DNA of 64,000 nt from Chitinophagales bacterium. Lineage in GTDB: Bacteria; Bacteroidota; Bacteroidia; Chitinophagales; CAIODY01. The stretch lies in contig CANGEV010000001.1 in NCBI GenBank assembly GCA_947452995.1, forward strand, positions 186,001 through 250,000, in the 5' to 3' direction. The position numbers and the translations under genes are program-made. Shown here in pieces: positions 1-64,000 of this stretch. Below the pieces are notes generated by a model. The model made no database searches. It saw nothing but the letters and a program-made list of their open reading frames with translations, and had not been told where the DNA came from. The number at the start of each line of letters is the position of its first letter. Position 1 is the stretch's first letter.

Positions 1-1123
1 GCATACCTTTTTCCATCGCAATCTTAGCAATTAACTTAACGTTCAAAGTTACGTTATCACCAGGCATTACCATTTCAATTCCTTCTGGTAAAGTAACTTC
101 ACCAGTTACGTCCGTTGTACGGCAGTAGAACTGAGGGCGATATTTGTTGAAGAATGGAGTGTGACGTCCACCTTCTTCTTTGCTCAATACGTAAACTTCA
201 CATTTGAATTCTGTGTGAGGAGTGATAGAACCAGGAGCGCAGATAACCATACCACGTTCGATATCTGATTTCTCAACACCACGCAACAACAATCCACAGT
301 TGTCACCAGCTTCACCACGATCCAACAACTTACGGAACATTTCTACCCCTGTACAAGTTGATTTGATAGCGTCTTCGCGAAGACCAATGATTTCTACAGC
401 GTCACCTACGTTGATAACACCACGTTCGATACGACCAGTAGCAACTGTACCACGACCAGTGATAGAGAATACGTCCTCTACAGGCATCAAGAAAGGCTTT
501 TCAACAGCACGTTCAGGAACTGGGATATCGTTATCTACAGCAGCCATCAAGTCTTCGATAGCTTTAACCCACTGAGGGTCACCAGCTAAAGCACCTGTAG
601 CAGAACCACGGATGATAGAGATATTGTCGCCATCGAATTGGTAGAATTTCAACAATTCGCGGATTTCCATTTCAACTAGGTCTAATAATTCTGGATCTTC
701 AACCAAGTCAACTTTATTCATGAAAACAACGATCTTAGGTACACCAACCTGGCGAGCCAACAAGATATGTTCACGAGTTTGAGGCATAGGACCATCAGTA
801 GAAGCTACAACCAAGATAGCACCGTCCATTTGGGCAGCACCAGTAACCATGTTCTTAACGTAATCGGCGTGACCTGGACAGTCAACGTGAGCGTAGTGAC
901 GGTTGTCTGTTTCGTATTCTACGTGAGCAGTGTTAATTGTGATACCACGCTCTTTTTCTTCAGGAGCGTTATCGATTGAATCATAGTCGCGCTTTTGAGC
1001 AAGACCACGATTAGCCAATACGTTAGTAATGGCAGCAGTCAATGTAGTTTTACCGTGGTCAACGTGACCAATAGTACCGATATTGACGTGCGGTTTCGTG
1101 CGGACAAAGGTTTCTTTTGCCAT
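1..1123 (-). CDS. tuf: Elongation factor Tu (partial, C-terminus off the left edge)
   Basis: GTPase that delivers aminoacyl-tRNA to the ribosome in the cytoplasm. The reading frame begins at the ATG complementary to 1121-1123 ([20 protein letters not shown]) and stays open to base 1, giving about 374 of the usual 395 residues. Only the end of the C-terminal beta-barrel domain is missing. The P-loop GHVDHGKT sits at residues 19-26, followed by the switch region with RGITIN, the DCPGHADY motif and the NKVD guanine-specificity motif. It lies directly downstream of four tRNA genes on the same strand and probably shares their transcript from the promoter near 1673-1704. Identification is certain; whether the genome has a second tuf copy cannot be seen. 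Confidence 0.98.
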
Positions 1124-1170
1124 TGTTTTAGATGTTTGTTATTGTTATGAATGTTTTACTATTCGTTTTT

Positions 1171-1246
1171 TGGAGCCATTGACGGGACTTGAACCCGTGA
1201 CCTCGTCCTTACCAAGGACGCACTCTACCAGCTGAGCTACAACGGC
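1171..1246 (-). tRNA. tRNA-Thr (anticodon GGT)
   Basis: Cloverleaf read on the minus strand with acceptor stem GCCGTTG/CAATGGC and anticodon stem CGTCC/GGACG around the loop TTGGTAA, so the anticodon is GGT. The CCA end is encoded here (TCCA after the acceptor), unlike the neighbouring tRNAs. It lies 47 nt upstream of the tuf start. Confidence 0.96.
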
Positions 1247-1313
1247 TTACTGGTTCACTCTTCACCGACAATGGTCTCTCATGGACTCCACGTTTTTTAT
1301 TCGTGAACCGGAG

Positions 1314-1386
1314 AGCAGGAGACGAGGCTCGAACCCGCTACCTACAGCTTGGAAGGCTGTCGCTCTACCAAATGAGCTACTCCTGC
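1314..1386 (-). tRNA. tRNA-Gly (anticodon TCC)
   Basis: Minus-strand cloverleaf with acceptor GCAGGAG pairing with CTCCTGC, a D-arm, and anticodon stem CAGCC-type with loop centred on TCC (decodes GGA/GGG). The T-arm has GGTTCGAGCC. CCA is not encoded. It is part of the tRNA-tuf transcript. Confidence 0.95.
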
Positions 1387-1406
1387 TTGTTTTAAGAACG
1401 TTAGTG

Positions 1407-1489
1407 TGGAGAGTGGTGGATTCGAACCACCGAAGTCGTAAAACAGCAGATTTACAGTCTGCCCCATTTGGCCACTCTGGTAACTCTCC
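1407..1489 (-). tRNA. tRNA-Tyr (anticodon GTA)
   Basis: Minus-strand 83-nt tRNA with a long variable arm, as expected for bacterial tRNA-Tyr. Acceptor is GGAGAGT/ACTCTCC and anticodon stem GCAGA/TCTGC encloses CTGTAAA (anticodon GTA). The T-arm is GGTTCGAATCC. CCA is not encoded. Confidence 0.96.
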
Positions 1490-1509
1490 CCAAATGTAAA
1501 AATAATAAG

Positions 1510-1582
1510 AGCCGAAGAACGGAATCGAACCGACGACCTACTGATTACAAATCAGTTGCTCTACCATCTGAGCTACTTCGGC
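1510..1582 (-). tRNA. tRNA-Thr (anticodon TGT)
   Basis: Minus-strand cloverleaf, acceptor GCCGAAG/CTTCGGC, anticodon stem ACTGA/TCAGT around TTTGTAA (anticodon TGT, decodes ACA). CCA is not encoded. It is the first gene of the tRNA-Thr/Tyr/Gly/Thr-tuf unit, about 90 nt after the promoter at 1673-1704. Confidence 0.96.
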
Positions 1583-1672
1583 TTACTATTTCAGACTGTG
1601 AGTACTGTAGTTTTGACCTCTGAATTAACTTCGAATCGCGACTGCTTTCACACAACCCTCATAAAAGGACTG

Positions 1673-1704
1673 CAAATATAGAACACTATTTTCTTTTTCG
1701 CAAA
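1673..1704 (-). promoter_or_regulatory. Promoter of the tRNA-tuf operon
   Basis: Read on the minus strand: TTTG (1704-1701), a 20-nt spacer, then TATATTTG (1680-1673). This matches the Bacteroidota primary-sigma consensus (TTG-type -33 and TAnnTTTG -7) in both motif and spacing. The downstream CAGTCC is shared with the tRNA-Lys promoter at 41341-41371. Confidence 0.85.
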
Positions 1705-1726
1705 TTCTTTTTAAAAAAAATTTTCT

Positions 1727-2023
1727 TTAGCCGTGTTTTTCTTTGTGTTTGATAATTTGACCTTTGATTTGATCATAGGCTAAATCGAGCGCTTCCTCGA
1801 AATGATGGCCATTCTGGCTTGTGAAAAGATCTGCCCCAGGCAAATGTAATTTCACCTCAATAACCTTTTCCTTAACGTTCACGCTGCTGTTTTCTAACTT
1901 CAAAAAGACATCTGCACGCGCTATTTTTGAGTGATAATGTGACAAATGCTCTATTTTCTCCATGATTTTTTCTTCTAGTTTACTGTCAGCTTTGAAATGT
2001 ACTGCATGCAATTGGATGTTCAT
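1727..2023 (-). CDS. raiA: Ribosome hibernation factor, HPF/RaiA family (short form)
   Basis: 98-residue protein of the sigma-54-modulation/S30EA family, which binds the 30S decoding region and helps inactivate idle ribosomes. It starts MNIQLHAVHFKADSKLEEKI and follows the family's beta-alpha-beta-beta-beta-alpha pattern. There is no C-terminal dimerisation domain, so this is the short type (about 95-115 residues) and not long HPF (about 180). It sits 52 nt downstream of xerC and upstream of the tRNA-tuf promoter, so it probably closes an rpsU-xerC-raiA transcript. Family assignment is firm; whether it acts more like HPF or RaiA is not resolved by sequence. Confidence 0.9.
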   Translation of the reverse strand: MNIQLHAVHFKADSKLEEKIMEKIEHLSHYHSKIARADVFLKLENSSVNVKEKVIEVKLHLPGADLFTSQNGHHFEEALDLAYDQIKGQIIKHKEKHG

Positions 2024-2075
2024 AAAATTGAAATTTAAAGTTTAAAAATCAGTATCAATCTAATGTACGTAAAAA

Positions 2076-2954
2076 TCAAGAGCGAGGATGCGCTTGTTTG
2101 AATGTTTTTTTTAGTTTTTCGATACTATTGTGTGTATATACTTGCGTTGCAGCCAAATTGGAATGCCCCAACAATTCTTTAATTGCATTTAAATCTGCTC
2201 CATGATTGCTCAAGTGCGTTGCAAAAGTATGACGTAAAACGTGGGGGCTTTTTTTCTCTAATCCAGGAATTCGGCTTAAGTAATGTTTAACGATAGAATA
2301 GATTGATTTAGCGTTCAGCAACTCCCCTACCCGTGTTGTGAATAAGAAGGGGGAATGAATCTCCAACGTTTTTTGTTGTTCTTGAAACTGAACTAATCGA
2401 ACAATTAAACTTGGATCGATGGGAATAATCCGTTCTTTGCCACCCTTTCCTAAAACTTTTATTTGTTTTAGATGAAAATCCACTTGTTGCCAAGTCAAAT
2501 TATTCAACTCAGAACGTCGGAGACCGCAGCTATAAAGTATCTCCAACATTAGTCTATCTCTAAAGCCTTCAAAGGAGTCATCAAAAAAAGAAGCATTTAG
2601 CAGTTCTTCAATTTGTCGTTCTTCAACAAAGACGGGTAAACGCTTAGACATTTTTGGTGCTGTTACCTTCTCCATCGGATTTTCGGATAATACATTCTCC
2701 TTCAAAAGAAACTTATAAAAGCTTTTCAAAGTGGACAGCTTTCTATTTACGGAGCGATTGGAATGATTAGAGTTTACTAAATCAACCACCCAGCTTCGAA
2801 TATGTTGGTGAGAAATTACTTGGATGTCAAGCTCACCGTAGGTCTGGTTTATAAAAATAAAAAACTGCTCCAAGTCTGACTTGTAAGCAGTTAATGTATG
2901 TTGAGCATAGCGCCGCTCAACTAGCAAATATTGTATGAATTTATCCCTTAACAT
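2076..2954 (-). CDS. xerC: Site-specific tyrosine recombinase XerC/XerD family
   Basis: 292-residue tyrosine recombinase that, in this family, resolves chromosome dimers at dif with its partner. The N-terminal SAM-like core-binding domain spans about residues 1-90 and the catalytic domain about 105-285. The catalytic set is complete: R146 in GLRRSEL, a Lys in GKGGKER (169-175), H238 and R241 in HVLRH, H264 in LLGHSN, and nucleophile Y273 in VYTH. Length is normal for Xer proteins. Placement between rpsU and raiA is housekeeping context and argues against a mobile-element integrase. XerC versus XerD cannot be decided from this window. Confidence 0.9.
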   Translation of the reverse strand: MLRDKFIQYLLVERRYAQHTLTAYKSDLEQFFIFINQTYGELDIQVISHQHIRSWVVDLVNSNHSNRSVNRKLSTLKSFYKFLLKENVLSENPMEKVTAPKMSKRLPVFVEERQIEELLNASFFDDSFEGFRDRLMLEILYSCGLRRSELNNLTWQQVDFHLKQIKVLGKGGKERIIPIDPSLIVRLVQFQEQQKTLEIHSPFLFTTRVGELLNAKSIYSIVKHYLSRIPGLEKKSPHVLRHTFATHLSNHGADLNAIKELLGHSNLAATQVYTHNSIEKLKKTFKQAHPRS

Positions 2955-2987
2955 CGCAAATCGAAGTTAAGAAAAAAAGGAACGATA

Positions 2988-3182
2988 TTACGCGTTTTGG
3001 TTGTGATATTTTCCACGTACGTGAATAGCCTTCAATACTTCTTTACGACGTACAACGGAAGGTTTCACAAAAGCTTGACGAGAACGCAATTCCTTAACGG
3101 TTTGAGTACGGTCAAATTTCTTTTTGTACTTCTTCAACAACTTATCTACTGTGTCGCAATCTTTGTTGGAAATAATCAACAT
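2988..3182 (-). CDS. rpsU: 30S ribosomal protein S21
   Basis: 64-residue basic protein starting MLIISNKDCDTVDKLLKKYK, with the S21 pattern of a short beta segment followed by a Lys/Arg-rich helix (RRKEVLKA). S21 binds the 30S platform near the anti-Shine-Dalgarno end of 16S rRNA. It is first in a minus-strand unit with xerC 33 nt downstream. A TATATTTG -7 box lies 31 nt upstream. Size is typical for Bacteroidota S21. Confidence 0.95.
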   Translation of the reverse strand: MLIISNKDCDTVDKLLKKYKKKFDRTQTVKELRSRQAFVKPSVVRRKEVLKAIHVRGKYHNQNA

Positions 3183-3212
3183 GTGCTTTTAATTTTTGAT
3201 TTTAATGAGGCG

Positions 3213-3220
3213 CAAATATA
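3213..3220 (-). promoter_or_regulatory. -7 box of the rpsU promoter
   Basis: TATATTTG on the minus strand, a perfect TAnnTTTG match, about 31 nt before the rpsU ATG. The -33 region is T-rich but lacks an exact TTTG, so only the -7 element is clear. Confidence 0.65.
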
Positions 3221-3285
3221 AGAATATTTTGAAAAAAAACAGCATTAACTAGTTTTTTTTTAAAATTTCACAGAAAGTTTTCAAT

Positions 3286-4500
3286 CTATTTATCTAAATC
3301 TTCTTCATCTTGAGCATCCACCCCAGCTCCACCACGTCGAGCACCGCTCAATGCGTCTAGGAAAGGCTGAATCTGATAATTGGAGAAATTGGATGTATTA
3401 CCTAAAACGATAATCGTGGTACGGTCATTTAAGCCACGGAAATAGGCATTATTGAATTGATGCCACCAGCCGTTATGATAAACGGCTTTTTGTTGCGGTG
3501 AATAAACGATCATACGCCAACCGAAGCCGTAATTTTTCATACCTCTTTTTTCATGCGAATAAGGTGTATAAGCCAATTCTGTTGTTTCGCGAGAGATGAG
3601 TTGATAATTATACATAGCGCAATCCCATTTCCACATATCTTCAATTGAGCAATATAAGCCTTTATCACCTGCAACACCATCCGTAAATTCGAAGTTTCCT
3701 CGACGAGCGTGCGGTGTGTATCCGATAGCGGTGTTTGGGTGCTTAGCCATTGCTTCTGGAGAATACACAAATGCATCTTTCATTTGCAGCGGTTCGAAAA
3801 TATTCCGTTGCATAAAAGCTGCAAAAGTTAATCCAGAAACCTTTTCTACAATGGCCGCGAGAATTGCATAGTTTGTATTGCAGTATTCAAAATGCGTGTC
3901 AGGTAAAGCAGCCCTTGTAGGGTGATTTTGAATCATCATTTGAACCAACTCCTGATTACTCATCAATTCACTTTTATTTTTCCAATATGCATAGGCAAAA
4001 TTCAAATAATTGGGCATTCCACTTCTGTGAGACAAAAGCAGGCGAATAGTAATTCCGTTATATGGAAAATCGGGATAAAACTTCTTTACATCATCATCCA
4101 AAGACAGCATTTTCTTTTCATGGAGCATTAGTATAGCCACAGCTGTAAACTGTTTGGAGACTGAAGCTAGCTGGAAAGAAGTATGATTATTAATTGCATG
4201 CCCATTTTCAAAATCAGCATATCCAGACGTATTTTTATAAATCACCTGGCCATACTGTCCTACTAAAACAGCTCCATTAAAATGCTGTTTTGCAACTTTC
4301 CAATGAAATACAGAATCACATCGATGTGCCTTTGCAGGTCCGTCAATTTGCTTAAAAAATTGTGCACTACGCACAGAATCGACCTTAGGCCTCGCATTGG
4401 GATCTGTTTTAGCACCAGAAGGAGAGCACGAACTGAACAGATTAAATCCGAATACAAAAAGAACAATATTTAACAAGGAGATATTTTTTACATTTTTCAC
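3286..4500 (-). CDS. Serine hydrolase lipoprotein, class C beta-lactamase-like fold
   Basis: 404-residue protein with a lipoprotein signal (hydrophobic stretch to Cys25 in SSCSP) and a beta-lactamase/esterase (Pfam Beta-lactamase) domain. The SxxK nucleophile motif is S113-V-S-K116, the Tyr motif is Y207-C-N209, and the third motif appears as H342-N-G, with Asn in place of the common HTG. Such proteins include D,D-peptidases, esterases and D-aminoacylases, so the substrate is unknown; location is probably the periplasm or outer membrane. The start codon is GTG at 4500, as no in-frame ATG precedes the signal peptide. It is a single gene, diverging from the large outer-membrane gene. A second, distantly similar hydrolase lies at 43051-44220. 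Confidence 0.85.
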   Translation of the reverse strand: MKNVKNISLLNIVLFVFGFNLFSSCSPSGAKTDPNARPKVDSVRSAQFFKQIDGPAKAHRCDSVFHWKVAKQHFNGAVLVGQYGQVIYKNTSGYADFENGHAINNHTSFQLASVSKQFTAVAILMLHEKKMLSLDDDVKKFYPDFPYNGITIRLLLSHRSGMPNYLNFAYAYWKNKSELMSNQELVQMMIQNHPTRAALPDTHFEYCNTNYAILAAIVEKVSGLTFAAFMQRNIFEPLQMKDAFVYSPEAMAKHPNTAIGYTPHARRGNFEFTDGVAGDKGLYCSIEDMWKWDCAMYNYQLISRETTELAYTPYSHEKRGMKNYGFGWRMIVYSPQQKAVYHNGWWHQFNNAYFRGLNDRTTIIVLGNTSNFSNYQIQPFLDALSGARRGGAGVDAQDEEDLDK

Positions 4501-4620
4501 GATTTTGTAAATATCAAGAATTTTGGTGAATGAACTTGAACAGTAATTGCAGTATCTTTTAACGAAGTGTTGTGGAAAATAGACAAAAGTATCTCCTCCA
4601 AATTTCTCAAATTTGCAGAA

Positions 4621-7600
4621 GTGATTTTAAAACTAAAGTTTAACCCTTTTTTTGTGTTATTTCTAGCACTAAGCATAACTCAGCTTGGTATAGGACAAAC
4701 CTTGGAAAGAAAAATCCTTATAAAATCAACTCCTTTTCAAGTGAGCGATTCATTACTGATTATTCCGTCGAGTATTAGCTGCTCAAATGCAAATGGAATA
4801 ATCAAATTAACAAAGTACAACTTTCTTCCAGGTAATAATTCAATTCAAATACAGAATACTGGCAATGACACCCTTATTATTTTAAAATACAAGGTACTAA
4901 ACAGTAATTTTTATCAACGGGTAACCCATAAAAACATATCACGTCAAATACCTTTAAGAGGCTTTATCATAGATCCATTTACTTATATTCCGAGCACAAA
5001 TTTGAGTGATTGGAAAAAGCAGGATCGAAATTTAGATATTACAGGACAATACATGCGAGGAATTACATTAGGTAATAATCAAAATTTGAGTTCTAGTTCG
5101 AATTTCAATTTACGGATGCAAGGACGACTCACGAATGACATTGAAATTAATGCCGTACTTGCTGACAATCAAATTCCGATTCAACCAGAAGGAAACACAG
5201 CTCAAATACAAGATTTTGACAATTTGTTTATTCAGCTAAAAAAGGATAATAGCTTACTGACTGCTGGAGATTATTATCTACGCCAAACAGCCTTCCCTTT
5301 TTTACGATTCGATAAAAAGCTACAAGGACTTTTGCTCCTAAACACAGATAGTATGCGTAGCGGTATACGGCAACAAACTAAAATTGCCATTGCGATTACA
5401 AAAGGCAAATACAATCGACAAACCATAAATGGCAAAGACCAAAACCAAGGTCCTTATCGTCTAAAAGGTGCAAATGGAGAACTTTTTATCATCATTATTG
5501 CTGGCACAGAACGGGTTTATATAAATGGGGAATTAATGCAAAGAGGCGCGGGTGCAGATTATTACATAGACTATAATACAGGTGAATTAACGTTTACTGC
5601 CAAGCGTCTGATTAATAATCAAAGTCGAATTATAGTTGAATTTCAATACGCGGAAAGAAATTACCTAAGAACCACTTTGTTTGCCGAAGAATCCTTAAAA
5701 CTAAAAAACGGGTCCTTTGATGTTCAGTTTTTTCAGGAGCAAGATGCAAAAAATCAGCCTCAGGAGAGTTTTAGAGACGGAGCCAAGGAAATCTTATCCT
5801 CCGTTGGAGATAGTGTGCAGTCTGCCTATATTGAATCCGCCTTAACGAGTAGTTTTGACCCAAACAAAGTTCTTTATAAGAAAATACTCAAAGACACATT
5901 AGGATATATTGATAGCATTTTTGTTTACACAAATGAAAGTAATACCAACCTTTTTCAGGTAAGTTTTACGAATGTTGGTAAAGGAAATGGAGAATATGTA
6001 ATTTATCAATCACTTGCAAATGGAAAGGTATTTCGATATGTGGGACGGCGTAATGGGGACTATTTGCCGATCGGCATTTTAATTGCTCCACAACGAAAGC
6101 GAATGATAAGTTTTAGTGGAGACTACGCCATAAATGGAATATTATTTAGAGGTAATTTTTCTCTTTCAGATTTTAATCATAATCTTTTTTCAAGTTTGGA
6201 TAAGTTGGATGATCAAGGTTTAGCCTCACAAATAGACATTGAAAAAGTTTTTACCAAAAACCAATGGAAAATAACTCCAGGATTACATTATATAGGTATT
6301 CAAAAAGAATTCAGTGCTATTGAGAATTTTCAAACGCAAGAATTTGCACGTGACTGGAATTTGGGGGTACGCAACAATCTACAACAAAACTATTGGCATC
6401 CTCAATTAAAAGTTAGTAAGTCGATTAAACAAACTTTTTTTTATGATTTTGAACGGCTGATAATTTCAAGTAACAATTTGTATACTGGGGATAGACATAC
6501 CTTAGTGGTTGACTGGAACGAAAATCGCTGGAGACTTAAAAACAAATCTTCACTTTTAAATTCTAGTAGCCAGGAGAAAAGTTCGACTTTCGCAAGGCAA
6601 GATATTTTTGTAAGTGTACGACCGGACAAACACAAAAAAAGTGAATGGACACTCCATTATAATGAAGAAAACAACAGATGGAAAGATTCTCTTCTGCAAT
6701 ATTTGCATACTTCGTTCCATAATAAAACAATAGGTGGAATAATTAAAAACACGGACAGTAATAAAACAATTTACTCTATTCAATATGAAAGACGATGGGA
6801 TTTCCATCCGCAGTATGGCAACGACAGTTTATTTCAAAGAGCCGACCAAATTCAAAGTCGTGCAGGTATTAAATTAAATGATTTGCAGAGAATTCAAATT
6901 ATTGGAAACTGGCGTTATTTAGCTTTGTCAAACAGTAAAAACAAACAAACATTATTGGCACAATTATCTTATGAAGGAGAGAGCAAAAAAGGCATTTGGC
7001 ATTGGCAAAGTGCTTATGAGAGCGGAACCATCCAAGAACCAAAACGCCAATATGCTTTTCTTAAGGTTCCAGATGGCCAAGGACATTATAGTTGGGTAGA
7101 TTTAAACAGTGACGGCATCCAACAATTAAACGAATTTACAGAGAATGATTACACTAACAATCTTAGATACGATAAGGTGTTTATTCCCACCAATGAATAT
7201 GTGGCTGCGAATCAGATATTATGGAATGGAATGTTAAACATAGATTTCGGCAATGCATTATCAGGTGAAGAAGAAGACGAACAGACAGTACTTCCATGGT
7301 ATAAACAATGGAGTTGGCAAGGCAATAGCAGTTATTTACGAAAGGCCTTACTCAGCGAAGGCGATCAAGGTTATTTACCTTTTTCACAAATTGCAGACAG
7401 CTCAATTATAGGTAATCAATTATCACTACAATCTTCCTTCAGCATAAAACCAAGTTCGAATAATTGGTATGCTTGGATTATATGGAATAAGAATCAGGGG
7501 CGTATGTTAACGACTTTAGGTTTTGAGAACAAGGGCAAACAAGAATGGTTAATTAGAGGCCGTGTGCCACTATTTTGGCAAATAGAATTACAACCTATTT

Positions 7601-8061
7601 TTGCCTTTGGGAATAAATTTGCCGAAAACTCATACAATAAAATCCAGGCTTTCAATATACACTACCTTAGCTATCAACCAGTGTTATTTTGGTTAAAACA
7701 ATCGAATAGAATTAGTCTTGATGTTCAAATAAGAAATTTCAAGCATGTTCAAAACGAAACTTCTGGTAAGTCGAAAATTATCCAATACACTGCTGATTAT
7801 AAATGGGCGAAGGCAAATTTGGGACAATTCACAGGGAAGCTTCAATATGCTACAGTTCAGTATCCATTTGCAAGCAATACTATTCTTGCATTAAATGTTC
7901 TTGAAGGCTTACGGCCAGGAAGAAATATGTTAGTGGGTGTAAATTGGGAAAAAAGGACAAAATCGGGTCTTGAATGGACCATAGGATATGAATTACGGCA
8001 GAATGGAGCGAATACACGTTGGATTCAAATGGGACGCATGACACTTCGGGCACTCTTCTAA
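4621..8061 (+). CDS. Large predicted outer-membrane beta-barrel protein, function unknown
   Basis: A frame open from about 4567 encodes a protein of about 1150 residues. I prefer the GTG at 4621: it puts the signal peptide (NPFFVLFLALSITQLGIGQ) at the N-terminus, and a CAAATTTG box lies 5 nt before it. GTG 4567 would add 18 residues. After a short N-terminal beta domain, most of the protein is alternating amphipathic strands with many Tyr/Trp/Asn/Gln, ending in the aromatic MGRMTLRALF, as outer-membrane barrels do. Segments such as TAGDYYLRQTAFPFLRFDKK and FVEFQYAERNYLRTT-like stretches resemble large Bacteroidota surface proteins. I do not recognise a named family. It is a single-gene unit ended by the terminator at 8064-8098. 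Confidence 0.8.
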   Translation: MILKLKFNPFFVLFLALSITQLGIGQTLERKILIKSTPFQVSDSLLIIPSSISCSNANGIIKLTKYNFLPGNNSIQIQNTGNDTLIILKYKVLNSNFYQRVTHKNISRQIPLRGFIIDPFTYIPSTNLSDWKKQDRNLDITGQYMRGITLGNNQNLSSSSNFNLRMQGRLTNDIEINAVLADNQIPIQPEGNTAQIQDFDNLFIQLKKDNSLLTAGDYYLRQTAFPFLRFDKKLQGLLLLNTDSMRSGIRQQTKIAIAITKGKYNRQTINGKDQNQGPYRLKGANGELFIIIIAGTERVYINGELMQRGAGADYYIDYNTGELTFTAKRLINNQSRIIVEFQYAERNYLRTTLFAEESLKLKNGSFDVQFFQEQDAKNQPQESFRDGAKEILSSVGDSVQSAYIESALTSSFDPNKVLYKKILKDTLGYIDSIFVYTNESNTNLFQVSFTNVGKGNGEYVIYQSLANGKVFRYVGRRNGDYLPIGILIAPQRKRMISFSGDYAINGILFRGNFSLSDFNHNLFSSLDKLDDQGLASQIDIEKVFTKNQWKITPGLHYIGIQKEFSAIENFQTQEFARDWNLGVRNNLQQNYWHPQLKVSKSIKQTFFYDFERLIISSNNLYTGDRHTLVVDWNENRWRLKNKSSLLNSSSQEKSSTFARQDIFVSVRPDKHKKSEWTLHYNEENNRWKDSLLQYLHTSFHNKTIGGIIKNTDSNKTIYSIQYERRWDFHPQYGNDSLFQRADQIQSRAGIKLNDLQRIQIIGNWRYLALSNSKNKQTLLAQLSYEGESKKGIWHWQSAYESGTIQEPKRQYAFLKVPDGQGHYSWVDLNSDGIQQLNEFTENDYTNNLRYDKVFIPTNEYVAANQILWNGMLNIDFGNALSGEEEDEQTVLPWYKQWSWQGNSSYLRKALLSEGDQGYLPFSQIADSSIIGNQLSLQSSFSIKPSSNNWYAWIIWNKNQGRMLTTLGFENKGKQEWLIRGRVPLFWQIELQPIFAFGNKFAENSYNKIQAFNIHYLSYQPVLFWLKQSNRISLDVQIRNFKHVQNETSGKSKIIQYTADYKWAKANLGQFTGKLQYATVQYPFASNTILALNVLEGLRPGRNMLVGVNWEKRTKSGLEWTIGYELRQNGANTRWIQMGRMTLRALF

Positions 8062-8063
8062 AT

Positions 8064-8098
8064 AAAAAAGCCTCCGTCAAAAGACAGAGGCTTTTAAA
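8064..8098. terminator. Bidirectional terminator hairpin, copy 1 of 4
   Basis: A-run, GCCTCCGTC (8070-8078), 4-nt loop, GACAGAGGC (8083-8091), then TTTT. The stem has one mismatch, unlike copies 2-4. It lies between convergent genes, and the flanking A and T runs would let it work in both directions. Confidence 0.85.
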
Positions 8099-8115
8099 AG
8101 GAACTGCTTTAAATT

Positions 8116-10347
8116 TTATTCCTTAACAAGTTTGAATGATTGTACTTGATTATTAATCAATACAGTGATCATATAAACTCCAGGTGTTAATGAATTAACA
8201 TCCAAAATTTGCTTATGGGTATTGTTAATCATGCGTTCCTGCTTAACTACTCTACCGCTCATATCTGTTATCAATACTTGCATAGGCATATTATCTAAGT
8301 TTGCGTGAACGAGAAACAATTGATCCGCAGTTGGATTAGGAAAAATATTTAATCCTTCTGTTTGAATATTCTCAACACCTACACCTTTAGGACAGGCCTT
8401 ATAAACCTTATTCAATAATGTTCCATTTAAATCTGTATATCGTTGAGAAAACTCTTGATAATAAAGATTGGCGGTTGTGGAGTCATGAATGAACAATTCA
8501 TTCTCGTCATTTTTAGTATCTGCAGCTGTACTCCAGTTATGAGAACCGGTTGTAACCATAGGATCACTACAAGCATCATTAGGATCGATAATAGCATACT
8601 TATGATGAAAAATGTAAGAACCCTTATCAATTAGTTCGGTTGTAATCCCTTTGTTATAAAAGTTATTAAATGGTGCAGCTGCTCCAGTACCTGATGTATC
8701 GTCCACAATCCCTGCATAGTAAGCACCATTTTTATTAATTGCTGAATCAATAATGACATAACCAATATCTGTTTTTGTCCATGACATAACCGCTGTATAG
8801 ATGTCATAGTTTGCAGTTGCCATTGCGCGTTTCAAGTTAGCGTGTGTATTGTCAGAAGGGCTAAAATAGGATTCAATATGTTTTCCGCCAATCATGTAAT
8901 CATGCGGCGTATTATTCTTTTTAGAAGCACCGAAGAAATAATTAGTATACATTTCTTCGAATTCAATGGTATAACCACGAGCTAAAGATTGATCTTGAAT
9001 GATAATCACATTATTCGCGTCAGTTAATAATTGTTGATCCGTCCAGTTAGTCGATCCAGTCCATACAGTCGCTAAATTAGGATCATTCACATCAATAACC
9101 ATGAATTTATTGTGCATGATACCATACGTTGTTGACCCAACTGGTGCAAGTTTTTTATTCGGTGTAGTGAAGGTATTCAAAACACTTCCAACACCATTGT
9201 CACATACCACACGAACATTTACGCCTCGCGCAGTTGCTGCATTTACCGCACTTATTACACCCAAATTATTGTCAATATTATAAATCGCAATATCCAAGGT
9301 TGAAACGGCACGGTTGATATACGCAATTAATGTATCATCAAAAGTTCCATTCAACTGTTGAGCCAAATGCCCGTAATGGGACGCATTATTATTGACAGGA
9401 CGATTAAAATAAACTTTAATTTTTCCGCTAGAATTTGACGCTGTAGCCATTGCAGTAATGGCAGAGAATGACGTATCGTTCGTGGCACTGATCGTCAATC
9501 CTTGAACATAATAAACGGTTGCAGGAGTTAATCCAGTTAATGAGGCTGTATGATTAGTTGTCATAGTAGCAGAAGAAACCGTTGAAGTTAATGCATTTGG
9601 AGTCAAGCCATATTTTACGATGGTATTGCCTTGATTTTGAGTAAAGAAATTAACATCAAAAGATGTGATGGTAATATTTCTTTGGTACAAAGGTGACGTG
9701 ATCAATGGTGGGTTACCAGCATAAACGATATCATTCAAATCACGCAATAATAGCTGATAAGATGTTCCTGTATAGGTACCTACATTGTATTCACTTAAAA
9801 TACCAATCACATCAACAGGACCTACAGGAATAGTAGTTCCTACTAAGTTACTAGCATTATTGATACGAATATCTTCTTGCGTTCCATTATGTGTAATCAC
9901 ATAATTCGTATTTCCGGCAAATGTGCCTGCAGCGGAGAAGGTTACATTATTAATTCGAATAAGGCGACTTTCATTTGCTTCTACGTAACCTGCAAGTGCA
10001 GAAGTTACTAATGGAGCAGGAACAGTTTTACCACTTGCAATAACGTTAGCGGAGAAACTAGGCGAAACAATTTCGATCAATCCATTAAAATTGGAAATCG
10101 AACCAGAAATGGAAACGCTATCTCCCCTTTTTACATTGGATAATAAGGTTCCGCTGTATGCAGCGATTCCTCCTGTTGCATCTTGAAAATAACGTGTTGT
10201 AGTTCCAAGTTCTGAACCATTCGTCACGATACCATTAACCGTTACGACTGTTCCTACAGCTGAGTTGTGTGCTGCTGTTGCAGAAATTTGAGCATTCAAC
10301 TTTGTAAAGCTCATAGCTGCAAGAAAAAGTAATGTAATTTTTTTCAT
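8116..10347 (-). CDS. Secreted phospholipase-D-like protein with FN3 domain and T9SS sorting signal
   Basis: About 743 residues from the ATG at 10347 (MKKITLLFLAAMSF signal); an in-frame ATG at 10374 would add nine residues. Order: OB-fold-like nucleic-acid-binding region (about 20-210), fibronectin type III-like segment (about 215-305), two PLD domains, T9SS type A sorting domain (last about 80 residues, IFPNPTADQ onward). Numbered from 10374, the two HKD motifs are H421-N-K423...D428 and H590-H-K592...D597. Both are followed by GS-x-NW (GSTNW, GSHNW), typical of PLD-superfamily nucleases and phospholipases. The enzyme is probably exported to the cell surface or medium; substrate (DNA, RNA or lipid) is not evident. 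The N-terminal half resembles OB-fold regions found in secreted Bacteroidota nucleases. Single gene, minus strand. Confidence 0.88.
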   Translation of the reverse strand: MKKITLLFLAAMSFTKLNAQISATAAHNSAVGTVVTVNGIVTNGSELGTTTRYFQDATGGIAAYSGTLLSNVKRGDSVSISGSISNFNGLIEIVSPSFSANVIASGKTVPAPLVTSALAGYVEANESRLIRINNVTFSAAGTFAGNTNYVITHNGTQEDIRINNASNLVGTTIPVGPVDVIGILSEYNVGTYTGTSYQLLLRDLNDIVYAGNPPLITSPLYQRNITITSFDVNFFTQNQGNTIVKYGLTPNALTSTVSSATMTTNHTASLTGLTPATVYYVQGLTISATNDTSFSAITAMATASNSSGKIKVYFNRPVNNNASHYGHLAQQLNGTFDDTLIAYINRAVSTLDIAIYNIDNNLGVISAVNAATARGVNVRVVCDNGVGSVLNTFTTPNKKLAPVGSTTYGIMHNKFMVIDVNDPNLATVWTGSTNWTDQQLLTDANNVIIIQDQSLARGYTIEFEEMYTNYFFGASKKNNTPHDYMIGGKHIESYFSPSDNTHANLKRAMATANYDIYTAVMSWTKTDIGYVIIDSAINKNGAYYAGIVDDTSGTGAAAPFNNFYNKGITTELIDKGSYIFHHKYAIIDPNDACSDPMVTTGSHNWSTAADTKNDENELFIHDSTTANLYYQEFSQRYTDLNGTLLNKVYKACPKGVGVENIQTEGLNIFPNPTADQLFLVHANLDNMPMQVLITDMSGRVVKQERMINNTHKQILDVNSLTPGVYMITVLINNQVQSFKLVKE

Positions 10348-10429
10348 TCGTCTATTATGATTTTGCGACCACAAGTTAATAAAAATGTAGACATTTGACA
10401 GGCAGATAATTGTTAATTCAAGTCAATCT

Positions 10430-10442
10430 TAACTTTATACCG
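10430..10442 (+). promoter_or_regulatory. -7-like box directly before a start codon (predicted leaderless)
   Basis: TAACTTTA (10430-10437) followed by 5 nt and the ATG at 10443. The box lies downstream of the alternative ATG at 10410, which favours the 10443 start. Confidence 0.55.
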
Positions 10443-11477
10443 ATGAAACAGATTTGGAGCTTAGTGATCCTTTTGGCTACGTTATTATTTGGATGCGAAG
10501 GTCACGCATCCTTTAATTCGCACAAACAGAGCGATAGCTTAAAACTTAGCAGCCAAATTTGGCAATCCGTTATGGTTACACAAGCCAATCAGTATATGAT
10601 TTTATTGGATCCTCATGGAGAAGCTGAAATGATCTTGAATAAATATTCTTCGCTTGCTAAAAAGAATAAAACAAGTTTGTTTGCTACTAAATACATTTAC
10701 AATGGTATGCCTTCTGAAAGAGTCAGTCAAATTATTGATTCATTAGTTGTTTCATTACATCAATTAAACTCCGCAAATAAAATTATACTCGCAGGATTTA
10801 GTGGAGGTGCTAAATACGCTCAGTATTATGCCTCTAGCCATTCACACATAGATCGCTTAATTTTATGTGGTGCTATTTCTGAACAGAAAACACCCATTAT
10901 CCCATGTCTCCTATTTTGTGGGGAACGGGACATGAATTACGCATCCATGTGCTTACAACAATCAGAAAACTATTATAAAATAGTTTGGCCAGGATCGCAT
11001 GCTTGGCCTGATACGAACACCTTCAAGCTTGCCTTTAAAAGTGTAGTTAGTTGGGGCTTTGAAAGGAATAAAAGTCTTAAACCTGACGCGAAACAATTGG
11101 AAAAGGAATTGCAACTACAAAGGTCTTATTTGGAGCAGTATGGCAGTTTTTCAGATATGGATTGGACTCAAATTGTACACCATTTATCAATGAGTGATAC
11201 AGACCTAATTGCAATCCGCTGTAAAGGAGTTTTATCCATGACTAGTTATTTATATACTGATCATTTTATTAAAACAGGCCAGCTAACGCAAGCTGCTAAA
11301 TATTGTCAAAGATATCTGGACGTAGACCCTAGCAATGCAGACGCCTTTTATTTCAAAGCTTTGATAGAGGCGAAGCAAGGAAAGAAAATAGAATCTAAAA
11401 CGAGCTTCGCAAAAGCCCTTAGCCTAGGTTGGCATGAGACAGCAGACAAGAAAAAATCAACTGAATTGACATTTTAA
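10443..11477 (+). CDS. Lipoprotein: alpha/beta-hydrolase domain followed by TPR-like repeats
   Basis: 344 residues from ATG 10443; a lipoprotein signal ends at Cys in LLFGCEG. The first two thirds look like an alpha/beta hydrolase: a GFSGGA nucleophile elbow, an acidic residue in CGERDMNY, and a His in WPGSHAWPD. The last about 90 residues read as a TPR pair (AAKYCQRYLDVDPSNADAFY). An upstream ATG at 10410 would put unrelated residues before the signal and lies before the probable promoter, so it was rejected. Its 3' end overlaps the convergent TolC-family gene by 4 nt. Substrate unknown; likely anchored on the periplasmic face of a membrane. Confidence 0.75.
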   Translation: MKQIWSLVILLATLLFGCEGHASFNSHKQSDSLKLSSQIWQSVMVTQANQYMILLDPHGEAEMILNKYSSLAKKNKTSLFATKYIYNGMPSERVSQIIDSLVVSLHQLNSANKIILAGFSGGAKYAQYYASSHSHIDRLILCGAISEQKTPIIPCLLFCGERDMNYASMCLQQSENYYKIVWPGSHAWPDTNTFKLAFKSVVSWGFERNKSLKPDAKQLEKELQLQRSYLEQYGSFSDMDWTQIVHHLSMSDTDLIAIRCKGVLSMTSYLYTDHFIKTGQLTQAAKYCQRYLDVDPSNADAFYFKALIEAKQGKKIESKTSFAKALSLGWHETADKKKSTELTF

Positions 11478-12820
11478 TACAAAGGTCTGCCTAAATAAAA
11501 ATCGACAATTTTAGTCTTTAACATCAAATCGTATTTCGAGGAGACCAAATCTGATTGTGACTTTGCCAAATTATTTTTTGCTGTATTAAATTCAAGCGTA
11601 TTGATAATTCCAGCATTAAACTTCTTGGTATTTGCTTCATAAGCAGCACTCATTGAGCGAGCATATTTTTCTGTCGATTCAAATTTGGCTAACGCAGCTT
11701 TCCAATTGGCAATAGCTTGGGTTATTTCTTGCTGTAAGCTTAGTTCGGCAGATTGTAAATTATAGGAGGCGTTTAATTCTCCAAGGCGAGCTTTTTGAAA
11801 TGAATAATGGGTTTGCATTCCATTAAAAATGGGGACGCTTAAACTAACACCAATAGCCTTACCATAATTTTGATTTATTTGATCATTAAAGCTAATTTTC
11901 GTAGGATGAAAGGGATCCTTGGTATAATCCATCATAATGCTTGAGTAGGATGTGCGGATACTTCCAAAAACGTTCAGGGAAGGATAAAATGCTGCACGAC
12001 GAACGTAGGTTTGTTTGCGCGCTTCTAGTAAACGAATTTGCTGAGAAATGATATACGGTTGCGTTTTACGAGCAAATTCAAAAACTTCTGTTGGATCAGC
12101 ACTAGGTATTTTAACGGCATCTAAATTAAAATGCATAGTATCAACTTGAATATCCATATTCATAGGCAATTGCAATAGTTGAATCAATTTTAACTTCGCA
12201 AGGGTATAGCTATTTTGAGCTCCTACTAAGTTAGTTTCTTCATTTGCATATTGCGCATCAACATCCAATAAACTTAATTCTGAAACATTCCCAACCTCCA
12301 CCAAACGTGCTGTACGTGATTTTTGTTGACCTGTTAATTCTAACTGTCGTGCAGCAATATCAGCTTGTTCTTTTGTATAAAGCACATTCAAATAAGCGAT
12401 GGCGATGTTCATTGAGACGTCATTCTGTGCTTTTTTTAGATCTTGCAAACTCGCCTGCCATTCTAAAGAGGCTACTTGACGTTGATATTGCTTTTGACCT
12501 CCATTAAACAAGGTCGCCGAACTACTCAAATTAAAACTGTTTGATTGAATTTGGCGATTCGAAACATAAATATTTGTCGTAGGATCGATACCTCTACCAA
12601 AGTTATAAGCATGACTAGCGTCTGCATTCAAAGAAGGCAAGGTATTATACTTTGCAGTTTGGTAAGTATAATTGGAGGACAAAGCAGCAATACCAGCTTG
12701 TTTGATTTGAAGATTATTTTCCATTGCATAACTGATACAACGTTTCAAATCCCAAATTGCTTGCGCATTTATTTGATGACTGAACATTGCCAAGACAAAA
12801 AGTACACGAAGGATTTTCAT
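11474..12820 (-). CDS. TolC-family outer-membrane efflux protein
   Basis: 448 residues with a signal peptide (MKILRVLFVLAMFSHQINAQ) and two outer-membrane-efflux-protein repeats, each rich in long coiled-coil helices (such as QARLGELNASYNLQSAELSLQQEIT). The N-terminus WDLKRCISYAMENNLQIKQA is the usual TolC-family opening. In tripartite pumps or type I exporters it forms the outer-membrane channel. No membrane-fusion or inner-membrane pump gene is adjacent, so its partner is elsewhere. It follows lipB by 28 nt but has its own TAGGTTTG box 4 nt before the ATG. The 3' end overlaps the convergent gene by 4 nt. Confidence 0.92.
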   Translation of the reverse strand: MKILRVLFVLAMFSHQINAQAIWDLKRCISYAMENNLQIKQAGIAALSSNYTYQTAKYNTLPSLNADASHAYNFGRGIDPTTNIYVSNRQIQSNSFNLSSSATLFNGGQKQYQRQVASLEWQASLQDLKKAQNDVSMNIAIAYLNVLYTKEQADIAARQLELTGQQKSRTARLVEVGNVSELSLLDVDAQYANEETNLVGAQNSYTLAKLKLIQLLQLPMNMDIQVDTMHFNLDAVKIPSADPTEVFEFARKTQPYIISQQIRLLEARKQTYVRRAAFYPSLNVFGSIRTSYSSIMMDYTKDPFHPTKISFNDQINQNYGKAIGVSLSVPIFNGMQTHYSFQKARLGELNASYNLQSAELSLQQEITQAIANWKAALAKFESTEKYARSMSAAYEANTKKFNAGIINTLEFNTAKNNLAKSQSDLVSSKYDLMLKTKIVDFYLGRPLY

Positions 12821-12832
12821 AGAACAAACCTA
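12821..12832 (-). promoter_or_regulatory. -7-like box directly before the TolC-family gene (predicted leaderless)
   Basis: TAGGTTTG (12832-12825) perfectly matches TAnnTTTG, then TTCT, then the ATG at 12820. No convincing -33 element is visible, and the site lies just before the end of lipB. Confidence 0.55.
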
Positions 12833-12848
12833 CAAAATAAACTCGAAA

Positions 12849-13586
12849 TTAATTCGTGTATTGCGTACCCCATTCAACGCCAAAAACTTTGGCAAAATTC
12901 TCCCGAATTAATCCTTTGACCTCTTCCATATCTACTGAATGTCCTAGCTCTTTCTCTATGGAGGTAACCTGCTTACCTACTATACCACAAGGGACAATTA
13001 AATCGAAATAGGTCAAATCAGTATTAACATTTAAGGCCCATCCATGCATAGTCACCCATCTACTACATCGAACACCTAAGGCACAAATTTTACGTGCCTT
13101 GGCGGGATGATCAGCCTCCAACCAAACGCCAGTTTCCCCTTTACTACGTTCGCCTTTCAATCCATAATGCGCAATAGTAAGAATCATTACATCCTCTAGT
13201 GAACGCATATATTTTCCGATATCGGTAAAGAAATTATCCAAATCTAAAATCGGATAGCCGACGCATTGAGCAGGACCATGAAACGTGATATCGCCGCCTC
13301 TATTCGTCTGAAAAAATGAAATTTTTCGCTGATTAAGTAAATCTGTAGATGCTAGTAAATGATTCATTTTGCCTGCCTTCCCAATTGTAAACACAGGTGG
13401 GTGTTCTACAAAAAGTAAATGATTAGGCGTTATTTCAGGCTGATGCGCATCACCGTTGATCTCCGCTTGACGATTTCTTGATTTTATTTCTAAAATCTCA
13501 TTAAAAAGCTTCTCTTGATAATCCCAAGCAGAGCGATAGTCTAGAACTCCTAAATCTTGAAAAAAAACACTGTTATTTTTCATCAC
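12849..13586 (-). CDS. lipB: Lipoyl(octanoyl) transferase LipB
   Basis: 245 residues. It moves octanoate from acyl carrier protein to lipoyl domains; LipA then inserts sulfur. Family motifs are RGGDITFHGP (96-105), the lysine K166 in RKICALG, HGWALNV (181-187) and the cysteine C200 in VPCGIVGKQVTS, the acyl-thioester residue. There is an N-terminal extension of about 30 residues before the core. It overlaps iscX by 4 nt (ATGA), indicating translational coupling in a mqnA-iscX-lipB string. That neighbourhood ties it to Fe-S-dependent cofactor synthesis. Confidence 0.96.
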   Translation of the reverse strand: MMKNNSVFFQDLGVLDYRSAWDYQEKLFNEILEIKSRNRQAEINGDAHQPEITPNHLLFVEHPPVFTIGKAGKMNHLLASTDLLNQRKISFFQTNRGGDITFHGPAQCVGYPILDLDNFFTDIGKYMRSLEDVMILTIAHYGLKGERSKGETGVWLEADHPAKARKICALGVRCSRWVTMHGWALNVNTDLTYFDLIVPCGIVGKQVTSIEKELGHSVDMEEVKGLIRENFAKVFGVEWGTQYTN

Positions 13587-13816
13587 TTTTGATTATCTCG
13601 CCATTCATAAACCCAAGAGGATTGAATCATTTCTAAATGACCTTCATTGCACTCTTCTCGTTTCCCAATAAAGCTTGGCAAGCTCAAAACCCATTCTACC
13701 AATTCAGTAAAGCGAATTCGGTAAATTTTGCTTTCGGTAAAATCATCTCCAAACTTTTCATAAAGTTTGATAGCGATATCTTCATAATCATTCCAACGAA
13801 TATCTGGCTCAATCAT
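13583..13816 (-). CDS. iscX: Fe-S assembly protein IscX
   Basis: 77-residue acidic protein of the IscX (YfhJ) family: IRWNDYEDIAIKLYEKFGD near the start and RIRFTELVEWVLSLPSF in the middle are the two diagnostic helices, and it ends near SWVYEWRD. In other bacteria IscX binds the desulfurase IscS and iron and tunes cluster assembly. Here it is not beside an isc operon: it overlaps mqnA by 8 nt upstream and lipB by 4 nt downstream. The link to lipB fits the need of LipA for Fe-S clusters (inference). Confidence 0.85.
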   Translation of the reverse strand: MIEPDIRWNDYEDIAIKLYEKFGDDFTESKIYRIRFTELVEWVLSLPSFIGKREECNEGHLEMIQSSWVYEWRDNQK

Positions 13817-14555
13817 AATTTTTTGATTTTTCTAAGAACAAATGTATGGCTTTTAATTTCTCGGTGTCTAAATTATAGTTAATACAACTAAAATAATAAT
13901 CTTGGAAATCAATTTCCGGATGCAATAGATGCATTTTCGCTGCAACGGAAGTCCTATTATCAATTCCAATGGTAAGAGCCTTGTTAAACACTTGACATTG
14001 AAATGGTGTCAAGGATCCGTTTTGAACCCAAAGTGCGAAGACGAAAGGCAAGCCTGTATATTTATTCCAAGCATCCGCTAAATCATATTGATAACTGTAT
14101 TGATTTAACATTGGAAATGTTTTATCCCCAATGCAGAGTAGCGCTTCATTTAAAAGTAATTCCCCTTTGAATTCTTGCATGCTCTTCAAAGCAGGTGACA
14201 AATGCCAAAATTCAGCTAAAAGAATTTTCAACAATTTAACACTGGAACGACTATCTGTATCCAGATAAATGCAATCTATTTGTTCTAAAGGCTTTTGAGC
14301 AAATACAGCAACCGTTTTTACTGCGGCGTTCGCACCGATGCAAAAATCACTAACAATTTGATACTCCCCAATCGAATCCAAAGCCCCTACGGGAACAATT
14401 GCAACGTCGACGTCACCATTTTTAAAGTATTGGGCGCAAACAGAAGGTACTGCTTTAATTATTTCAAATTCATTCTCAAAAGCATGATAAGTATTCATCC
14501 CTTCGAGGAATGGAGCAGTATTTAAATAATTGATTAAGGCAACCTTCTTTTTCAA
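13809..14555 (-). CDS. mqnA: Chorismate dehydratase MqnA (futalosine menaquinone pathway)
   Basis: 248 residues, MqnA/MqnD family. It catalyses the first step of the futalosine route, chorismate to 3-enolpyruvylbenzoate. The N-terminus VALINYLNTAPFLEGMN is the family's NYLN signature, DVAIVPVGAL and DSRSSVKLL are further conserved stretches, and the length is typical. A periplasmic-binding-protein-like fold without signal peptide fits a cytoplasmic enzyme. It lies 3 nt after the MORN-like gene and overlaps iscX. Other mqn genes are not in the window. Its presence indicates menaquinone made by the alternative pathway. Confidence 0.92.
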   Translation of the reverse strand: MKKKVALINYLNTAPFLEGMNTYHAFENEFEIIKAVPSVCAQYFKNGDVDVAIVPVGALDSIGEYQIVSDFCIGANAAVKTVAVFAQKPLEQIDCIYLDTDSRSSVKLLKILLAEFWHLSPALKSMQEFKGELLLNEALLCIGDKTFPMLNQYSYQYDLADAWNKYTGLPFVFALWVQNGSLTPFQCQVFNKALTIGIDNRTSVAAKMHLLHPEIDFQDYYFSCINYNLDTEKLKAIHLFLEKSKNYD

Positions 14556-14558
14556 GAC

Positions 14559-15350
14559 TTATTTTTTCTTTTCTTCCGCCTCTGCTGTTTGATTTAACCA
14601 AGATTCAGCCACAATATTTCCATCCTTATAAACGAGCTTTTTATACGGTTCTGAACCATATTTTTCAGCATAAAAGAGCCATTCTCCCTCTTCTTTTCCA
14701 TTCAAAAACTGCCCTGCTTTCACGATATTTCCTTTGGCATCATAAAGCGTACATTTGCCATTGTTAATATCATTAGCGTAATTGTATTCTCCAAGAGGTT
14801 TTCCGCCTTGATAGTACCATTTAGTGATCCCATTTTTTTTACCCATGCTCCAATTCGATTCTTCTTGGCGTGTTCCATCATCATAATTAAGTACTTTTTT
14901 GCCATTTAATAATCCGGCAGAATAAGATGCATAACTTTTAATCTTTCCACCATTATGATAGGTGATGGCAAAACCATCCAATTTACCTTCCACATAATGT
15001 TCTTCTTTCATTATAAATCCACTGTGATCAAAGGTCATTACTAATCCATTTACGACGCCATTATGGTACTCCATTAAAGATCTTGGAGAGCCTGTTTCAT
15101 AATACATTTTCCAAAGCCCTTCTTTTTTACCATTTAATAAATCGCCCTGTTCAAGTGGTAAATCGCCCTTCTTAACAAGAAAATGTTTAAGTTTTGTATT
15201 TACTTTATCAGTAACACTCATAGTATCTGGTTTTACGACAATAGCCTTTGAAGCGATTGGAGCAAGATTGCTTGTCTGCGCTGATAGATTTAAATTATTC
15301 AATCCAAACAAAACGAAAAAAAGAATTAGTTTTTTCATATACATCTTCAT
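14559..15350 (-). CDS. Secreted MORN/YwqK-like repeat protein
   Basis: 263 residues with a signal peptide (KLILFFVLFGLNNLNLSAQ). From about residue 75 it has at least six repeats of the type NGK-x-x-G-x-W-x-x-Y with aromatic and Gly positions about 22-24 residues apart, as in YwqK/MORN-repeat proteins. There is no catalytic motif. Such proteins are common in Bacteroidota and of uncertain role; the 'antitoxin' label carried by relatives is not supported here. It heads the string to mqnA, separated by 3 nt. The stacked start MKMYMKK leaves the exact start open by a few residues. Confidence 0.75.
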   Translation of the reverse strand: MKMYMKKLILFFVLFGLNNLNLSAQTSNLAPIASKAIVVKPDTMSVTDKVNTKLKHFLVKKGDLPLEQGDLLNGKKEGLWKMYYETGSPRSLMEYHNGVVNGLVMTFDHSGFIMKEEHYVEGKLDGFAITYHNGGKIKSYASYSAGLLNGKKVLNYDDGTRQEESNWSMGKKNGITKWYYQGGKPLGEYNYANDINNGKCTLYDAKGNIVKAGQFLNGKEEGEWLFYAEKYGSEPYKKLVYKDGNIVAESWLNQTAEAEEKKK

Positions 15351-15361
15351 TTTAAGTCAAA

Positions 15362-15722
15362 CATGTCAGTCGATAAGCCGGGTTCTGTCTAATTCCGGAT
15401 TCGGAACGAGGCTATCATTTATCTTGGATGTTTGTCGCCAAACACCTCTAACGACCTACCCACCCAACTCGAGCGAGTAGCCCTCAAACGTTGGTATATT
15501 TGGTCTTTCAGCCCGCAAGGTTTCATCTCCAACTATATCACTATAGCCAGACGAGAGCTCTTACCTCTCATTTTCACCCTTACCCTAACGCAAGCGTTAA
15601 GGCGGTTATTTTCTGTACGACTAGCTGTCTGATGCGAACATCAGCCTTCCCGTTAGGAAGTGCGGTACTCTACGCTGCCCGGACTTTCCTCCCCGACGAA
15701 TCGGAGCGATAGCCTGACTGAC
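15362..15722 (-). ncRNA. rnpB: RNase P RNA, bacterial class A
   Basis: Minus-strand RNA of about 360 nt. Near the 5' end it has the invariant GAGGAAAGTCCGGGC core (complement of about 15677-15692), and near the 3' end GACAGAACCCGGCTTATC. The two ends pair as P1 (GTCAGTC at 15722-15716 with GACTGAC at 15371-15365). This is the catalytic RNA that removes tRNA 5' leaders. It lies between the DUF2027/Smr gene and the MORN-like gene on the same strand. Ends are accurate to a few nucleotides. Confidence 0.95.
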
Positions 15723-15749
15723 AATACAAAAGTAAGAAAAGGAAATGAC

Positions 15750-16766
15750 TTAACGTAAGTAAACGAATGTAGCACCGAAACCATAGTTGGGATGATATTC
15801 ATTATTATAGGATCGTACAGCAGGTGTCTGACGGAGTATATCCCATATTTCTTGACGAAGTTTACCTTTGCCAATACCATGAATAACTGTCAGTTTTTCT
15901 CTGTGATGAGCAATGGCGTCATCGAGGGTATGTTTAAAATGATTCAACTGTACTTTAATCATTTCAGCATTAGACATTCCTTTGGGATTATCTACTAAAC
16001 ATTCAATATGCAGATCGATTACATCGGGAACGAAGAAATAGGCATGCTTTTGCTGAGGCTGAACCATTTTATTTTCAGCGAGTTTGCGTTGCAGTTGTTT
16101 TTTTAGCGCCGGAGTAATAACAATTTCTTGATTCGGACGACTAGGTATTTCAGAAAGGAAACCAAGCTTATAATTATAGGCGGTATTTTCCAATACAGGC
16201 GTTGATGACAAATCCTTAAAAAATGATTTTGGTCGAATTTTAATTCGCTTGAATAATTGTAAAAGAGGATGAGAACGATGTTCAATAATTACTTCTATTT
16301 CCGGATTTTCATTCAATTCATCATATGCAATATCACCCAAATGATAAATATAACGCCGTGATAATGGGCTTTTCAGATGCATATACAACTCCCCCATTAA
16401 ATATAATTTAAATTCAAATCGGATATCGTCGTTTGTATCATTGACCAGCATCATATCAAAGTATTCACCACCCTCCTTACTTGAAACGGGAACAAAACTC
16501 AGGTAAAAGCCAGACTGTACTTCTTTGCCATATTTCTGAAAGTACAAATCCTCGTCCGACCAAATTTCTTTAGCTTCTGCTTCTACAACTTTTTGGTCTT
16601 GTTTTTGGTATAAATCAACATCCTCTTTGTAAACAGGTACTTCTAAATCATTTACACGAACTTTGAGCATAAACATATCTACAAAATCCACAACAACTGC
16701 TTCTTCTTGCGTATGTTTGAGCCAAACATGGTCACCTAATTTATATTTAATCTTATTTTCGCGCAT
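15750..16766 (-). CDS. DUF2027 / Smr-domain protein
   Basis: 338 residues. The N-terminal region (about 1-70) is a small beta domain, followed by a DUF2027 beta-sandwich (about 75-190, with FYLSFVPV and FEFKLYLMG). The last about 85 residues are a Smr domain with DLHIE in place of DLHGL, HGIGKGKLR (the HGxGxGxLR loop), and C-terminal GATFVYLR. Smr domains of MutS2 and yeast relatives nick nucleic acids, so a nuclease role is plausible but the His in the first motif is altered to Ile. It is cytoplasmic, with no signal. A TTACTTTG box lies upstream, and rnpB follows 27 nt downstream. Confidence 0.85.
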   Translation of the reverse strand: MRENKIKYKLGDHVWLKHTQEEAVVVDFVDMFMLKVRVNDLEVPVYKEDVDLYQKQDQKVVEAEAKEIWSDEDLYFQKYGKEVQSGFYLSFVPVSSKEGGEYFDMMLVNDTNDDIRFEFKLYLMGELYMHLKSPLSRRYIYHLGDIAYDELNENPEIEVIIEHRSHPLLQLFKRIKIRPKSFFKDLSSTPVLENTAYNYKLGFLSEIPSRPNQEIVITPALKKQLQRKLAENKMVQPQQKHAYFFVPDVIDLHIECLVDNPKGMSNAEMIKVQLNHFKHTLDDAIAHHREKLTVIHGIGKGKLRQEIWDILRQTPAVRSYNNEYHPNYGFGATFVYLR

Positions 16767-16812
16767 AACTAAACACGTGCAAAGTAAAAAAAATCATTGT
16801 CTATTCTTTACT

Positions 16813-18024
16813 ATGAAGTACTATAAATTTACAACCTCACTATTCGTCATTTTGTTCATTCAAAGTACCATATTAATGGCACAAACCTATTGTAATGACA
16901 AAGTATTGGTTGGAGCCGCGCAATTCGAAGCGTATCTTCCTATGTTAACCGGCAAAAATGTCGGTATTGTAATGAATCAAAGTTCAATAGTAGGAAATTC
17001 ACTTCTAGTGGATACTTTATTAAAAAAAGGAATTTCGGTAAAAAAAATATTTGCCCCTGAACATGGATTTCGAGGCACAGCAGATGCCGGAGAACATCTT
17101 AATAATGCAATTGATAATAAAACAGGATTACCAATCGTTTCACTTTATGGCGACCATAGAATGCCGAGTAAAGAAGACTTATCCGACATTGACATAATAT
17201 TATTCGATTTGCAAGATGTCGGCGTTCGCTTTTATACTTATATCGGAACGCTAGATTATGTGATGCATGCCGCGGCGATAAATAATAAAAAGGTCATTGT
17301 ATTAGACCGACCTAACCCGAATGGATTCTACGTAGATGGGCCTCTTCCATCTGACAAAAAATATTCCTTTGTTTGTATGCATAATGTTCCAGTTGTACAT
17401 GGAATGACTGTCGGTGAGTATGCGAAAATGATTAACGGAGAAGGATGGCTTTTCCAAACTTCGGTTGGTGTTTTAACATGCGACTTAAACGTTATTATAT
17501 GCAAAAATTACAGCCACAAAGATTTTTACAAACTGCCAGTAAAGCCATCACCTAATTTGGCTAATATGCGTTCAGTTTATTTGTATCCTAGTTTATGTTG
17601 GTTTGAAGGAACGCCAATTTCCTTAGGAAGAGGCACAGAAACACCTTTTCAGTTGTATGGCTCCCCTCTATTACCCTTAGAAAAATTCAAGTTCAAATTC
17701 ACGCCTATCAGCCGACCAGGGGCGAAAACGCCTCCTTGTATGAATCAAGCATGCAACGGTGAAAACTTAACCACAATCTCAGAATCGGAGCTTCAGCAAT
17801 TTTCCGGTATTAATTTAAGTTATTTATATAAGGCTTATCAAGCATATCCGGAACAGGATAAATTTTTTAGCAATTTTTTCAATACACTGGACGGAGGAAA
17901 TAAGCTACAAAATCAACTTAAAGACGGTCTAAGTGAAGATGAAATAAAAAAATCCTGGAACGCCGATTTGGTGGCATTTAAAAAAACAAGAAAACACTAT
18001 TTGCTATATGAGGATTTCGAATAA
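16813..18024 (+). CDS. NamZ-type exo-beta-N-acetylmuramidase (DUF1343 family)
   Basis: 403 residues from ATG 16813, which begins a clean signal peptide (KFTTSLFVILFIQSTILMAQ); the frame's upstream Met at 16663 lies inside the divergent gene and was rejected. The protein matches the DUF1343/NamZ family with VGIVMNQSS, APEHGFRG, GDHRMPS, LDRPNPNG, HGMTVGEYA and LGRGTETPFQLYGSP. NamZ removes terminal MurNAc from peptidoglycan fragments during wall turnover; related proteins occur in MurNAc-auxotrophic oral Bacteroidota. Likely periplasmic. It diverges from the Smr gene and stands alone. Family assignment is strong; activity here is inferred. Confidence 0.9.
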   Translation: MKYYKFTTSLFVILFIQSTILMAQTYCNDKVLVGAAQFEAYLPMLTGKNVGIVMNQSSIVGNSLLVDTLLKKGISVKKIFAPEHGFRGTADAGEHLNNAIDNKTGLPIVSLYGDHRMPSKEDLSDIDIILFDLQDVGVRFYTYIGTLDYVMHAAAINNKKVIVLDRPNPNGFYVDGPLPSDKKYSFVCMHNVPVVHGMTVGEYAKMINGEGWLFQTSVGVLTCDLNVIICKNYSHKDFYKLPVKPSPNLANMRSVYLYPSLCWFEGTPISLGRGTETPFQLYGSPLLPLEKFKFKFTPISRPGAKTPPCMNQACNGENLTTISESELQQFSGINLSYLYKAYQAYPEQDKFFSNFFNTLDGGNKLQNQLKDGLSEDEIKKSWNADLVAFKKTRKHYLLYEDFE

Positions 18025-18039
18025 TTATTCCAAATAATT

Positions 18040-18774
18040 TTATCGCTCTCCACTATCTTTCCCTTGGAATAAATCATTTAAATCTACGTTTAATTCAAGG
18101 CCAATAATAGATAAATTCTCTCGTAGTGAAACGTTGAATTCGTTTTGAAGTAAATAGTAAGCTCCCCATTCTAGTGCATCCGTAGCTTTATAATTGAAAC
18201 CAGCCATAAACCGATTTCTATGCCATTTCGCCTCTGATTCAAGACTTCGAGGATCATGCAATTGATACCTGAATTCAGCAGAAATATCCGCAGATAATTG
18301 ATTGGTGAAATCATATTTTACTGCAAACTTGTTACGTGAATATATTTCCGCTAAATAACCTTTTTGGCTAGAAAAAACATTTCTGTTTTCAATTTGTAAA
18401 CGATGACGGTAGGAAAGTGACAATTTATCATTTAATGGATAACGTACAGTCATATCCCACATTATTCTATGGCGAAAGCTAAATCTATTTACTTCATTGA
18501 GATATTTATCAATATGACGATAAACAACTGAATTTTTAAAATATGGATTACTTCGGTATTCAATACCAAAATTTGAATAAAACAGATTTAACTGAGATAA
18601 ATTACTTTTGAAACGCGCCTCTTGCGTAAAAACGATGGAAGTTTTTTTACCCAACCTATAATTAACATTTAAGGTATTCCAAGAACCGAAGTCCCAATTA
18701 TTTTGAGCACCGGCATTTGGTTCGACAGCTATTAAAAGAAGTGATAAAAAAATAAAACGGAGCATATACTTCAT
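18040..18774 (-). CDS. DUF2490 family outer-membrane-like protein
   Basis: 244 residues with a signal peptide ending after NAGAQ, then alternating beta strands typical of a small outer-membrane barrel (FRHRIMWDMTVRYPLNDKLSLSYRHRLQ). The pattern of NWDFGSWNTLNVNYRLGKKTSIVFTQEARF matches the DUF2490 family, whose role is unknown. Its stop lies 15 nt from the convergent NamZ gene with no terminator hairpin between. A TATATTTA box occurs exactly 4 nt before the ATG. Confidence 0.8.
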   Translation of the reverse strand: MKYMLRFIFLSLLLIAVEPNAGAQNNWDFGSWNTLNVNYRLGKKTSIVFTQEARFKSNLSQLNLFYSNFGIEYRSNPYFKNSVVYRHIDKYLNEVNRFSFRHRIMWDMTVRYPLNDKLSLSYRHRLQIENRNVFSSQKGYLAEIYSRNKFAVKYDFTNQLSADISAEFRYQLHDPRSLESEAKWHRNRFMAGFNYKATDALEWGAYYLLQNEFNVSLRENLSIIGLELNVDLNDLFQGKDSGER

Positions 18775-18786
18775 AGCTTAAATATA
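18775..18786 (-). promoter_or_regulatory. -7-like box directly before the DUF2490 gene (predicted leaderless)
   Basis: TATATTTA (18786-18779), then AGCT, then ATG at 18774. It sits 20 nt from the oppositely oriented box of ispD. Confidence 0.5.
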
Positions 18787-18807
18787 ACAAAATTGAATAA
18801 AAATGTT

Positions 18808-18819
18808 TTACTTTAACGT
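18808..18819 (+). promoter_or_regulatory. -7-like box directly before ispD (predicted leaderless)
   Basis: TTACTTTA (18808-18815), then ACGT, then ATG at 18820. Spacing equals that of the other boxes in this window. Confidence 0.45.
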
Positions 18820-19524
18820 ATGAACGCAGCAATGGAAACGGTAATTATCGTAGCAGGAGGTAGTGGCAGTCGAATGCAGACAGAACTTCCCAAACAATTT
18901 ATAGAAATTGATGGAAAGGCTGTTTTAATACATACAATAGAGGCTTTTCTGGCCTATAATAGTTCCATCAATATCATCATTGTTTTACCCAAAGGCTTTG
19001 AGGAGTTGTGGGGAATGAAGATCAAAAAATCCTTTCCGCAACAAGAAATTATGGTGTGTGTAGGCGGGGCAACGCGAACAGAATCGGTAAAAAACGGATT
19101 ATCCTTGTGTTCTAATAAAGGCATTGTAGCAATTCATGATGCTGCACGTCCATTTGCAAGCGCGAAATTAATCGGCGAGTGTTTCACGATTGCACAGCAA
19201 AAAGGTTCGTGTATTCCATGCATTTCATGTAATGATTCTGCTAGAGTAATTACTAATACGATAGAAAAACAATCAACGATTAACGTTGATTTAGAAAGTA
19301 GTTTCTTCGACAGGAGTAAGCTACTTATGGTACAAACACCACAATGCTTTGACGCAATGAAGTTGAAGGAGCTGTACGCAAATTCAAATAAAAATTTTAG
19401 TGATGATGCCGCATTATGGGAAAGTGCCGGTGAGAAAATTTTCGTTTGCGAAGGAGAAACTAAAAACTTTAAAATCACCACTCCTATTGATCTCTTAGTG
19501 GCAAAGGCAATTTTGACCAGTTAA
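18820..19524 (+). CDS. ispD: 2-C-methyl-D-erythritol 4-phosphate cytidylyltransferase
   Basis: 234 residues; third enzyme of the non-mevalonate isoprenoid pathway (MEP + CTP to CDP-ME). Motifs: IVAGGSGSRMQTELPKQF (nucleotide-binding loop and catalytic Lys), HDAARPF and VQTPQCFD. A second Met at residue 5 is possible, but the upstream box favours 18820. Single gene, ending 2 nt before the convergent mlaF stop. Confidence 0.95.
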   Translation: MNAAMETVIIVAGGSGSRMQTELPKQFIEIDGKAVLIHTIEAFLAYNSSINIIIVLPKGFEELWGMKIKKSFPQQEIMVCVGGATRTESVKNGLSLCSNKGIVAIHDAARPFASAKLIGECFTIAQQKGSCIPCISCNDSARVITNTIEKQSTINVDLESSFFDRSKLLMVQTPQCFDAMKLKELYANSNKNFSDDAALWESAGEKIFVCEGETKNFKITTPIDLLVAKAILTS

Positions 19525-19526
19525 TT

Positions 19527-20294
19527 CTAGTCAATTATTTTATTATAGTTCGCCTTTACCTTTTTCAAGAATTCGGAAGCAAAAATAAATTCATCTAATT
19601 CTTTATTGCCGGAGTGCAGAACTTCTTGATTATTACCTTCCCAATTTTTTAGGCCTTGCCACAGAAAAATGATATGATCACCAATTTCCATCACGGAGTT
19701 CATATCATGGGTGTTTACAACAGTTGTCATATTAAGATCAACTGTAATTTCGCGAATAAGCTTATCGATAATTAGAGATGTTTTGGGATCTAAGCCCGAG
19801 TTGGGTTCATCACAAAACAAGTATTTGGGTTTCATTACAATAGCGCGGGCAATTCCAACTCGTTTCTTCATACCTCCAGAAATTTCGGAAGGATACAATT
19901 TATTTTTACCTGCAAGGTTCACACGATCGAGGCATTCATCCACACGTTTTTGTTTTTCAGCTTTTGTCATCTTACTGAACATATTCAACGGAAACATCAC
20001 ATTTTCTTCGATGCTCATAGAATCAAACAAGGCACCTCCTTGAAATAGCATGCCAATATCTTTTCTGATTTCAATTCTTTCTTCGATAGACATCGCAGAA
20101 AAGTTCTTGCCATCGTACATAACGGCTCCGCTATCCACTTCGATCAAGCCTACCATGCATTTCAAGGTGACTGTTTTACCGCTACCTGAGGTACCAATAA
20201 TAAGGCTTGTCTGACCAGGTTGAAATTGAGCAGAAATTCCTTTTAAAACCTCTTGCCCTCCGAATTTTTTACGAATATCAATTAATTCAATCAT
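19527..20294 (-). CDS. mlaF: MlaF-like ABC transporter ATPase
   Basis: 255 residues: Walker A GTSGSGKT (34-41), signature SGGMKKRV, Walker B YLFCDEPNSGLDP, switch His in VNTHDM. The DEPNSGLDP form and adjoining MlaE-type permease place it in the Mce/Mla lipid-transport ABC class, which moves phospholipids between membranes. It overlaps the permease gene by 4 nt. The MCE substrate-binding subunit is not in the window. Cytoplasmic, associated with MlaE. Confidence 0.93.
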   Translation of the reverse strand: MIELIDIRKKFGGQEVLKGISAQFQPGQTSLIIGTSGSGKTVTLKCMVGLIEVDSGAVMYDGKNFSAMSIEERIEIRKDIGMLFQGGALFDSMSIEENVMFPLNMFSKMTKAEKQKRVDECLDRVNLAGKNKLYPSEISGGMKKRVGIARAIVMKPKYLFCDEPNSGLDPKTSLIIDKLIREITVDLNMTTVVNTHDMNSVMEIGDHIIFLWQGLKNWEGNNQEVLHSGNKELDEFIFASEFLKKVKANYNKIID

Positions 20295-21028
20295 AATAGA
20301 AGTTGGGCAAGGATATAATCAAAAATCAATATTATAATACAGCAATACACAACTGCTTTGGTGCTTGCAGTTCCTATTTCATAAGCTCCACCTTCTGCGT
20401 AATATCCATGATAGCATGCGACAGTAGCTATTATAAAAGAAAACGTAACGGCCTTAATCATACAGAAGGCAACGTTGAATGGAACAAAGTCTTCACGTAA
20501 GCCAAATAAAAATTGATCTTGAGACATTACTCCAGTGGTGGAAGCAACAAGAAAACCACTGAACAATGCAACATTACAAGATATAATCACTAATCCAGGT
20601 ATAGTAATCAACGCGGCAATCAACTTAGGCATTACTAAAAACGAACGGCTATTAACGCCCATAATTTCAAGTGCATCGATTTGTTCACTGATGCGCATAG
20701 TCCCCAATTCTGTTGCCAAACTTGAACCAATTTTCCCGGCTAGCACCAAACTAAGTACAGACACAGACAATTCCAAAATTGTGGATTCTCGCACGATTGA
20801 AGCCACTACATAAACAGGTACAAGAGGAGACACTAATTGATAAGCTGTTTGTAACGTAATAACAGCACCCATGAAAAAGGAAATAACCACAACAATTAAT
20901 AATGAACCTACGCCCATAGCATACATCTGGCGTAATGTTTCTTGAAGATACATCCGCCAATTTTCAGGCTTTCTAAAAAAATAACTAAGCATTATCAGAT
21001 AACGCCCTAAATGAAAAAGTGGTCTCAT
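20291..21028 (-). CDS. mlaE: MlaE-family ABC permease
   Basis: 245 residues with about five membrane segments. The conserved MlaE core is visible: GSSLATELGTMRISEQIDALEIMG, followed by MPKLIAALITIPGLVI. It is the inner-membrane permease of Mce-type phospholipid transport and pairs with the downstream ATPase through a 4-nt overlap. The promoter at 21039-21069 is one of the cleanest in the window. Confidence 0.93.
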   Translation of the reverse strand: MRPLFHLGRYLIMLSYFFRKPENWRMYLQETLRQMYAMGVGSLLIVVVISFFMGAVITLQTAYQLVSPLVPVYVVASIVRESTILELSVSVLSLVLAGKIGSSLATELGTMRISEQIDALEIMGVNSRSFLVMPKLIAALITIPGLVIISCNVALFSGFLVASTTGVMSQDQFLFGLREDFVPFNVAFCMIKAVTFSFIIATVACYHGYYAEGGAYEIGTASTKAVVYCCIIILIFDYILAQLLL

Positions 21029-21038
21029 ATTTCGACTT

Positions 21039-21069
21039 CAAACCTAACTCAATTTGTCGGTTATCCCAA
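21039..21069 (-). promoter_or_regulatory. Promoter of mlaEF
   Basis: Minus strand: TTG (21069-21067), 20-nt spacer, TAGGTTTG (21046-21039). It lies 10 nt before the mlaE ATG, giving a very short leader. Confidence 0.7.
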
Positions 21070-21113
21070 CGAAAATGCAAAAATTCATTCGTTAATAAAT
21101 TGTCTATTTTGGT

Positions 21114-21125
21114 TAACTTTAGACG
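21114..21125 (+). promoter_or_regulatory. -7-like box directly before the flippase-like gene (predicted leaderless)
   Basis: TAACTTTA (21114-21121), then GACG, then ATG at 21126. Confidence 0.5.
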
Positions 21126-22142
21126 ATGAAGTTTAAAACCCCTAAACCTAGCAAGCGAATTGTGTGGCTCATAAAAGCCATATTGGCGATTATGTTTGGG
21201 ATTTCACTTTATTTACAATTTCAGCACAAAAATCTAAAAGGGCTTAATTATGAAATAATCCGACATTTCGGACCTAAACAGTATTTGGTTTTGATGTTTC
21301 TCTTGGCTCTTATGCTTTTAAATTGGAGTCTGGAGGCTTTAAAATGGAGATTGCTAGTAGGGAAAATGCAGCAAATAAGTTTTATAAATGCTTTAAAAGG
21401 TGTTTGGTGTGGCGTTACCATCGGCACATTTACCCCAAATAGAATTGGTGAATTTGGCGGACGCATCATATTTCTGCGAGAACGAAATCAACTAAAGGGT
21501 ATCATCGTTACGTTAATTGGAAGTTTTGGACAAATAACAACCACATTAATCACAGGATTAAGCAGTTTAATTCTATTTATTCTCCTTATAAATCCATTCA
21601 AGATACCTCATACCTTTTTACCGCCACATGAATTTCTCATTTGGATTTTACCTGCCTTGTTTTTATTACTTATTGCCTGCTTGTTGTTGTTATATTTCAA
21701 TTTAGGTCTGATAGAAAGTTTAAGTTCTAAAATCCCTTATTTAAAACGCGTACGTACTTATTTGAGTATAATAGGACAATTTGGTTATGTAGATTTAGGC
21801 AAGTTACTTATGCTTTCATTACTTCGTTTTTGTGTATTTACTTTTCAGTTTTATTTACTCTTGCAAGCATTTCAGGTACCCGTCCCGTTCTTAAGTGGGT
21901 TTATGGTAATTTCCTTGATATTTTTCGTTCAAACAATCATTCCATCATTCACCCTAACGGAAATAGGCGTTCGTGGTCAAGTTAGCGTATATTTATTAGC
22001 ATTTATTTTATCAGGAGATTACTCCATTCGTATAATTGACGCGAGCGTAAGTTTATGGTTAATTAACTTAATTCTTCCTGCAATAATAGGAGCTTTTATT
22101 TTAGGCAGCCATAATCGTAAACGACAAGAATCTGAAGCATAA
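21126..22142 (+). CDS. Lysylphosphatidylglycerol-synthase TM-domain (UPF0104) membrane protein
   Basis: 338 residues with about eight membrane segments. Family marks are GVTIGTFTPNRIGEFGGRI (the conserved TPxRxGE-type loop) and SFTLTEIGVRGQ. The soluble aminoacyl-transfer domain of MprF is absent, so it resembles stand-alone flippase-like relatives; the cargo is unknown. DPP III follows 31 nt downstream on the same strand and may be co-transcribed. Confidence 0.8.
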   Translation: MKFKTPKPSKRIVWLIKAILAIMFGISLYLQFQHKNLKGLNYEIIRHFGPKQYLVLMFLLALMLLNWSLEALKWRLLVGKMQQISFINALKGVWCGVTIGTFTPNRIGEFGGRIIFLRERNQLKGIIVTLIGSFGQITTTLITGLSSLILFILLINPFKIPHTFLPPHEFLIWILPALFLLLIACLLLLYFNLGLIESLSSKIPYLKRVRTYLSIIGQFGYVDLGKLLMLSLLRFCVFTFQFYLLLQAFQVPVPFLSGFMVISLIFFVQTIIPSFTLTEIGVRGQVSVYLLAFILSGDYSIRIIDASVSLWLINLILPAIIGAFILGSHNRKRQESEA

Positions 22143-22173
22143 TTTTTAAATTCGTACCATTAAATTAAATAAG

Positions 22174-24225
22174 ATGAAAAAAACAATCCTTGGAATAAGT
22201 GCATTGTCCTTAAGTTTGGGACTTTTCTCTTTTCAAAGAACTGATGAAAAAGAGGCTAATCGCCCTGAAAAATTTCAAGTAGCGGCAGAATCCTTTGCCG
22301 ACTTACAATTATTGCGCTATCAAATTCCTGGCTTTGAGGAGTTATCACTTCAACAAAAAAAAATGGCTTATTATTTATATCAAGCCGCTTTGAGTGGTCG
22401 TGATATGATTTATGACCAGAAGGATAAGAATGGAATTTTGTTGCGTAAGACATTAGAAAATATGTATGGAACTTATTCAGGTAATCGCCAAGGTGAAGAC
22501 TGGACAAATTTCCAATCGTATTGTGGTCAATTTTGGTTCAGCAATGGAAATCATCATCATTATGGCAATGAGAAATTCATTCCCACTTGTTCTTGGGATT
22601 ATTTCAAAAGCATTGCATTAGCTTCGGATGCAAAAGGTTTTCCAAGTAACCCTGGAGAAACATTAGTACAATTTTTAACACGAGTACAGCCTTTATTTTT
22701 TGATAAAAATGTAGATCCTAAATGTGTGGATTTACGTCCGGGAATAGACAATGTAGTTGCCTCCAGTAATAACTTTTATGAAGGTGTTACCCAAAAAGAG
22801 GTGGAAGCCTATTATGATAAATTCCCAACAGCTGGTGACGCTCCTTCTTGGGGATTGAATACAAAAGTGGTTAAAGAAAACGGTGAGATTGTTGAGCGCC
22901 CATGGAAAGTTGGTGGTATGTATGGCGCTGCTATTGAAAAGATGGTATACTGGTTGAATTTGGCTGTTGGCGTTGCTGAAAACGACCAGCAAAAGGATGC
23001 CTTACAAAAACTAGTGAAATTTTATCAAAGTGGTGAAGTAAAAGACTTCGATGCCTATTGCCTTGCTTGGGTGAAGGACACTGAATCACGTATTGACTGT
23101 GTAAACGGATTTATCGAAGTTTATTTAGATGCAATTGGAAAAAAGGCTAGTTACGAAAGCGTGGTTAGCATTAAGGATATGGAAGCCACTAAGCGCATTA
23201 AGGCGATTGCTGAAAACGCACAATGGTTCGAAGACCACTCACCTATTGCTGATTCACATAAAAAGAAAACGGTAAAAGGTATCACCGCAAAAGCAATCAC
23301 TGTTATTGTTGAAAGTGGAGATGCTGCACCTGCTACTCCAATTGGAATCAATTTACCTAATGCAGATTGGATTCGTAAGGAACACGGCAGTAAATCAGTT
23401 TCATTGAGTAACATTATAGCGTCTTACAATTCTATGAGTGCTGTGAAAGGGACCTTTGATGAATTCGGTTACGATCAAGAAGTTATTCAACGTTATAAAA
23501 AATATGGAGCGCTTTCGAGTGATCTACATACTGATATGCACGAATGTATCGGGCATGCTTCCGGACAAATTAATCCTGGCGTAGAAACAACAGATAAAAC
23601 CTTAAAGAATTATGCGAGTTGTTTGGAAGAAGCCCGTGCAGATTTGGTAGGCTTGTATTTTATTATGGATCCTAAAATAGTTGAATTGGGGGTAATGCCA
23701 AATATGGATGTGGCAAAGGCACAGTATGATAATTATATTACAAATGGCTTAATTATGCAGCTCACTCGCTTAAAAATGGGAGATAATTTGGAAGAAGCGC
23801 ATATGCGTAACCGTCAATTGAATGCTAAGTGGGCATATGAAATGGGCTTAAAAGATAAGGTAATTGAATTCGTTAAACGTGATGGCAAAACATTCGTTCG
23901 TATCAATGACTATAACAAACTTCGCGAGTTGTTTGGTCAGTTACTTCGTGAAATTCAACGTATCAAATCCGAAGGTGACTATGCTGCTGCTAAAGCATTA
24001 GTAGAAGGATATGGCGTACAAGTTGATCAAGACTTATTAAAAGAAGTTTTAACTCGATTTGCAACACTCGGACTAAAGCCTTATAAAGGGTTTGTTCAAC
24101 CTAAATTGGTACCAGTAATGAAAGGCAATGAAATTACGGATATCAAAGTTATTTATCCGAACTCTTTCTTCCAACAGATGATGGAATATGGCAAGGAGTA
24201 TAGCTTCTTACCTGTCAAGAACTAG
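22174..24225 (+). CDS. Dipeptidyl peptidase III (M49 family metallopeptidase)
   Basis: 683 residues. The zinc site is complete: HECIGH at 456-461 (the HExxGH motif unique to M49) and the downstream E485-E486-A-R-A-D. M49 enzymes release dipeptides from peptide N-termini. The N-terminus (MKKTILGISALSLSLGLFSF) is signal-like but has no clear lipobox, so the location is probably periplasm. Length is in the normal range for bacterial forms. It ends just before the bidirectional terminator at 24243-24278. Confidence 0.92.
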   Translation: MKKTILGISALSLSLGLFSFQRTDEKEANRPEKFQVAAESFADLQLLRYQIPGFEELSLQQKKMAYYLYQAALSGRDMIYDQKDKNGILLRKTLENMYGTYSGNRQGEDWTNFQSYCGQFWFSNGNHHHYGNEKFIPTCSWDYFKSIALASDAKGFPSNPGETLVQFLTRVQPLFFDKNVDPKCVDLRPGIDNVVASSNNFYEGVTQKEVEAYYDKFPTAGDAPSWGLNTKVVKENGEIVERPWKVGGMYGAAIEKMVYWLNLAVGVAENDQQKDALQKLVKFYQSGEVKDFDAYCLAWVKDTESRIDCVNGFIEVYLDAIGKKASYESVVSIKDMEATKRIKAIAENAQWFEDHSPIADSHKKKTVKGITAKAITVIVESGDAAPATPIGINLPNADWIRKEHGSKSVSLSNIIASYNSMSAVKGTFDEFGYDQEVIQRYKKYGALSSDLHTDMHECIGHASGQINPGVETTDKTLKNYASCLEEARADLVGLYFIMDPKIVELGVMPNMDVAKAQYDNYITNGLIMQLTRLKMGDNLEEAHMRNRQLNAKWAYEMGLKDKVIEFVKRDGKTFVRINDYNKLRELFGQLLREIQRIKSEGDYAAAKALVEGYGVQVDQDLLKEVLTRFATLGLKPYKGFVQPKLVPVMKGNEITDIKVIYPNSFFQQMMEYGKEYSFLPVKN

Positions 24226-24242
24226 TATAAATGCGTGTTGCC

Positions 24243-24278
24243 AAAAAAGCCTCCGTCAATCGACGGAGGCTTTTTTAT
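24243..24278. terminator. Bidirectional terminator hairpin, copy 2 of 4
   Basis: AAAAAA, GCCTCCGTC (24249-24257), 4-nt loop, GACGGAGGC (24262-24270), TTTTTT. Perfect 9-bp stem between convergent genes DPP III and holA. Confidence 0.92.
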
Positions 24279-24294
24279 TTTAATACAATTAGAA

Positions 24295-25311
24295 TTATTG
24301 CAAAATTTTAATCACCATTTCTTGAAGCAGTTGACCTTCATCCATACTTACATTATTAACGCCCTTAAATTTAAGATCGTATTCTTGAAGCATTAACAAA
24401 GCACGCTCTACGCGTTTCAAAGGATAATTACGCAAAGCGACACGATAGTCCATCAAAGCGCTCCGATTATTCGGTGACAGGCCTGCAAGTGCTAAAATTC
24501 GGGCATCTGGGGCATTTGGTTCGAGGGACATTATATACAACTTCGAAAAGTAAGTATAAAGGGTACCGATTACCATTGGCAAAGGATTTGATTTGGTATT
24601 TGCTCTACAATAGTGTACAAATTTTTGCGCTTTCACCACATCACGAGCACCGAGCGACTTCGTAAGTTCGAATACATTAAATTCTTTACTTATTCCGATC
24701 CATTTTTCAATATCCTCTGCAGTAATTTCCTTTCCCTTTGGAACATTCAGCATTAATTTCGAGAGCTCATTGACAATAACTTGCAATTGAGTACCAAGGT
24801 ATTCTTTAAGTATGGCTGCTGTTACGGTAGAAATTTTATATCCTTTTTCTGCTACGTAATGTTTCATCCAATTTTCGATATCCCATTCTTTAATTGGGTT
24901 GGATTCAAAATATAGAATTGAATCACTTTTAGTAACCGTTTTAGCAAATTTACGACGTTTATCAATGGTCGATTTATAGGCAATTACAAAGACTGTGGTT
25001 GGCGCTGGTCGATTAAAATAATTCTCCAATTCATCCCAATCTTTAAAATCTTGGGCTTCACGTAAGACCACTACTTGCCTTGTCGCCATCATAGGAAAGC
25101 GATTGAGGGCTTCTAATAATTGTCTCCAGTTAGTTTCTTTCCCATAAAAAACAACCTGATTAAAGCTTCGTTCAGCTTCGGAAATTAAATTATCTTCGGC
25201 AAAATGGGTTATTTCATCGATATAGTAGGCCTCTTCACCTCCTAAAAAATACACAGGCTTTATGGCACCCTTTTTAATTTGACCAATGATATCATCAGCA
25301 CTAAATGCCAT
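24295..25311 (-). CDS. holA: DNA polymerase III delta subunit
   Basis: 338 residues of the HolA family, the clamp-loader subunit that opens the beta clamp. Marks are IKPVYFLGGEEAYYID near the N-terminus, NRFPMMATRQVVVLREAQ, and WMKHYVAEKGYKIS with the following collar-domain helices. Length is normal. Start and the amn stop overlap as TAATG, so translation is probably coupled. Confidence 0.93.
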   Translation of the reverse strand: MAFSADDIIGQIKKGAIKPVYFLGGEEAYYIDEITHFAEDNLISEAERSFNQVVFYGKETNWRQLLEALNRFPMMATRQVVVLREAQDFKDWDELENYFNRPAPTTVFVIAYKSTIDKRRKFAKTVTKSDSILYFESNPIKEWDIENWMKHYVAEKGYKISTVTAAILKEYLGTQLQVIVNELSKLMLNVPKGKEITAEDIEKWIGISKEFNVFELTKSLGARDVVKAQKFVHYCRANTKSNPLPMVIGTLYTYFSKLYIMSLEPNAPDARILALAGLSPNNRSALMDYRVALRNYPLKRVERALLMLQEYDLKFKGVNNVSMDEGQLLQEMVIKILQ

Positions 25312-26084
25312 TAGAATTTCAGATGTTTTACGGTATGTCCGTTATTAATTAATTGTTTGAGTGAGTCAATTCCAATATGGATATGACTATCAACATAATT
25401 TTTAGATACTGCCAAATCGCTTTCAATCGTTTTTACACCTTCTGGCGTCATTGGCAAATCGCTTACAAGCAATAATGCACCGCTAGGAATTTTATTGGCG
25501 AAGGCGACAGAAAAAACAGTTGCCGTTTCCATATCTATAGCTCTTACTCGAATAAGGCTCAAATATTCTTTAAATTTTTCATCCCATTCCCACACACGTC
25601 GGTTTGTGGTATACACTGTACCTGTCCAATAATCCAATTCATAATCTCGAATGGTGGTTGAAATGGCTTTCTGTAGGGCGAACGCAGGTAGAGCGGGCAC
25701 TTCTACTGGGAAATAGTCGTTGGAGGTACCCTCGCCTCTTACGGCAGCAATTGGAAGTACTAATCCGCCAACGCCTGGTTCCTTTTTCAAGCCTCCGCAT
25801 TTTCCAAGGAATAATACAGCTTTAGGATGAATACTGCTAAGTAAATCCATGATGGTGGCGGCGTTCGCACTTCCCATTCCGAAGTTAATCATGGTAATTC
25901 CATCTCCGACAGCAGCAGGCATTGCTACCCCATCAGTACGAATACTTGCGCCGGTAAAGGCACAAAACTTATCCAAATAGGATTCAAAATTAGTTAGCAG
26001 TACATACGGTGTAAACTGCTCGAGCTGTAAGCCCGTATAACGCGGCAACCAGTTTTCAACTATATCTTTTTTCGTTCTCATCAT
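25311..26084 (-). CDS. amn: AMP nucleosidase
   Basis: 257 residues, PNP/UDP phosphorylase superfamily. It splits AMP to adenine and ribose 5-phosphate. Marks are GKCGGLKKE, AVRGEGTSNDYFP, and AIDMETATVF, where the ME pair contacts the ribose. It is the short form of about 260 residues common in Bacteroidota, lacking the long N-terminal domain of the E. coli enzyme. It is the first gene of an amn-holA pair. Confidence 0.92.
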   Translation of the reverse strand: MMRTKKDIVENWLPRYTGLQLEQFTPYVLLTNFESYLDKFCAFTGASIRTDGVAMPAAVGDGITMINFGMGSANAATIMDLLSSIHPKAVLFLGKCGGLKKEPGVGGLVLPIAAVRGEGTSNDYFPVEVPALPAFALQKAISTTIRDYELDYWTGTVYTTNRRVWEWDEKFKEYLSLIRVRAIDMETATVFSVAFANKIPSGALLLVSDLPMTPEGVKTIESDLAVSKNYVDSHIHIGIDSLKQLINNGHTVKHLKF

Positions 26085-26117
26085 TCATCATCCATTTTGT
26101 GCCGGCTTGGAATATGT

Positions 26118-26789
26118 TTAGCCTTCAATAATACCATTTTGAATGGCATATTTGATAAGACCTGCAATATTATGCACACCGATTTTTTTCATAATATTGG
26201 TTCTATGCGTATCAATCGTACGCGAAGAACGGAAGAGTTTTTTTGCAATATCCGGACTAGACATCCCTTCTGCAAGCAGTTTGATAATTTCTATTTCGCG
26301 AGGAGTCAGTTGATCTCGTTGTATGATAGCTGTCACCGACTTCTGTTTTTCTTTACTTTCCGCCATAATATCCATCAAGGCTTCAGAAACGTCACTAGAG
26401 AAATATTTGCTACCGCGAGCGATTTTACGGATTGCTGAAATAAGTTCGTCTTTGGTACAATTTTTCAAAACGAAACCAGATGCACCTGCATCTAGCATCT
26501 TAGTAATTGTTTTCTTTTCTTTTGTACCACTTAAGGCCATCACTTTCACATCAGGATATTTGGCGCGAATAAGTTTCGTAGCCTCAATACCATCTAATTC
26601 TGGCATTTCAATATCCATTAAAATAAGATCTACTTTGCGGCGCTGAAGGATTTGCATCACTTCTTCACCATTATTAGCCTCTTCCAGGACATCCATATCC
26701 GGAGCATCCTTCAACAATAATGTTAAAGTGTCGATGATCAACTGATGATCATCAGCAATTAGGATTTTAACGCGCTCTGGAGCTGCCAT
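26118..26789 (-). CDS. NarL/LuxR-type response regulator
   Basis: 223 residues: receiver domain (about 8-125) with phospho-acceptor D59, acidic pocket D13-D14 and Lys in FVLKNC; then a LuxR/GerE helix-turn-helix (161-210, LTPREIEIIKLLAEGMSSPDI). It is an orphan: no histidine kinase is adjacent. The target is unknown. It diverges from purM, and a TATATTTG box lies upstream. Confidence 0.93.
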   Translation of the reverse strand: MAAPERVKILIADDHQLIIDTLTLLLKDAPDMDVLEEANNGEEVMQILQRRKVDLILMDIEMPELDGIEATKLIRAKYPDVKVMALSGTKEKKTITKMLDAGASGFVLKNCTKDELISAIRKIARGSKYFSSDVSEALMDIMAESKEKQKSVTAIIQRDQLTPREIEIIKLLAEGMSSPDIAKKLFRSSRTIDTHRTNIMKKIGVHNIAGLIKYAIQNGIIEG

Positions 26790-26827
26790 CGTGATTCAAA
26801 TTTTAGAATAGAAAATAGAAATAGTAC

Positions 26828-26835
26828 CAAATATA
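26828..26835 (-). promoter_or_regulatory. -7 box of the LuxR-type regulator gene
   Basis: TATATTTG on the minus strand, 38 nt before the ATG; no well-spaced -33 is evident. Confidence 0.5.
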
Positions 26836-26892
26836 AAAAAATTACTCAAAAGTTTATCCTACTCTGCATTAAATAATCCTAAAGGGAGATTG

Positions 26893-26900
26893 TATATTTG
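26893..26900 (+). promoter_or_regulatory. -7 box of the purM promoter
   Basis: TATATTTG, a perfect TAnnTTTG. It overlaps the upstream in-frame TTG at 26898, which therefore cannot be the real start. Confidence 0.6.
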
Positions 26901-26915
26901 CAAAAAAGAGTAAAA

Positions 26916-28091
26916 TTGAACGCATCAGCCCGTTATCAGCAACTTGGTGTTAGCGCCACGAAAGAAGATGTCCATGCCGCAATTGCAAAGTTAGACAAAG
27001 GACTTTTTCCTAATGCTTTTTGCAAAGTTTATCCAGATTCGCTAACTGGAGATTCTGATTATTGTTTAATCAGCCATGCGGATGGTGCCGGAACTAAATC
27101 AATCCTTGCCTATTTATATTGGAAAGAGACAGGAGATCTGGCTGTTTGGAAGAATATTGCGCAAGACGCTATTGTGATGAATTTAGATGATTTGATTTGT
27201 GCAGGTGCAACGGGACCATTTTTATATACGTCAACCATTGGCCGTAATAAAGCGCTTTTCCCTGCAGCTCCGTTAGCCGCATTAATTCAAGGTCATCAGA
27301 CAGTGATGGATGAGTTAAAGGAGGCCGGAATTGAGATTCATTTTATGGGCGGAGAAACTGCCGACTTGGGTGATGTGGTTAAAACGGTTTTGGTAGATGG
27401 CACGATGACGTGTCGGATGAAAAAATCCGATGTAATAAGTAATGACAAAATAAGTGTCGGAGATGTTATAATAGGGTTTAGTTCGGAAGGTCAAACCACC
27501 TATGAATCGACCTATAATAGTGGAATTGGAAGTAATGGTTTGACTGCAGCGCGGCATGATACCTTGAGTAATTACTATGCAGAAAATTATCCGGAAGCTT
27601 ATGACTTGAACCTCAGCAAGGACGTAGTTTTTAGAGGCAAACACCGTTTGAGTGATATGCACGAAGGCACTGGAAAGTCGATTGGTGAATTATTGTTAAG
27701 TCCTACTCGTTCATATGCCCCATTGGTAAAGCAAATATTGGAGAAGCATAGAGAAGACATTCATAGCGTTATACATTGTAGTGGTGGTGGGCAAACCAAG
27801 ATTCTTCATTTTGCCAAAGATGTACATATTATAAAGCATAATCTACTTCCTGTTGCTCCTGTTTTCGAGTTAATCCAAGCATCTTCTGGAACGGATTGGA
27901 AAGAAATGTATCAGGTATACAATATGGGCCAACGTATGGAAATATACACGACGGCAGAGGTTGCAGAATCTATTATTGCCATCGCAGCATCCATGCAGAT
28001 CAAAGCGCAAATCACGGGACGTGTGGAGGAGATGAAAAAAGAAAAGGCCCACCTAACGATACAATCTGATAAGGGGACCTTTGAATATTAA
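26916..28091 (+). CDS. purM: Phosphoribosylformylglycinamidine cyclo-ligase (AIR synthetase)
   Basis: About 391 residues; purine synthesis step five. Family marks: ASARYQQLGVSATKEDVHAAI, SHADGAGTKS, GGETADLGD, CRMKKSDVI, GQTTYEST and NMGQRMEIY. It is the longer Bacteroidota type (about 390 residues), diverged from the about 345-residue E. coli form. No ATG precedes the core. TTG 26916 gives LNASARYQQ, matching where relatives begin (M-x-x-x-RY), while TTG 26898 lies inside the promoter box. Single gene, divergent from the response regulator. Ends 11 nt before a convergent small gene. Confidence 0.93.
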   Translation: MNASARYQQLGVSATKEDVHAAIAKLDKGLFPNAFCKVYPDSLTGDSDYCLISHADGAGTKSILAYLYWKETGDLAVWKNIAQDAIVMNLDDLICAGATGPFLYTSTIGRNKALFPAAPLAALIQGHQTVMDELKEAGIEIHFMGGETADLGDVVKTVLVDGTMTCRMKKSDVISNDKISVGDVIIGFSSEGQTTYESTYNSGIGSNGLTAARHDTLSNYYAENYPEAYDLNLSKDVVFRGKHRLSDMHEGTGKSIGELLLSPTRSYAPLVKQILEKHREDIHSVIHCSGGGQTKILHFAKDVHIIKHNLLPVAPVFELIQASSGTDWKEMYQVYNMGQRMEIYTTAEVAESIIAIAASMQIKAQITGRVEEMKKEKAHLTIQSDKGTFEY

Positions 28092-28102
28092 GACTTGTCG
28101 AA

Positions 28103-28537
28103 TTATTTTTCGAACAGCGTCCAGTAACCACATACGGTTCTACCAGCGAAGTCAATCATTTTAAAAGCTGCTGTAAAATCAGCGGTGGTACTTGCTTTGT
28201 ATTCAATTAAAATCAAGTGTCGATCACTACCAGTTTCTTTAAAACTACTGCTTACAATAAGTCCGTAGCTATTGAGAAGGGAGATGCCTGATTGATCAAT
28301 CATTTTCTCTGTAATTAACATTAAAACATATTGCTTACCGCCTGTTAGCGTTAATTTCTCTTTCACTTCATTGCCGGAAATAAAGCGCATTTCTTTTCCT
28401 GTCTTTACAATAAAGCCTTTTTCCTTAAATAGCGATACGAGGGTATTTTGCTCTTGACTCACTTGCGTGCAATCTTGGGCAAAAAGCCCCTTAAATGGCA
28501 ATAGTAAAATTACTAATGCGAGTAGTGTGTTTCTCAT
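28103..28537 (-). CDS. Small secreted hypothetical protein
   Basis: 144 residues from ATG 28537, which starts a signal peptide (MRNTLLALVILLLPFKGLFAQ); the upstream in-frame Met would add 17 residues with no signal character. The mature part has one Cys near its start and one near its end (CGYWTLFEK) and mixed alpha/beta composition. No family recognised. It converges on purM with an 11-nt gap. The 292 bp upstream to the M1 gene hold no further gene or RNA that I can recognise. Confidence 0.65.
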   Translation of the reverse strand: MRNTLLALVILLLPFKGLFAQDCTQVSQEQNTLVSLFKEKGFIVKTGKEMRFISGNEVKEKLTLTGGKQYVLMLITEKMIDQSGISLLNSYGLIVSSSFKETGSDRHLILIEYKASTTADFTAAFKMIDFAGRTVCGYWTLFEK

Positions 28538-28829
28538 TGGGTGGTGTTTGTTCGAACAAAGTATAGTTTGGGTTAAACTTCGCGTCAACTAAAATACACA
28601 AGTTAAGCTACAATAATTTTTAATTTCGAGACGCCTTCCAAGGATTAGAATAAACAGATTTAAAGAGCTTTAAAAATCAATTAATTAGTCCCTTGTTTTA
28701 TTCTTTATTAACAAAAAAATAACTAAGGCGTTAAATTATCAAAATCTGAATTTGTCGACTGACGTGTAATTTCCTTAATTGAATTTTCAAAAACGTATAA
28801 ATTCGTATCTTAGACGCAAACAGACAACT

Positions 28830-31800
28830 ATGAAAAGAACATTATTTGCAGCCATTACTTGCTGCATGCTGAGCTTTGCATTCGCACAACCAATGGCACC
28901 GGTAGGAAAGGCGAACAGATTGATTCCTGAAAATGATTTCAAAAATTCAAATAATCCATATTATTGGAAAAACCGTGTACCTCATTCAGGGTATTGGCAA
29001 CAGGACGTTCATTATATCATTGATGCGGAAATGGATGAAGTGAATGATATAGTAAATGGATCTGAAACACTTATTTACACGAACAATTCCCCAGATACAT
29101 TAAAGGAGGTTTATTTTCACCTTTATCAAAATGCGTTTCAACCGGGTTCTTACTTAGATGCATTGAATAATGCAAATGATTTTAGTACAAAATGGGGCGT
29201 TAAGTATGAAAGTAAAGGTTTAGGTACCAAAATCGAAAAAATTCATTATCAAGGAGTTGAAATTCCAACTACAGCATTAATGTATGATAACACGATTTTA
29301 CGCATCCAACTACCTAAAGGCATTGCTCCGAATCAAGAAGTGCGTTTTGATATTGATTTCAAAACTTATTTCGACTCCGGTAGTCAACGTCGTCGAATGA
29401 AGAAATTCGATGTGCAAGGCCATCATGATGAAGCGGGCTATCGCCATTATGATGGTGTACATTGGTATCCGCGAATTTGTGTGTATGATCGTAAGATGGG
29501 TTGGGATCGTCAACAACATTTAGGTAAAGAGTTTTATGGCGATTATGGCTGTTTTGATTTCTCTATGACTATCAGCAGTAACTATGTTATGGAAGCCACA
29601 GGTGCGATTCAAAATGAGGCGGAGGTATTACCCAAAGAGCTTCGTGAGAAATTGGATATCAAGAATTTTGTAAAAGCTGGAACGAAGCTCGACAAAAGTG
29701 TATTACCGTACATTCCAGGCCAGAAAAAAACATGGCGCTATCATGCGATTAATGTACATGATGTCGCATGGACAGCCGACCCAAGCTATCGTATCGGAGA
29801 GGCTAATTGGAACGGAATACGCGTGCTAGCTCTTGCACAAGAAGGGCATGCATGGGGTTGGCAAAATGCGGCTTCATACACTGCTAAAGTAATCGAATAC
29901 TACTCCACTCACGTTGGGATGTATGCTTATCCTAAAATGGTTGTAGCAGACGCGGCGGATGGAATGGAATATCCTATGTTAACGCTGGATGGTGGATGGG
30001 ACCCTAATTACCGGGATCTTTTGGCTCACGAAGTTGGGCATAATTGGTTCTTCGGCATGGTTGGAAACAACGAAACCTATCGCGCCATGTTGGATGAAGG
30101 ATTCACTCAGTTCTTAAATACGAATGCATGCATGGCTATTGATGGGCCGACTCGCATTATTGAAGGCAGCCCTACATCTTATGGCAACAAACATCGTCAA
30201 GCTGATTTGATACTTAACTCTGAAACATATAATGGTTATATGGCCGATGCAATTCGCAAAGACAATAGCACCTTAAATACGCATTCAGACGATTTCAACT
30301 CAGCACTCGGTCATGGAGGTGGTTACCGCAATGTTTACTTTAAAACGAGTACGATGTTATTTAACCTGCAATATGTTTTGGGAGATAGCTTGTTCTGGGG
30401 TGCATTTAGCAACTATTTTAATCAATATAAAATTGCACATCCTTATCCAGAGGACTTCAGACAAAGCATTATTGATTACACTAAAGTAGATTTAAATTGG
30501 TTTTTCGACCAATGGATGGAAACTTCTAAAACGATTGATTATTCTGTATATAAAACAAAAGCTCTTGGGCATAATACCTATAACATCACGCTTAAGCGCA
30601 ATGGGGAGATGCAAATGCCATTGGATATTTTAATTACAGACGATAGCGGCTTGAAATATTCCTATTATATACCGAATACTTGGTTTGAGAAAAAGACAAC
30701 AGCTACTGTATTACCTAAATGGACTGGCTGGGGTAAATTGAATGAAACCTATACCTTCAAAGTTCAATTACAAGATGAAATCGAGCAAGTACTTTTAGAT
30801 ACAACCAAGCGTCTAGCGGATGTATGGCCGATGGACAACTATTTGGAATATCCAACAAAGATGCGTTTCGATTGGATGGTCAATCAACCGAATAATCGAA
30901 ATGAGTACAAATTCTCATGGCGCCCAATAGCCTGGTGGAATGCAATAGATGGGATTAAAGCCGGTGCGCATTTAGAAGGTGGATATATGGGAGTGAAGCA
31001 TACTTTTAATGCTAACTTCTTCGTGAACACACATGCATTAAACACTATTGAATGGTATAATTACCGATTTGCCCCATTACCAATTTATTTATACAACACA
31101 TATTACACACCACTTCAATATAACAAACCTGGCTTTGACCCTGCAGACGCTAGAACTGCGGTCAATCAATTCAACCAATTCCCAATCATGCATTGGTTTA
31201 ATTATAGCATACAATACAGTACGATTACACCAAAGTTCATTAACAATAGTCAAATAAGCTTGGGAAGCCGTTTACAAGACGGATTCATGGTGAATAGCGC
31301 ACAGTTACAATTTAAGCATAAGTCGAACAGTACTTGGTCGTTAGGGGTAAGCAATTACTTTTTAAAAGACCGTAATTATTTAAGCAACACAAATCTTTGG
31401 GGCTATCAATCTTATTTGAATAATCTTCCACCAATTTATTATTATGATTATTCGCCGCTAACCTACATCTATTACCCGTACTATCAAGGAATGACGGCGC
31501 CTATTTTAGTAGAGCATCAGCATGTAAAGACTTACCTAACACATGATAGAACTTTTGCTTACGCAAAGGGATGGGGATTATTACAAAGCACCTTTACCAT
31601 AGGTGTTACGAATGATGAAGCGAATTATGGTAATGGCCGTTTTTATGCATCGCAAAAAGTTAGCTATCAACAGAGTTTACGTTTCAACAAATTAGAATGG
31701 CGCACAAAAGCTGTTATAGCCACAATGCAAGGATGCATTCCTAATGAAAGTGCTATTTATGTAGCAAATGCAGCGCCTGAAGAATGGTTAGATAATAAAT

Positions 31801-32339
31801 ATGTTCGTGCTAATGGCTTCGGACTCCCCTTCAATCAAAACATCAATACATTTGCATACGACCCTAATCAATCAAACAATATCCCATTACACCTTGGTGG
31901 AGGCCTTATGGTACGTAATTATTATTCGACCTTATTTACGACCAACATGGGATCTAGTTTGAACAAACTTCGTGGACGTTCTGGATTTGGTTGTAGTAAT
32001 GAGCTTGAATTTGATGAATACATTAAATTACATCCTAAGGCGACCAAGAATTGGCTACATTTTGATAGTTACTTCTATTATGATTTTGCCTTATTACAGA
32101 CTGACCTAGGAGTAAATAACGGAAGCATACTTACGCCATTTTCTGCGATCATTGAAAAGCCTTATATGGATGCTGGTTTAGGCTTAGTGGCAACCATCAA
32201 ACGCATTGGTAAACTTGAAACTGCAAAACCTATTAGTGTTAGAATGGATTTCCCATTATGGTTAAATAGCCCAGATTTCACCCTACGCAATTCAAATTAT
32301 TGGAATTACTTTACACTAGGACTTTCCAGAAATTTCTAG
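28830..32339 (+). CDS. M1-family aminopeptidase fused to a C-terminal barrel-like domain
   Basis: 1169 residues from ATG 28830 (signal MKRTLFAAITCCMLSFAFAQ). The peptidase part (about 40-640) has the substrate-binding GMEYP (GxMEN variant) and HEVGH at about 400-404, then 18 residues and Glu: a full HExxH-x18-E zinc site. From about 670 to the end the sequence changes to alternating strands rich in Tyr/Trp/Asn with short turns, ending YFTLGLSRNF with a terminal aromatic residue, typical of an outer-membrane barrel. No T9SS tail is present, so the barrel may anchor the enzyme. Single gene ended by terminator copy 3. Confidence 0.88.
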   Translation: MKRTLFAAITCCMLSFAFAQPMAPVGKANRLIPENDFKNSNNPYYWKNRVPHSGYWQQDVHYIIDAEMDEVNDIVNGSETLIYTNNSPDTLKEVYFHLYQNAFQPGSYLDALNNANDFSTKWGVKYESKGLGTKIEKIHYQGVEIPTTALMYDNTILRIQLPKGIAPNQEVRFDIDFKTYFDSGSQRRRMKKFDVQGHHDEAGYRHYDGVHWYPRICVYDRKMGWDRQQHLGKEFYGDYGCFDFSMTISSNYVMEATGAIQNEAEVLPKELREKLDIKNFVKAGTKLDKSVLPYIPGQKKTWRYHAINVHDVAWTADPSYRIGEANWNGIRVLALAQEGHAWGWQNAASYTAKVIEYYSTHVGMYAYPKMVVADAADGMEYPMLTLDGGWDPNYRDLLAHEVGHNWFFGMVGNNETYRAMLDEGFTQFLNTNACMAIDGPTRIIEGSPTSYGNKHRQADLILNSETYNGYMADAIRKDNSTLNTHSDDFNSALGHGGGYRNVYFKTSTMLFNLQYVLGDSLFWGAFSNYFNQYKIAHPYPEDFRQSIIDYTKVDLNWFFDQWMETSKTIDYSVYKTKALGHNTYNITLKRNGEMQMPLDILITDDSGLKYSYYIPNTWFEKKTTATVLPKWTGWGKLNETYTFKVQLQDEIEQVLLDTTKRLADVWPMDNYLEYPTKMRFDWMVNQPNNRNEYKFSWRPIAWWNAIDGIKAGAHLEGGYMGVKHTFNANFFVNTHALNTIEWYNYRFAPLPIYLYNTYYTPLQYNKPGFDPADARTAVNQFNQFPIMHWFNYSIQYSTITPKFINNSQISLGSRLQDGFMVNSAQLQFKHKSNSTWSLGVSNYFLKDRNYLSNTNLWGYQSYLNNLPPIYYYDYSPLTYIYYPYYQGMTAPILVEHQHVKTYLTHDRTFAYAKGWGLLQSTFTIGVTNDEANYGNGRFYASQKVSYQQSLRFNKLEWRTKAVIATMQGCIPNESAIYVANAAPEEWLDNKYVRANGFGLPFNQNINTFAYDPNQSNNIPLHLGGGLMVRNYYSTLFTTNMGSSLNKLRGRSGFGCSNELEFDEYIKLHPKATKNWLHFDSYFYYDFALLQTDLGVNNGSILTPFSAIIEKPYMDAGLGLVATIKRIGKLETAKPISVRMDFPLWLNSPDFTLRNSNYWNYFTLGLSRNF

Positions 32340-32355
32340 TCAGATAAAACACAAT

Positions 32356-32389
32356 AAAAAAGCCTCCGTCGATGACGGAGGCTTTTTTA
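32356..32389. terminator. Bidirectional terminator hairpin, copy 3 of 4
   Basis: AAAAAA, GCCTCCGTC (32362-32370), 3-nt loop, GACGGAGGC (32374-32382), TTTTTT. Perfect stem at a convergent junction. Confidence 0.92.
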
Positions 32390-32402
32390 TTGAATTCAGT
32401 TA

Positions 32403-33587
32403 TTATTTTTTTACACAGAATAACAAGTTCGACTCGTTTAATTTCCATTTGTATCCTGTTCCAAAAGGAATAGGAGCAATTTTGTTTGAATCCTTACTGT
32501 TATAGATAGCTAAGCGATCAGCTTCGTGTATGTAAGGAAAATCTTTGGTTGGACCATTGTATTTACCATAATAAGTTAATTTCCATTTATTATCATTTAC
32601 TGCTTTCAAAGGCAAACCAGAATCATCGGTAAGAATGGCATGACTTTGTGCAAGGATTAAACTTTTCATAGACGTGAACTGAGGTGTATGTAACAAGTAT
32701 GAAGCTGCTTTGATGAAGGTATTTGTGTTTTTAAAATTAGCTTTCACAAAATTAACGTACCCAGGATGTGCTGCGATACCACCATCCGACAAATCGCCAC
32801 CGAAATAATACATGGTGGCTAATTTCTTAGAGCCAGGATGTTGGAAAGTTATTTTAACACCGCGGATAAAGGAAGCATTACTTGAATCACGCATTGCAGA
32901 TTTTAGTGCATGTTCATTACCTGCTTTATCAAGGCCAACAAATTGTTGATCCACGATATTACAATTCATGCGCGCCATAAAGAAATAGATAACGGGTAAG
33001 GTTCCGTTTAATTGAGAAGAGTAAAGATCATGCCCCATATAAGAGGTGATAAAATAACCGCGTTCGATTAATGTTTTCAAACCTGTCATCAAGCCATCCA
33101 AAGCAACATCCAATTCGTGATCAGAAAGATTTTTAGGTTGAGGATTACGTCCTACAAGTTCTAAACCGCACAATACATACTTCTTACCATTTGGATAGAG
33201 GGTATAGATATTGAGGAAGTCGCATGCGGAGAAGGGATAGAGGACATCCCGTTCGGATTTAATAACGGAGTCGAATTGTTTACCGTACCATTCACGCATA
33301 ACGGAGAGACGATTTTTCTCGTATGCACTCCAAATGCTATCTACACGATGGCTATATTTCTTCCAAACAGCCTTTTTCTCAAGCGTAGTATATTCATTCG
33401 AATCTAGTTGAGGAAGCCCTGCAATATAACGTGCTGCGTGATTGTAGGCGTTATCTTTAAAGGTGATTCCTACAACAGAATCTTTGGCGACAAGCTTCGG
33501 CTGTTCTTTGTTTTGGGCATGTTGATTACAGGCCATTAACAATACAAGTACAAGAAATAAGGGAGATAAACGTTTTAGAGAAATCAT
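32403..33587 (-). CDS. Hypothetical lipoprotein
   Basis: 394 residues from ATG 33587, which starts a lipoprotein signal ending at Cys in LLMACNQH. The frame extends to an ATG at 33620, but that overlaps the permease gene and adds charged residues before the signal. The mature protein is mixed alpha/beta, with YPFSACDFLNIYTLYPNGKKYVLCGLE and MYYFGGDLSDGG conserved-looking, and no catalytic motif I can name. It starts 10 nt after the permease gene, so the two are probably one operon. Confidence 0.75.
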   Translation of the reverse strand: MISLKRLSPLFLVLVLLMACNQHAQNKEQPKLVAKDSVVGITFKDNAYNHAARYIAGLPQLDSNEYTTLEKKAVWKKYSHRVDSIWSAYEKNRLSVMREWYGKQFDSVIKSERDVLYPFSACDFLNIYTLYPNGKKYVLCGLELVGRNPQPKNLSDHELDVALDGLMTGLKTLIERGYFITSYMGHDLYSSQLNGTLPVIYFFMARMNCNIVDQQFVGLDKAGNEHALKSAMRDSSNASFIRGVKITFQHPGSKKLATMYYFGGDLSDGGIAAHPGYVNFVKANFKNTNTFIKAASYLLHTPQFTSMKSLILAQSHAILTDDSGLPLKAVNDNKWKLTYYGKYNGPTKDFPYIHEADRLAIYNSKDSNKIAPIPFGTGYKWKLNESNLLFCVKK

Positions 33588-33597
33588 GAGTAACAGA

Positions 33598-34926
33598 TTA
33601 GACTTTTTCTTTTGATTCAATATTAGACTTTGGGGAGAAATAATAAAAAGCGATTCCAGAAAGTGCGGTAACGAAGCCGATGAGGCTAATGAATGGTTTA
33701 CTTACAATAGTGAAATGAATCATCCATAGACTGAGAACGATAAAAATGATTGGTGTAACTGGATATAACCAAGTTTTATACGCTGCATTCTCTTCCTTGT
33801 TTTTCATTCTAACCCTAAAAATACCAAATACGGTTAGTAAGGTCATGAGGCTTAATGTGAAGCCTATATAGGCTAAAATCGACTCGTAGGAGGAGGTCAA
33901 CATTAACAACAATGCGATTGTCATTTGCACAAGTGTAGCGACATAGGGGGCGCCATTTTTATTTTTGAGGGCTGCGAATTTAAAAAACTCGTAATCCTCT
34001 CCCATGACTTGGGTAACACGCGGACCTGCAAAAATCATACTACTAATGGAAGCTACTAATGCTAATGAGAATAGGATTCCATATAACTTACCCCAGGTAG
34101 GACCAAAGATATTAATTGCCGCTAACAAACCAGTGTCGGGATTAACAGGGCCATTTGCATCCATTTTACCAATTTGATCAAAAGGAATATGCTGAAGAAA
34201 AGTATAGTTTAGAAGAACATACAAGCAAAGTACAATTAAGGTACCGAAAATCATGGCACGAGGAATGTTTCTGCGGGGATTTTCAATATCGCTAGCGAAA
34301 TAAGACGCCGCATTCCATCCACTAAAAGCATAGCTAACGAAGACGAGTGAAACGGCGTATGGCTTCGAGAAGATATCTTTCCATGCTGCTGAATTTGCGA
34401 TTATTGGATAATGCTCATTTGAACTAGCATAGAAGCCTCCTCCGATCAAAAGCACGATAAGTATAAGCTTTAGGATGGTGAAAATATTTTGAAATTGAGC
34501 CCCAAACTTTACACTTACCGAATGGATAATTGAAATTATAATCACAACGGCTACCCCAACTTTTAAAGGTTGAATACTCGGATAAATATGATGAAGATAT
34601 TCTCCAAGAATCATGGAGTTGAAAGCTACGGGAGCAGCGAAACCTACGGTTATGGAGATCCAGCCAGAAATAAAGCCAATTGAAGGATGATAAATTTCAC
34701 TCAAGAGATTATACTCGCCCCCGCTTCTTGGAAAACGAGTGGCCAATTCTGAATAAACTAATGAGCCGGCCAAGGCAGCGACCCCTCCAAGTATCCAAAT
34801 AAATAACAATGCGAAACCAGAGTGAATACTTCCCGTCTGAAAGCACATGGAGGTAAACACGCCTGTCCCAATCATATTAGCAATGACCAAGAAGGTGGCC
34901 GTAGGCAGATTAATGAGTTTTTTCAC
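33598..34926 (-). CDS. APC-superfamily amino-acid permease
   Basis: 442 residues with 12 predicted membrane helices. The first helix contains NMIGTGVFTS (the APC glycine motif) and helix 6 has YAFSGWNAA. These are characteristic of amino-acid/polyamine transporters of the inner membrane; the substrate is undefined. The start is GTG at 34926 (KKLINLPTATFLVIANMIG). A TAAATTTG box lies 20 nt upstream. The lipoprotein gene follows 10 nt after the stop. Confidence 0.88.
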   Translation of the reverse strand: MKKLINLPTATFLVIANMIGTGVFTSMCFQTGSIHSGFALLFIWILGGVAALAGSLVYSELATRFPRSGGEYNLLSEIYHPSIGFISGWISITVGFAAPVAFNSMILGEYLHHIYPSIQPLKVGVAVVIIISIIHSVSVKFGAQFQNIFTILKLILIVLLIGGGFYASSNEHYPIIANSAAWKDIFSKPYAVSLVFVSYAFSGWNAASYFASDIENPRRNIPRAMIFGTLIVLCLYVLLNYTFLQHIPFDQIGKMDANGPVNPDTGLLAAINIFGPTWGKLYGILFSLALVASISSMIFAGPRVTQVMGEDYEFFKFAALKNKNGAPYVATLVQMTIALLLMLTSSYESILAYIGFTLSLMTLLTVFGIFRVRMKNKEENAAYKTWLYPVTPIIFIVLSLWMIHFTIVSKPFISLIGFVTALSGIAFYYFSPKSNIESKEKV

Positions 34927-34946
34927 AGGCGATAAATAAATCGTAA

Positions 34947-34954
34947 CAAATTTA
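34947..34954 (-). promoter_or_regulatory. -7 box of the permease-lipoprotein operon
   Basis: TAAATTTG on the minus strand (TAnnTTTG match), 20 nt before the GTG start of the permease. Confidence 0.5.
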
Positions 34955-35011
34955 AGCTTTAATTATCGCCCATCCTTAAAAGATATCCCCGCTTGCCTAC
35001 TAAATTATACG

Positions 35012-37432
35012 TTAAAATTCTACAATCAAACCAATGTTCGGAGTACGAACACCATTTGTATTCGAAATGTAGCTACCCTGGTAATATTGCGGATTATCTT
35101 TATTTACAAGCGGATTGCCATTCACATCTCTTTTTACAGTTAGGAAAGGCTGTTGTAAGGTTTTGGTACCAAGAATATTTTGCACGTCCACGTACAAAAC
35201 CATGGACCATTTTTTAAAATTAAATTTTTTATCAACGCGCATGTCTACATTAAATAAGTCTTGTGCACGACGCGTATTCAATTTAGTGAAATCTAGTATT
35301 CCTTGTCCGGTAATATCCCAGTTAGCACGATTCAAGGAGGCTATTGAATCATACGGAGTGTAAGGCTGGCCACCTTGATATCTGATCTTCGTTCCTATTT
35401 CCCAGTTATTTTTAAACTTCTTACCAATGGTCGCATTGATGATATTTCTATAATCCCAAGAGGCACTAACATATTCTCCTTTAGCATTTTGGAATGAAGA
35501 ACGTACAAAGGTGTAGGTAAAAATTCCATAGATACCTTTAAATAGTTTTTGCTGATACGACAACTCCGCACCATAGGCGCGTCCTTTATTAATAGATTGC
35601 ACAGATTCGTTTCCTAGAACGCCAAAATCACCACCCAAATTCGCCAAAGAAACCTGGTAATTATTAGAGAAAGGATAGCGATCATATAACTTGAAGAACC
35701 CTTCTATAGACACTTTCGAGTTAATGGAAGAGAACCAATCAGCACCTAAAACAACCTGTTTACACTGAATATACTTCACTTGATTGAGTTTGTTTACCAA
35801 ATCACCTTCGGTATTACGGTAGCCTAAAATTGTATAACTAGGCAATTGATAATATATTCCCGTATTGAAATTTAGGTGTGCATTTTTAGCAATAAGATAG
35901 GATGCTGAAATTCGAGGCGAAAGCTGCTGTAATGGGTTTGACATTGAGCTTGCGTAATTATTGAAGTCTGTACGAACCCCAAAAGATAATTTCAATTTGT
36001 CATTTGCATACGATTTCGACCATTGCGTGAACAAGGAGAATTTCAAAAACTGCAATTTCGAATTAAAGTTCACTGTATCAATTCCGAAAGGCGTTGTAAA
36101 GCGATTAAAGGTCTTATTGGTATAATAAGCATGCTCTACTCCGGCTCCGAAATTAAACTTAAAGCCGTTCCACATCCCATTGTTTTCAGCACGCAATTTC
36201 ATTTCAGCCTCATAGGATTTATAGTTGTAAATCAAGCTATCCGGTTTTGTTTCAGCGTTGTTATAATACTTACTGATAGTATTGTTCAAACCGTTTCTAC
36301 TTAGCACTAGCACTGAATAACCATTCTTTCTAAAATGCTTCCAGTTAATACCAACCGTTCCGTTGTTTTGCTCGTTCTTAGGCAAATTCCCCAGAATATA
36401 CTGTGCATAGACTACACCGGTTGAATCACCTTTGTCTTGTGCATGCTTAACTGCGTCAAAGTTGTAAGAAAACTTATCTACGGCACATAGACCTAAAAAG
36501 GTGATATCGTTGCGCTTATTAGGTTTGATGCTTAATTTAAGTTCATAGTCATTAAACGTTGGCAAAAATGGCAGGCCAATTTGACGAAAAAGTACTTGCA
36601 AATAGCTTTGACGAGCACTAAACAACATGGTTGCGTGTTTACCTAATGGGCCTTCCAAACTTAATCCGGACGCTGTATAACCTGAAGTTAATGTACCTCC
36701 CCAACGATCACTACGACCATCTTTATTTTTCAAATCCAATACAGAACTCATACTATTGCCTCGATTTGCAGGGAATGCGCCGGTATAGAAATCAGCTTCG
36801 CGAATAAAGTCAACATTCAAAAGCCCTACGGGTCCACCTGTAGAACCTTGTGTAGCAAAGTGATTGATATTTGGTATTTCAATACCATCTAAATAAAACC
36901 TGTTTTCAGATGGTCCGCCACCTCTAACAAGTAAATCATTTCTATAAGAGACAGTACTAGCAACCCCTGGCAAATTTTGCAATACTTTAGAAATATCACG
37001 ATTAGAACCTGGGTTACGTTGAATTTCATTAAAGCCAATTGAGCGAACACTTAACGGACTTTCTTCCATAGAAGTGAACTTGTCGGCAGCGGAAACGCGT
37101 ACTTCCCCTAAGGCTTTTTTTGCTTTTTCTAATTGAAAGTCGACTTGCTTAGGAGCGCTGTTTCGGACTTCCACTTCAAACTCAACTTTTGTAACGAAGC
37201 CGAGTGTTGAACATTCCACATTATAAGCTCCTGGTTTTATGTTAGAAATAAAATAGTACCCATTTGAATCTGTGTAAGCGCCTAATTCTGTTCCCTGTAA
37301 TTTAACAGAGGCAAAAGAAAGAGGTTCATTATTCAAGGCATCTGAAACTCTACCTTTTATGGTAGATTGCGCATTAACTGTGAATGTAAAAAAAGCGACA
37401 AAAGAGATAAGAAGTGGGTAAAATTTCAACAT
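35012..37432 (-). CDS. TonB-dependent receptor with carboxypeptidase-regulatory-like N-terminus
   Basis: 806 residues. A signal peptide precedes a CarboxypepD_reg-like domain (about 22-105, IKGRVSDALNNEPLSFASV), then the plug (about 115-240, with KVLQNLPGVAS and LVRGGGPSENRFYLDGIEI), then a 22-strand-type barrel ending NIGLIVEF. No SusD partner is adjacent, so it is not a polysaccharide-utilisation pair; substrate could be a metal chelate or peptide. Single gene. A TACTTTTG box is 4 nt before the ATG. Confidence 0.95.
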   Translation of the reverse strand: MLKFYPLLISFVAFFTFTVNAQSTIKGRVSDALNNEPLSFASVKLQGTELGAYTDSNGYYFISNIKPGAYNVECSTLGFVTKVEFEVEVRNSAPKQVDFQLEKAKKALGEVRVSAADKFTSMEESPLSVRSIGFNEIQRNPGSNRDISKVLQNLPGVASTVSYRNDLLVRGGGPSENRFYLDGIEIPNINHFATQGSTGGPVGLLNVDFIREADFYTGAFPANRGNSMSSVLDLKNKDGRSDRWGGTLTSGYTASGLSLEGPLGKHATMLFSARQSYLQVLFRQIGLPFLPTFNDYELKLSIKPNKRNDITFLGLCAVDKFSYNFDAVKHAQDKGDSTGVVYAQYILGNLPKNEQNNGTVGINWKHFRKNGYSVLVLSRNGLNNTISKYYNNAETKPDSLIYNYKSYEAEMKLRAENNGMWNGFKFNFGAGVEHAYYTNKTFNRFTTPFGIDTVNFNSKLQFLKFSLFTQWSKSYANDKLKLSFGVRTDFNNYASSMSNPLQQLSPRISASYLIAKNAHLNFNTGIYYQLPSYTILGYRNTEGDLVNKLNQVKYIQCKQVVLGADWFSSINSKVSIEGFFKLYDRYPFSNNYQVSLANLGGDFGVLGNESVQSINKGRAYGAELSYQQKLFKGIYGIFTYTFVRSSFQNAKGEYVSASWDYRNIINATIGKKFKNNWEIGTKIRYQGGQPYTPYDSIASLNRANWDITGQGILDFTKLNTRRAQDLFNVDMRVDKKFNFKKWSMVLYVDVQNILGTKTLQQPFLTVKRDVNGNPLVNKDNPQYYQGSYISNTNGVRTPNIGLIVEF

Positions 37433-37444
37433 TTGGCAAAAGTA
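37433..37444 (-). promoter_or_regulatory. -7 box directly before the TonB receptor gene (predicted leaderless)
   Basis: TACTTTTG (37444-37437), then CCAA, then ATG at 37432. It is a full TAnnTTTG match with 4-nt spacing to the start. Confidence 0.55.
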
Positions 37445-37591
37445 CTTTTTTGAATAATTTTTAATTTATCAATTTGGGAAAACCTAACGAAAATCATAAC
37501 AATTCTTTAAGAATAATGTTCAAAAATGAAAATTATTACTGAATTCCTTCGAATTTCAAGTCATTCCCATTAATTTTCGAAAAAATCGACT

Positions 37592-39682
37592 GTGTTTCAT
37601 TTCCAATATTCAGTGTGGTGGATAATACCTTGTTTGTGCCTTGGAATGGTATACGCTTTTTTGCTTTATAAGAATGAAAAGAACTTTGAAGAATCCTTTC
37701 TAGCTTTCAAAAAGTTAAAGTATCTACTCTTTGCCTTAAGAGCTATTTTCATAAGTTTATTAGCAATATTACTTCTTGTTCCGTTAATAGAACATTTACG
37801 TTCTGAGACTAAAAAGCCAATAGTTTGTTTGTTAATGGACCAGTCGAAGTCGATGCGTTATAATAATGACAGTACTGCACTCAGAAAACATTGGAAGGAA
37901 CTGAAGGAAGCGTTAAAGGATGATTACGAAGTAAAATCGTATCAATTTGGGAGTGAATTAGCAATTGAACAAAACCCATCTTATTATAACGCTAATAGCA
38001 GTAACATTTCCGAAGCGCTAATTGATATAGGTGATCGAAATGCGGGCCAGCCTATGGCCGGAATTATTCTTTGTAGTGACGGTATTTACAATTCAGGCAG
38101 CAATCCTATCTATACAGAAATTGAAGGCAATTCACCTATATACACAGTTGGAATCGGCGATACAACAAAACGACCTGATCTAGGATGGCAAGAAATAAAG
38201 GCGAATAAAACTTGTTTTTTAAATGACCAATTGAACGTAAAAGCCGATTGGAGGGCAATACAACTTCGCGCTAAAACAGCCAACTATCAATTGTTAGAGA
38301 TGCGACAAGGCAAGTGGCAATCTTTAGAAAAAGGAAGCTTAGCGATAAATGGTAGTAACGCTACAGGCACAATACAATTTATATTATCCCCTAAGGAGAT
38401 TGGCATCCATCATTATCTTTTACGAATTGATACACTAGACTACGAACAAAACTTATTCAACAATCAAAAGGATTTTTTTATAGAAGTAATCGAAAAGAAA
38501 CAGCATGTTTTGATATTGGCAGATGCTCCACATCCAGATTTAGCAGCCTTAAAGAATGCACTCACAACGCAAATAGGTATCGAAGCCGAAATTGCATTTA
38601 TTCAATCGTTTAATTCTCAAAAGACTAACAACTATGATTTATTAATCTTGCACAGTTTACCTTCTAGAAGAAACCCTGCAAGTGATGTATTAAGCGCTAT
38701 TCAACGCAATAATATCCCTTGTCTTTACGTTGTTAGCAGTGCTACTAATTTGGTTGCCTTGAATAATTGTCAAGCATCCATTGGAATCAGACCTGGCGGA
38801 ACGAATGCCAATGAGGTACAAGCAATTTTTAGTAAAGATTTTAATCATTTCACTTTAGATGAAACGACCTTGGAAGAATTAAACAAATATCCTCCATTAA
38901 TAGTCCCTTTTGCAGATTTTAAAATAAATGGAGATATACAAATATTAGCGACACAAAAAATAGGGAATACTAAAACAAGCTATCCATTAATTGTTTTAGG
39001 AACGAAGGAAGGAATAATTCTTGGAGAAGGTATTTGGCGTTGGTCGATGCAAGATAAACGACCAGAACACAACAATAGTTCTGCTTTCAATGATTTGATC
39101 AACAAAACATGTAATTACTTAGTGCGGCATGCAAACAAGCAACCATTTGAAGTAAGCACTGCTAAAAAAATATTTTCAGCCGAAGAACAAGTTAACTTCG
39201 ATGCGTACTTACGTAATGAGAGTGGAGAGTATACTAACACTGCAGAAGTAACATTAAAGGTTATGGATACTAAGAAAAAAGAATTCAATTATACAATGAA
39301 TAAAGAAAGTAGCACTTATTCGTTAAATGCAGGTTTTCTAGCAAGCGGCGTTTATACTTTTGTGGGTCAGTGCACTCGAAATGGCAAAACGTTTAGTGCA
39401 GAAGGCTCTTTTCGCGTCGAAACAAGTGAACAGGAGTTGCAGAACTTAGTAGCGAATCATGAATTATTAAAGCAGCTATCGAATAAACATCAAGGCATAT
39501 TTTGTCATTCGAAAGAGCTTAGCAAAATTGTAGAACACCTAAAAAAACAAAACAGCAGTAAGCCTATAATTGTGAATGAGAAAAAAGTTGATCCCCTTTT
39601 AAATATTGGATGGATACTTTTGATAATCGTTTTTATTATTAGTCTAGAATGGGGCTTACGAAAATATTTTGGCGCTTATTAG
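37592..39682 (+). CDS. Membrane protein with VWA-like domain
   Basis: 696 residues. Two N-terminal membrane helices (10-30 and 45-66) are followed by a von Willebrand A-like segment with the metal-site motif DQSKS (D83, S85, S87), a long periplasmic/extracytoplasmic region and one C-terminal helix (LLNIGWILLIIVFIISLEWG). This matches the Bacteroidota membrane VWA proteins related to BatA-type families but with an unclear function. The start is GTG 37592, giving a helix immediately; a further GTG at 37613 is possible. PolX follows 4 nt after the stop. Confidence 0.75.
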   Translation: MFHFQYSVWWIIPCLCLGMVYAFLLYKNEKNFEESFLAFKKLKYLLFALRAIFISLLAILLLVPLIEHLRSETKKPIVCLLMDQSKSMRYNNDSTALRKHWKELKEALKDDYEVKSYQFGSELAIEQNPSYYNANSSNISEALIDIGDRNAGQPMAGIILCSDGIYNSGSNPIYTEIEGNSPIYTVGIGDTTKRPDLGWQEIKANKTCFLNDQLNVKADWRAIQLRAKTANYQLLEMRQGKWQSLEKGSLAINGSNATGTIQFILSPKEIGIHHYLLRIDTLDYEQNLFNNQKDFFIEVIEKKQHVLILADAPHPDLAALKNALTTQIGIEAEIAFIQSFNSQKTNNYDLLILHSLPSRRNPASDVLSAIQRNNIPCLYVVSSATNLVALNNCQASIGIRPGGTNANEVQAIFSKDFNHFTLDETTLEELNKYPPLIVPFADFKINGDIQILATQKIGNTKTSYPLIVLGTKEGIILGEGIWRWSMQDKRPEHNNSSAFNDLINKTCNYLVRHANKQPFEVSTAKKIFSAEEQVNFDAYLRNESGEYTNTAEVTLKVMDTKKKEFNYTMNKESSTYSLNAGFLASGVYTFVGQCTRNGKTFSAEGSFRVETSEQELQNLVANHELLKQLSNKHQGIFCHSKELSKIVEHLKKQNSSKPIIVNEKKVDPLLNIGWILLIIVFIISLEWGLRKYFGAY

Positions 39683-39686
39683 TACT

Positions 39687-41330
39687 ATGACAAACGAAGA
39701 CATTGCAGATCTATTAGAATTAACAGTAAAACTCATGGATCTCCATGAGGAGAATCCTTTCAAATCAAAATCTTATGCTTCCGCGGCGTATAGAATCAGC
39801 AAATTAGGCACTAATTTGGAGGGTAAATCTTTAACCGAGTTGCAAGCCCTTCCAGAGCTTGGTAAGACGACGGCTTCGGTAGTTGATGAGATCCTTAGAA
39901 CGGGCACGTGGAGTACCTTACAAGATTTACTTTCTAAAACGCCAAAAGGAATTTTAGAAATGATGCGTATCAAAGGACTTGGCCCTAAAAAAGTGAAGAG
40001 CATTTGGACGCAGTTAAATATTGAAACACCTGGGGAGCTGCTGTATGCAATTCAGGAGCAGCGACTTTCTACCTTAAAAGGGTTTGGTGAAAAAACGCAA
40101 GCGGATTTAGAAAAGGCAATTACCTTTTTCATTGCGCATCAGGGTAAATTCCATTATGCAGAAGGTGAAGAAATTTTAAGCACCTTATTACCTATACTAC
40201 AAAATGCGTTTCCAGCTATCAAAATTGAAATCTATGGAGCGACTCGAAGAAAATCGAATGTACTTGAGCAAATTTCAATTGCGGGAGATTATAGAATGAT
40301 GCTTCCGTTGGGAACTTATCCGCCCTACCCTAGTTTAGTTATTGAGTCGTGTGATGAAACTTCTTGGACTGGACAAATTGCAGACAAATATAAGATTGAG
40401 TATAAAGCTATTTCCAAAAGCGACTTCTACAAAGATATTTGGTTGAGTTCAGCTTCTGTAGATCACATAGCGGGAATGAAGTTGGAGCAAACATTTAATA
40501 GCGAAGAAGAAATCTACATCACCAATGGATTAGCGTTTCACCCTTCGGAATGCCGTGAATTTGGCAGCAAGTGGAACGAAAATTATATCAATGGTTTGAT
40601 TCAAGATAAGGACATTCATGGAGTCATTCATAACCATAGTATATATAGTGACGGAAGGAATACAGTAGAGGAAATGGCTACAGCATGTGAGGCTGCAGGA
40701 TATTCCTATTTAGTGATGAGTGATCATTCGCAAACGGCTTCTTATGCCGGAGGAATGGGCATGGATAAAGTTTATTCTCAGTTTAAAACGATTGACAATT
40801 GGAACGCGAAGCATCCTAACTTTAGAGTCTATAAAAGTGTGGAGAGTGATATTTTGAGTGATGGTTCATTAGATTATACCGATGCAGAACTTGAAGGATT
40901 TGATTTAGTAATCGTTTCTGTGCATGCCGGATTGAAAATGGATGAAGAGACAGCCATGCGACGTTTATTAAAGGCGATTGAACATCCAAGCACACGTATA
41001 TTAGGCCATATGACAGGACGCTTATTATTATCTCGTCCGGGCTACCCTATTGACCATAAAAAAATCATAGATGCTTGTGCTGCAAACAAAGTAGCCATTG
41101 AAATTAATGCTAGTCCGTATCGCTTAGATATAGATTGGCGCTGGTTAATGTATGCGCAGGAGAAAGGAGTATGGATAAGTATTAATCCAGATGCGCATAG
41201 CATTGAGGGGATAAAAGATATTCATTGGGGAGTTGTCACTGCACGTAAAGGTGGCTTGCTAACAAGTAATACTTTAAACGCTTTAGAATTGGAAGCATTT
41301 GAAGAATGGAGAAAAAATTTCAAAAAATAA
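39687..41330 (+). CDS. polX: PolX-family protein: helix-hairpin-helix, degenerate polymerase palm, PHP domain
   Basis: 547 residues from ATG 39687; an upstream Met at 39669 would overlap the VWA gene. Order: 8-kDa/HhH region (1-150, with LPELGKTTA and IKGLGPKKVK), palm-like region, then PHP phosphoesterase domain (about 312-545). The PHP metal ligands are present: HNHSIYSDG, SDHS, VESDIL, VSVHAGL, GHMTGR, EINASP and NPDAHS. In the palm the GSxRR-like GATRR is at 184-188, but the usual DxD metal pair reads GDYR (200-203), so polymerase activity is doubtful. It may act mainly as a nuclease or phosphatase in base-excision repair. Confidence 0.9.
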   Translation: MTNEDIADLLELTVKLMDLHEENPFKSKSYASAAYRISKLGTNLEGKSLTELQALPELGKTTASVVDEILRTGTWSTLQDLLSKTPKGILEMMRIKGLGPKKVKSIWTQLNIETPGELLYAIQEQRLSTLKGFGEKTQADLEKAITFFIAHQGKFHYAEGEEILSTLLPILQNAFPAIKIEIYGATRRKSNVLEQISIAGDYRMMLPLGTYPPYPSLVIESCDETSWTGQIADKYKIEYKAISKSDFYKDIWLSSASVDHIAGMKLEQTFNSEEEIYITNGLAFHPSECREFGSKWNENYINGLIQDKDIHGVIHNHSIYSDGRNTVEEMATACEAAGYSYLVMSDHSQTASYAGGMGMDKVYSQFKTIDNWNAKHPNFRVYKSVESDILSDGSLDYTDAELEGFDLVIVSVHAGLKMDEETAMRRLLKAIEHPSTRILGHMTGRLLLSRPGYPIDHKKIIDACAANKVAIEINASPYRLDIDWRWLMYAQEKGVWISINPDAHSIEGIKDIHWGVVTARKGGLLTSNTLNALELEAFEEWRKNFKK

Positions 41331-41340
41331 TTCATTTTTT

Positions 41341-41371
41341 TTTGGAAATAATAAAACGATTTGTATTTTTG
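41341..41371 (+). promoter_or_regulatory. Promoter of tRNA-Lys
   Basis: TTTG (41341-41344), 19-nt spacer, TATTTTTG (41364-41371), immediately followed by CAGTCC as in the tRNA-tuf promoter. Near-ideal Bacteroidota consensus. Confidence 0.85.
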
Positions 41372-41410
41372 CAGTCCCAAAATTTACCAACGGTAAATAA
41401 ATAAGTGGAA

Positions 41411-41483
41411 GATTCCGTAGCTCAGCTGGTAGAGCATAACACTTTTAATGTTGGGGTCCTGGGTTCGAGTCCCAGCGGGATCA
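41411..41483 (+). tRNA. tRNA-Lys (anticodon TTT)
   Basis: Acceptor GATTCCG/CGGGATC, discriminator A at 41483, D-arm GCTCAGCTGGTAGAGC, anticodon loop CTTTTAA (TTT), T-arm GGGTTCGAGTCCC. CCA is not encoded. Own promoter upstream and terminator copy 4 downstream, so it is a single-gene unit. Confidence 0.96.
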
Positions 41484-41486
41484 CAG

Positions 41487-41527
41487 AAAAAAAGCCTCCG
41501 TCAAATGATGGAGGCTTTTTTGTTTTT
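41487..41527. terminator. Bidirectional terminator hairpin, copy 4 of 4
   Basis: A-run, GCCTCCGTC (41494-41502), 4-nt loop, GATGGAGGC (41507-41515, one G-T wobble), TTTTTTG. It separates tRNA-Lys from the convergent T9SS-associated gene pair. Confidence 0.9.
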
Positions 41528-41571
41528 AGTAGTCAAGATATATCTTCCCTAGCTTAAGATGTTAGTATAAT

Positions 41572-42495
41572 TTAGTTATCGATAAAATAGCCATTAATAA
41601 ATACCTTACCAGAAAGAAAATTGAGTGTTGCAGATAATGTGCTCCCTGATGGAACAATAAAGGGGCCACTTAGCCAGTTATTTCCATTGGAAATTTGATT
41701 CCCATTTAAAAATAAATTATAGCCGCCCCATGCCGAACTTGTAGGATTATAGAAGCCTGATGGATTAGAAGAAACTGAACAAATAATAAAGGTTTTACCA
41801 CTAGGTACAACAATAGGATTAGTGAGTAAATTAAGAGTAATCCATTTAACCGTTTTATCAACTAACATACAAGGAATAGTATCATCAAAATAATTAAACA
41901 CTTCACCTTCACTTAATGCAAAAACAAATGAGACCGTGTCAAGACCAAGTTTTATTCCGCGTAGTGTATTATCCCCACAAGATCCTACATACAAATTTTT
42001 ACCCATAGGGACAGTATAAGGAGTGGTTCCAACAACAACAATGTTCGCGTTATTTAAACCGTCAGGATGTTCTAAATCAGCATAAATTTGTTTTGTTTTA
42101 TTTGCATATAATGCATAAGGCGTACTCATGAATTGTGTAATTCCCATTAGTAAAAAATTGCTCCCCCCTAAGGTATCAATCTCAGTCTTAAGCCATTTGT
42201 AATTTTTACCCCAGTTGATTGTCAAAAAGTTACCTTGCGTAATAACACCATTACCAATGACAACAGAAAAAGTACCGCTAGCATCCGTTATGGTATTATG
42301 TGTTTCAGTGTATAAAATTGTACCGTTCGAGATACTATCAACAATACTTAATTGCAAGCTGATATTTCTATTCGTCAACGGTCCATTTGCATTCATTGCA
42401 ACGGCCTGATAGTTGATTCCTTGTGGTGCTTGAGCGTATAAGAACTTTACAGAAAACGAAAATATTACTAGATATATGAAAATTACTTTTTTCAT
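41572..42495 (-). CDS. Secreted surface protein with the common Bacteroidota N-terminal beta domain
   Basis: 307 residues with signal peptide (FIYLVIFSFSVKFLYAQ). It opens with APQGINYQAVAMNANGPLTN, then LQLSIVDSISNGTILYTETH and ITQFMSTPYALYA: a domain very common in Bacteroidota surface/tail-like proteins whose role is unknown. The remainder is a beta-rich segment with GLNNANIVVVGT and PFIVPSGSTLSATL that resembles a sugar-binding or structural fold. It has no T9SS tail itself but overlaps by 4 nt (ATGA) the downstream end of the T9SS gene that precedes it. Confidence 0.7.
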   Translation of the reverse strand: MKKVIFIYLVIFSFSVKFLYAQAPQGINYQAVAMNANGPLTNRNISLQLSIVDSISNGTILYTETHNTITDASGTFSVVIGNGVITQGNFLTINWGKNYKWLKTEIDTLGGSNFLLMGITQFMSTPYALYANKTKQIYADLEHPDGLNNANIVVVGTTPYTVPMGKNLYVGSCGDNTLRGIKLGLDTVSFVFALSEGEVFNYFDDTIPCMLVDKTVKWITLNLLTNPIVVPSGKTFIICSVSSNPSGFYNPTSSAWGGYNLFLNGNQISNGNNWLSGPFIVPSGSTLSATLNFLSGKVFINGYFIDN

Positions 42496-42974
42496 TGTTT
42501 AATAATTTTTGCGGTGGAGATAAATTCGTTTAATTCATTATAAAAAGTAACAAAAAAGATGCCTGCAGGAAGCTTGCTTATATCTAATGTATTATTAGTA
42601 TTAACCTGACTAATAATTACCTGTCCTACTAAATTTTGGATTTCCACTTTTTTAACGGCCGTATTATGAATATCAAAGTTTATAACTTCTGTTGTTGGAT
42701 TTGGATAAACCACAATACGAGAAGGATCGAAAAGGAATGTTGAATTATTAGATGAATTAATTATTTCAAATGAACCAGGTAAAAAGCCTTGCGAAAGCAT
42801 GACAGCTGCATTTCCCTTTTTAGTAACAACAGGTTCACCAATATTCACTCGAAGAGTCGTACCATTTGCTGCGCTTGTGTTTCCACAAGTATTAAAAACG
42901 AATCGTTCAATAAACTGAGCATTAACACTTAGACTGAACCATAAAAACATTATTAAAAGGTATAATTGCTTCAT
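42492..42974 (-). CDS. Small T9SS type A sorting-domain protein
   Basis: 160 residues: signal peptide to about 19, a short conserved stretch with RVNIGEPVVTKKG and MLSQGFLPG, then a T9SS C-terminal sorting domain (VVYPNPTTEVINFD to the end). The CTD makes up about half of the protein. Exported across the outer membrane by T9SS. It heads a two-gene operon with the 307-residue protein; the overlap suggests coupled synthesis. An AT-rich palindrome lies 20 nt upstream. Confidence 0.8.
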   Translation of the reverse strand: MKQLYLLIMFLWFSLSVNAQFIERFVFNTCGNTSAANGTTLRVNIGEPVVTKKGNAAVMLSQGFLPGSFEIINSSNNSTFLFDPSRIVVYPNPTTEVINFDIHNTAVKKVEIQNLVGQVIISQVNTNNTLDISKLPAGIFFVTFYNELNEFISTAKIIKQ

Positions 42975-42993
42975 TAATTAAAATTAATAAAAA

Positions 42994-43010
42994 TTAATTA
43001 GTCTAATTAA
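42994..43010. repeat. Perfect palindrome upstream of the T9SS gene pair
   Basis: TTAATTAG, T, CTAATTAA: an 8-bp inverted repeat with a 1-nt centre, 20-36 nt before the ATG at 42974. It could be an operator for a dimeric regulator, but the region is very AT-rich. Confidence 0.4.
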
Positions 43011-43050
43011 TCATTTAACAAATCAATCAATCCATGAAGCCTATCTCCTT

Positions 43051-44220
43051 TTACTTCTTCATTTCACTTACGATATCCTTCACCAATTGCACATAAGTCG
43101 GTTTTAAATAGCTATCGCTGTCTGTGCCATAATTGACACACAAAATAAAGTATCGGCCGTTATGCGGGAAATAATACACCTCACAGGCATAACCTAAATC
43201 GCCTCCGGTATGGCCGATTCGGTATTCGGTGCTGTTAGTTCCAAGGCTCTTCCTAAATAAACCTAAACCAAAGTCAGTATCCGGCGAGTTCTGCTTCCAT
43301 TGCATCATCGTATCCAAAGTACTTTGCTTTAGGACTGTTTTATCTAAGAATACAGCCTTCACGAACTTCTGCAAATCGAATACATTGCTATAAACACCCG
43401 TAAATCCGTTTCCACTTCCTGTTACGATATTGCTAACATTAGAGACGGTCCCTTTATTGTACAAATCATAGTATCCTTGCGCAGTAATGGCTGGTAGTGC
43501 ATCATGTGTATGATAATAGGTACTCGACATCCCGATTGGGTCAATCACCTTTTCATGTAGTAATTCATTGTGCGGACGGCCCGTAATTTTTTCAATACAC
43601 ATACTCAACAACAAGGTATTTGTATTTGAATAACGCACTTCCGTATTAACTGTGAATACAGCAGCCTGCCCTCTTACATAAGTCAGTAGTTCCTCGCCGG
43701 TCCAGTGCTTATTGGGATTATGTAATACCGCCAAATAGAAATCGCTGCTACGAATGATATCATAAATACCCGAGGTATGTTGCATTAAATTCCGGAGCGT
43801 TACTTGATCTGCATTGGCAATCCCTTCAATAGTCTTTGCATCCAACCATTTCGAGACTTTATCATCTATATTTACTTTGCCTTCTTCCACCAATTTCATC
43901 ACCATTACCGCCATCATCATTTTTGTAATACTACCTAATTTTTGTACCGAGCATGGTTGATAGGCTATATTGGATTCGATATCAGCCATACCGGAAGCTC
44001 CGTACCAAACGCCATTTGAATCAGCAATCAACAAGCTCATACCAGGCAATCCAGCTTTCGTAGCCTCGTCCATCAAGGATTGAAAAGCGACAGATTTAGG
44101 ATGACTTTGGGGAGCCTCTACCGTACATGCCGTTGAAGCATTGGTTTCCGCCTTACGACACGCATTCAATGTTATAAGCGTGAAAACACTTAGAAACAAA
44201 ACAATTTTATTTAGTCGCAT
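43051..44220 (-). CDS. Serine hydrolase lipoprotein, class C beta-lactamase-like fold (second)
   Basis: 389 residues from ATG 44220, giving a lipoprotein signal ending at Cys21 (TLNACRKA); the in-frame ATG at 44247 would add nine residues. Beta-lactamase-family motifs: S97-I-T-K100 (SxxK), YSN (YxN) and HTGGDLG (the third motif in its standard HTG form). Likely D,D-peptidase or esterase in the cell envelope. It overlaps the upstream 206-residue protein gene by 14 nt, so the two are coupled. Distant from the 3286-4500 hydrolase in sequence, so not a recent duplication. Confidence 0.88.
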   Translation of the reverse strand: MRLNKIVLFLSVFTLITLNACRKAETNASTACTVEAPQSHPKSVAFQSLMDEATKAGLPGMSLLIADSNGVWYGASGMADIESNIAYQPCSVQKLGSITKMMMAVMVMKLVEEGKVNIDDKVSKWLDAKTIEGIANADQVTLRNLMQHTSGIYDIIRSSDFYLAVLHNPNKHWTGEELLTYVRGQAAVFTVNTEVRYSNTNTLLLSMCIEKITGRPHNELLHEKVIDPIGMSSTYYHTHDALPAITAQGYYDLYNKGTVSNVSNIVTGSGNGFTGVYSNVFDLQKFVKAVFLDKTVLKQSTLDTMMQWKQNSPDTDFGLGLFRKSLGTNSTEYRIGHTGGDLGYACEVYYFPHNGRYFILCVNYGTDSDSYLKPTYVQLVKDIVSEMKK

Positions 44221-44827
44221 CAGTAGATTTTTTAGTTTGAGAAACACAACAATTAGAGTTGAACGTATAGGAAAGGCTCAAGCAATTGTAAGGCATTAAC
44301 GGCACATAACTCTTAACAAACGGAGTTTGAATGATGTTGTTATAACCAAATGTAAACTGCTTAAAACTTATAAAAGCACCTATTTTCAACATCGCTTGTG
44401 AACGCCCCAATCGTCCTACTTGTTCGTAGACTCCATTCACCAATTTAAATTGATCTGTCAATGGAAAACTATGTAAATAGCCAGCGCCAAGAGATAAGCC
44501 TACACCTACTTTTTGTTTTTTTAAAGTAATGATGCGCATATAATTTAAATCAGTATAAACAGGCAACAGACTTTGCAGAAAACGATGATAAGCAAAGCCC
44601 ATATTTATAGATTGAAAAAAACAGTTTTTAGTTGAATGGTTCCAGTTAAAACTAGTCCCGACTTCAATCATTGGATGTATTGGACCATCCCCTACTACAC
44701 CGTAGAATTTAGTTAGAGGAAAAGCGGGGCGAATGGCGCTTACTCGAATTTGACAAGGATTAACACTAAGCGTTTTCGCTTGCGCATTATATTGCCATAG
44801 CAGTAAAAAAATTAAAATATATCGCAT
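44207..44827 (-). CDS. Secreted hypothetical, outer-membrane-barrel-like
   Basis: 206 residues with a signal peptide (MRYILIFLLLWQYNAQA), then alternating strands (FYGVVGDGPIHPMIEVGTSFNW, YMRIITLKKQKVGVGLSLGAGY) fitting a small outer-membrane barrel. No named family. It overlaps the following serine hydrolase by 14 nt, which makes a functional pair likely. TACCTTTA is 4 nt before its ATG, inside the 3' flank of the response regulator. Confidence 0.65.
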   Translation of the reverse strand: MRYILIFLLLWQYNAQAKTLSVNPCQIRVSAIRPAFPLTKFYGVVGDGPIHPMIEVGTSFNWNHSTKNCFFQSINMGFAYHRFLQSLLPVYTDLNYMRIITLKKQKVGVGLSLGAGYLHSFPLTDQFKLVNGVYEQVGRLGRSQAMLKIGAFISFKQFTFGYNNIIQTPFVKSYVPLMPYNCLSLSYTFNSNCCVSQTKKSTDATK

Positions 44828-44839
44828 ACGCTAAAGGTA
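44828..44839 (-). promoter_or_regulatory. -7-like box directly before the barrel-like gene (predicted leaderless)
   Basis: TACCTTTA (44839-44832), then GCGT, then ATG at 44827. Confidence 0.5.
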
Positions 44840-44854
44840 CGCAAAGCATTAGAC

Positions 44855-45238
44855 TTACGAAAGACTACTTAAATATTCTAAGGTAAGCGGCTTCTCCATA
44901 TAATTACTTACATATGGATATGACAAGGCACGCTCTCTATCTTTCTCGTTTAAGGAAGAAGTAACCATTACAATTTTACATCCTTGATCGAAATGATCTC
45001 CGGCAACCATCTTCAATTCATCCAAAAACTCGAATCCATTCATTTCTGGCATATTAATATCTAAAAATATAATAGCCCTCGGACAAGTACCTTCTTGCAT
45101 TCTTTGTTTCATCCAAGTCAAAGCTTGTTTGCTTGATTGAAACTCGTGAATAATTGCATTTGGAATAGCAATTGAAATCAATTCCTTGTGCAGGAAGTTA
45201 ATTACAGAATCGTCATCAATTAACAAATATTCGTACAT
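44855..45238 (-). CDS. Single-domain response regulator
   Basis: 127 residues, receiver domain only, with no output domain. Acidic pocket D8-D10, phospho-acceptor D60 in FLDINMPEMNGFEF, T93-S94 and Lys116 in MEKPL are all present. It is encoded 2 nt after the large hybrid-like sensor kinase, so is almost certainly its partner, acting by protein contact or as a phosphate relay and not on DNA. Confidence 0.92.
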   Translation of the reverse strand: MYEYLLIDDDSVINFLHKELISIAIPNAIIHEFQSSKQALTWMKQRMQEGTCPRAIIFLDINMPEMNGFEFLDELKMVAGDHFDQGCKIVMVTSSLNEKDRERALSYPYVSNYMEKPLTLEYLSSLS

Positions 45239-45240
45239 GA

Positions 45241-48120
45241 TTAAGAATTAGCAGGAAATATTAATGTGAATATACTACCTTTTTTCAATTCTGATTCCAC
45301 CGATAATGTACCGTTTAACTTTTCGACCATTTCTTTACAAATATATAAACCAAGTCCAGTACCAACGCTTGCGCTAGTTGCTCTATAAAACATTTCAAAT
45401 ACCTTTCCTAAATGTTCTTCAGCTATACCTTCTCCATTATCTTCCACCTTAATCACAATATTATGATTCGAACGCGCAACAACTATTTTAACAAATGAAT
45501 CTTGAATATCATTTCGAGAATATTTAACAGCATTGCTAATTAAGTTTTTCAAAATCACCTCCACACGCATCTTATCGGATTTTAAAATTAAGTTATTTGG
45601 CAACTCAACACTAAAATTAACATTAGATTCTTCCGCAAACCGCAGATCATCAATTACAGTATTAATAACATCAGATAAATCAAAACTTTCTAATTCAACT
45701 TCGAAACGAGCATTACGTGAATAATTAAGAATATCTTTAATGGTCGAATCTAATCGTAAAACGGAAGTTTCAGCAAGCTTCAAATATTGCTGTGTCTTGG
45801 CATCTAATTGAGCCGTTTTAAACACTAAATTTAAAATACCTTTAATACTTAGCAGTGGAGAGCGTAAATCGTGTGATACTGAATAGACAAATTTATCCAA
45901 CTCAGAATTAATTTTATTTAACTCTTCATTCTTAGATTCAAGATCAAGTTGTATATGTTTTAACTCACTGATATCCGTTCCGGACACCACTAAATACTCT
46001 AAAAACCCTGCTTCATTAGAATAGGGCAATATATTCCTTAGAATAGAGACTTTGGAGCCATTTTGAGCGTTTCTATCCTCTTCAAATTGCAGTAAGCTAT
46101 TCTGGGCCGTTGCAGAATTCACTTTATAAATTAAATTGCGAATGGTATCAAATTCACTATTACTATTTTGTGCAATCTGTAATAAGGACTGCCCATTTAA
46201 TTTACTCCAAGCGCTTTCATTATCGAGCCAATGATTATTTACAAACAGCACTTTGGAATCAGCATCAATCACCGCAATTTCGGAAGGTGTATGATTTAAA
46301 ACACTTTCATAAAATTGTTTTAAACTATCTACCTGTTTGATAAACTCATTGCGCTCTTGCAATGCACTTTCAAGATTGTGTTGTAATGATTTTAATGGCG
46401 TAATATCTAAGTAAATACTTATGTATCCTTTCAATAATTCACCTTGATAAATCGGACTAGAACTTAATAATAATGTTTTAGTATTCTCCACTCCACCTAA
46501 TAATTCAACTTCGAAAACATTTTCTTCAATTTTCGTATAACTGCGTATAAATCCATTTTCAAGCTTCTCCATTAAACTCGACTCAGGATTTGCTCCTAAA
46601 ATCAGATTATCTTTATTCTCGCCCCCTACAAAGTCGAGATACTTTTTATTATTAAAGACAATATTTTTATGTAAGTCGACCTCAACTAATCCAAGCGCCA
46701 TATTATCTATAATAATACGATACTTCTCCTCACTTGTTTTAAGTTTTTGTTCGGCAGATTTACGTTCGGTTATATCACTTGCAGTTCCAATTAATCGAAT
46801 GAGTTGACCCGAGGCATCTCTTTCCGCAATGGTTAATGTCATTAGTGCCCGAATATCACCTGTATCCTTTCGCACAATTCTATATTCTTCATCAATTTGA
46901 TCGACCTTACCAGAGATAATCGCATGCATATTATCATTCACCAACTTAAAATCGTCTGGATGAATATGGCTCAACCAAATATTAAAATAATCACTATTTT
47001 GACTATCCCGCTTCACGCCATAGATATGATGCATCACATCATTCCATTCAACTTTATTCGTTGCCAATTCAGATGCCCAAATACCAATTTCAGACTTAAT
47101 GCTTATTTTTTCAAAACGTTGATTGATACTTAAAATTTCGGAGCGGTATTTTAATTCTTCCGTAACATCCTTTTGTAATGCTATAAAATTGACGTGCTTT
47201 CCTGACTCATCAAAAATAGGCGTTATCTCCAACATGACTGTATACGAACTCCCATCCTTATTGTAATTCACCACAGGCACTTCAACGGTCTCGCGATTTC
47301 TTAATGCATTAGAAAGTTTTACTTTTGAATCTTCTGAAGTTTCTTCTCCTTGCAAAAAATCTTTAGGTTTTCTTCCTTTAACTTCCGCAAGTGTGTATCC
47401 TGTAGACTTTTCAAATGCCTCATTTACCCATTCGATATGCCCTAATTTGTCGGATATTATTACACCGTTTTTTGTTTTGGTAGCAATGAGTGAAAGTTGC
47501 TTTAACAAAATACTGTTTTCAGAAAGGCGAACAGACTTTATTAAATTCCCAAGTAAGGCTCTTACTTGTTCTGCAAAAACGGCAAAGATGGTTTCATGTC
47601 TTTCTAAGAAATCATTATATAAAGGTTCTTTTTCTTTGGAAATAAAACCAAGTAGATAGAAGGACTGCTGATTTTTTTCATCGATATTAAAATAAAAAAG
47701 TCCTCTAGCGAAATTGGTGATCCCAGCTTCTACCCAATCTTTATTCGTTATCCGTATTCCTTTGCCGGACTTATATCTTTTGCTTAAGTTAACAATGGTT
47801 TCTTGACAGTTTCGAAGATGCTCTTCGGTAAAGTTCACCCCTTCATAGATTAGCTCTCCTTTATCATTCATTAAAACCGCGCCTTCCGTTTCAAAAATAT
47901 CAACGACTGCTTCCACAACTTTCCTGTAAAAACCACTGAGAGAATCTTCACCAATCGCATGACTAGAGAATTCTTGTAAGCGACGATACAATACCAATTC
48001 ATGATCTAAACGATCACGTGTATTAATTAATTCCTGTTCGACAGAAGAAAATCTTGTTACACGTAATTGCAAATCACGGTAGGCTTGTAATAATTCGTTA
48101 TAGGAAAGAGAATCGCCCAA
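45241..48120 (-). CDS. Multi-PAS sensor histidine kinase
   Basis: 959 residues, soluble (no membrane segments). Order: N-terminal coiled coil (about 1-45), GAF-like domain (about 50-200), at least three and probably four PAS/PAC units (about 210-690, with LGHIEWVNEAFEKSTGY, PDDF/IRLIGTASDITERK and KSLQHNLE linker helices), HisKA with phospho-His H750 (SVSHDLRSP), then HATPase_c with NLISNAVKYS (N box), DNGEGI and GTGLGLYICKE. No receiver is fused. It is encoded between a FIST-domain protein (11 nt upstream) and a receiver protein (2 nt downstream), suggesting a small-ligand sensing system. Confidence 0.94.
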   Translation of the reverse strand: MGDSLSYNELLQAYRDLQLRVTRFSSVEQELINTRDRLDHELVLYRRLQEFSSHAIGEDSLSGFYRKVVEAVVDIFETEGAVLMNDKGELIYEGVNFTEEHLRNCQETIVNLSKRYKSGKGIRITNKDWVEAGITNFARGLFYFNIDEKNQQSFYLLGFISKEKEPLYNDFLERHETIFAVFAEQVRALLGNLIKSVRLSENSILLKQLSLIATKTKNGVIISDKLGHIEWVNEAFEKSTGYTLAEVKGRKPKDFLQGEETSEDSKVKLSNALRNRETVEVPVVNYNKDGSSYTVMLEITPIFDESGKHVNFIALQKDVTEELKYRSEILSINQRFEKISIKSEIGIWASELATNKVEWNDVMHHIYGVKRDSQNSDYFNIWLSHIHPDDFKLVNDNMHAIISGKVDQIDEEYRIVRKDTGDIRALMTLTIAERDASGQLIRLIGTASDITERKSAEQKLKTSEEKYRIIIDNMALGLVEVDLHKNIVFNNKKYLDFVGGENKDNLILGANPESSLMEKLENGFIRSYTKIEENVFEVELLGGVENTKTLLLSSSPIYQGELLKGYISIYLDITPLKSLQHNLESALQERNEFIKQVDSLKQFYESVLNHTPSEIAVIDADSKVLFVNNHWLDNESAWSKLNGQSLLQIAQNSNSEFDTIRNLIYKVNSATAQNSLLQFEEDRNAQNGSKVSILRNILPYSNEAGFLEYLVVSGTDISELKHIQLDLESKNEELNKINSELDKFVYSVSHDLRSPLLSIKGILNLVFKTAQLDAKTQQYLKLAETSVLRLDSTIKDILNYSRNARFEVELESFDLSDVINTVIDDLRFAEESNVNFSVELPNNLILKSDKMRVEVILKNLISNAVKYSRNDIQDSFVKIVVARSNHNIVIKVEDNGEGIAEEHLGKVFEMFYRATSASVGTGLGLYICKEMVEKLNGTLSVESELKKGSIFTLIFPANS

Positions 48121-48131
48121 TGCTCACTTTA

Positions 48132-49316
48132 TTAACGGTAAATAACGTAAAGTGCTGTAGTGTAATTGTGATAGGTATTAAGTCCACCTAGTCTAGCAAA
48201 TTCACCAAATCCATACATACCTAACCAAGGCGGGCAAACACCATTTGAATAAAAAGGCGTTTGCATACGGCCAACCAATTCTTCCTTAATAATACGGTTA
48301 AAGAGGAAACGACCACGTGCTAAACAATCTGCATGAAAAACAGCAACTGCTTGTTTTCCTTTAGCACGAGCCACCATATCATTGACCATTCTATCCATTT
48401 CAGAAAAAATCAAATCTTCATCACGTGTCGTTAGCCATAATTCAGTACCAACAGGACATTGCGTTGCGTAGTACATATCATTTCCAACGCGTTTTGTTAC
48501 AACACGCAAAATATGATTATTACCATATTCCTTAGCTAAATCACTAGTTAACTTCTCGCCGAGTGCCCCCACAGGAATAGTATCGCCGCAAGTTGAATCT
48601 ATACTCAATCCTAGACGACGTGTGTACTCTTCCCAGGCTGGCTTACCATTAAATTCTTGAATGATGTGTCCATCAGACTTTGTCACAACAAGCGGCTCTC
48701 CTACGGCAACAAAACCGTGTGTTGCTTGGGTATCAATACTTAAACTTGCATCGGCAAATCCGATGGCGTATGCGCCATGTTCTGTTACCTTATTATCTAC
48801 GGCTTGATAAGAAATGAAGCCTTTCATATTATCAGAGGATGTCGCACCGAAAATAGTGACTTCCTTACCGAACACTTCTTCAAAAGCGGCTATACACAAA
48901 TCATTTGCTATATCAATTCCTGATCCAAGAAAATAAATCATGTTAATTCCGGGCTTTTCCGCTTTCATCGCAAGGGCCATCTCCTTACACTTATCGTAAG
49001 AATTACGTCCATTGATTCCATCCACGTTTGCTAATGCAAAATCCTTTCCTTTAACTGCCATTAAGGCAATGTCTTTCATAGACTCACTAACCCCTTCGAC
49101 GCCCACAACTCCACAACATGAAGCGGCAACAATGCGTGCGTTCGGAGCCATTTCATGCGCCTGATCAACCAAATCTTGAAAATTATGTCCGATGGAAGCA
49201 TGCAAAATAATTAAATCCGCACTAGCATAGTCATCCCCCATTGCTGATTCCATCACCTCTATTACCCCGCGTTTAGAATTTACCATTCGCGTACTAGCAG
49301 AAAAAAAATGTAACAT
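48132..49316 (-). CDS. FIST-domain sensory protein
   Basis: 394 residues of the FIST N plus FIST C class, proposed to bind small ligands such as amino acids or NO-type signals. The FIST N part covers about 30-200 (ADLIILHASIGHNFQ, ARIVAASCCGVVG), the FIST C part about 200-390 (GFVAVGEPLVVTKSDG, AVAVFHADCLARGR, GMYGFGEFARLG). No membrane segments, so cytoplasmic. It is the first gene of an operon with a PAS kinase and a receiver; the FIST protein probably supplies the input to that kinase (inference). Confidence 0.9.
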   Translation of the reverse strand: MLHFFSASTRMVNSKRGVIEVMESAMGDDYASADLIILHASIGHNFQDLVDQAHEMAPNARIVAASCCGVVGVEGVSESMKDIALMAVKGKDFALANVDGINGRNSYDKCKEMALAMKAEKPGINMIYFLGSGIDIANDLCIAAFEEVFGKEVTIFGATSSDNMKGFISYQAVDNKVTEHGAYAIGFADASLSIDTQATHGFVAVGEPLVVTKSDGHIIQEFNGKPAWEEYTRRLGLSIDSTCGDTIPVGALGEKLTSDLAKEYGNNHILRVVTKRVGNDMYYATQCPVGTELWLTTRDEDLIFSEMDRMVNDMVARAKGKQAVAVFHADCLARGRFLFNRIIKEELVGRMQTPFYSNGVCPPWLGMYGFGEFARLGGLNTYHNYTTALYVIYR

Positions 49317-49443
49317 CGTTATTGATTTGTAGTTGTTGGTTAATTCTTAAATTTAGTCTTTAAATATGAAAGGACAAATGACTTTGGTCAAGTGTTTAAC
49401 TAATTTCTGTAATTAAAAATAAATGAATTAACTATTTTCGGGT

Positions 49444-49620
49444 ATGCAAAAGAGAATAACCAGAAAGAACGGTAAACTATTTGGCGTATGCGAGGGTATG
49501 GGTGACTATTTCAATATAGACCCAACCATTATACGTATACTATTTTTAGTCGGTGTAATATGCTTCGGAAGCGGTTTATTGCTTTATCTTATTTTGGCTA
49601 TTGCAATGCCAAAAGAATAA
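49444..49620 (+). CDS. PspC-domain mini-protein
   Basis: 58 residues, starting MQKRITRKNGKLFGVCEGMG and ending LLYLILAIAMPKE. It is a PspC domain alone: KLFGVCEGMGDYFNIDPTIIR followed by a membrane helix (about 31-55). Full-length PspC proteins are larger; stand-alone domains are common in Bacteroidota envelope stress loci. TATTTTCG stands 3 nt before its ATG. It diverges from the FIST operon. Too short for a 60-residue cutoff but the family match is strong. Confidence 0.85.
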   Translation: MQKRITRKNGKLFGVCEGMGDYFNIDPTIIRILFLVGVICFGSGLLLYLILAIAMPKE

Positions 49621-49639
49621 AACAAGCAATGAACTAATA

Positions 49640-52129
49640 CTATTTAGCTTGCTTCTTTGATTCGGCAAATTGGCGCCAAATCATAAAACCACTTAAAGCC
49701 ACAAGAAGTAGAATCAAATACGACCCAATCATCGCGTAATTTTGTCCACGCAAGAATGGTTTTGGTTCGAAGCGGAATTCAATTTTATGATTTCCTGCAG
49801 GTACATTCATACCACGCAAAACATAGTTTACACGAATATGTGAAACAGGGTTTCCATCCAAATATGCTTGCCAACCTTTACCTTGTTTATCGGCATAAAA
49901 CACTTCACTCATTACAACAAACCCTGGGATAGAGGTGGTATAGGCGTATTGCAAGGTATCTAAACCGTTTCTTAGTAATACGATTTTTGCCGTACTATCC
50001 TTTACAAAAGTAGATTGAGTAATATCGCTTGAAAATTGTGAAGCATCCACGAAAGCAGTATGAGCAGGATTCCAGTTCAATTTATTTAAAGACATAATTT
50101 CTTCACGAGGAGAATTTACTTTCTGTAGCGTATCCACAAACCACGCATTACCTAATGCGCCTGGATTCATTTGAACCATCGGCTTGGCATTTTGTTGCGG
50201 AGCAAAAATGATATACTTCGTATTCAACATATTCAAGACATTCTGATTATTCTTACGAATACATGAATCAATTAAATCTTGGTAGCGTGCTAATTTTGCA
50301 GGGTTATATCCGCCAACGTTTTTATGAAAATAAGAAGGGATCGCATCATTAAACGGATCTGTTGCGACGTTAAACACACGATAAGAAACAGATTTATCGT
50401 TCATTATCTGACGGTCGATCTCTGAAGGAGAATAATTATCCTCAATGGCTGTTGCCTCTGTAAACTTATCATCATTCAAATAACGTTTGTCAACGCGCCA
50501 TAAATCAACAAGCGTGATCAATGTAAATGCGATTAATACTACTTGCGCACTAATTTTGTTTCGCAAGTATGCAAACAACAATCCCACACCAATAATTAGT
50601 ATTAAGAAGGCCGACCAAGCATCAACCGATACTAAGCGTTCGCGTTCAGCTTTCACTGCACTCATCAAATCACGAGCTAATTCTGGTCCGCCTTGTTTAG
50701 CATACATTTCTTTGATTTGTTCATCTTGCAATCCTTTAAAATCTAGGACTGTACTTGGCATCACAGCAAAAATTAAAAGCAACGCTGCAAAAGCACCCGC
50801 TACATAATAGAATTTTTTAAGCAATGCTGTACGATCCAATTTTGCATCTAAAATACGTTGTAAGGTAAGCACCGCCATAATTGGGAATGTCAATTGCAAA
50901 ATAACTAGGGCCATTTCTACTGTTCTGAATTTATTGTAGAATGGTACAATATCGAATGCTAAGCTATTAAACCACATTAAATTCTTACCCCAAGCCAAAA
51001 GAAGCCCAATTGTGGATGCTCCTATCAGCCACCAACGCCAAGAGTCGTTTAAAACTACAATACCTAAAACAAACAGAAAACAAACTAAAACACCAAGATA
51101 GACAGGACCGGATGTAAATGGTTTTGGTCCCCAATAACCACCTAGTTGACGAGAAATTTGTTCAGAAGCATCGGCCGGAATATTCTTATCACTCAGGAAT
51201 GCATATATTTTACTATTCTCATTAAAATCAGCTCCAGATGCACCTCCGAAGGTATTAGGAATAAGAAAGGTAAAACTTTCCATTTTGCCATAACTCCATT
51301 GAAAAGCGTAATCTTTATCTAAGCCCTTTTTGTTTTTCCCATTATCTACACCAGCCACCGCAAGTTCAGACCCACCGCGCATGGTATCTTTGGTATATTC
51401 GTATACTACCCATAGTTGGGCAAAGTTTGCCATAATTGCGAGCATAGTGGCCAATACAAAAATTCCAGTAGCCTTAGAGAAATGAAGCCATTCTTTGTTG
51501 CGAATCGTTTCAACTAATTGATAAACGAAATAACAGCCTAATAGTATTAATAGATAGTATGTAATCTGCGGGTGATTCGATTTGATTTCATGAAACATAA
51601 AAATTGAAACCAAAATAGTACCAACCCAATAACGCTTTTGAAATAGAAATATCACACCTGCTAATACCAGTGGCATTAACCCAATATTACGTGCTTTGGT
51701 ATTGTGTCCTGCTTCTAGGATGATAAAGTTATAACTTGAAAAGGTGAACATGATTGCACCTAAAAACGCCAACCATGGATCAACACGTAAGGCAATCATT
51801 AAAATATAAAAGCCGACAAAATAATAGATCAAATAACATAATGGACTTTTGAAGAATTGTTCGAAAGGCGTCAGCAAACTACCAATCACGGGATTTTTGT
51901 AATCAACCCCCATTGTGAAGGTTGGCATTCCAGAAAAACTCGTATTGGTCCATAATGAATAATAGCCTTTGGATTCTTTTGCTTGCAATACCTCGGCTTG
52001 CATAGCTTTAGATTGAATAGAATCATTTTGCACTAATAATTTTCCTTCCAAAACAGGAGAAAGATAAATCACGCTTAATACGATACCGATAACGATAAAA
52101 ATCAAATGCAGATATAAAGGCTTTTTCAT
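49640..52129 (-). CDS. YfhO-family multi-spanning membrane protein
   Basis: 829 residues with about 13 membrane helices in the first 540 residues and an about 250-residue extracytoplasmic domain near the C-terminus, then a final helix (MIGSYLILLLVALSGFMIW). Marks such as NPVIGSLLTPFEQFF, FSSYNFIILEAGHNTKARNIGLMPLVLAG and YNKFRTVEMALVILQ fit the YfhO family (GT-C-like; glycosylation of envelope polymers in Gram-positive relatives). The substrate in Bacteroidota is unknown. A TTACTTAG box precedes the ATG. Upstream neighbour is the PKD/T9SS protein, 43 nt away. Confidence 0.85.
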   Translation of the reverse strand: MKKPLYLHLIFIVIGIVLSVIYLSPVLEGKLLVQNDSIQSKAMQAEVLQAKESKGYYSLWTNTSFSGMPTFTMGVDYKNPVIGSLLTPFEQFFKSPLCYLIYYFVGFYILMIALRVDPWLAFLGAIMFTFSSYNFIILEAGHNTKARNIGLMPLVLAGVIFLFQKRYWVGTILVSIFMFHEIKSNHPQITYYLLILLGCYFVYQLVETIRNKEWLHFSKATGIFVLATMLAIMANFAQLWVVYEYTKDTMRGGSELAVAGVDNGKNKKGLDKDYAFQWSYGKMESFTFLIPNTFGGASGADFNENSKIYAFLSDKNIPADASEQISRQLGGYWGPKPFTSGPVYLGVLVCFLFVLGIVVLNDSWRWWLIGASTIGLLLAWGKNLMWFNSLAFDIVPFYNKFRTVEMALVILQLTFPIMAVLTLQRILDAKLDRTALLKKFYYVAGAFAALLLIFAVMPSTVLDFKGLQDEQIKEMYAKQGGPELARDLMSAVKAERERLVSVDAWSAFLILIIGVGLLFAYLRNKISAQVVLIAFTLITLVDLWRVDKRYLNDDKFTEATAIEDNYSPSEIDRQIMNDKSVSYRVFNVATDPFNDAIPSYFHKNVGGYNPAKLARYQDLIDSCIRKNNQNVLNMLNTKYIIFAPQQNAKPMVQMNPGALGNAWFVDTLQKVNSPREEIMSLNKLNWNPAHTAFVDASQFSSDITQSTFVKDSTAKIVLLRNGLDTLQYAYTTSIPGFVVMSEVFYADKQGKGWQAYLDGNPVSHIRVNYVLRGMNVPAGNHKIEFRFEPKPFLRGQNYAMIGSYLILLLVALSGFMIWRQFAESKKQAK

Positions 52130-52141
52130 AGAACTAAGTAA
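52130..52141 (-). promoter_or_regulatory. -7-like box directly before the YfhO gene (weak)
   Basis: TTACTTAG (52141-52134), then TTCT, then ATG at 52129. Weaker match than the others but with the same 4-nt spacing. Confidence 0.35.
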
Positions 52142-52172
52142 GTAATTTTTCGGGATATAAGAAAGAATAGAA

Positions 52173-53723
52173 TTATAGTTTATTAAAGCGATTATGAATT
52201 AACAAACCATTTTGCGTACGTACTTCGACGATATAATTACCGGACGGGTAATGATTAATATCTATTAGAATGCGATTGCCGTTTTCAGTACTATAAATTG
52301 GTACAGAGGTACCGTCAGTAGCATATATCTTCATGCTAGAAAAAATAGGCTGACATCCTGTGGGTAATTCCCACGAAACATAATCGCTAGAAGGGTTGGG
52401 ACTAATCGTGCCATAATATTTTTGTAAATCTTGCAGACCCGCAATCACATTTATTCCCATTTTAAAAGAATCAATGCCGCAATCATTTTTCGCATACAAG
52501 GTTACAATATAAAGTCCGCTATGGGAATATAAATGATTGGGCTGCCAAGTAATATTAGTTATTCCGTCTCCAAAATTCCACCAAACACTATCCGCATTGG
52601 TAGAATTATTATTAAACATAACAAGCGCACCATTAGATTGAATACTAAAATTAGCATTAGGCGGCACCGTTCGAATAAATGCATTAACAGCCAGTCGTGG
52701 TCCGGCACAGCCTCCTAAACGAAAGTGCCAATCATAAAAATATAAGTAATAATTTGAATTAATGGTATTACCGTTGATAGATACGACAAAAGGAACTTCG
52801 TAAGGATAATGCGCGCCACTCGTATTACGAAGCAAACCTGTGTTAGTACCTAGTGCGTCCATCCTATAACCCACTCCTTTCTGCAATTGCCAATGTAGGT
52901 TTACAAAATGGCCAACGCCATTTGCATTAGAAAAATAAAAGGTATCCCTTTCGACAATGACATTCAAATTATTCAACAAGCGCATTACTACCATTCCTGG
53001 ATTGATCGGATAGACCTTTACAGAATCGAGCACCATCCCTTCAAATACATCGAAGCTCATTGCATCTGTCAAGAAATTAGAGCCGTTAAAGGAAGAAAAC
53101 GTAGTGTCCCGTTCTCCAAGATTTACGTGCACATTGGCATGAGGCTCTGCCCAATACGTTTGAGTGAATGATAAGCTCGGCGTTTGAAATGTTTCACCAA
53201 TACCAATGCTGTTGGAAGAAGTGTCGGAGCTATACCAATAAATTAAGCCATCATTAACTGAGGCAGCGATTTGCAATGGACCAGTTCCGCAACGATGCGC
53301 ATCTATCTTTTGAACAGGCATTGTAGTATTCGCAATAAAGGAGGTCTGAACCGCAGTATCATTATGCAAATTGAGGTCGTTCGCCAATTGGGTAAAGAAA
53401 GTGAAATGATACAAGCCGTTGGTAGGACAAGGTACTTTGCCAAGATATACAATGGCAGTATCGCCAGGTAAGAGCATTTTATTGGATGTGGCCAATAGAA
53501 CAAATGGTACAATTCCTCCGATATTCACACGTACAGGCACCGAAAAAACGGTATCGGAGCCGAAGTTTTGGATAACCATATTCAACGGAACGGTATCACC
53601 TAAGCAAAGAAATACTTTTGGAGAAGTAAGCTTTACGGCGCCCACATCTAAGGTACCTGCCCTTACGCCAGTAAACTGAAGCAAGCAGAGTAACGACAAA
53701 AAGGTTCCGTACAAAAATTTCAT
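52173..53723 (-). CDS. Secreted PKD-domain protein with T9SS sorting signal
   Basis: 516 residues from ATG 53723 (signal MKFLYGTFLSLLCLLQFTGVRA). The frame runs to 53846 but the extra part overlaps guaA and lacks signal character. The N-terminal part has repeats of a CARDB-like beta fold (AVKLTSPKVFLCLGDTVPLN), followed by a lectin-like segment with YWYSSDTSSNSIG, a PKD domain (VWWNFGDGITN, about 400-450), and a T9SS type A tail from about 445 (ISPNPSSDYVSWEL). Likely a cell-surface adhesive or structural protein. Follows guaA on the same strand by 22 nt. Confidence 0.85.
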   Translation of the reverse strand: MKFLYGTFLSLLCLLQFTGVRAGTLDVGAVKLTSPKVFLCLGDTVPLNMVIQNFGSDTVFSVPVRVNIGGIVPFVLLATSNKMLLPGDTAIVYLGKVPCPTNGLYHFTFFTQLANDLNLHNDTAVQTSFIANTTMPVQKIDAHRCGTGPLQIAASVNDGLIYWYSSDTSSNSIGIGETFQTPSLSFTQTYWAEPHANVHVNLGERDTTFSSFNGSNFLTDAMSFDVFEGMVLDSVKVYPINPGMVVMRLLNNLNVIVERDTFYFSNANGVGHFVNLHWQLQKGVGYRMDALGTNTGLLRNTSGAHYPYEVPFVVSINGNTINSNYYLYFYDWHFRLGGCAGPRLAVNAFIRTVPPNANFSIQSNGALVMFNNNSTNADSVWWNFGDGITNITWQPNHLYSHSGLYIVTLYAKNDCGIDSFKMGINVIAGLQDLQKYYGTISPNPSSDYVSWELPTGCQPIFSSMKIYATDGTSVPIYSTENGNRILIDINHYPSGNYIVEVRTQNGLLIHNRFNKL

Positions 53724-53745
53724 TCTATAATTTTTGAAAACGTTC

Positions 53746-55290
53746 TTATTCCCATTCAATGGTAGCAGGAGGCTTGGAGCTGATATCATATACAACTCGA
53801 TTAATTCCTTTAACACGATTGATGATATCATTTGAAATTTTAGCAAGTAACTCGTACGGCAAATGAATCCAATCGGCTGTCATCCCATCTACACTACTTA
53901 CGGCCCGTAACGCGAGCACGAATTCATAGGTGCGTTCATCACCCATCACCCCTACCGTTTGAATAGGAGTTAATATTGCACCTGCTTGCCAAATTTTATC
54001 ATACCAACCTGCCTCACGCAAGTGCCCGATATAAATAGCATCTGCCTCTTGCAATAACTTCACTTTTTCCTCCGTAATAGCTCCGATGATACGAATTGCT
54101 AAGCCCGGACCCGGGAAAGGATGGCGACCTAAAATATGCGGTGCAATTCCTAAAGCCTTACCAACCCTACGAACTTCGTCTTTGAATAATAATCTTAATG
54201 GTTCTACAATTTTAAGATTCAACTTTTCTGGCAAACCACCCACATTGTGGTGCGACTTAATAGTCTGACTTGGTCCACCATGCACACTTACCGATTCAAT
54301 TACGTCAGGATAGATAGTTCCTTGCGCGAGCCATTTTGCTGCAGAAATTTGCTTCGCCTCCATTTCGAAAACGTCAATAAACGTTTTGCCAATAATTTTA
54401 CGCTTTGTTTCAGGATCACTTACACCATTCAAATGACCATAGAATAAAGCACTTGCATCGATACCTTTTACATTGAGTCCCATTTCATTGCGGTAGGTAT
54501 TCAATACCTGCTCATATTCACCTTTACGTAATAAGCCATTATCTACAAAAATGCAATGTAATTTAGAGCCAATTGCTTTGTGTAAAAGCACAGCAGCCAC
54601 AGTAGAATCTACCCCACCACTTAATGCAAGAATAACTTCTTCATCCCCAATTTGCTTACGAAGCGCTTCTACCGTGCTATCGATAAAATGCTCGCTCGTC
54701 CAATCGCCACCACAACCACATACATCGTAAAGGAAGGATTTTAACATATCCAACCCTTTCTCGCTATGTGTTACCTCCGGATGAAACTGTACGCCCCAAA
54801 CAGGATGTACATAGGCTCCTGCCTTACTTTGATAAAAGGCAACGGGAATATGTTCTGTTGTACCAATAATTTCAAAATTATCAGGAAGACGCAAAATAGA
54901 ATCTCCATGACTCATCCATACTTGTGAATCATTTAGGGCAGCTAAGTGATTACTAACGTTCGACATTAATACCTTTGCGCGACCGTATTCACGTGTGCTC
55001 GAACGAGCTACTTCACCGCCTCCCAATTTCGCCATTAATTGCGCTCCGTAACAAATACCTAAAACAGGAACCTTTCCTAAAATTGCGTCCAAATCAATCA
55101 TCGGAGCCTCTGGATCATTTACACTACAAGGACTACCGCTAAGAATCACCCCTCTCAAATCAGCTTCTAAAGAAAAGCTATGATTATAAGGAACAATTTC
55201 GGCATACACATTACACTCACGTATTCTGCGGGCGATCAATTGAGTGTATTGCGAACCAAAATCTAAGATTAATATTTTTTGCAAAGACAT
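53746..55290 (-). CDS. guaA: GMP synthase (glutamine-hydrolysing)
   Basis: 514 residues; converts XMP to GMP. The glutamine amidotransferase domain has nucleophile C80 (GICYGAQ) and H170/E172 ([11 protein letters not shown]); the ATP-pyrophosphatase domain has SGGVDS at 224-229; the C-terminal dimerisation domain ends [11 protein letters not shown]. Full length. A TACCTTTG box is about 17 nt before the ATG. First gene of a minus-strand run with the PKD/T9SS gene. Confidence 0.97.
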
Positions 55291-55307
55291 AAAAATAGGT
55301 TAAAATA

Positions 55308-55315
55308 CAAAGGTA
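55308..55315 (-). promoter_or_regulatory. -7 box of the guaA promoter
   Basis: TACCTTTG on the minus strand, 17 nt before the guaA ATG; a clear -33 is not seen at the usual spacing. Confidence 0.55.
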
Positions 55316-55371
55316 ATCAAAATCCCTAAAAGGGAGGAATTGGAATGCTATCGAAAACACAGAAATGTGTG

Positions 55372-55383
55372 TAACTTTACAGC
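55372..55383 (+). promoter_or_regulatory. -7-like box directly before the TPR lipoprotein gene (predicted leaderless)
   Basis: TAACTTTA (55372-55379), then CAGC, then ATG at 55384. Confidence 0.5.
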
Positions 55384-56412
55384 ATGAATTGGAAATCGTT
55401 TTTATTGATTGCAAGCCTATTTATTGGGATCGGTTTTACCTCTTGCGGTGGCAAAAAGGTTGTCGAACAAAGCACAATCGACTCATTATCTAAAATCAGT
55501 CCTGATTTAGCTCGACTCTCTAATGAAATCAATGCGCATCCCGATAAAGCCGATGCTTATTATGAGCGTGGCATGTTGTTTTATCAGTTCAAAATGTTGG
55601 ATTATGCAGCGAAAGACGTTCACAGAGCGATTTCCTTAGATTCAACACAAATCAGTTATTATTTAAGCTTTGCCGATATCAATGTCGAAGCGCGTTATCT
55701 AAAAGTGGCAAAAGAATATCTATTAAAAGCAGAAAAGCTAGCACCAATGGATAAAGACCTAAAACTTAAGCTAGCTAAAATCCATTTATACTTAAAGGAA
55801 TATGACCAAGCAATCGAATATACCAATAGTGTTTCAACAATTGACGCAAATGACGATCGCCCATTTTTATTACAGGGTATCATTTGGAAGGAAAAGGGCG
55901 ATACGACACATGCAATCAAAACCTTCCTTAATTGCATAGAGCGCAACCCTGATAATTATGATGCCTTTATGCAATTAGGTTTATTATCGCAGTCATTACA
56001 TGATAAAAAAGCAGAGGCTTATTTGTTAAACACCTTACGCATTGATAGTACACGCTTTGAAGGCCCGTACGCTTTGGCCATGTATTATCAAGAAAATAAG
56101 CAGGTAAAAAAAGCGATGAGTGTATATCGTAGTTTGATAATAAAGTATCCGCAAGAGCCCAATCCTATTTACAATATGGGATATTTATACTTCTATATGG
56201 ATTCTGTAAAACCTGCCTATAATCACTTCACCATGCTGATTCAAACAGATCCAATGAATGCAAAGGCATATTATATGCGAGGAATGTGTAATTTAAAAAG
56301 AGGGGTCTGGAATGAAGCAATAGCAGATTTTACACAAGCATTGAAACTGAACCCTGATTTTGAAGATGCGCGAGAAAAGTTAGCTGAAGCGCAGAAGCAT
56401 ATCACGGCTTAA
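55384..56412 (+). CDS. TPR-repeat lipoprotein
   Basis: 342 residues: signal with lipobox ending at Cys in GFTSCGG, then about eight tetratricopeptide-type repeats of 34 residues (for instance ADAYYERGMLFYQFKMLDYAAKDV and AKAYYMRGMCNLKRGVWNEAI). TPR lipoproteins act as scaffolds in the outer membrane or periplasm; partner unknown. It ends 11 nt inside the convergent lipoprotein gene. Single gene. Confidence 0.88.
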   Translation: MNWKSFLLIASLFIGIGFTSCGGKKVVEQSTIDSLSKISPDLARLSNEINAHPDKADAYYERGMLFYQFKMLDYAAKDVHRAISLDSTQISYYLSFADINVEARYLKVAKEYLLKAEKLAPMDKDLKLKLAKIHLYLKEYDQAIEYTNSVSTIDANDDRPFLLQGIIWKEKGDTTHAIKTFLNCIERNPDNYDAFMQLGLLSQSLHDKKAEAYLLNTLRIDSTRFEGPYALAMYYQENKQVKKAMSVYRSLIIKYPQEPNPIYNMGYLYFYMDSVKPAYNHFTMLIQTDPMNAKAYYMRGMCNLKRGVWNEAIADFTQALKLNPDFEDAREKLAEAQKHITA

Positions 56413-56866
56413 TCGTAATGCTTGGAGAGCTCACTGCGTCACTCCAATTTCCAGAACGGTCTTTTACTTTTATTTTAAAAACGGTCGATTCCGAACTACT
56501 AGCTGAATTTAAAAGAATTGTATGATCCAAAACAATTCTGAAAGCCCCTTGAATAGCTACTTTTACGTTAGCAGGTACTGAAGGAGCTACGTGATAGCGT
56601 TCCTGTAATGAGGAAGCGCGCGTATCCATTAAATACAAGGATAAAGAATCACTATTAAAATCACCCAAGTCGCCATCTCCATCTGTATAGGACACCGAGA
56701 AGACCAATGAATCGCCAAAGGCTTTCACAGTCGTTTTATTTACGGATTCAAATTTTAAAACAGGCTCAATTGGCACGGTAGGCAATGTATTTTCTTTATT
56801 CTTCCGACATGCTACAAACAGAATAAAGGCAAACCCTATGATCACGTTAAATTTGCAATTGGTCAT
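56402..56866 (-). CDS. Small hypothetical lipoprotein
   Basis: 154 residues with a lipobox Cys in LFVACRKN. The mature part has a repeat-like beta segment (KFESVNKTTVKAFGDSLVFSVSYTDGDGDLGDF) resembling Ig-like domains with acidic loops, and a second strand-rich part (VFKIKVKDRSGNWSDAV). No family named. It overlaps the upstream 323-residue lipoprotein by 4 nt and, at its 3' end, the convergent TPR gene by 11 nt. Confidence 0.75.
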   Translation of the reverse strand: MTNCKFNVIIGFAFILFVACRKNKENTLPTVPIEPVLKFESVNKTTVKAFGDSLVFSVSYTDGDGDLGDFNSDSLSLYLMDTRASSLQERYHVAPSVPANVKVAIQGAFRIVLDHTILLNSASSSESTVFKIKVKDRSGNWSDAVSSPSITIKP

Positions 56867-57834
56867 GGCGCAACGATTAAAGAAAAGTAACTGATAATAT
56901 AAGGTTGATTGCCTGGAGCCGGTATCAAAGTAGGTGCTGAATGGTTCGCATCTTGTGCGCTAATCTGCATGTAGACAGGCTGATTATTGGGTAAAGAAGC
57001 AGTATTCAACGTATACGAAAGAAAATACGGCTTATTCGAACCAAAGATATTACTCAAATAAGTTGGTGTGGTTTGAACATTAAGTGGATAGGCTGTTGAA
57101 GTGCTGAAATCAACTGGATTGTTAGAAAACCGTACAAAGAGATTCGTCAATTGATAAGGTGTTTGCACATCATCATAGACACCAAACCAGATTTTTAAAT
57201 TTGTATTATTCGCAACGAGCATTGGGTAAAACATATTACCTCCTCGAATGGTATCGACACGTATCCAATTTGAACCACTCTGTGCATAGGCGACTATTCC
57301 AAATGTTTGTGGAATGGTATTGGTGGCAGTTGCTACTTGACCAAAAATATCTGGAGCACCGGCCTGAATCCAATTTGAGATTCGTGTAATCTGCCGAGTG
57401 CTAAGCATAGAATCGTAGAGTGGCATTCGTCCAAGCACAGGATCTACCGTTGTAATTCGTTCGTGTAACCAGGAATTAGAAACATCACAAGGTTTTACTC
57501 TATAAACAAAACTTCCTGCTTGATTATTCTTCGTTACATGCTGATAAACCAAGGTAGAGTACGCAGATTGCACTGTTCGGAAATCAGGATCAAAATGACC
57601 GTCATGACAGCCTGGGTTGGCGCATTTAGTGGCAAAAATATAGGAATGAATTCCGACAAAAGAGTTTGAATCTATTGGTAAAGCATTTACTAAATTATAC
57701 GGATAGTGAATAGTATCAAAAGGGTTGAATGGTGCTGGGGGGACAGACCCTGTCACATACTCCTTTTTACAAGAAATAATAATCAGCAAGATGCTGATGC
57801 AAATTGATATCAGTATAGGAATCCTTTTTGCCAT
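56863..57834 (-). CDS. Lipoprotein with a C-x4-CH site (possible c-type-cytochrome-like domain)
   Basis: 323 residues. Lipoprotein signal ending at Cys22 (LLIIISCKKE). Residues 71-77 read CANPGCH: a Cys, four residues, Cys-His, resembling but not equal to the CxxCH haem site. It is followed by LHERITTVDPVLGRMPLYDSMLSTRQITRISNWIQAGAPD, a stretch often seen after haem sites of small cytochrome-like domains (MPL as possible axial Met). The C-terminal half is a beta domain. Part of a string from the RsmB-like gene. Haem binding is uncertain. Confidence 0.65.
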   Translation of the reverse strand: MAKRIPILISICISILLIIISCKKEYVTGSVPPAPFNPFDTIHYPYNLVNALPIDSNSFVGIHSYIFATKCANPGCHDGHFDPDFRTVQSAYSTLVYQHVTKNNQAGSFVYRVKPCDVSNSWLHERITTVDPVLGRMPLYDSMLSTRQITRISNWIQAGAPDIFGQVATATNTIPQTFGIVAYAQSGSNWIRVDTIRGGNMFYPMLVANNTNLKIWFGVYDDVQTPYQLTNLFVRFSNNPVDFSTSTAYPLNVQTTPTYLSNIFGSNKPYFLSYTLNTASLPNNQPVYMQISAQDANHSAPTLIPAPGNQPYIISYFSLIVAP

Positions 57835-57872
57835 ATCAACAACAATATAACAAAAAAATCTCTTTTTGACAA

Positions 57873-58058
57873 CTAGCTACCGAAAAGTCCTCCGAACATA
57901 CCTCCTGGCTTCTCCCCTTTCATTACCTTTTCAATCATACCTTGAAATGCTGGGGGCACTTTAGCTTTGGCAAATTCCATCATTGTTTCTACCGCAATCT
58001 TTGCTTGTTCTTCTGTAATTCCGGCTTTCGCAGCCACTTCTTTAATTAAATCTTCCAT
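57873..58058 (-). CDS. Small helical hypothetical protein
   Basis: 61 residues: MEDLIKEVAAKAGITEEQAKIAVETMMEFAKAK is two amphipathic helices, then a Gly-rich tail (GGMFGGLFGS). No signal, cytoplasmic. It lies 18 nt after hutH and 38 nt before the Cx4CH lipoprotein. Coding is supported by the operon spacing and by its resemblance to small helical proteins conserved in Bacteroidota. Function unknown. Confidence 0.7.
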   Translation of the reverse strand: MEDLIKEVAAKAGITEEQAKIAVETMMEFAKAKVPPAFQGMIEKVMKGEKPGGMFGGLFGS

Positions 58059-58076
58059 TGTTACTATTTTTAATAT

Positions 58077-59573
58077 TTATTCAGGGGCAGTCCAAGTACG
58101 AGTGCGAACGAATTCTACACTCTTCACCATATCATCGTGGAACACGCGATCTTCGGTAATAAATGGTACCACTTTACGATATTCAGCGCGTATAGCTTCA
58201 ATTGCTGGAGAAGACTTCAAAGGCTTTCTAAAGTCGAGTGCTTGTACAGCGGTTAACAATTCAATAGCCAATACACGTTCGGTATTGTACATAACACGCA
58301 CACATTTCGTAGCTGCATTTGCGCCCATGCTCACATGATCCTCTTGACCGTTACAACTAACGATACTATCTACCGAAGCTGGGGTACATAATTGTTTACT
58401 TTGACTAACGATAGCAGCAGCTGTATATTGTGGAATCATTAAACCACAATTCAAACCTGGCTTATCCACTAAGAAGACAGGCAAGTTACGTCCACCATTC
58501 AACATCTGATAGATACGACGTTCTGAGATATTTGCCAATTCAGCGACCGCAATAGCAAGGAAGTCAAGATGCAAAGCAAGTGGCTGTCCGTGGAAATTAC
58601 CACCAGAAAGGATACGATCATTGGCAGGATCTACGATAGGATTATCTGTTACGGAGTTGATTTCTGTTTCGACAACGCGGATTACTTGTGCAATAGCATC
58701 TTTGCTTGCACCATGAACTTGCGGCACGCAACGGAAGCTGTAAGGGTCTTGAACTTGCTGTTTGGCTTGTTGAATAATTTCAGAGCCTTTCAACCATTTC
58801 AAGATGTTTTGGCCTGTATGAATTTGTCCAGCATGCGGACGAATTAAATGAATGGTATCCGTGAATGGTTCTGCTTTTGAGTCATATCCATCAACTGAAA
58901 TAGCAGTCACAGCATCTGCAAGCTCGAGTAGATCCATTGCTTTAAACAAGCAGAAACAAGCATGCGCGCTCATAAATTGTGTTCCGTTCAATAGAGCCAA
59001 TCCTTCTTTAGATTGCAACACAACGGGTGTAGCACCGATTGCTTTCAAAGCTTCTACGGCAGGCATTCTTTTACCTTTCAAATAACAATCGCCAATGCCC
59101 ATCATAGCAAGTGCCATGTGCGCTAAAGGAGCAAGGTCACCAGAAGCGCCTAATGAACCTTGTTCATAGATGATAGGCAGTAAATCTTCATTATAACATT
59201 TGATTAGCAATTCCACTGTTTCTAGGCAGATACCTGAATAGCCATAGCTTAGGGATTGCGCCTTGAGAATAAGTAGTAGGCGGGTAATTTCTGGATCAAT
59301 TTCGTCTCCGATACCGCAAGCCGTGCTCACGACCAATTTATATTGTAAATCTTCTAATTCATCCGGACTCACACGTACGTTACAAAGGGAGCCAAAACCA
59401 GTGTTGATACCGTAGTAAAGGCGTTCAACGTCAGCCAATTTGGTTTCTAGAAACTGGCGACAATGCATTATTTGTTTTTTGCTTTCTTCTGAAATCGTCA
59501 AGGGAATGCGATTTTTCCAAATATGACGAAGTTGAGTAATAGAAAGATGTTGATTAGAAATTGCGTGCGACAT
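58077..59573 (-). CDS. hutH: Histidine ammonia-lyase
   Basis: 498 residues. Turns L-histidine to trans-urocanate and ammonia. The A143-S144-G145 triad in GSLGASGDLAPLAHM forms the MIO prosthetic group; YYGINTGFGS near 53-62 holds the catalytic Tyr. Other hut genes (hutU, hutI) are not in the window. It is 11 nt after the RsmB-like gene and shares a direction with the small helical gene, so a joint transcript is likely, although the products have no obvious pathway link. Confidence 0.95.
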   Translation of the reverse strand: MSHAISNQHLSITQLRHIWKNRIPLTISEESKKQIMHCRQFLETKLADVERLYYGINTGFGSLCNVRVSPDELEDLQYKLVVSTACGIGDEIDPEITRLLLILKAQSLSYGYSGICLETVELLIKCYNEDLLPIIYEQGSLGASGDLAPLAHMALAMMGIGDCYLKGKRMPAVEALKAIGATPVVLQSKEGLALLNGTQFMSAHACFCLFKAMDLLELADAVTAISVDGYDSKAEPFTDTIHLIRPHAGQIHTGQNILKWLKGSEIIQQAKQQVQDPYSFRCVPQVHGASKDAIAQVIRVVETEINSVTDNPIVDPANDRILSGGNFHGQPLALHLDFLAIAVAELANISERRIYQMLNGGRNLPVFLVDKPGLNCGLMIPQYTAAAIVSQSKQLCTPASVDSIVSCNGQEDHVSMGANAATKCVRVMYNTERVLAIELLTAVQALDFRKPLKSSPAIEAIRAEYRKVVPFITEDRVFHDDMVKSVEFVRTRTWTAPE

Positions 59574-59584
59574 ACAAAATAATT

Positions 59585-60790
59585 TTATTTCTTTTTAACG
59601 AGTCGAGTCATAAAAAAGCCATCGGAATCATGTTCAGAAGGATAGATATACTTTTCTTCTTCTAGCGTAAACTCTGGGTGGTGAGCAAGGAATTTTTGAA
59701 TTTGACCTTCATTTTCCACTGCTAATAAAGAGCAAGTAGCATATACCATTTTACCACCGGGCTTGAGCATAGTGCTATAACGTTCTAGAATATCTTCTTG
59801 TACTTTTAAAAGGCGTTCGACATATTCTTTATTAACGCGATATTTTGAATCAGGGTTTCGACGTATTACGCCACTTCCAGAACAAGGCACATCAAGCAGT
59901 AGACGATCGGCTTGTTCGGCGAGGCGTTTGATAACCTTAGTAGAGTCTATCAAGCGGGGTTCAACAATAGAAACTCCATTTTTACGTGAGCGACGAGTAA
60001 GTTCTTCCAATTTACGAGGCTCAACATCCATAGAGATAATTCGTCCACGGTTATTCATCAATGCAGCAAGGTGTAGTGATTTTCCTCCTGCACCGGCACA
60101 AGCATCAATAACACGCATACCTGGCTCCACTTGTAAAAAAGGGGCAATCATTTGCGAACCGATATCTTGAATTTCAAAGAGACCGCTTCGTAAAAGTGGA
60201 TGCGTATTTAAATGCTTTTTAGACATTAATTTTATCGGTCCATTTTCATAAAGTTCCATATACGGAAATTCAGCTTCCTCCAAAGCCTTTTTGAGTGTAT
60301 AGGAAGAAGCTTTTAGTGTATTTACACGAAGGTATACAGGAGCGGGACGATTCATTGCCTCCAATTCATTTCTCCACACCTCCTCTCCGAGAGATGCAAC
60401 ACCTAGCTCATCCATCTCGTCTTGCAATGAGAACCATTCCGCGCGTGTCATGTCTTTTTCTTGCAAAGGCACCCAACGTTCCTTCATCCCTGCAAACTCC
60501 TTCCAAGCGGGCAATTCACCGCCTTTTAACTGCCAATAAACTGCAAAAAGTTGATATAATGAGCGAATGTCTAGCGCTGGTTCTTCCTCCAAATGACGCC
60601 ACAAACGACGCCAATGGCGAACTATATCAAAGGTAGATTCTGCAACAAAAGAGCGATCTCTACTCCCCCATTTCGGGTTATTTTTCATTCGAAAAAGAAT
60701 CACACGGTCTAAGGGGCGACCATCCCGGAATACATCCTGAAGAGATAAAATTACCTCACTCACTAAATTGGGAAACAGTTTATTATTCAT
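59585..60790 (-). CDS. RsmB/NOP2-like rRNA cytosine-5 methyltransferase
   Basis: 401 residues from ATG 60790; the longer frame starts from a TTG at 60802 inside the -7 box TATTTTTG and is not a real start. SAM-binding core around VIDACAGAGGKSLHLA, and both catalytic cysteines are visible: C in LLDVPCSGSGVIRRNPD (motif IV) and C in VYATCSLL (motif VI). An N-terminal RNA-binding region (about 1-150) precedes the enzyme domain. Rsm/NOP family; the target base in Bacteroidota rRNA is not assigned by sequence. Confidence 0.9.
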   Translation of the reverse strand: MNNKLFPNLVSEVILSLQDVFRDGRPLDRVILFRMKNNPKWGSRDRSFVAESTFDIVRHWRRLWRHLEEEPALDIRSLYQLFAVYWQLKGGELPAWKEFAGMKERWVPLQEKDMTRAEWFSLQDEMDELGVASLGEEVWRNELEAMNRPAPVYLRVNTLKASSYTLKKALEEAEFPYMELYENGPIKLMSKKHLNTHPLLRSGLFEIQDIGSQMIAPFLQVEPGMRVIDACAGAGGKSLHLAALMNNRGRIISMDVEPRKLEELTRRSRKNGVSIVEPRLIDSTKVIKRLAEQADRLLLDVPCSGSGVIRRNPDSKYRVNKEYVERLLKVQEDILERYSTMLKPGGKMVYATCSLLAVENEGQIQKFLAHHPEFTLEEEKYIYPSEHDSDGFFMTRLVKKK

Positions 60791-60799
60791 TGTATAGCA

Positions 60800-60807
60800 C
60801 AAAAATA
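60800..60807 (-). promoter_or_regulatory. -7 box of the RsmB-like/hutH string
   Basis: TATTTTTG on the minus strand, a perfect TAnnTTTG match, 9 nt before the ATG at 60790. It overlaps the longer frame's TTG start. Confidence 0.6.
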
Positions 60808-60841
60808 CAAAAAGGAAGGCGGATTATTGAATTTACAAATC

Positions 60842-61026
60842 AAGCGTTAAGTGAGTCCGTATAATAGAATTTTATTGTACTTGTAATCCCTCTAATTTGA
60901 ATGCATTTTTGTATTGTTGATTCAATCAACCCTGTTAATTCTACCTTTTTAACGCTTATTAAAACTAGGAAACAGGAAATTACCCGGCTCAGAGACTCCT
61001 TAAAATATCTGCAGTCGGGTTTTTTC
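60842..61026 (+). ncRNA. Candidate structured small RNA (unassigned)
   Basis: The 403-bp gap 60803-61205 has no plausible coding frame. It contains nested inverted repeats: AAGCGTTAA (60842-60850) with TTAACGCTT (60949-60957), inside it TAGAATT (60865-60871) with AATTCTA (60937-60943), and inside that TTGAAT (60897-60902) with ATTCAA (60920-60925), plus GTTGATT/AATCAAC around 60923. A plus-strand intrinsic terminator follows (60982-61028). The downstream isomerase has its own box at 61176-61183, so this would be an independent transcript of about 185 nt. No Rfam family recognised by eye. Confidence 0.4.
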
Positions 61027-61028
61027 TT
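60982..61028 (+). terminator. Intrinsic terminator of the candidate small RNA
   Basis: ACCCGGCT...AGTCGGGT stem (60982-60989 with 61013-61020), with internal CAGA/TCTG pairing, followed by TTTTTTCTTTT. Plus-strand orientation with no plus-strand gene upstream. Confidence 0.7.
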
Positions 61029-61175
61029 TTAGTGTTAAATAAAAATTTATTGTGATGCTTTTATTCACAATAAGTATAATGCATGTCAATTATTAACAAG
61101 TCAAAATCTGCAAATCATTACCTTCAATAAAAATTCAATTTCTAGAAAAAGCAGGCGAAATGCCTTCTTTTTTAT

Positions 61176-61183
61176 TAACTTTA
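61176..61183 (+). promoter_or_regulatory. -7-like box upstream of the isomerase gene
   Basis: TAACTTTA, 22 nt before the ATG at 61206. The same octamer precedes genes at 10443, 21126 and 55384. Confidence 0.45.
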
Positions 61184-61205
61184 TCCTTCACAAAATAGTT
61201 GAAAT

Positions 61206-62192
61206 ATGATGGACCAACTTATCGCCCGATTTGATGTGCAGCTGAAAGAAGCATTGGCGATTGCAAAAGAAATCGAACTTAAAATTAAGACTAAAGATAT
61301 TCAGCATATTGTTATCAGTGGTCTTGGTGGCTCAGGAATTGGAGGTAGTATCGCACAAGAACTATTGGCCTCGGATTGTCCTTTACCAATACTTGTAACA
61401 AAAGACTACTCCTTACCTGCTTATGTTGGTAAAAACACCCTTGTAATAGCCTGTTCTTATAGCGGGAATACTGAAGAAACATTAAGCGCACTTGAAATTG
61501 CCTTTAAAAAGAAATCACAAATCATTTGCATCTCAAGTGGCGGCAAAATGGCTGAGTGGGCCTTTAAAAAGAAAAAAGATTTTGTTTTAATCCCTGGAGG
61601 AATGCCCCCACGCGCATGTGTGGGCTATTCATTAGTGCAATTGCTGAGCATATTTAAAAGGCTGAAATTGACTAAAATGTCAGTAGAAAAGGATGTTTTG
61701 GAATCTATAGCCCTCCTGCAAAAAGAACAAAAAAACATAGTAAAGCAAGCACAAAAACTAGCAAAGCATCTTTCGGATAAAACACCAGTAATTTACGCTG
61801 CTGCAGGAACAGAAGGCGTTGCTATTCGTTTCCGTCAACAAATCAATGAAAATGGAAAGCAATTATGTTGGCATCATGTTTTACCAGAGATGAATCACAA
61901 TGAATTGGTTGCTTGGCGTGATAAAAACCCTAATCTTGCTGTCGTATTCTTACGTCACCCATTCGATCATCCGCGAACACAAGTCCGCATGAAATTGAAT
62001 CAAACAGTCATTAAAAAATGCACCCCACATATCACTGAAATTCACTCTAAAGGTGAGAGCGTTTTAGCGCGTCAGTTTTATCTAATTCATTTGACGGATT
62101 GGGTGAGTTTCTATCTTTCACAAGAAAGAAACTACGATTGTGTAGAAGTAAAAGTTATTGATTGGTTAAAAGCAGAATTGGCAAAAGCCTAA
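61206..62192 (+). CDS. Bifunctional phosphoglucose/phosphomannose isomerase
   Basis: 328 residues of the SIS-domain family that interconverts glucose-6-phosphate or mannose-6-phosphate with fructose-6-phosphate. First SIS domain: GLGGSGIGGSIAQEL and VIACSYSGNTEETL; second SIS domain: YAAAGTEGVAIRFRQQINENGK; the catalytic Glu/His region is LPEMNHNELVAW. Length fits. ATG 61206 versus the next codon's ATG at 61209 is not distinguishable. It overlaps the convergent murF by 4 nt. Confidence 0.9.
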   Translation: MMDQLIARFDVQLKEALAIAKEIELKIKTKDIQHIVISGLGGSGIGGSIAQELLASDCPLPILVTKDYSLPAYVGKNTLVIACSYSGNTEETLSALEIAFKKKSQIICISSGGKMAEWAFKKKKDFVLIPGGMPPRACVGYSLVQLLSIFKRLKLTKMSVEKDVLESIALLQKEQKNIVKQAQKLAKHLSDKTPVIYAAAGTEGVAIRFRQQINENGKQLCWHHVLPEMNHNELVAWRDKNPNLAVVFLRHPFDHPRTQVRMKLNQTVIKKCTPHITEIHSKGESVLARQFYLIHLTDWVSFYLSQERNYDCVEVKVIDWLKAELAKA

Positions 62193-63478
62193 TCAAATAA
62201 TTTCTCAAGAGCCATGCCTCGAGATGCTTTCGCTAGAAGAAATGCATGTTGAGGCATTTCTTTTTGTAGATGTTCATTGGCAAGGTCTGTAGTCGCAAAC
62301 CATTTACCAAAGACAGTTTCCTTGAATTTATAAAAACTCGCTCCGATAAATATTGCTTGATCAAACTGAAGTTTTTTTACTAATTCAATGATTAGTTGAT
62401 GTTCACGATCAGCATAGAGCCCTAGTTCGAACATATCCCCAAGCACGACAATCTTAGGCTTGGCAGGCATTTTAGCAAAGCTTTCTATTGCTCCTGCCAT
62501 ACTACTCGGATTGGCATTATAGCAATCCATCAATAATTGATTGGTATGCCATTGCTTCCACTGAGATCGATTGTTTGCTGGCACGTAGGATTCAATACCA
62601 CGCTTCACTTCATGACTATTCAATCCGAAATAAAATCCAATTTTTGCAGCAGCTAATATATTAGGCAGATTATAATCTCCTGCTAAATTCGAACTCGCGT
62701 AAAATACTTCCGGTTGCGAGAAAGCCACTTCTATTAAAGGGAAATGAGATTGAATAGTGGCATTGCATTCAACCGAATTACCACCATACGTAAACCGTTC
62801 AATACCTTCCGAAGCATCCATCAGATCCTTATCCGCTGCATTCACAAAGCACTTCGCATTTTTAGCACGCAAGAATTCATACAATTCAGCATTAGCAATT
62901 TTCACTTGTTCGATGCTACCAAATCCTTCCAAATGATCTTTACCATTATTGGTAATAATCCCATAATCAGGCTCTACGATGGCAGCTAATTCAGCGGTTT
63001 CAAAGAGATGATTTGCACCTATTTCAATAACTGCAATCTCCGTATCTAAGGGCATTTGAAGAATCGTCAGTGGAACACCGATATGATTATTCAAATTGCC
63101 ATTCGTTGCATGCACCTTAAACTTTTGCGATAAGACGGAGCGTATCAGTTCTTTCGAAGTTGTTTTACCATTGCTACCTCCTACGGCTAGAAAAGGAATC
63201 GTAAAGGTAGAACGATGATGATTCGCCAATGCTTGCAACATACGAAGTGTATCAGGAACTAAAATACAACGTTCGTGCACCACTGCATCTTCGCGATCAA
63301 CTACAACCCATGCTGCACCTGCGTCGATAGCTTGCTGTGCAAAATCATTCGCATCGAATTTTTCGCCACGCAAGGCTAAAAACATCCATCCATCCTTAAT
63401 CTGACGCGTATCCGTTGTAAGCCCTTCTGAGCTTTTCCATAGTGCATACAATTCAGGGATAGATGGATATTTCGACAT
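62189..63478 (-). CDS. murF: UDP-N-acetylmuramoyl-tripeptide--D-alanyl-D-alanine ligase
   Basis: 429 residues. Adds D-Ala-D-Ala to UDP-MurNAc-tripeptide, the last cytoplasmic step of peptidoglycan precursor synthesis. The N-terminal substrate domain (1-90) precedes the ATP site VGGSNGKTTSK (99-109), then the central IEIGANHLFE and TNNGKDHLEGFG motifs and the C-terminal YNANPSSM loop. Normal length. It follows fabD by 4 nt and overlaps the convergent isomerase gene by 4 nt. Confidence 0.95.
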   Translation of the reverse strand: MSKYPSIPELYALWKSSEGLTTDTRQIKDGWMFLALRGEKFDANDFAQQAIDAGAAWVVVDREDAVVHERCILVPDTLRMLQALANHHRSTFTIPFLAVGGSNGKTTSKELIRSVLSQKFKVHATNGNLNNHIGVPLTILQMPLDTEIAVIEIGANHLFETAELAAIVEPDYGIITNNGKDHLEGFGSIEQVKIANAELYEFLRAKNAKCFVNAADKDLMDASEGIERFTYGGNSVECNATIQSHFPLIEVAFSQPEVFYASSNLAGDYNLPNILAAAKIGFYFGLNSHEVKRGIESYVPANNRSQWKQWHTNQLLMDCYNANPSSMAGAIESFAKMPAKPKIVVLGDMFELGLYADREHQLIIELVKKLQFDQAIFIGASFYKFKETVFGKWFATTDLANEHLQKEMPQHAFLLAKASRGMALEKLFD

Positions 63479-63482
63479 ACTA

Positions 63483-64000
63483 TTAGTTTACACCGCTGAC
63501 AACAGCAGTCTTTTCAATTTTTACAATCAAGCCTTGCAATACTTTACCCGGACCGATTTCAACAAAATTTGTTGCTCCGTCAGCAATCATCGCTTGAACA
63601 GATTGAGTCCATTTTACAGGAGCTGTCAATTGGGCTATTAAATTTTGCTTGATTGTTGCTGCATCGCGAACACCGCTAGCACAAACATTTTGATAGATCG
63701 CACATACAGGCTCACGGAATGAGGTGCTTTCAATGGCAGCTTGCAATTCTTGACGAGCCGGTTCCATCATAGGAGAATGGAAGGCGCCACCAACAGGCAA
63801 CAATAAAGCGCGTTTTGCACCGGCCGCTTTTAAACTTTCGCAAGCTGTGGTTACGGCAGCAAGTTCTCCGGAAATCACAACCTGACCGGGACAATTATAA
63901 TTTGCAGCCACTACAACACCAGGTGTTTCCGCACAAATTTTTTCAATGATATCATCTGCTAAATTCAATACTGCAGCCATGGTAGATGGAGTAATCTCAC
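63483..64000 (-). CDS. fabD: Malonyl-CoA:ACP transacylase (partial, N-terminus off the right edge)
   Basis: The frame is open to base 64000, so at least 172 C-terminal residues of the about 300 are present. Evident FabD features are AANYNCPGQVVISG, AKRALLLPVGGAFHSPMMEPA (the catalytic His in AFHSPMM) and FVEIGPGKVLQGL. The nucleophile Ser in GHSLGE lies outside. FabD loads malonyl groups onto ACP for fatty-acid synthesis. The Met at 63980 is internal (the frame continues upstream with ITPSTM), so it is not the start. It is 4 nt before murF. Confidence 0.95.
   Translation of the reverse strand, partial: EITPSTMAAVLNLADDIIEKICAETPGVVVAANYNCPGQVVISGELAAVTTACESLKAAGAKRALLLPVGGAFHSPMMEPARQELQAAIESTSFREPVCAIYQNVCASGVRDAATIKQNLIAQLTAPVKWTQSVQAMIADGATNFVEIGPGKVLQGLIVKIEKTAVVSGVN

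Follow-up and report, generated by a model that had tools for sequence, protein, structure and literature searches.

The window, by which we mean the whole stretch of 64,000 nucleotides that was analysed, belongs to the 2.54 Mb assembly (36 contigs; host genome, G000) of a Chitinophagales bacterium. Close to its right end a rsmB-like gene on the minus strand and an isomerase gene on the plus strand enclose a gap of 403 nt. An initial annotation of this DNA had proposed a small RNA in the gap, beginning at 60842, held together by nested complementary pairs and ending in a terminator, with no plus-strand gene upstream. The last point is correct, as the upstream gene runs on the minus strand. Judged from its sequence features, the most likely content of the gap is a genuine small RNA gene, some 110 bases long, that carries a promoter and a terminator of its own. 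The promoter, the terminator, the conserved stretch of about 110 nt and the fold all speak for such a gene, while its start is to be placed near 60916 and not at 60842. Conservation was assessed mainly by alignment of the window to the genome of a sister species from the same genus (G002), and a third congener (G001) was used for comparison. The features of the locus are as follows:

58080–59573: next gene beyond rsmB, histidine ammonia-lyase (by eye only)
59585–60790, minus: RsmB/F-type 16S rRNA methyltransferase (rsmB-like), divergent flanking gene
60850–60864, plus: conserved 15-bp element AGTGAGTCCGTATAA, spanning −66 to −52 relative to the predicted start (14 of 15 positions identical in G002)
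60881–60883, plus: −33 promoter element (TTG in the window; TTTG at 60880–60883 in G002)
60904–60911, plus: −7 promoter element (CATTTTTG in the window, with one mismatch to TAHHTTTG; CATCTTTG in both G002 and G001)
60916–61025, plus: predicted small RNA of about 110 nt (promoter-derived start, conservation, fold)
60916–60930, plus: hairpin 1, a 6-bp stem with a 3-nt loop that forms the predicted 5′ end (predicted fold; all 6 pairs retained in G002)
60931–60976, plus: hairpin 2, 6 + 5 + 6 bp with internal loops and the apical loop CGCUUA (predicted fold; 17 of 17 pairs unchanged in G002)
60982–61029, plus: intrinsic terminator, stem of 8 + 4 bp with a bulge (predicted fold; all 12 pairs retained in G002)
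61206–62192, plus: bifunctional phosphoglucose/phosphomannose isomerase, downstream gene

Predicted promoters, terminator and fold

The promoter consensus of the Bacteroidota is given as TTTG / TANNTTTG, with the G of the −7 box at position −5 (PMC6847099). In the gap, a TTG is followed after 20 nt by CATTTTTG, which deviates from the consensus at its first T, and this layout is kept in G002 and G001. Since the G of the −7 box sits at −5 in the published consensus, the transcriptional start is predicted at 60916, a position that coincides with the first base of hairpin 1. The 15-bp element further upstream may be a regulator-binding or UP-like site for the RNA gene; it is alignable and partly kept in G001. 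A 14-mer taken from it has its sole exact match in the window at this position, and 3 matches were found at up to two mismatches, compared to 0.48 expected.

The plus-oriented terminator with a T-run reported by the initial annotation was found at about 60982–61029. It consists of a stem-loop part (60982–61020) and a T-rich tail (61020–61029), and its loop contains CUCCUUAAAAU. A simple terminator scan that considers loops of 3–8 bases did not list it. When the sequence from 60914 to 61027 was folded, none of 200 shuffled sequences was equally stable (z −5.1), and a z-score of −3.3 was obtained for the fold without the terminator. For the longer stretch 60830–61028 the z-score was −4.0, with 1 of 200 shuffles equally stable, and the reverse strand of the same stretch showed an ordinary fold (z −0.5). 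The terminator loop CUCCUUAAAAU and the other loops are predicted to be open.

Two further boxes lie at the borders of the gap. One is a consensus −7 box that immediately precedes rsmB on the minus strand (TATTTTTG, 60800–60807) and is located in a block that is identical in G002. Considering this box together with the promoter of the RNA, two promoters appear to diverge within the gap. On the plus strand, the box ahead of the isomerase gene, to which the initial annotation had rightly pointed, is TAACTTTA at 61176–61183. It has one mismatch to TAHHTTTG and is kept in G002, and G001 has TACTTTTG at its place. The isomerase gene therefore seems to have a promoter of its own, and its mRNA probably starts from this box.

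Conservation in two congeners

Between the window and G002, 106 of the 110 positions of the predicted RNA (60916–61025) are identical, and within the body of the RNA 101 of 104 positions are unchanged across stems and loops alike. This block has abrupt ends. The 60-nt blocks just past the T-run show 38–47% identity in a gapped alignment of differing length, and the block just upstream of the RNA is 65% identical in a patchy manner. Downstream of the 15-bp element, identity drops to 3 of 9 positions at 60865–60873, rises to 9 of 11 about the −33 element, falls again to 6 of 19 across the spacer, and reaches 7 of 8 within the −7 box and 4 of 4 from there to the start. Patchy blocks upstream, followed by one unbroken block, suggest the pattern of a promoter and its transcript.

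The third codon positions are 52.1% identical in the isomerase gene, 53.9% in rsmB and 63.6% in the gene at 58080–59573. With values of 52–54% in both flanking genes, silent sites have thus changed to a great extent, while the RNA has remained almost unchanged. High identity alone is not unique to the RNA, since a coding stretch is equally conserved: in about 6 kb aligned to G002, the best 122-nt window starts at 58443 within the gene at 58080–59573 and reaches 96.7%, and the 200 best windows of this length start only at 58360–58559 or at 60880–60939. What distinguishes the RNA is identity that is non-coding and ends abruptly.

All 35 predicted pairs (6 + 17 + 12) are kept in G002. The three substitutions in the body are located in the loop of hairpin 1 (60923) and at two paired positions where pairing is preserved: at 60929 in hairpin 1 an A is replaced by a G, which turns a U-A into a U-G pair, and at 60987 in the terminator a G-U pair becomes A-U. 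Two-sided changes in the predicted pairs were not found in the comparison with G002, and neither hairpin 1 nor hairpin 2 is predicted when the G001 sequence is folded, so that covariation lends no support to these two hairpins.

In G001 the gap is flanked by the same two genes. The promoter region lies at the same place and resembles that of the window more than any of 500 shuffles (z 6.1), while the body of the RNA shows weak similarity (z 2.1), a level that 11 of 500 shuffles reach. In the terminator stem of G001, formed by CCGUUGUC and GACAACGG, the letters differ but pairing is complete, and the loop keeps CCUUAAA. The T-run is not visible, because a run of N follows directly after the terminator stem. 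G001 may carry either a diverged version of the window's RNA or another RNA that has taken its place behind this promoter.

Family searches and spread

Rfam was searched over the entire window and, under permissive settings, over the gap. No family reached its cut-off in the gap, in agreement with the initial annotation, which had recognised neither a known riboswitch nor 6S RNA. The best match below threshold was AsxR (RF02703) at 60953–61025. Its score of 25.8 bits (E-value 0.078) remains far under the family cut-off of 63, and the match extends mainly over the terminator; we do not count AsxR as a relative. RNase P RNA was detected by Rfam elsewhere in the window. The candidate is not SRP RNA (RF00169), since the SRP RNA of this genome is located elsewhere (third contig of G000, C3, positions 153524–153621) and none was found in the gap.

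For 6S RNA (RF00013) and 6S-Flavo (RF01685), no match was obtained in the gap or in the genome, and in the gap no 6S match appeared at E-values up to 10. RF00013 was undetected in 40 of 40 genomes of the order, the host genome included, so its absence here says little; RF01685 also matched no control genome. The 6S RNA of this order would be either very divergent or missing.

To follow the spread of the RNA, two covariance models were built, R1 from the window and G002, and R2 from the window, G001 and G002. Among 298 genomes of the order R1 matched two, the window's own genome and G002, and missed G001. R2 found the three congeners in 40 relatives, all by construction, and three weak matches with E-values of 0.16–0.84. 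In 395 genomes of the class R2 gave a single match, the window's own, G001 and G002 presumably being outside this sample. The larger searches with both models used stricter filters. Over 15 loci beside relatives of rsmB or of the isomerase gene, R1 produced one match (E 2.2). By eye, no comparable unit was seen at the rsmB flanks of three further genomes (G003–G005) or in isomerase upstream regions (with locus L007 excluded). BLAST in phages and plasmids gave no match, and one 28-mer of the candidate, searched as an exact string, was absent from viral contigs. As far as these searches see, the sRNA appears confined to this genus, although distant relatives could be missed.

The three weak R2 matches lie in other families (L042, 1501–1605; L043, 1501–1593; L044, 1501–1597), and each has a −7-like box with CAACC 15 nt after it. 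As true copies of the RNA they were rejected: mainly the promoter box and CAACC are shared, in an alignment that the model itself dictates, and the similarity is probably due to chance.

Function and alternative readings

We regard it as fairly probable that the region 60881–61029 forms a stand-alone gene whose product, an untranslated RNA of about 110 nt, would most likely act in trans on mRNAs without Hfq. The housekeeping RNA polymerase of the Bacteroidota would start this RNA at about 60916 from the −33/−7 promoter, and the transcript would end at the intrinsic terminator (60982–61029). The folded RNA would consist of a short hairpin at its 5′ end, a second, longer one and that of the terminator. 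Accessible stretches, chiefly the terminator loop CUCCUUAAAAU and the loop of hairpin 2, would most likely pair with distant target mRNAs and thereby change their translation or stability without the help of Hfq; a hfq gene was not detected in the host genome. We infer transcription, the exact ends, trans-acting base pairing and the targets.

Plain duplex energies, in which accessibility is not included, were calculated against 47 genes of the window (one edge gene was skipped). The best value was −25.3 (mean −17.2, standard deviation 4.5), with −21.0 for rsmB and −15.9 for the isomerase gene, and no clear outlier emerged as a target among the genes of the window. Trans-acting base pairing is thus a prior for RNAs of this kind and not a result of the target scan. 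Taken together, the RNA is probably an orphan intergenic sRNA that acts in trans.

Small RNAs of such a kind are ordinary in this phylum. Intergenic sRNAs of Bacteroidetes with their own start site and an intrinsic terminator have been described, and for one of them, GibS of Bacteroides thetaiotaomicron, an organism without an obvious Hfq, targets have been identified (PMC7366714). The RNA described here resembles GibS and the high-confidence sRNAs of B. thetaiotaomicron presented in that source in being intergenic, in having its own start and terminator (both predicted in our case) and in the lack of an obvious Hfq. The likeness is one of description, and unlike GibS this RNA has no identified targets. 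The Rfp RNAs of Flavobacterium psychrophilum are independent short non-coding transcripts, some of which, as described in PMC9723704, are likewise conserved within the genus and strongly folded. Rfp18, for example, is likened by description too, but it stems from another group of organisms and has been reported to take part in the expression of proteases (PMC9723704). A literature search, with most subscription journals outside its reach, found no sRNA paper for Chitinophagales, Chitinophaga or Chitinophagia. The finding adds a probable small RNA gene, unnamed and well delimited, in a genus of the Chitinophagales.

The RNA might instead be structural or protein-binding, either as a 6S-like regulator of RNA polymerase or as a sponge for an RNA-binding protein. 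This is rather unlikely, even if the near identity of the body to G002 in stems and loops alike would fit such a role. It shares with 6S RNA and 6S-Flavo a strong fold and conservation, its size is close to the 108 positions of the RF01685 model, and the host genome shows no match to either model. As set out above, this absence says little, considering that RF00013 is absent in all 40 genomes and that RF01685 matched no control. 6S RNA is laid out as a single long rod that opens into a large bubble at its centre. Against the structural reading stand the three hairpins in series predicted here, as do the lack of a 6S match in the gap and a body that is barely recognisable in G001.

An unlikely reading takes the transcript as a cis-acting leader of the isomerase gene, either attenuator or riboswitch, in which hairpins 1 and 2 would control read-through of the terminator. 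The isomerase gene is on the same strand about 175 bases downstream, and hairpins followed by a terminator form the layout of an attenuator. The simple terminator scan also found another terminator-like hairpin, again followed by a T-run, at 61153–61165 (plus strand), just ahead of the box at 61176–61183. At the equivalent position of G002, a differing hairpin with a T-run was seen by eye. This second hairpin may insulate the isomerase gene or end longer transcripts, and it could mean that transcripts sometimes pass the first terminator; its position before the isomerase gene keeps the leader reading alive. Against a leader argue the stretch between terminator and gene, which is poorly conserved and variable in length in G002, and the apparent promoter of the isomerase gene itself. 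Moreover, no competing antiterminator fold was present among the six lowest-energy structures, and no Rfam riboswitch reached cut-off in the window, the cobalamin riboswitch giving a weak match of 15.1 bits against 50 (E 2.9).

We consider it very unlikely that the RNA belongs to a new, genus-specific class of structural RNAs, bound to a protein or to the ribosome, with a CUCCUU loop that mimics the 3′ tail of 16S rRNA. The CUCCUU of the terminator loop does resemble the anti-Shine-Dalgarno tail at the 16S rRNA 3′ end, and constraint over the whole length instead of a seed would mean that the RNA works bound to protein or ribosome. Shine-Dalgarno sequences are rarely used by mRNAs of this phylum. 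An extended Shine-Dalgarno sequence of rpsU has been reported for many Flavobacteriales (PMC9976891). As the obvious base-pairing target of the CUCCUU loop, the Shine-Dalgarno sequence of rpsU was considered and rejected, as no AAGGAG was seen by eye in the rpsU leaders of five genomes (rpsU was found in 5 of 6). The rpsU gene of the host (2988–3182, minus strand) and those of four relatives are, by eye, without an extended Shine-Dalgarno sequence.

That the transcript is a short mRNA for a peptide of 43 residues (ATG at 60901, TAG at 61030–61032) is highly improbable: the frame is open from the promoter to past the terminator in the window and in G002, and in G001 up to the terminator loop, but its ATG precedes the predicted transcript start and is missing in G002, which leaves no conserved start codon, two of the three body substitutions alter a residue, and in G001 the residues are largely different and some gaps would shift the frame, their lengths not being divisible by three.

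Equally little weight can be given to an RNA that starts at 60842 and is closed by stems of 9 and 7 bp, the structure originally suggested. The three nested pairs are all present in the sequence: 9 bp (AAGCGTTAA; 60842–60850 with 60949–60957), 7 bp (60865–60871 with 60937–60943) and 6 bp (60916–60921 with 60925–60930). In the minimum-energy fold of 60830–61028 the 9-bp pairing forms, in an extended version that closes the structure, and so does the 6-bp pairing, but the 7-bp stem is missing from it. As RNA structure, solely the 6-bp pairing stands, being the stem of hairpin 1; the 9- and 7-bp stems are no part of the RNA. Their 3′ arms pair inside hairpin 2, and the predicted promoter begins only downstream of both 5′ arms. 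The paired segments fared differently in G002, where all 6 pairs of the shortest stem are left, compared to 5 of 9 and 3 of 7 in the two longer ones, which are both broken although their 3′ arms are unchanged there. A chance inverted repeat beside a real RNA gene can thus mislead, and a single sister genome fixes the likely borders. The 9-bp repeat had been judged unlikely by chance; after dinucleotide shuffling of the 403-nt gap, 147 of 300 sequences contained a repeat of 9 bp or longer within 130 nt, so that it is no evidence for an RNA. A repeat of at least 10 bp occurred in 48 of the 300 shuffles, and the real gap contains three repeats of at least 9 bp, two others of 9–10 bp besides the one originally noted.
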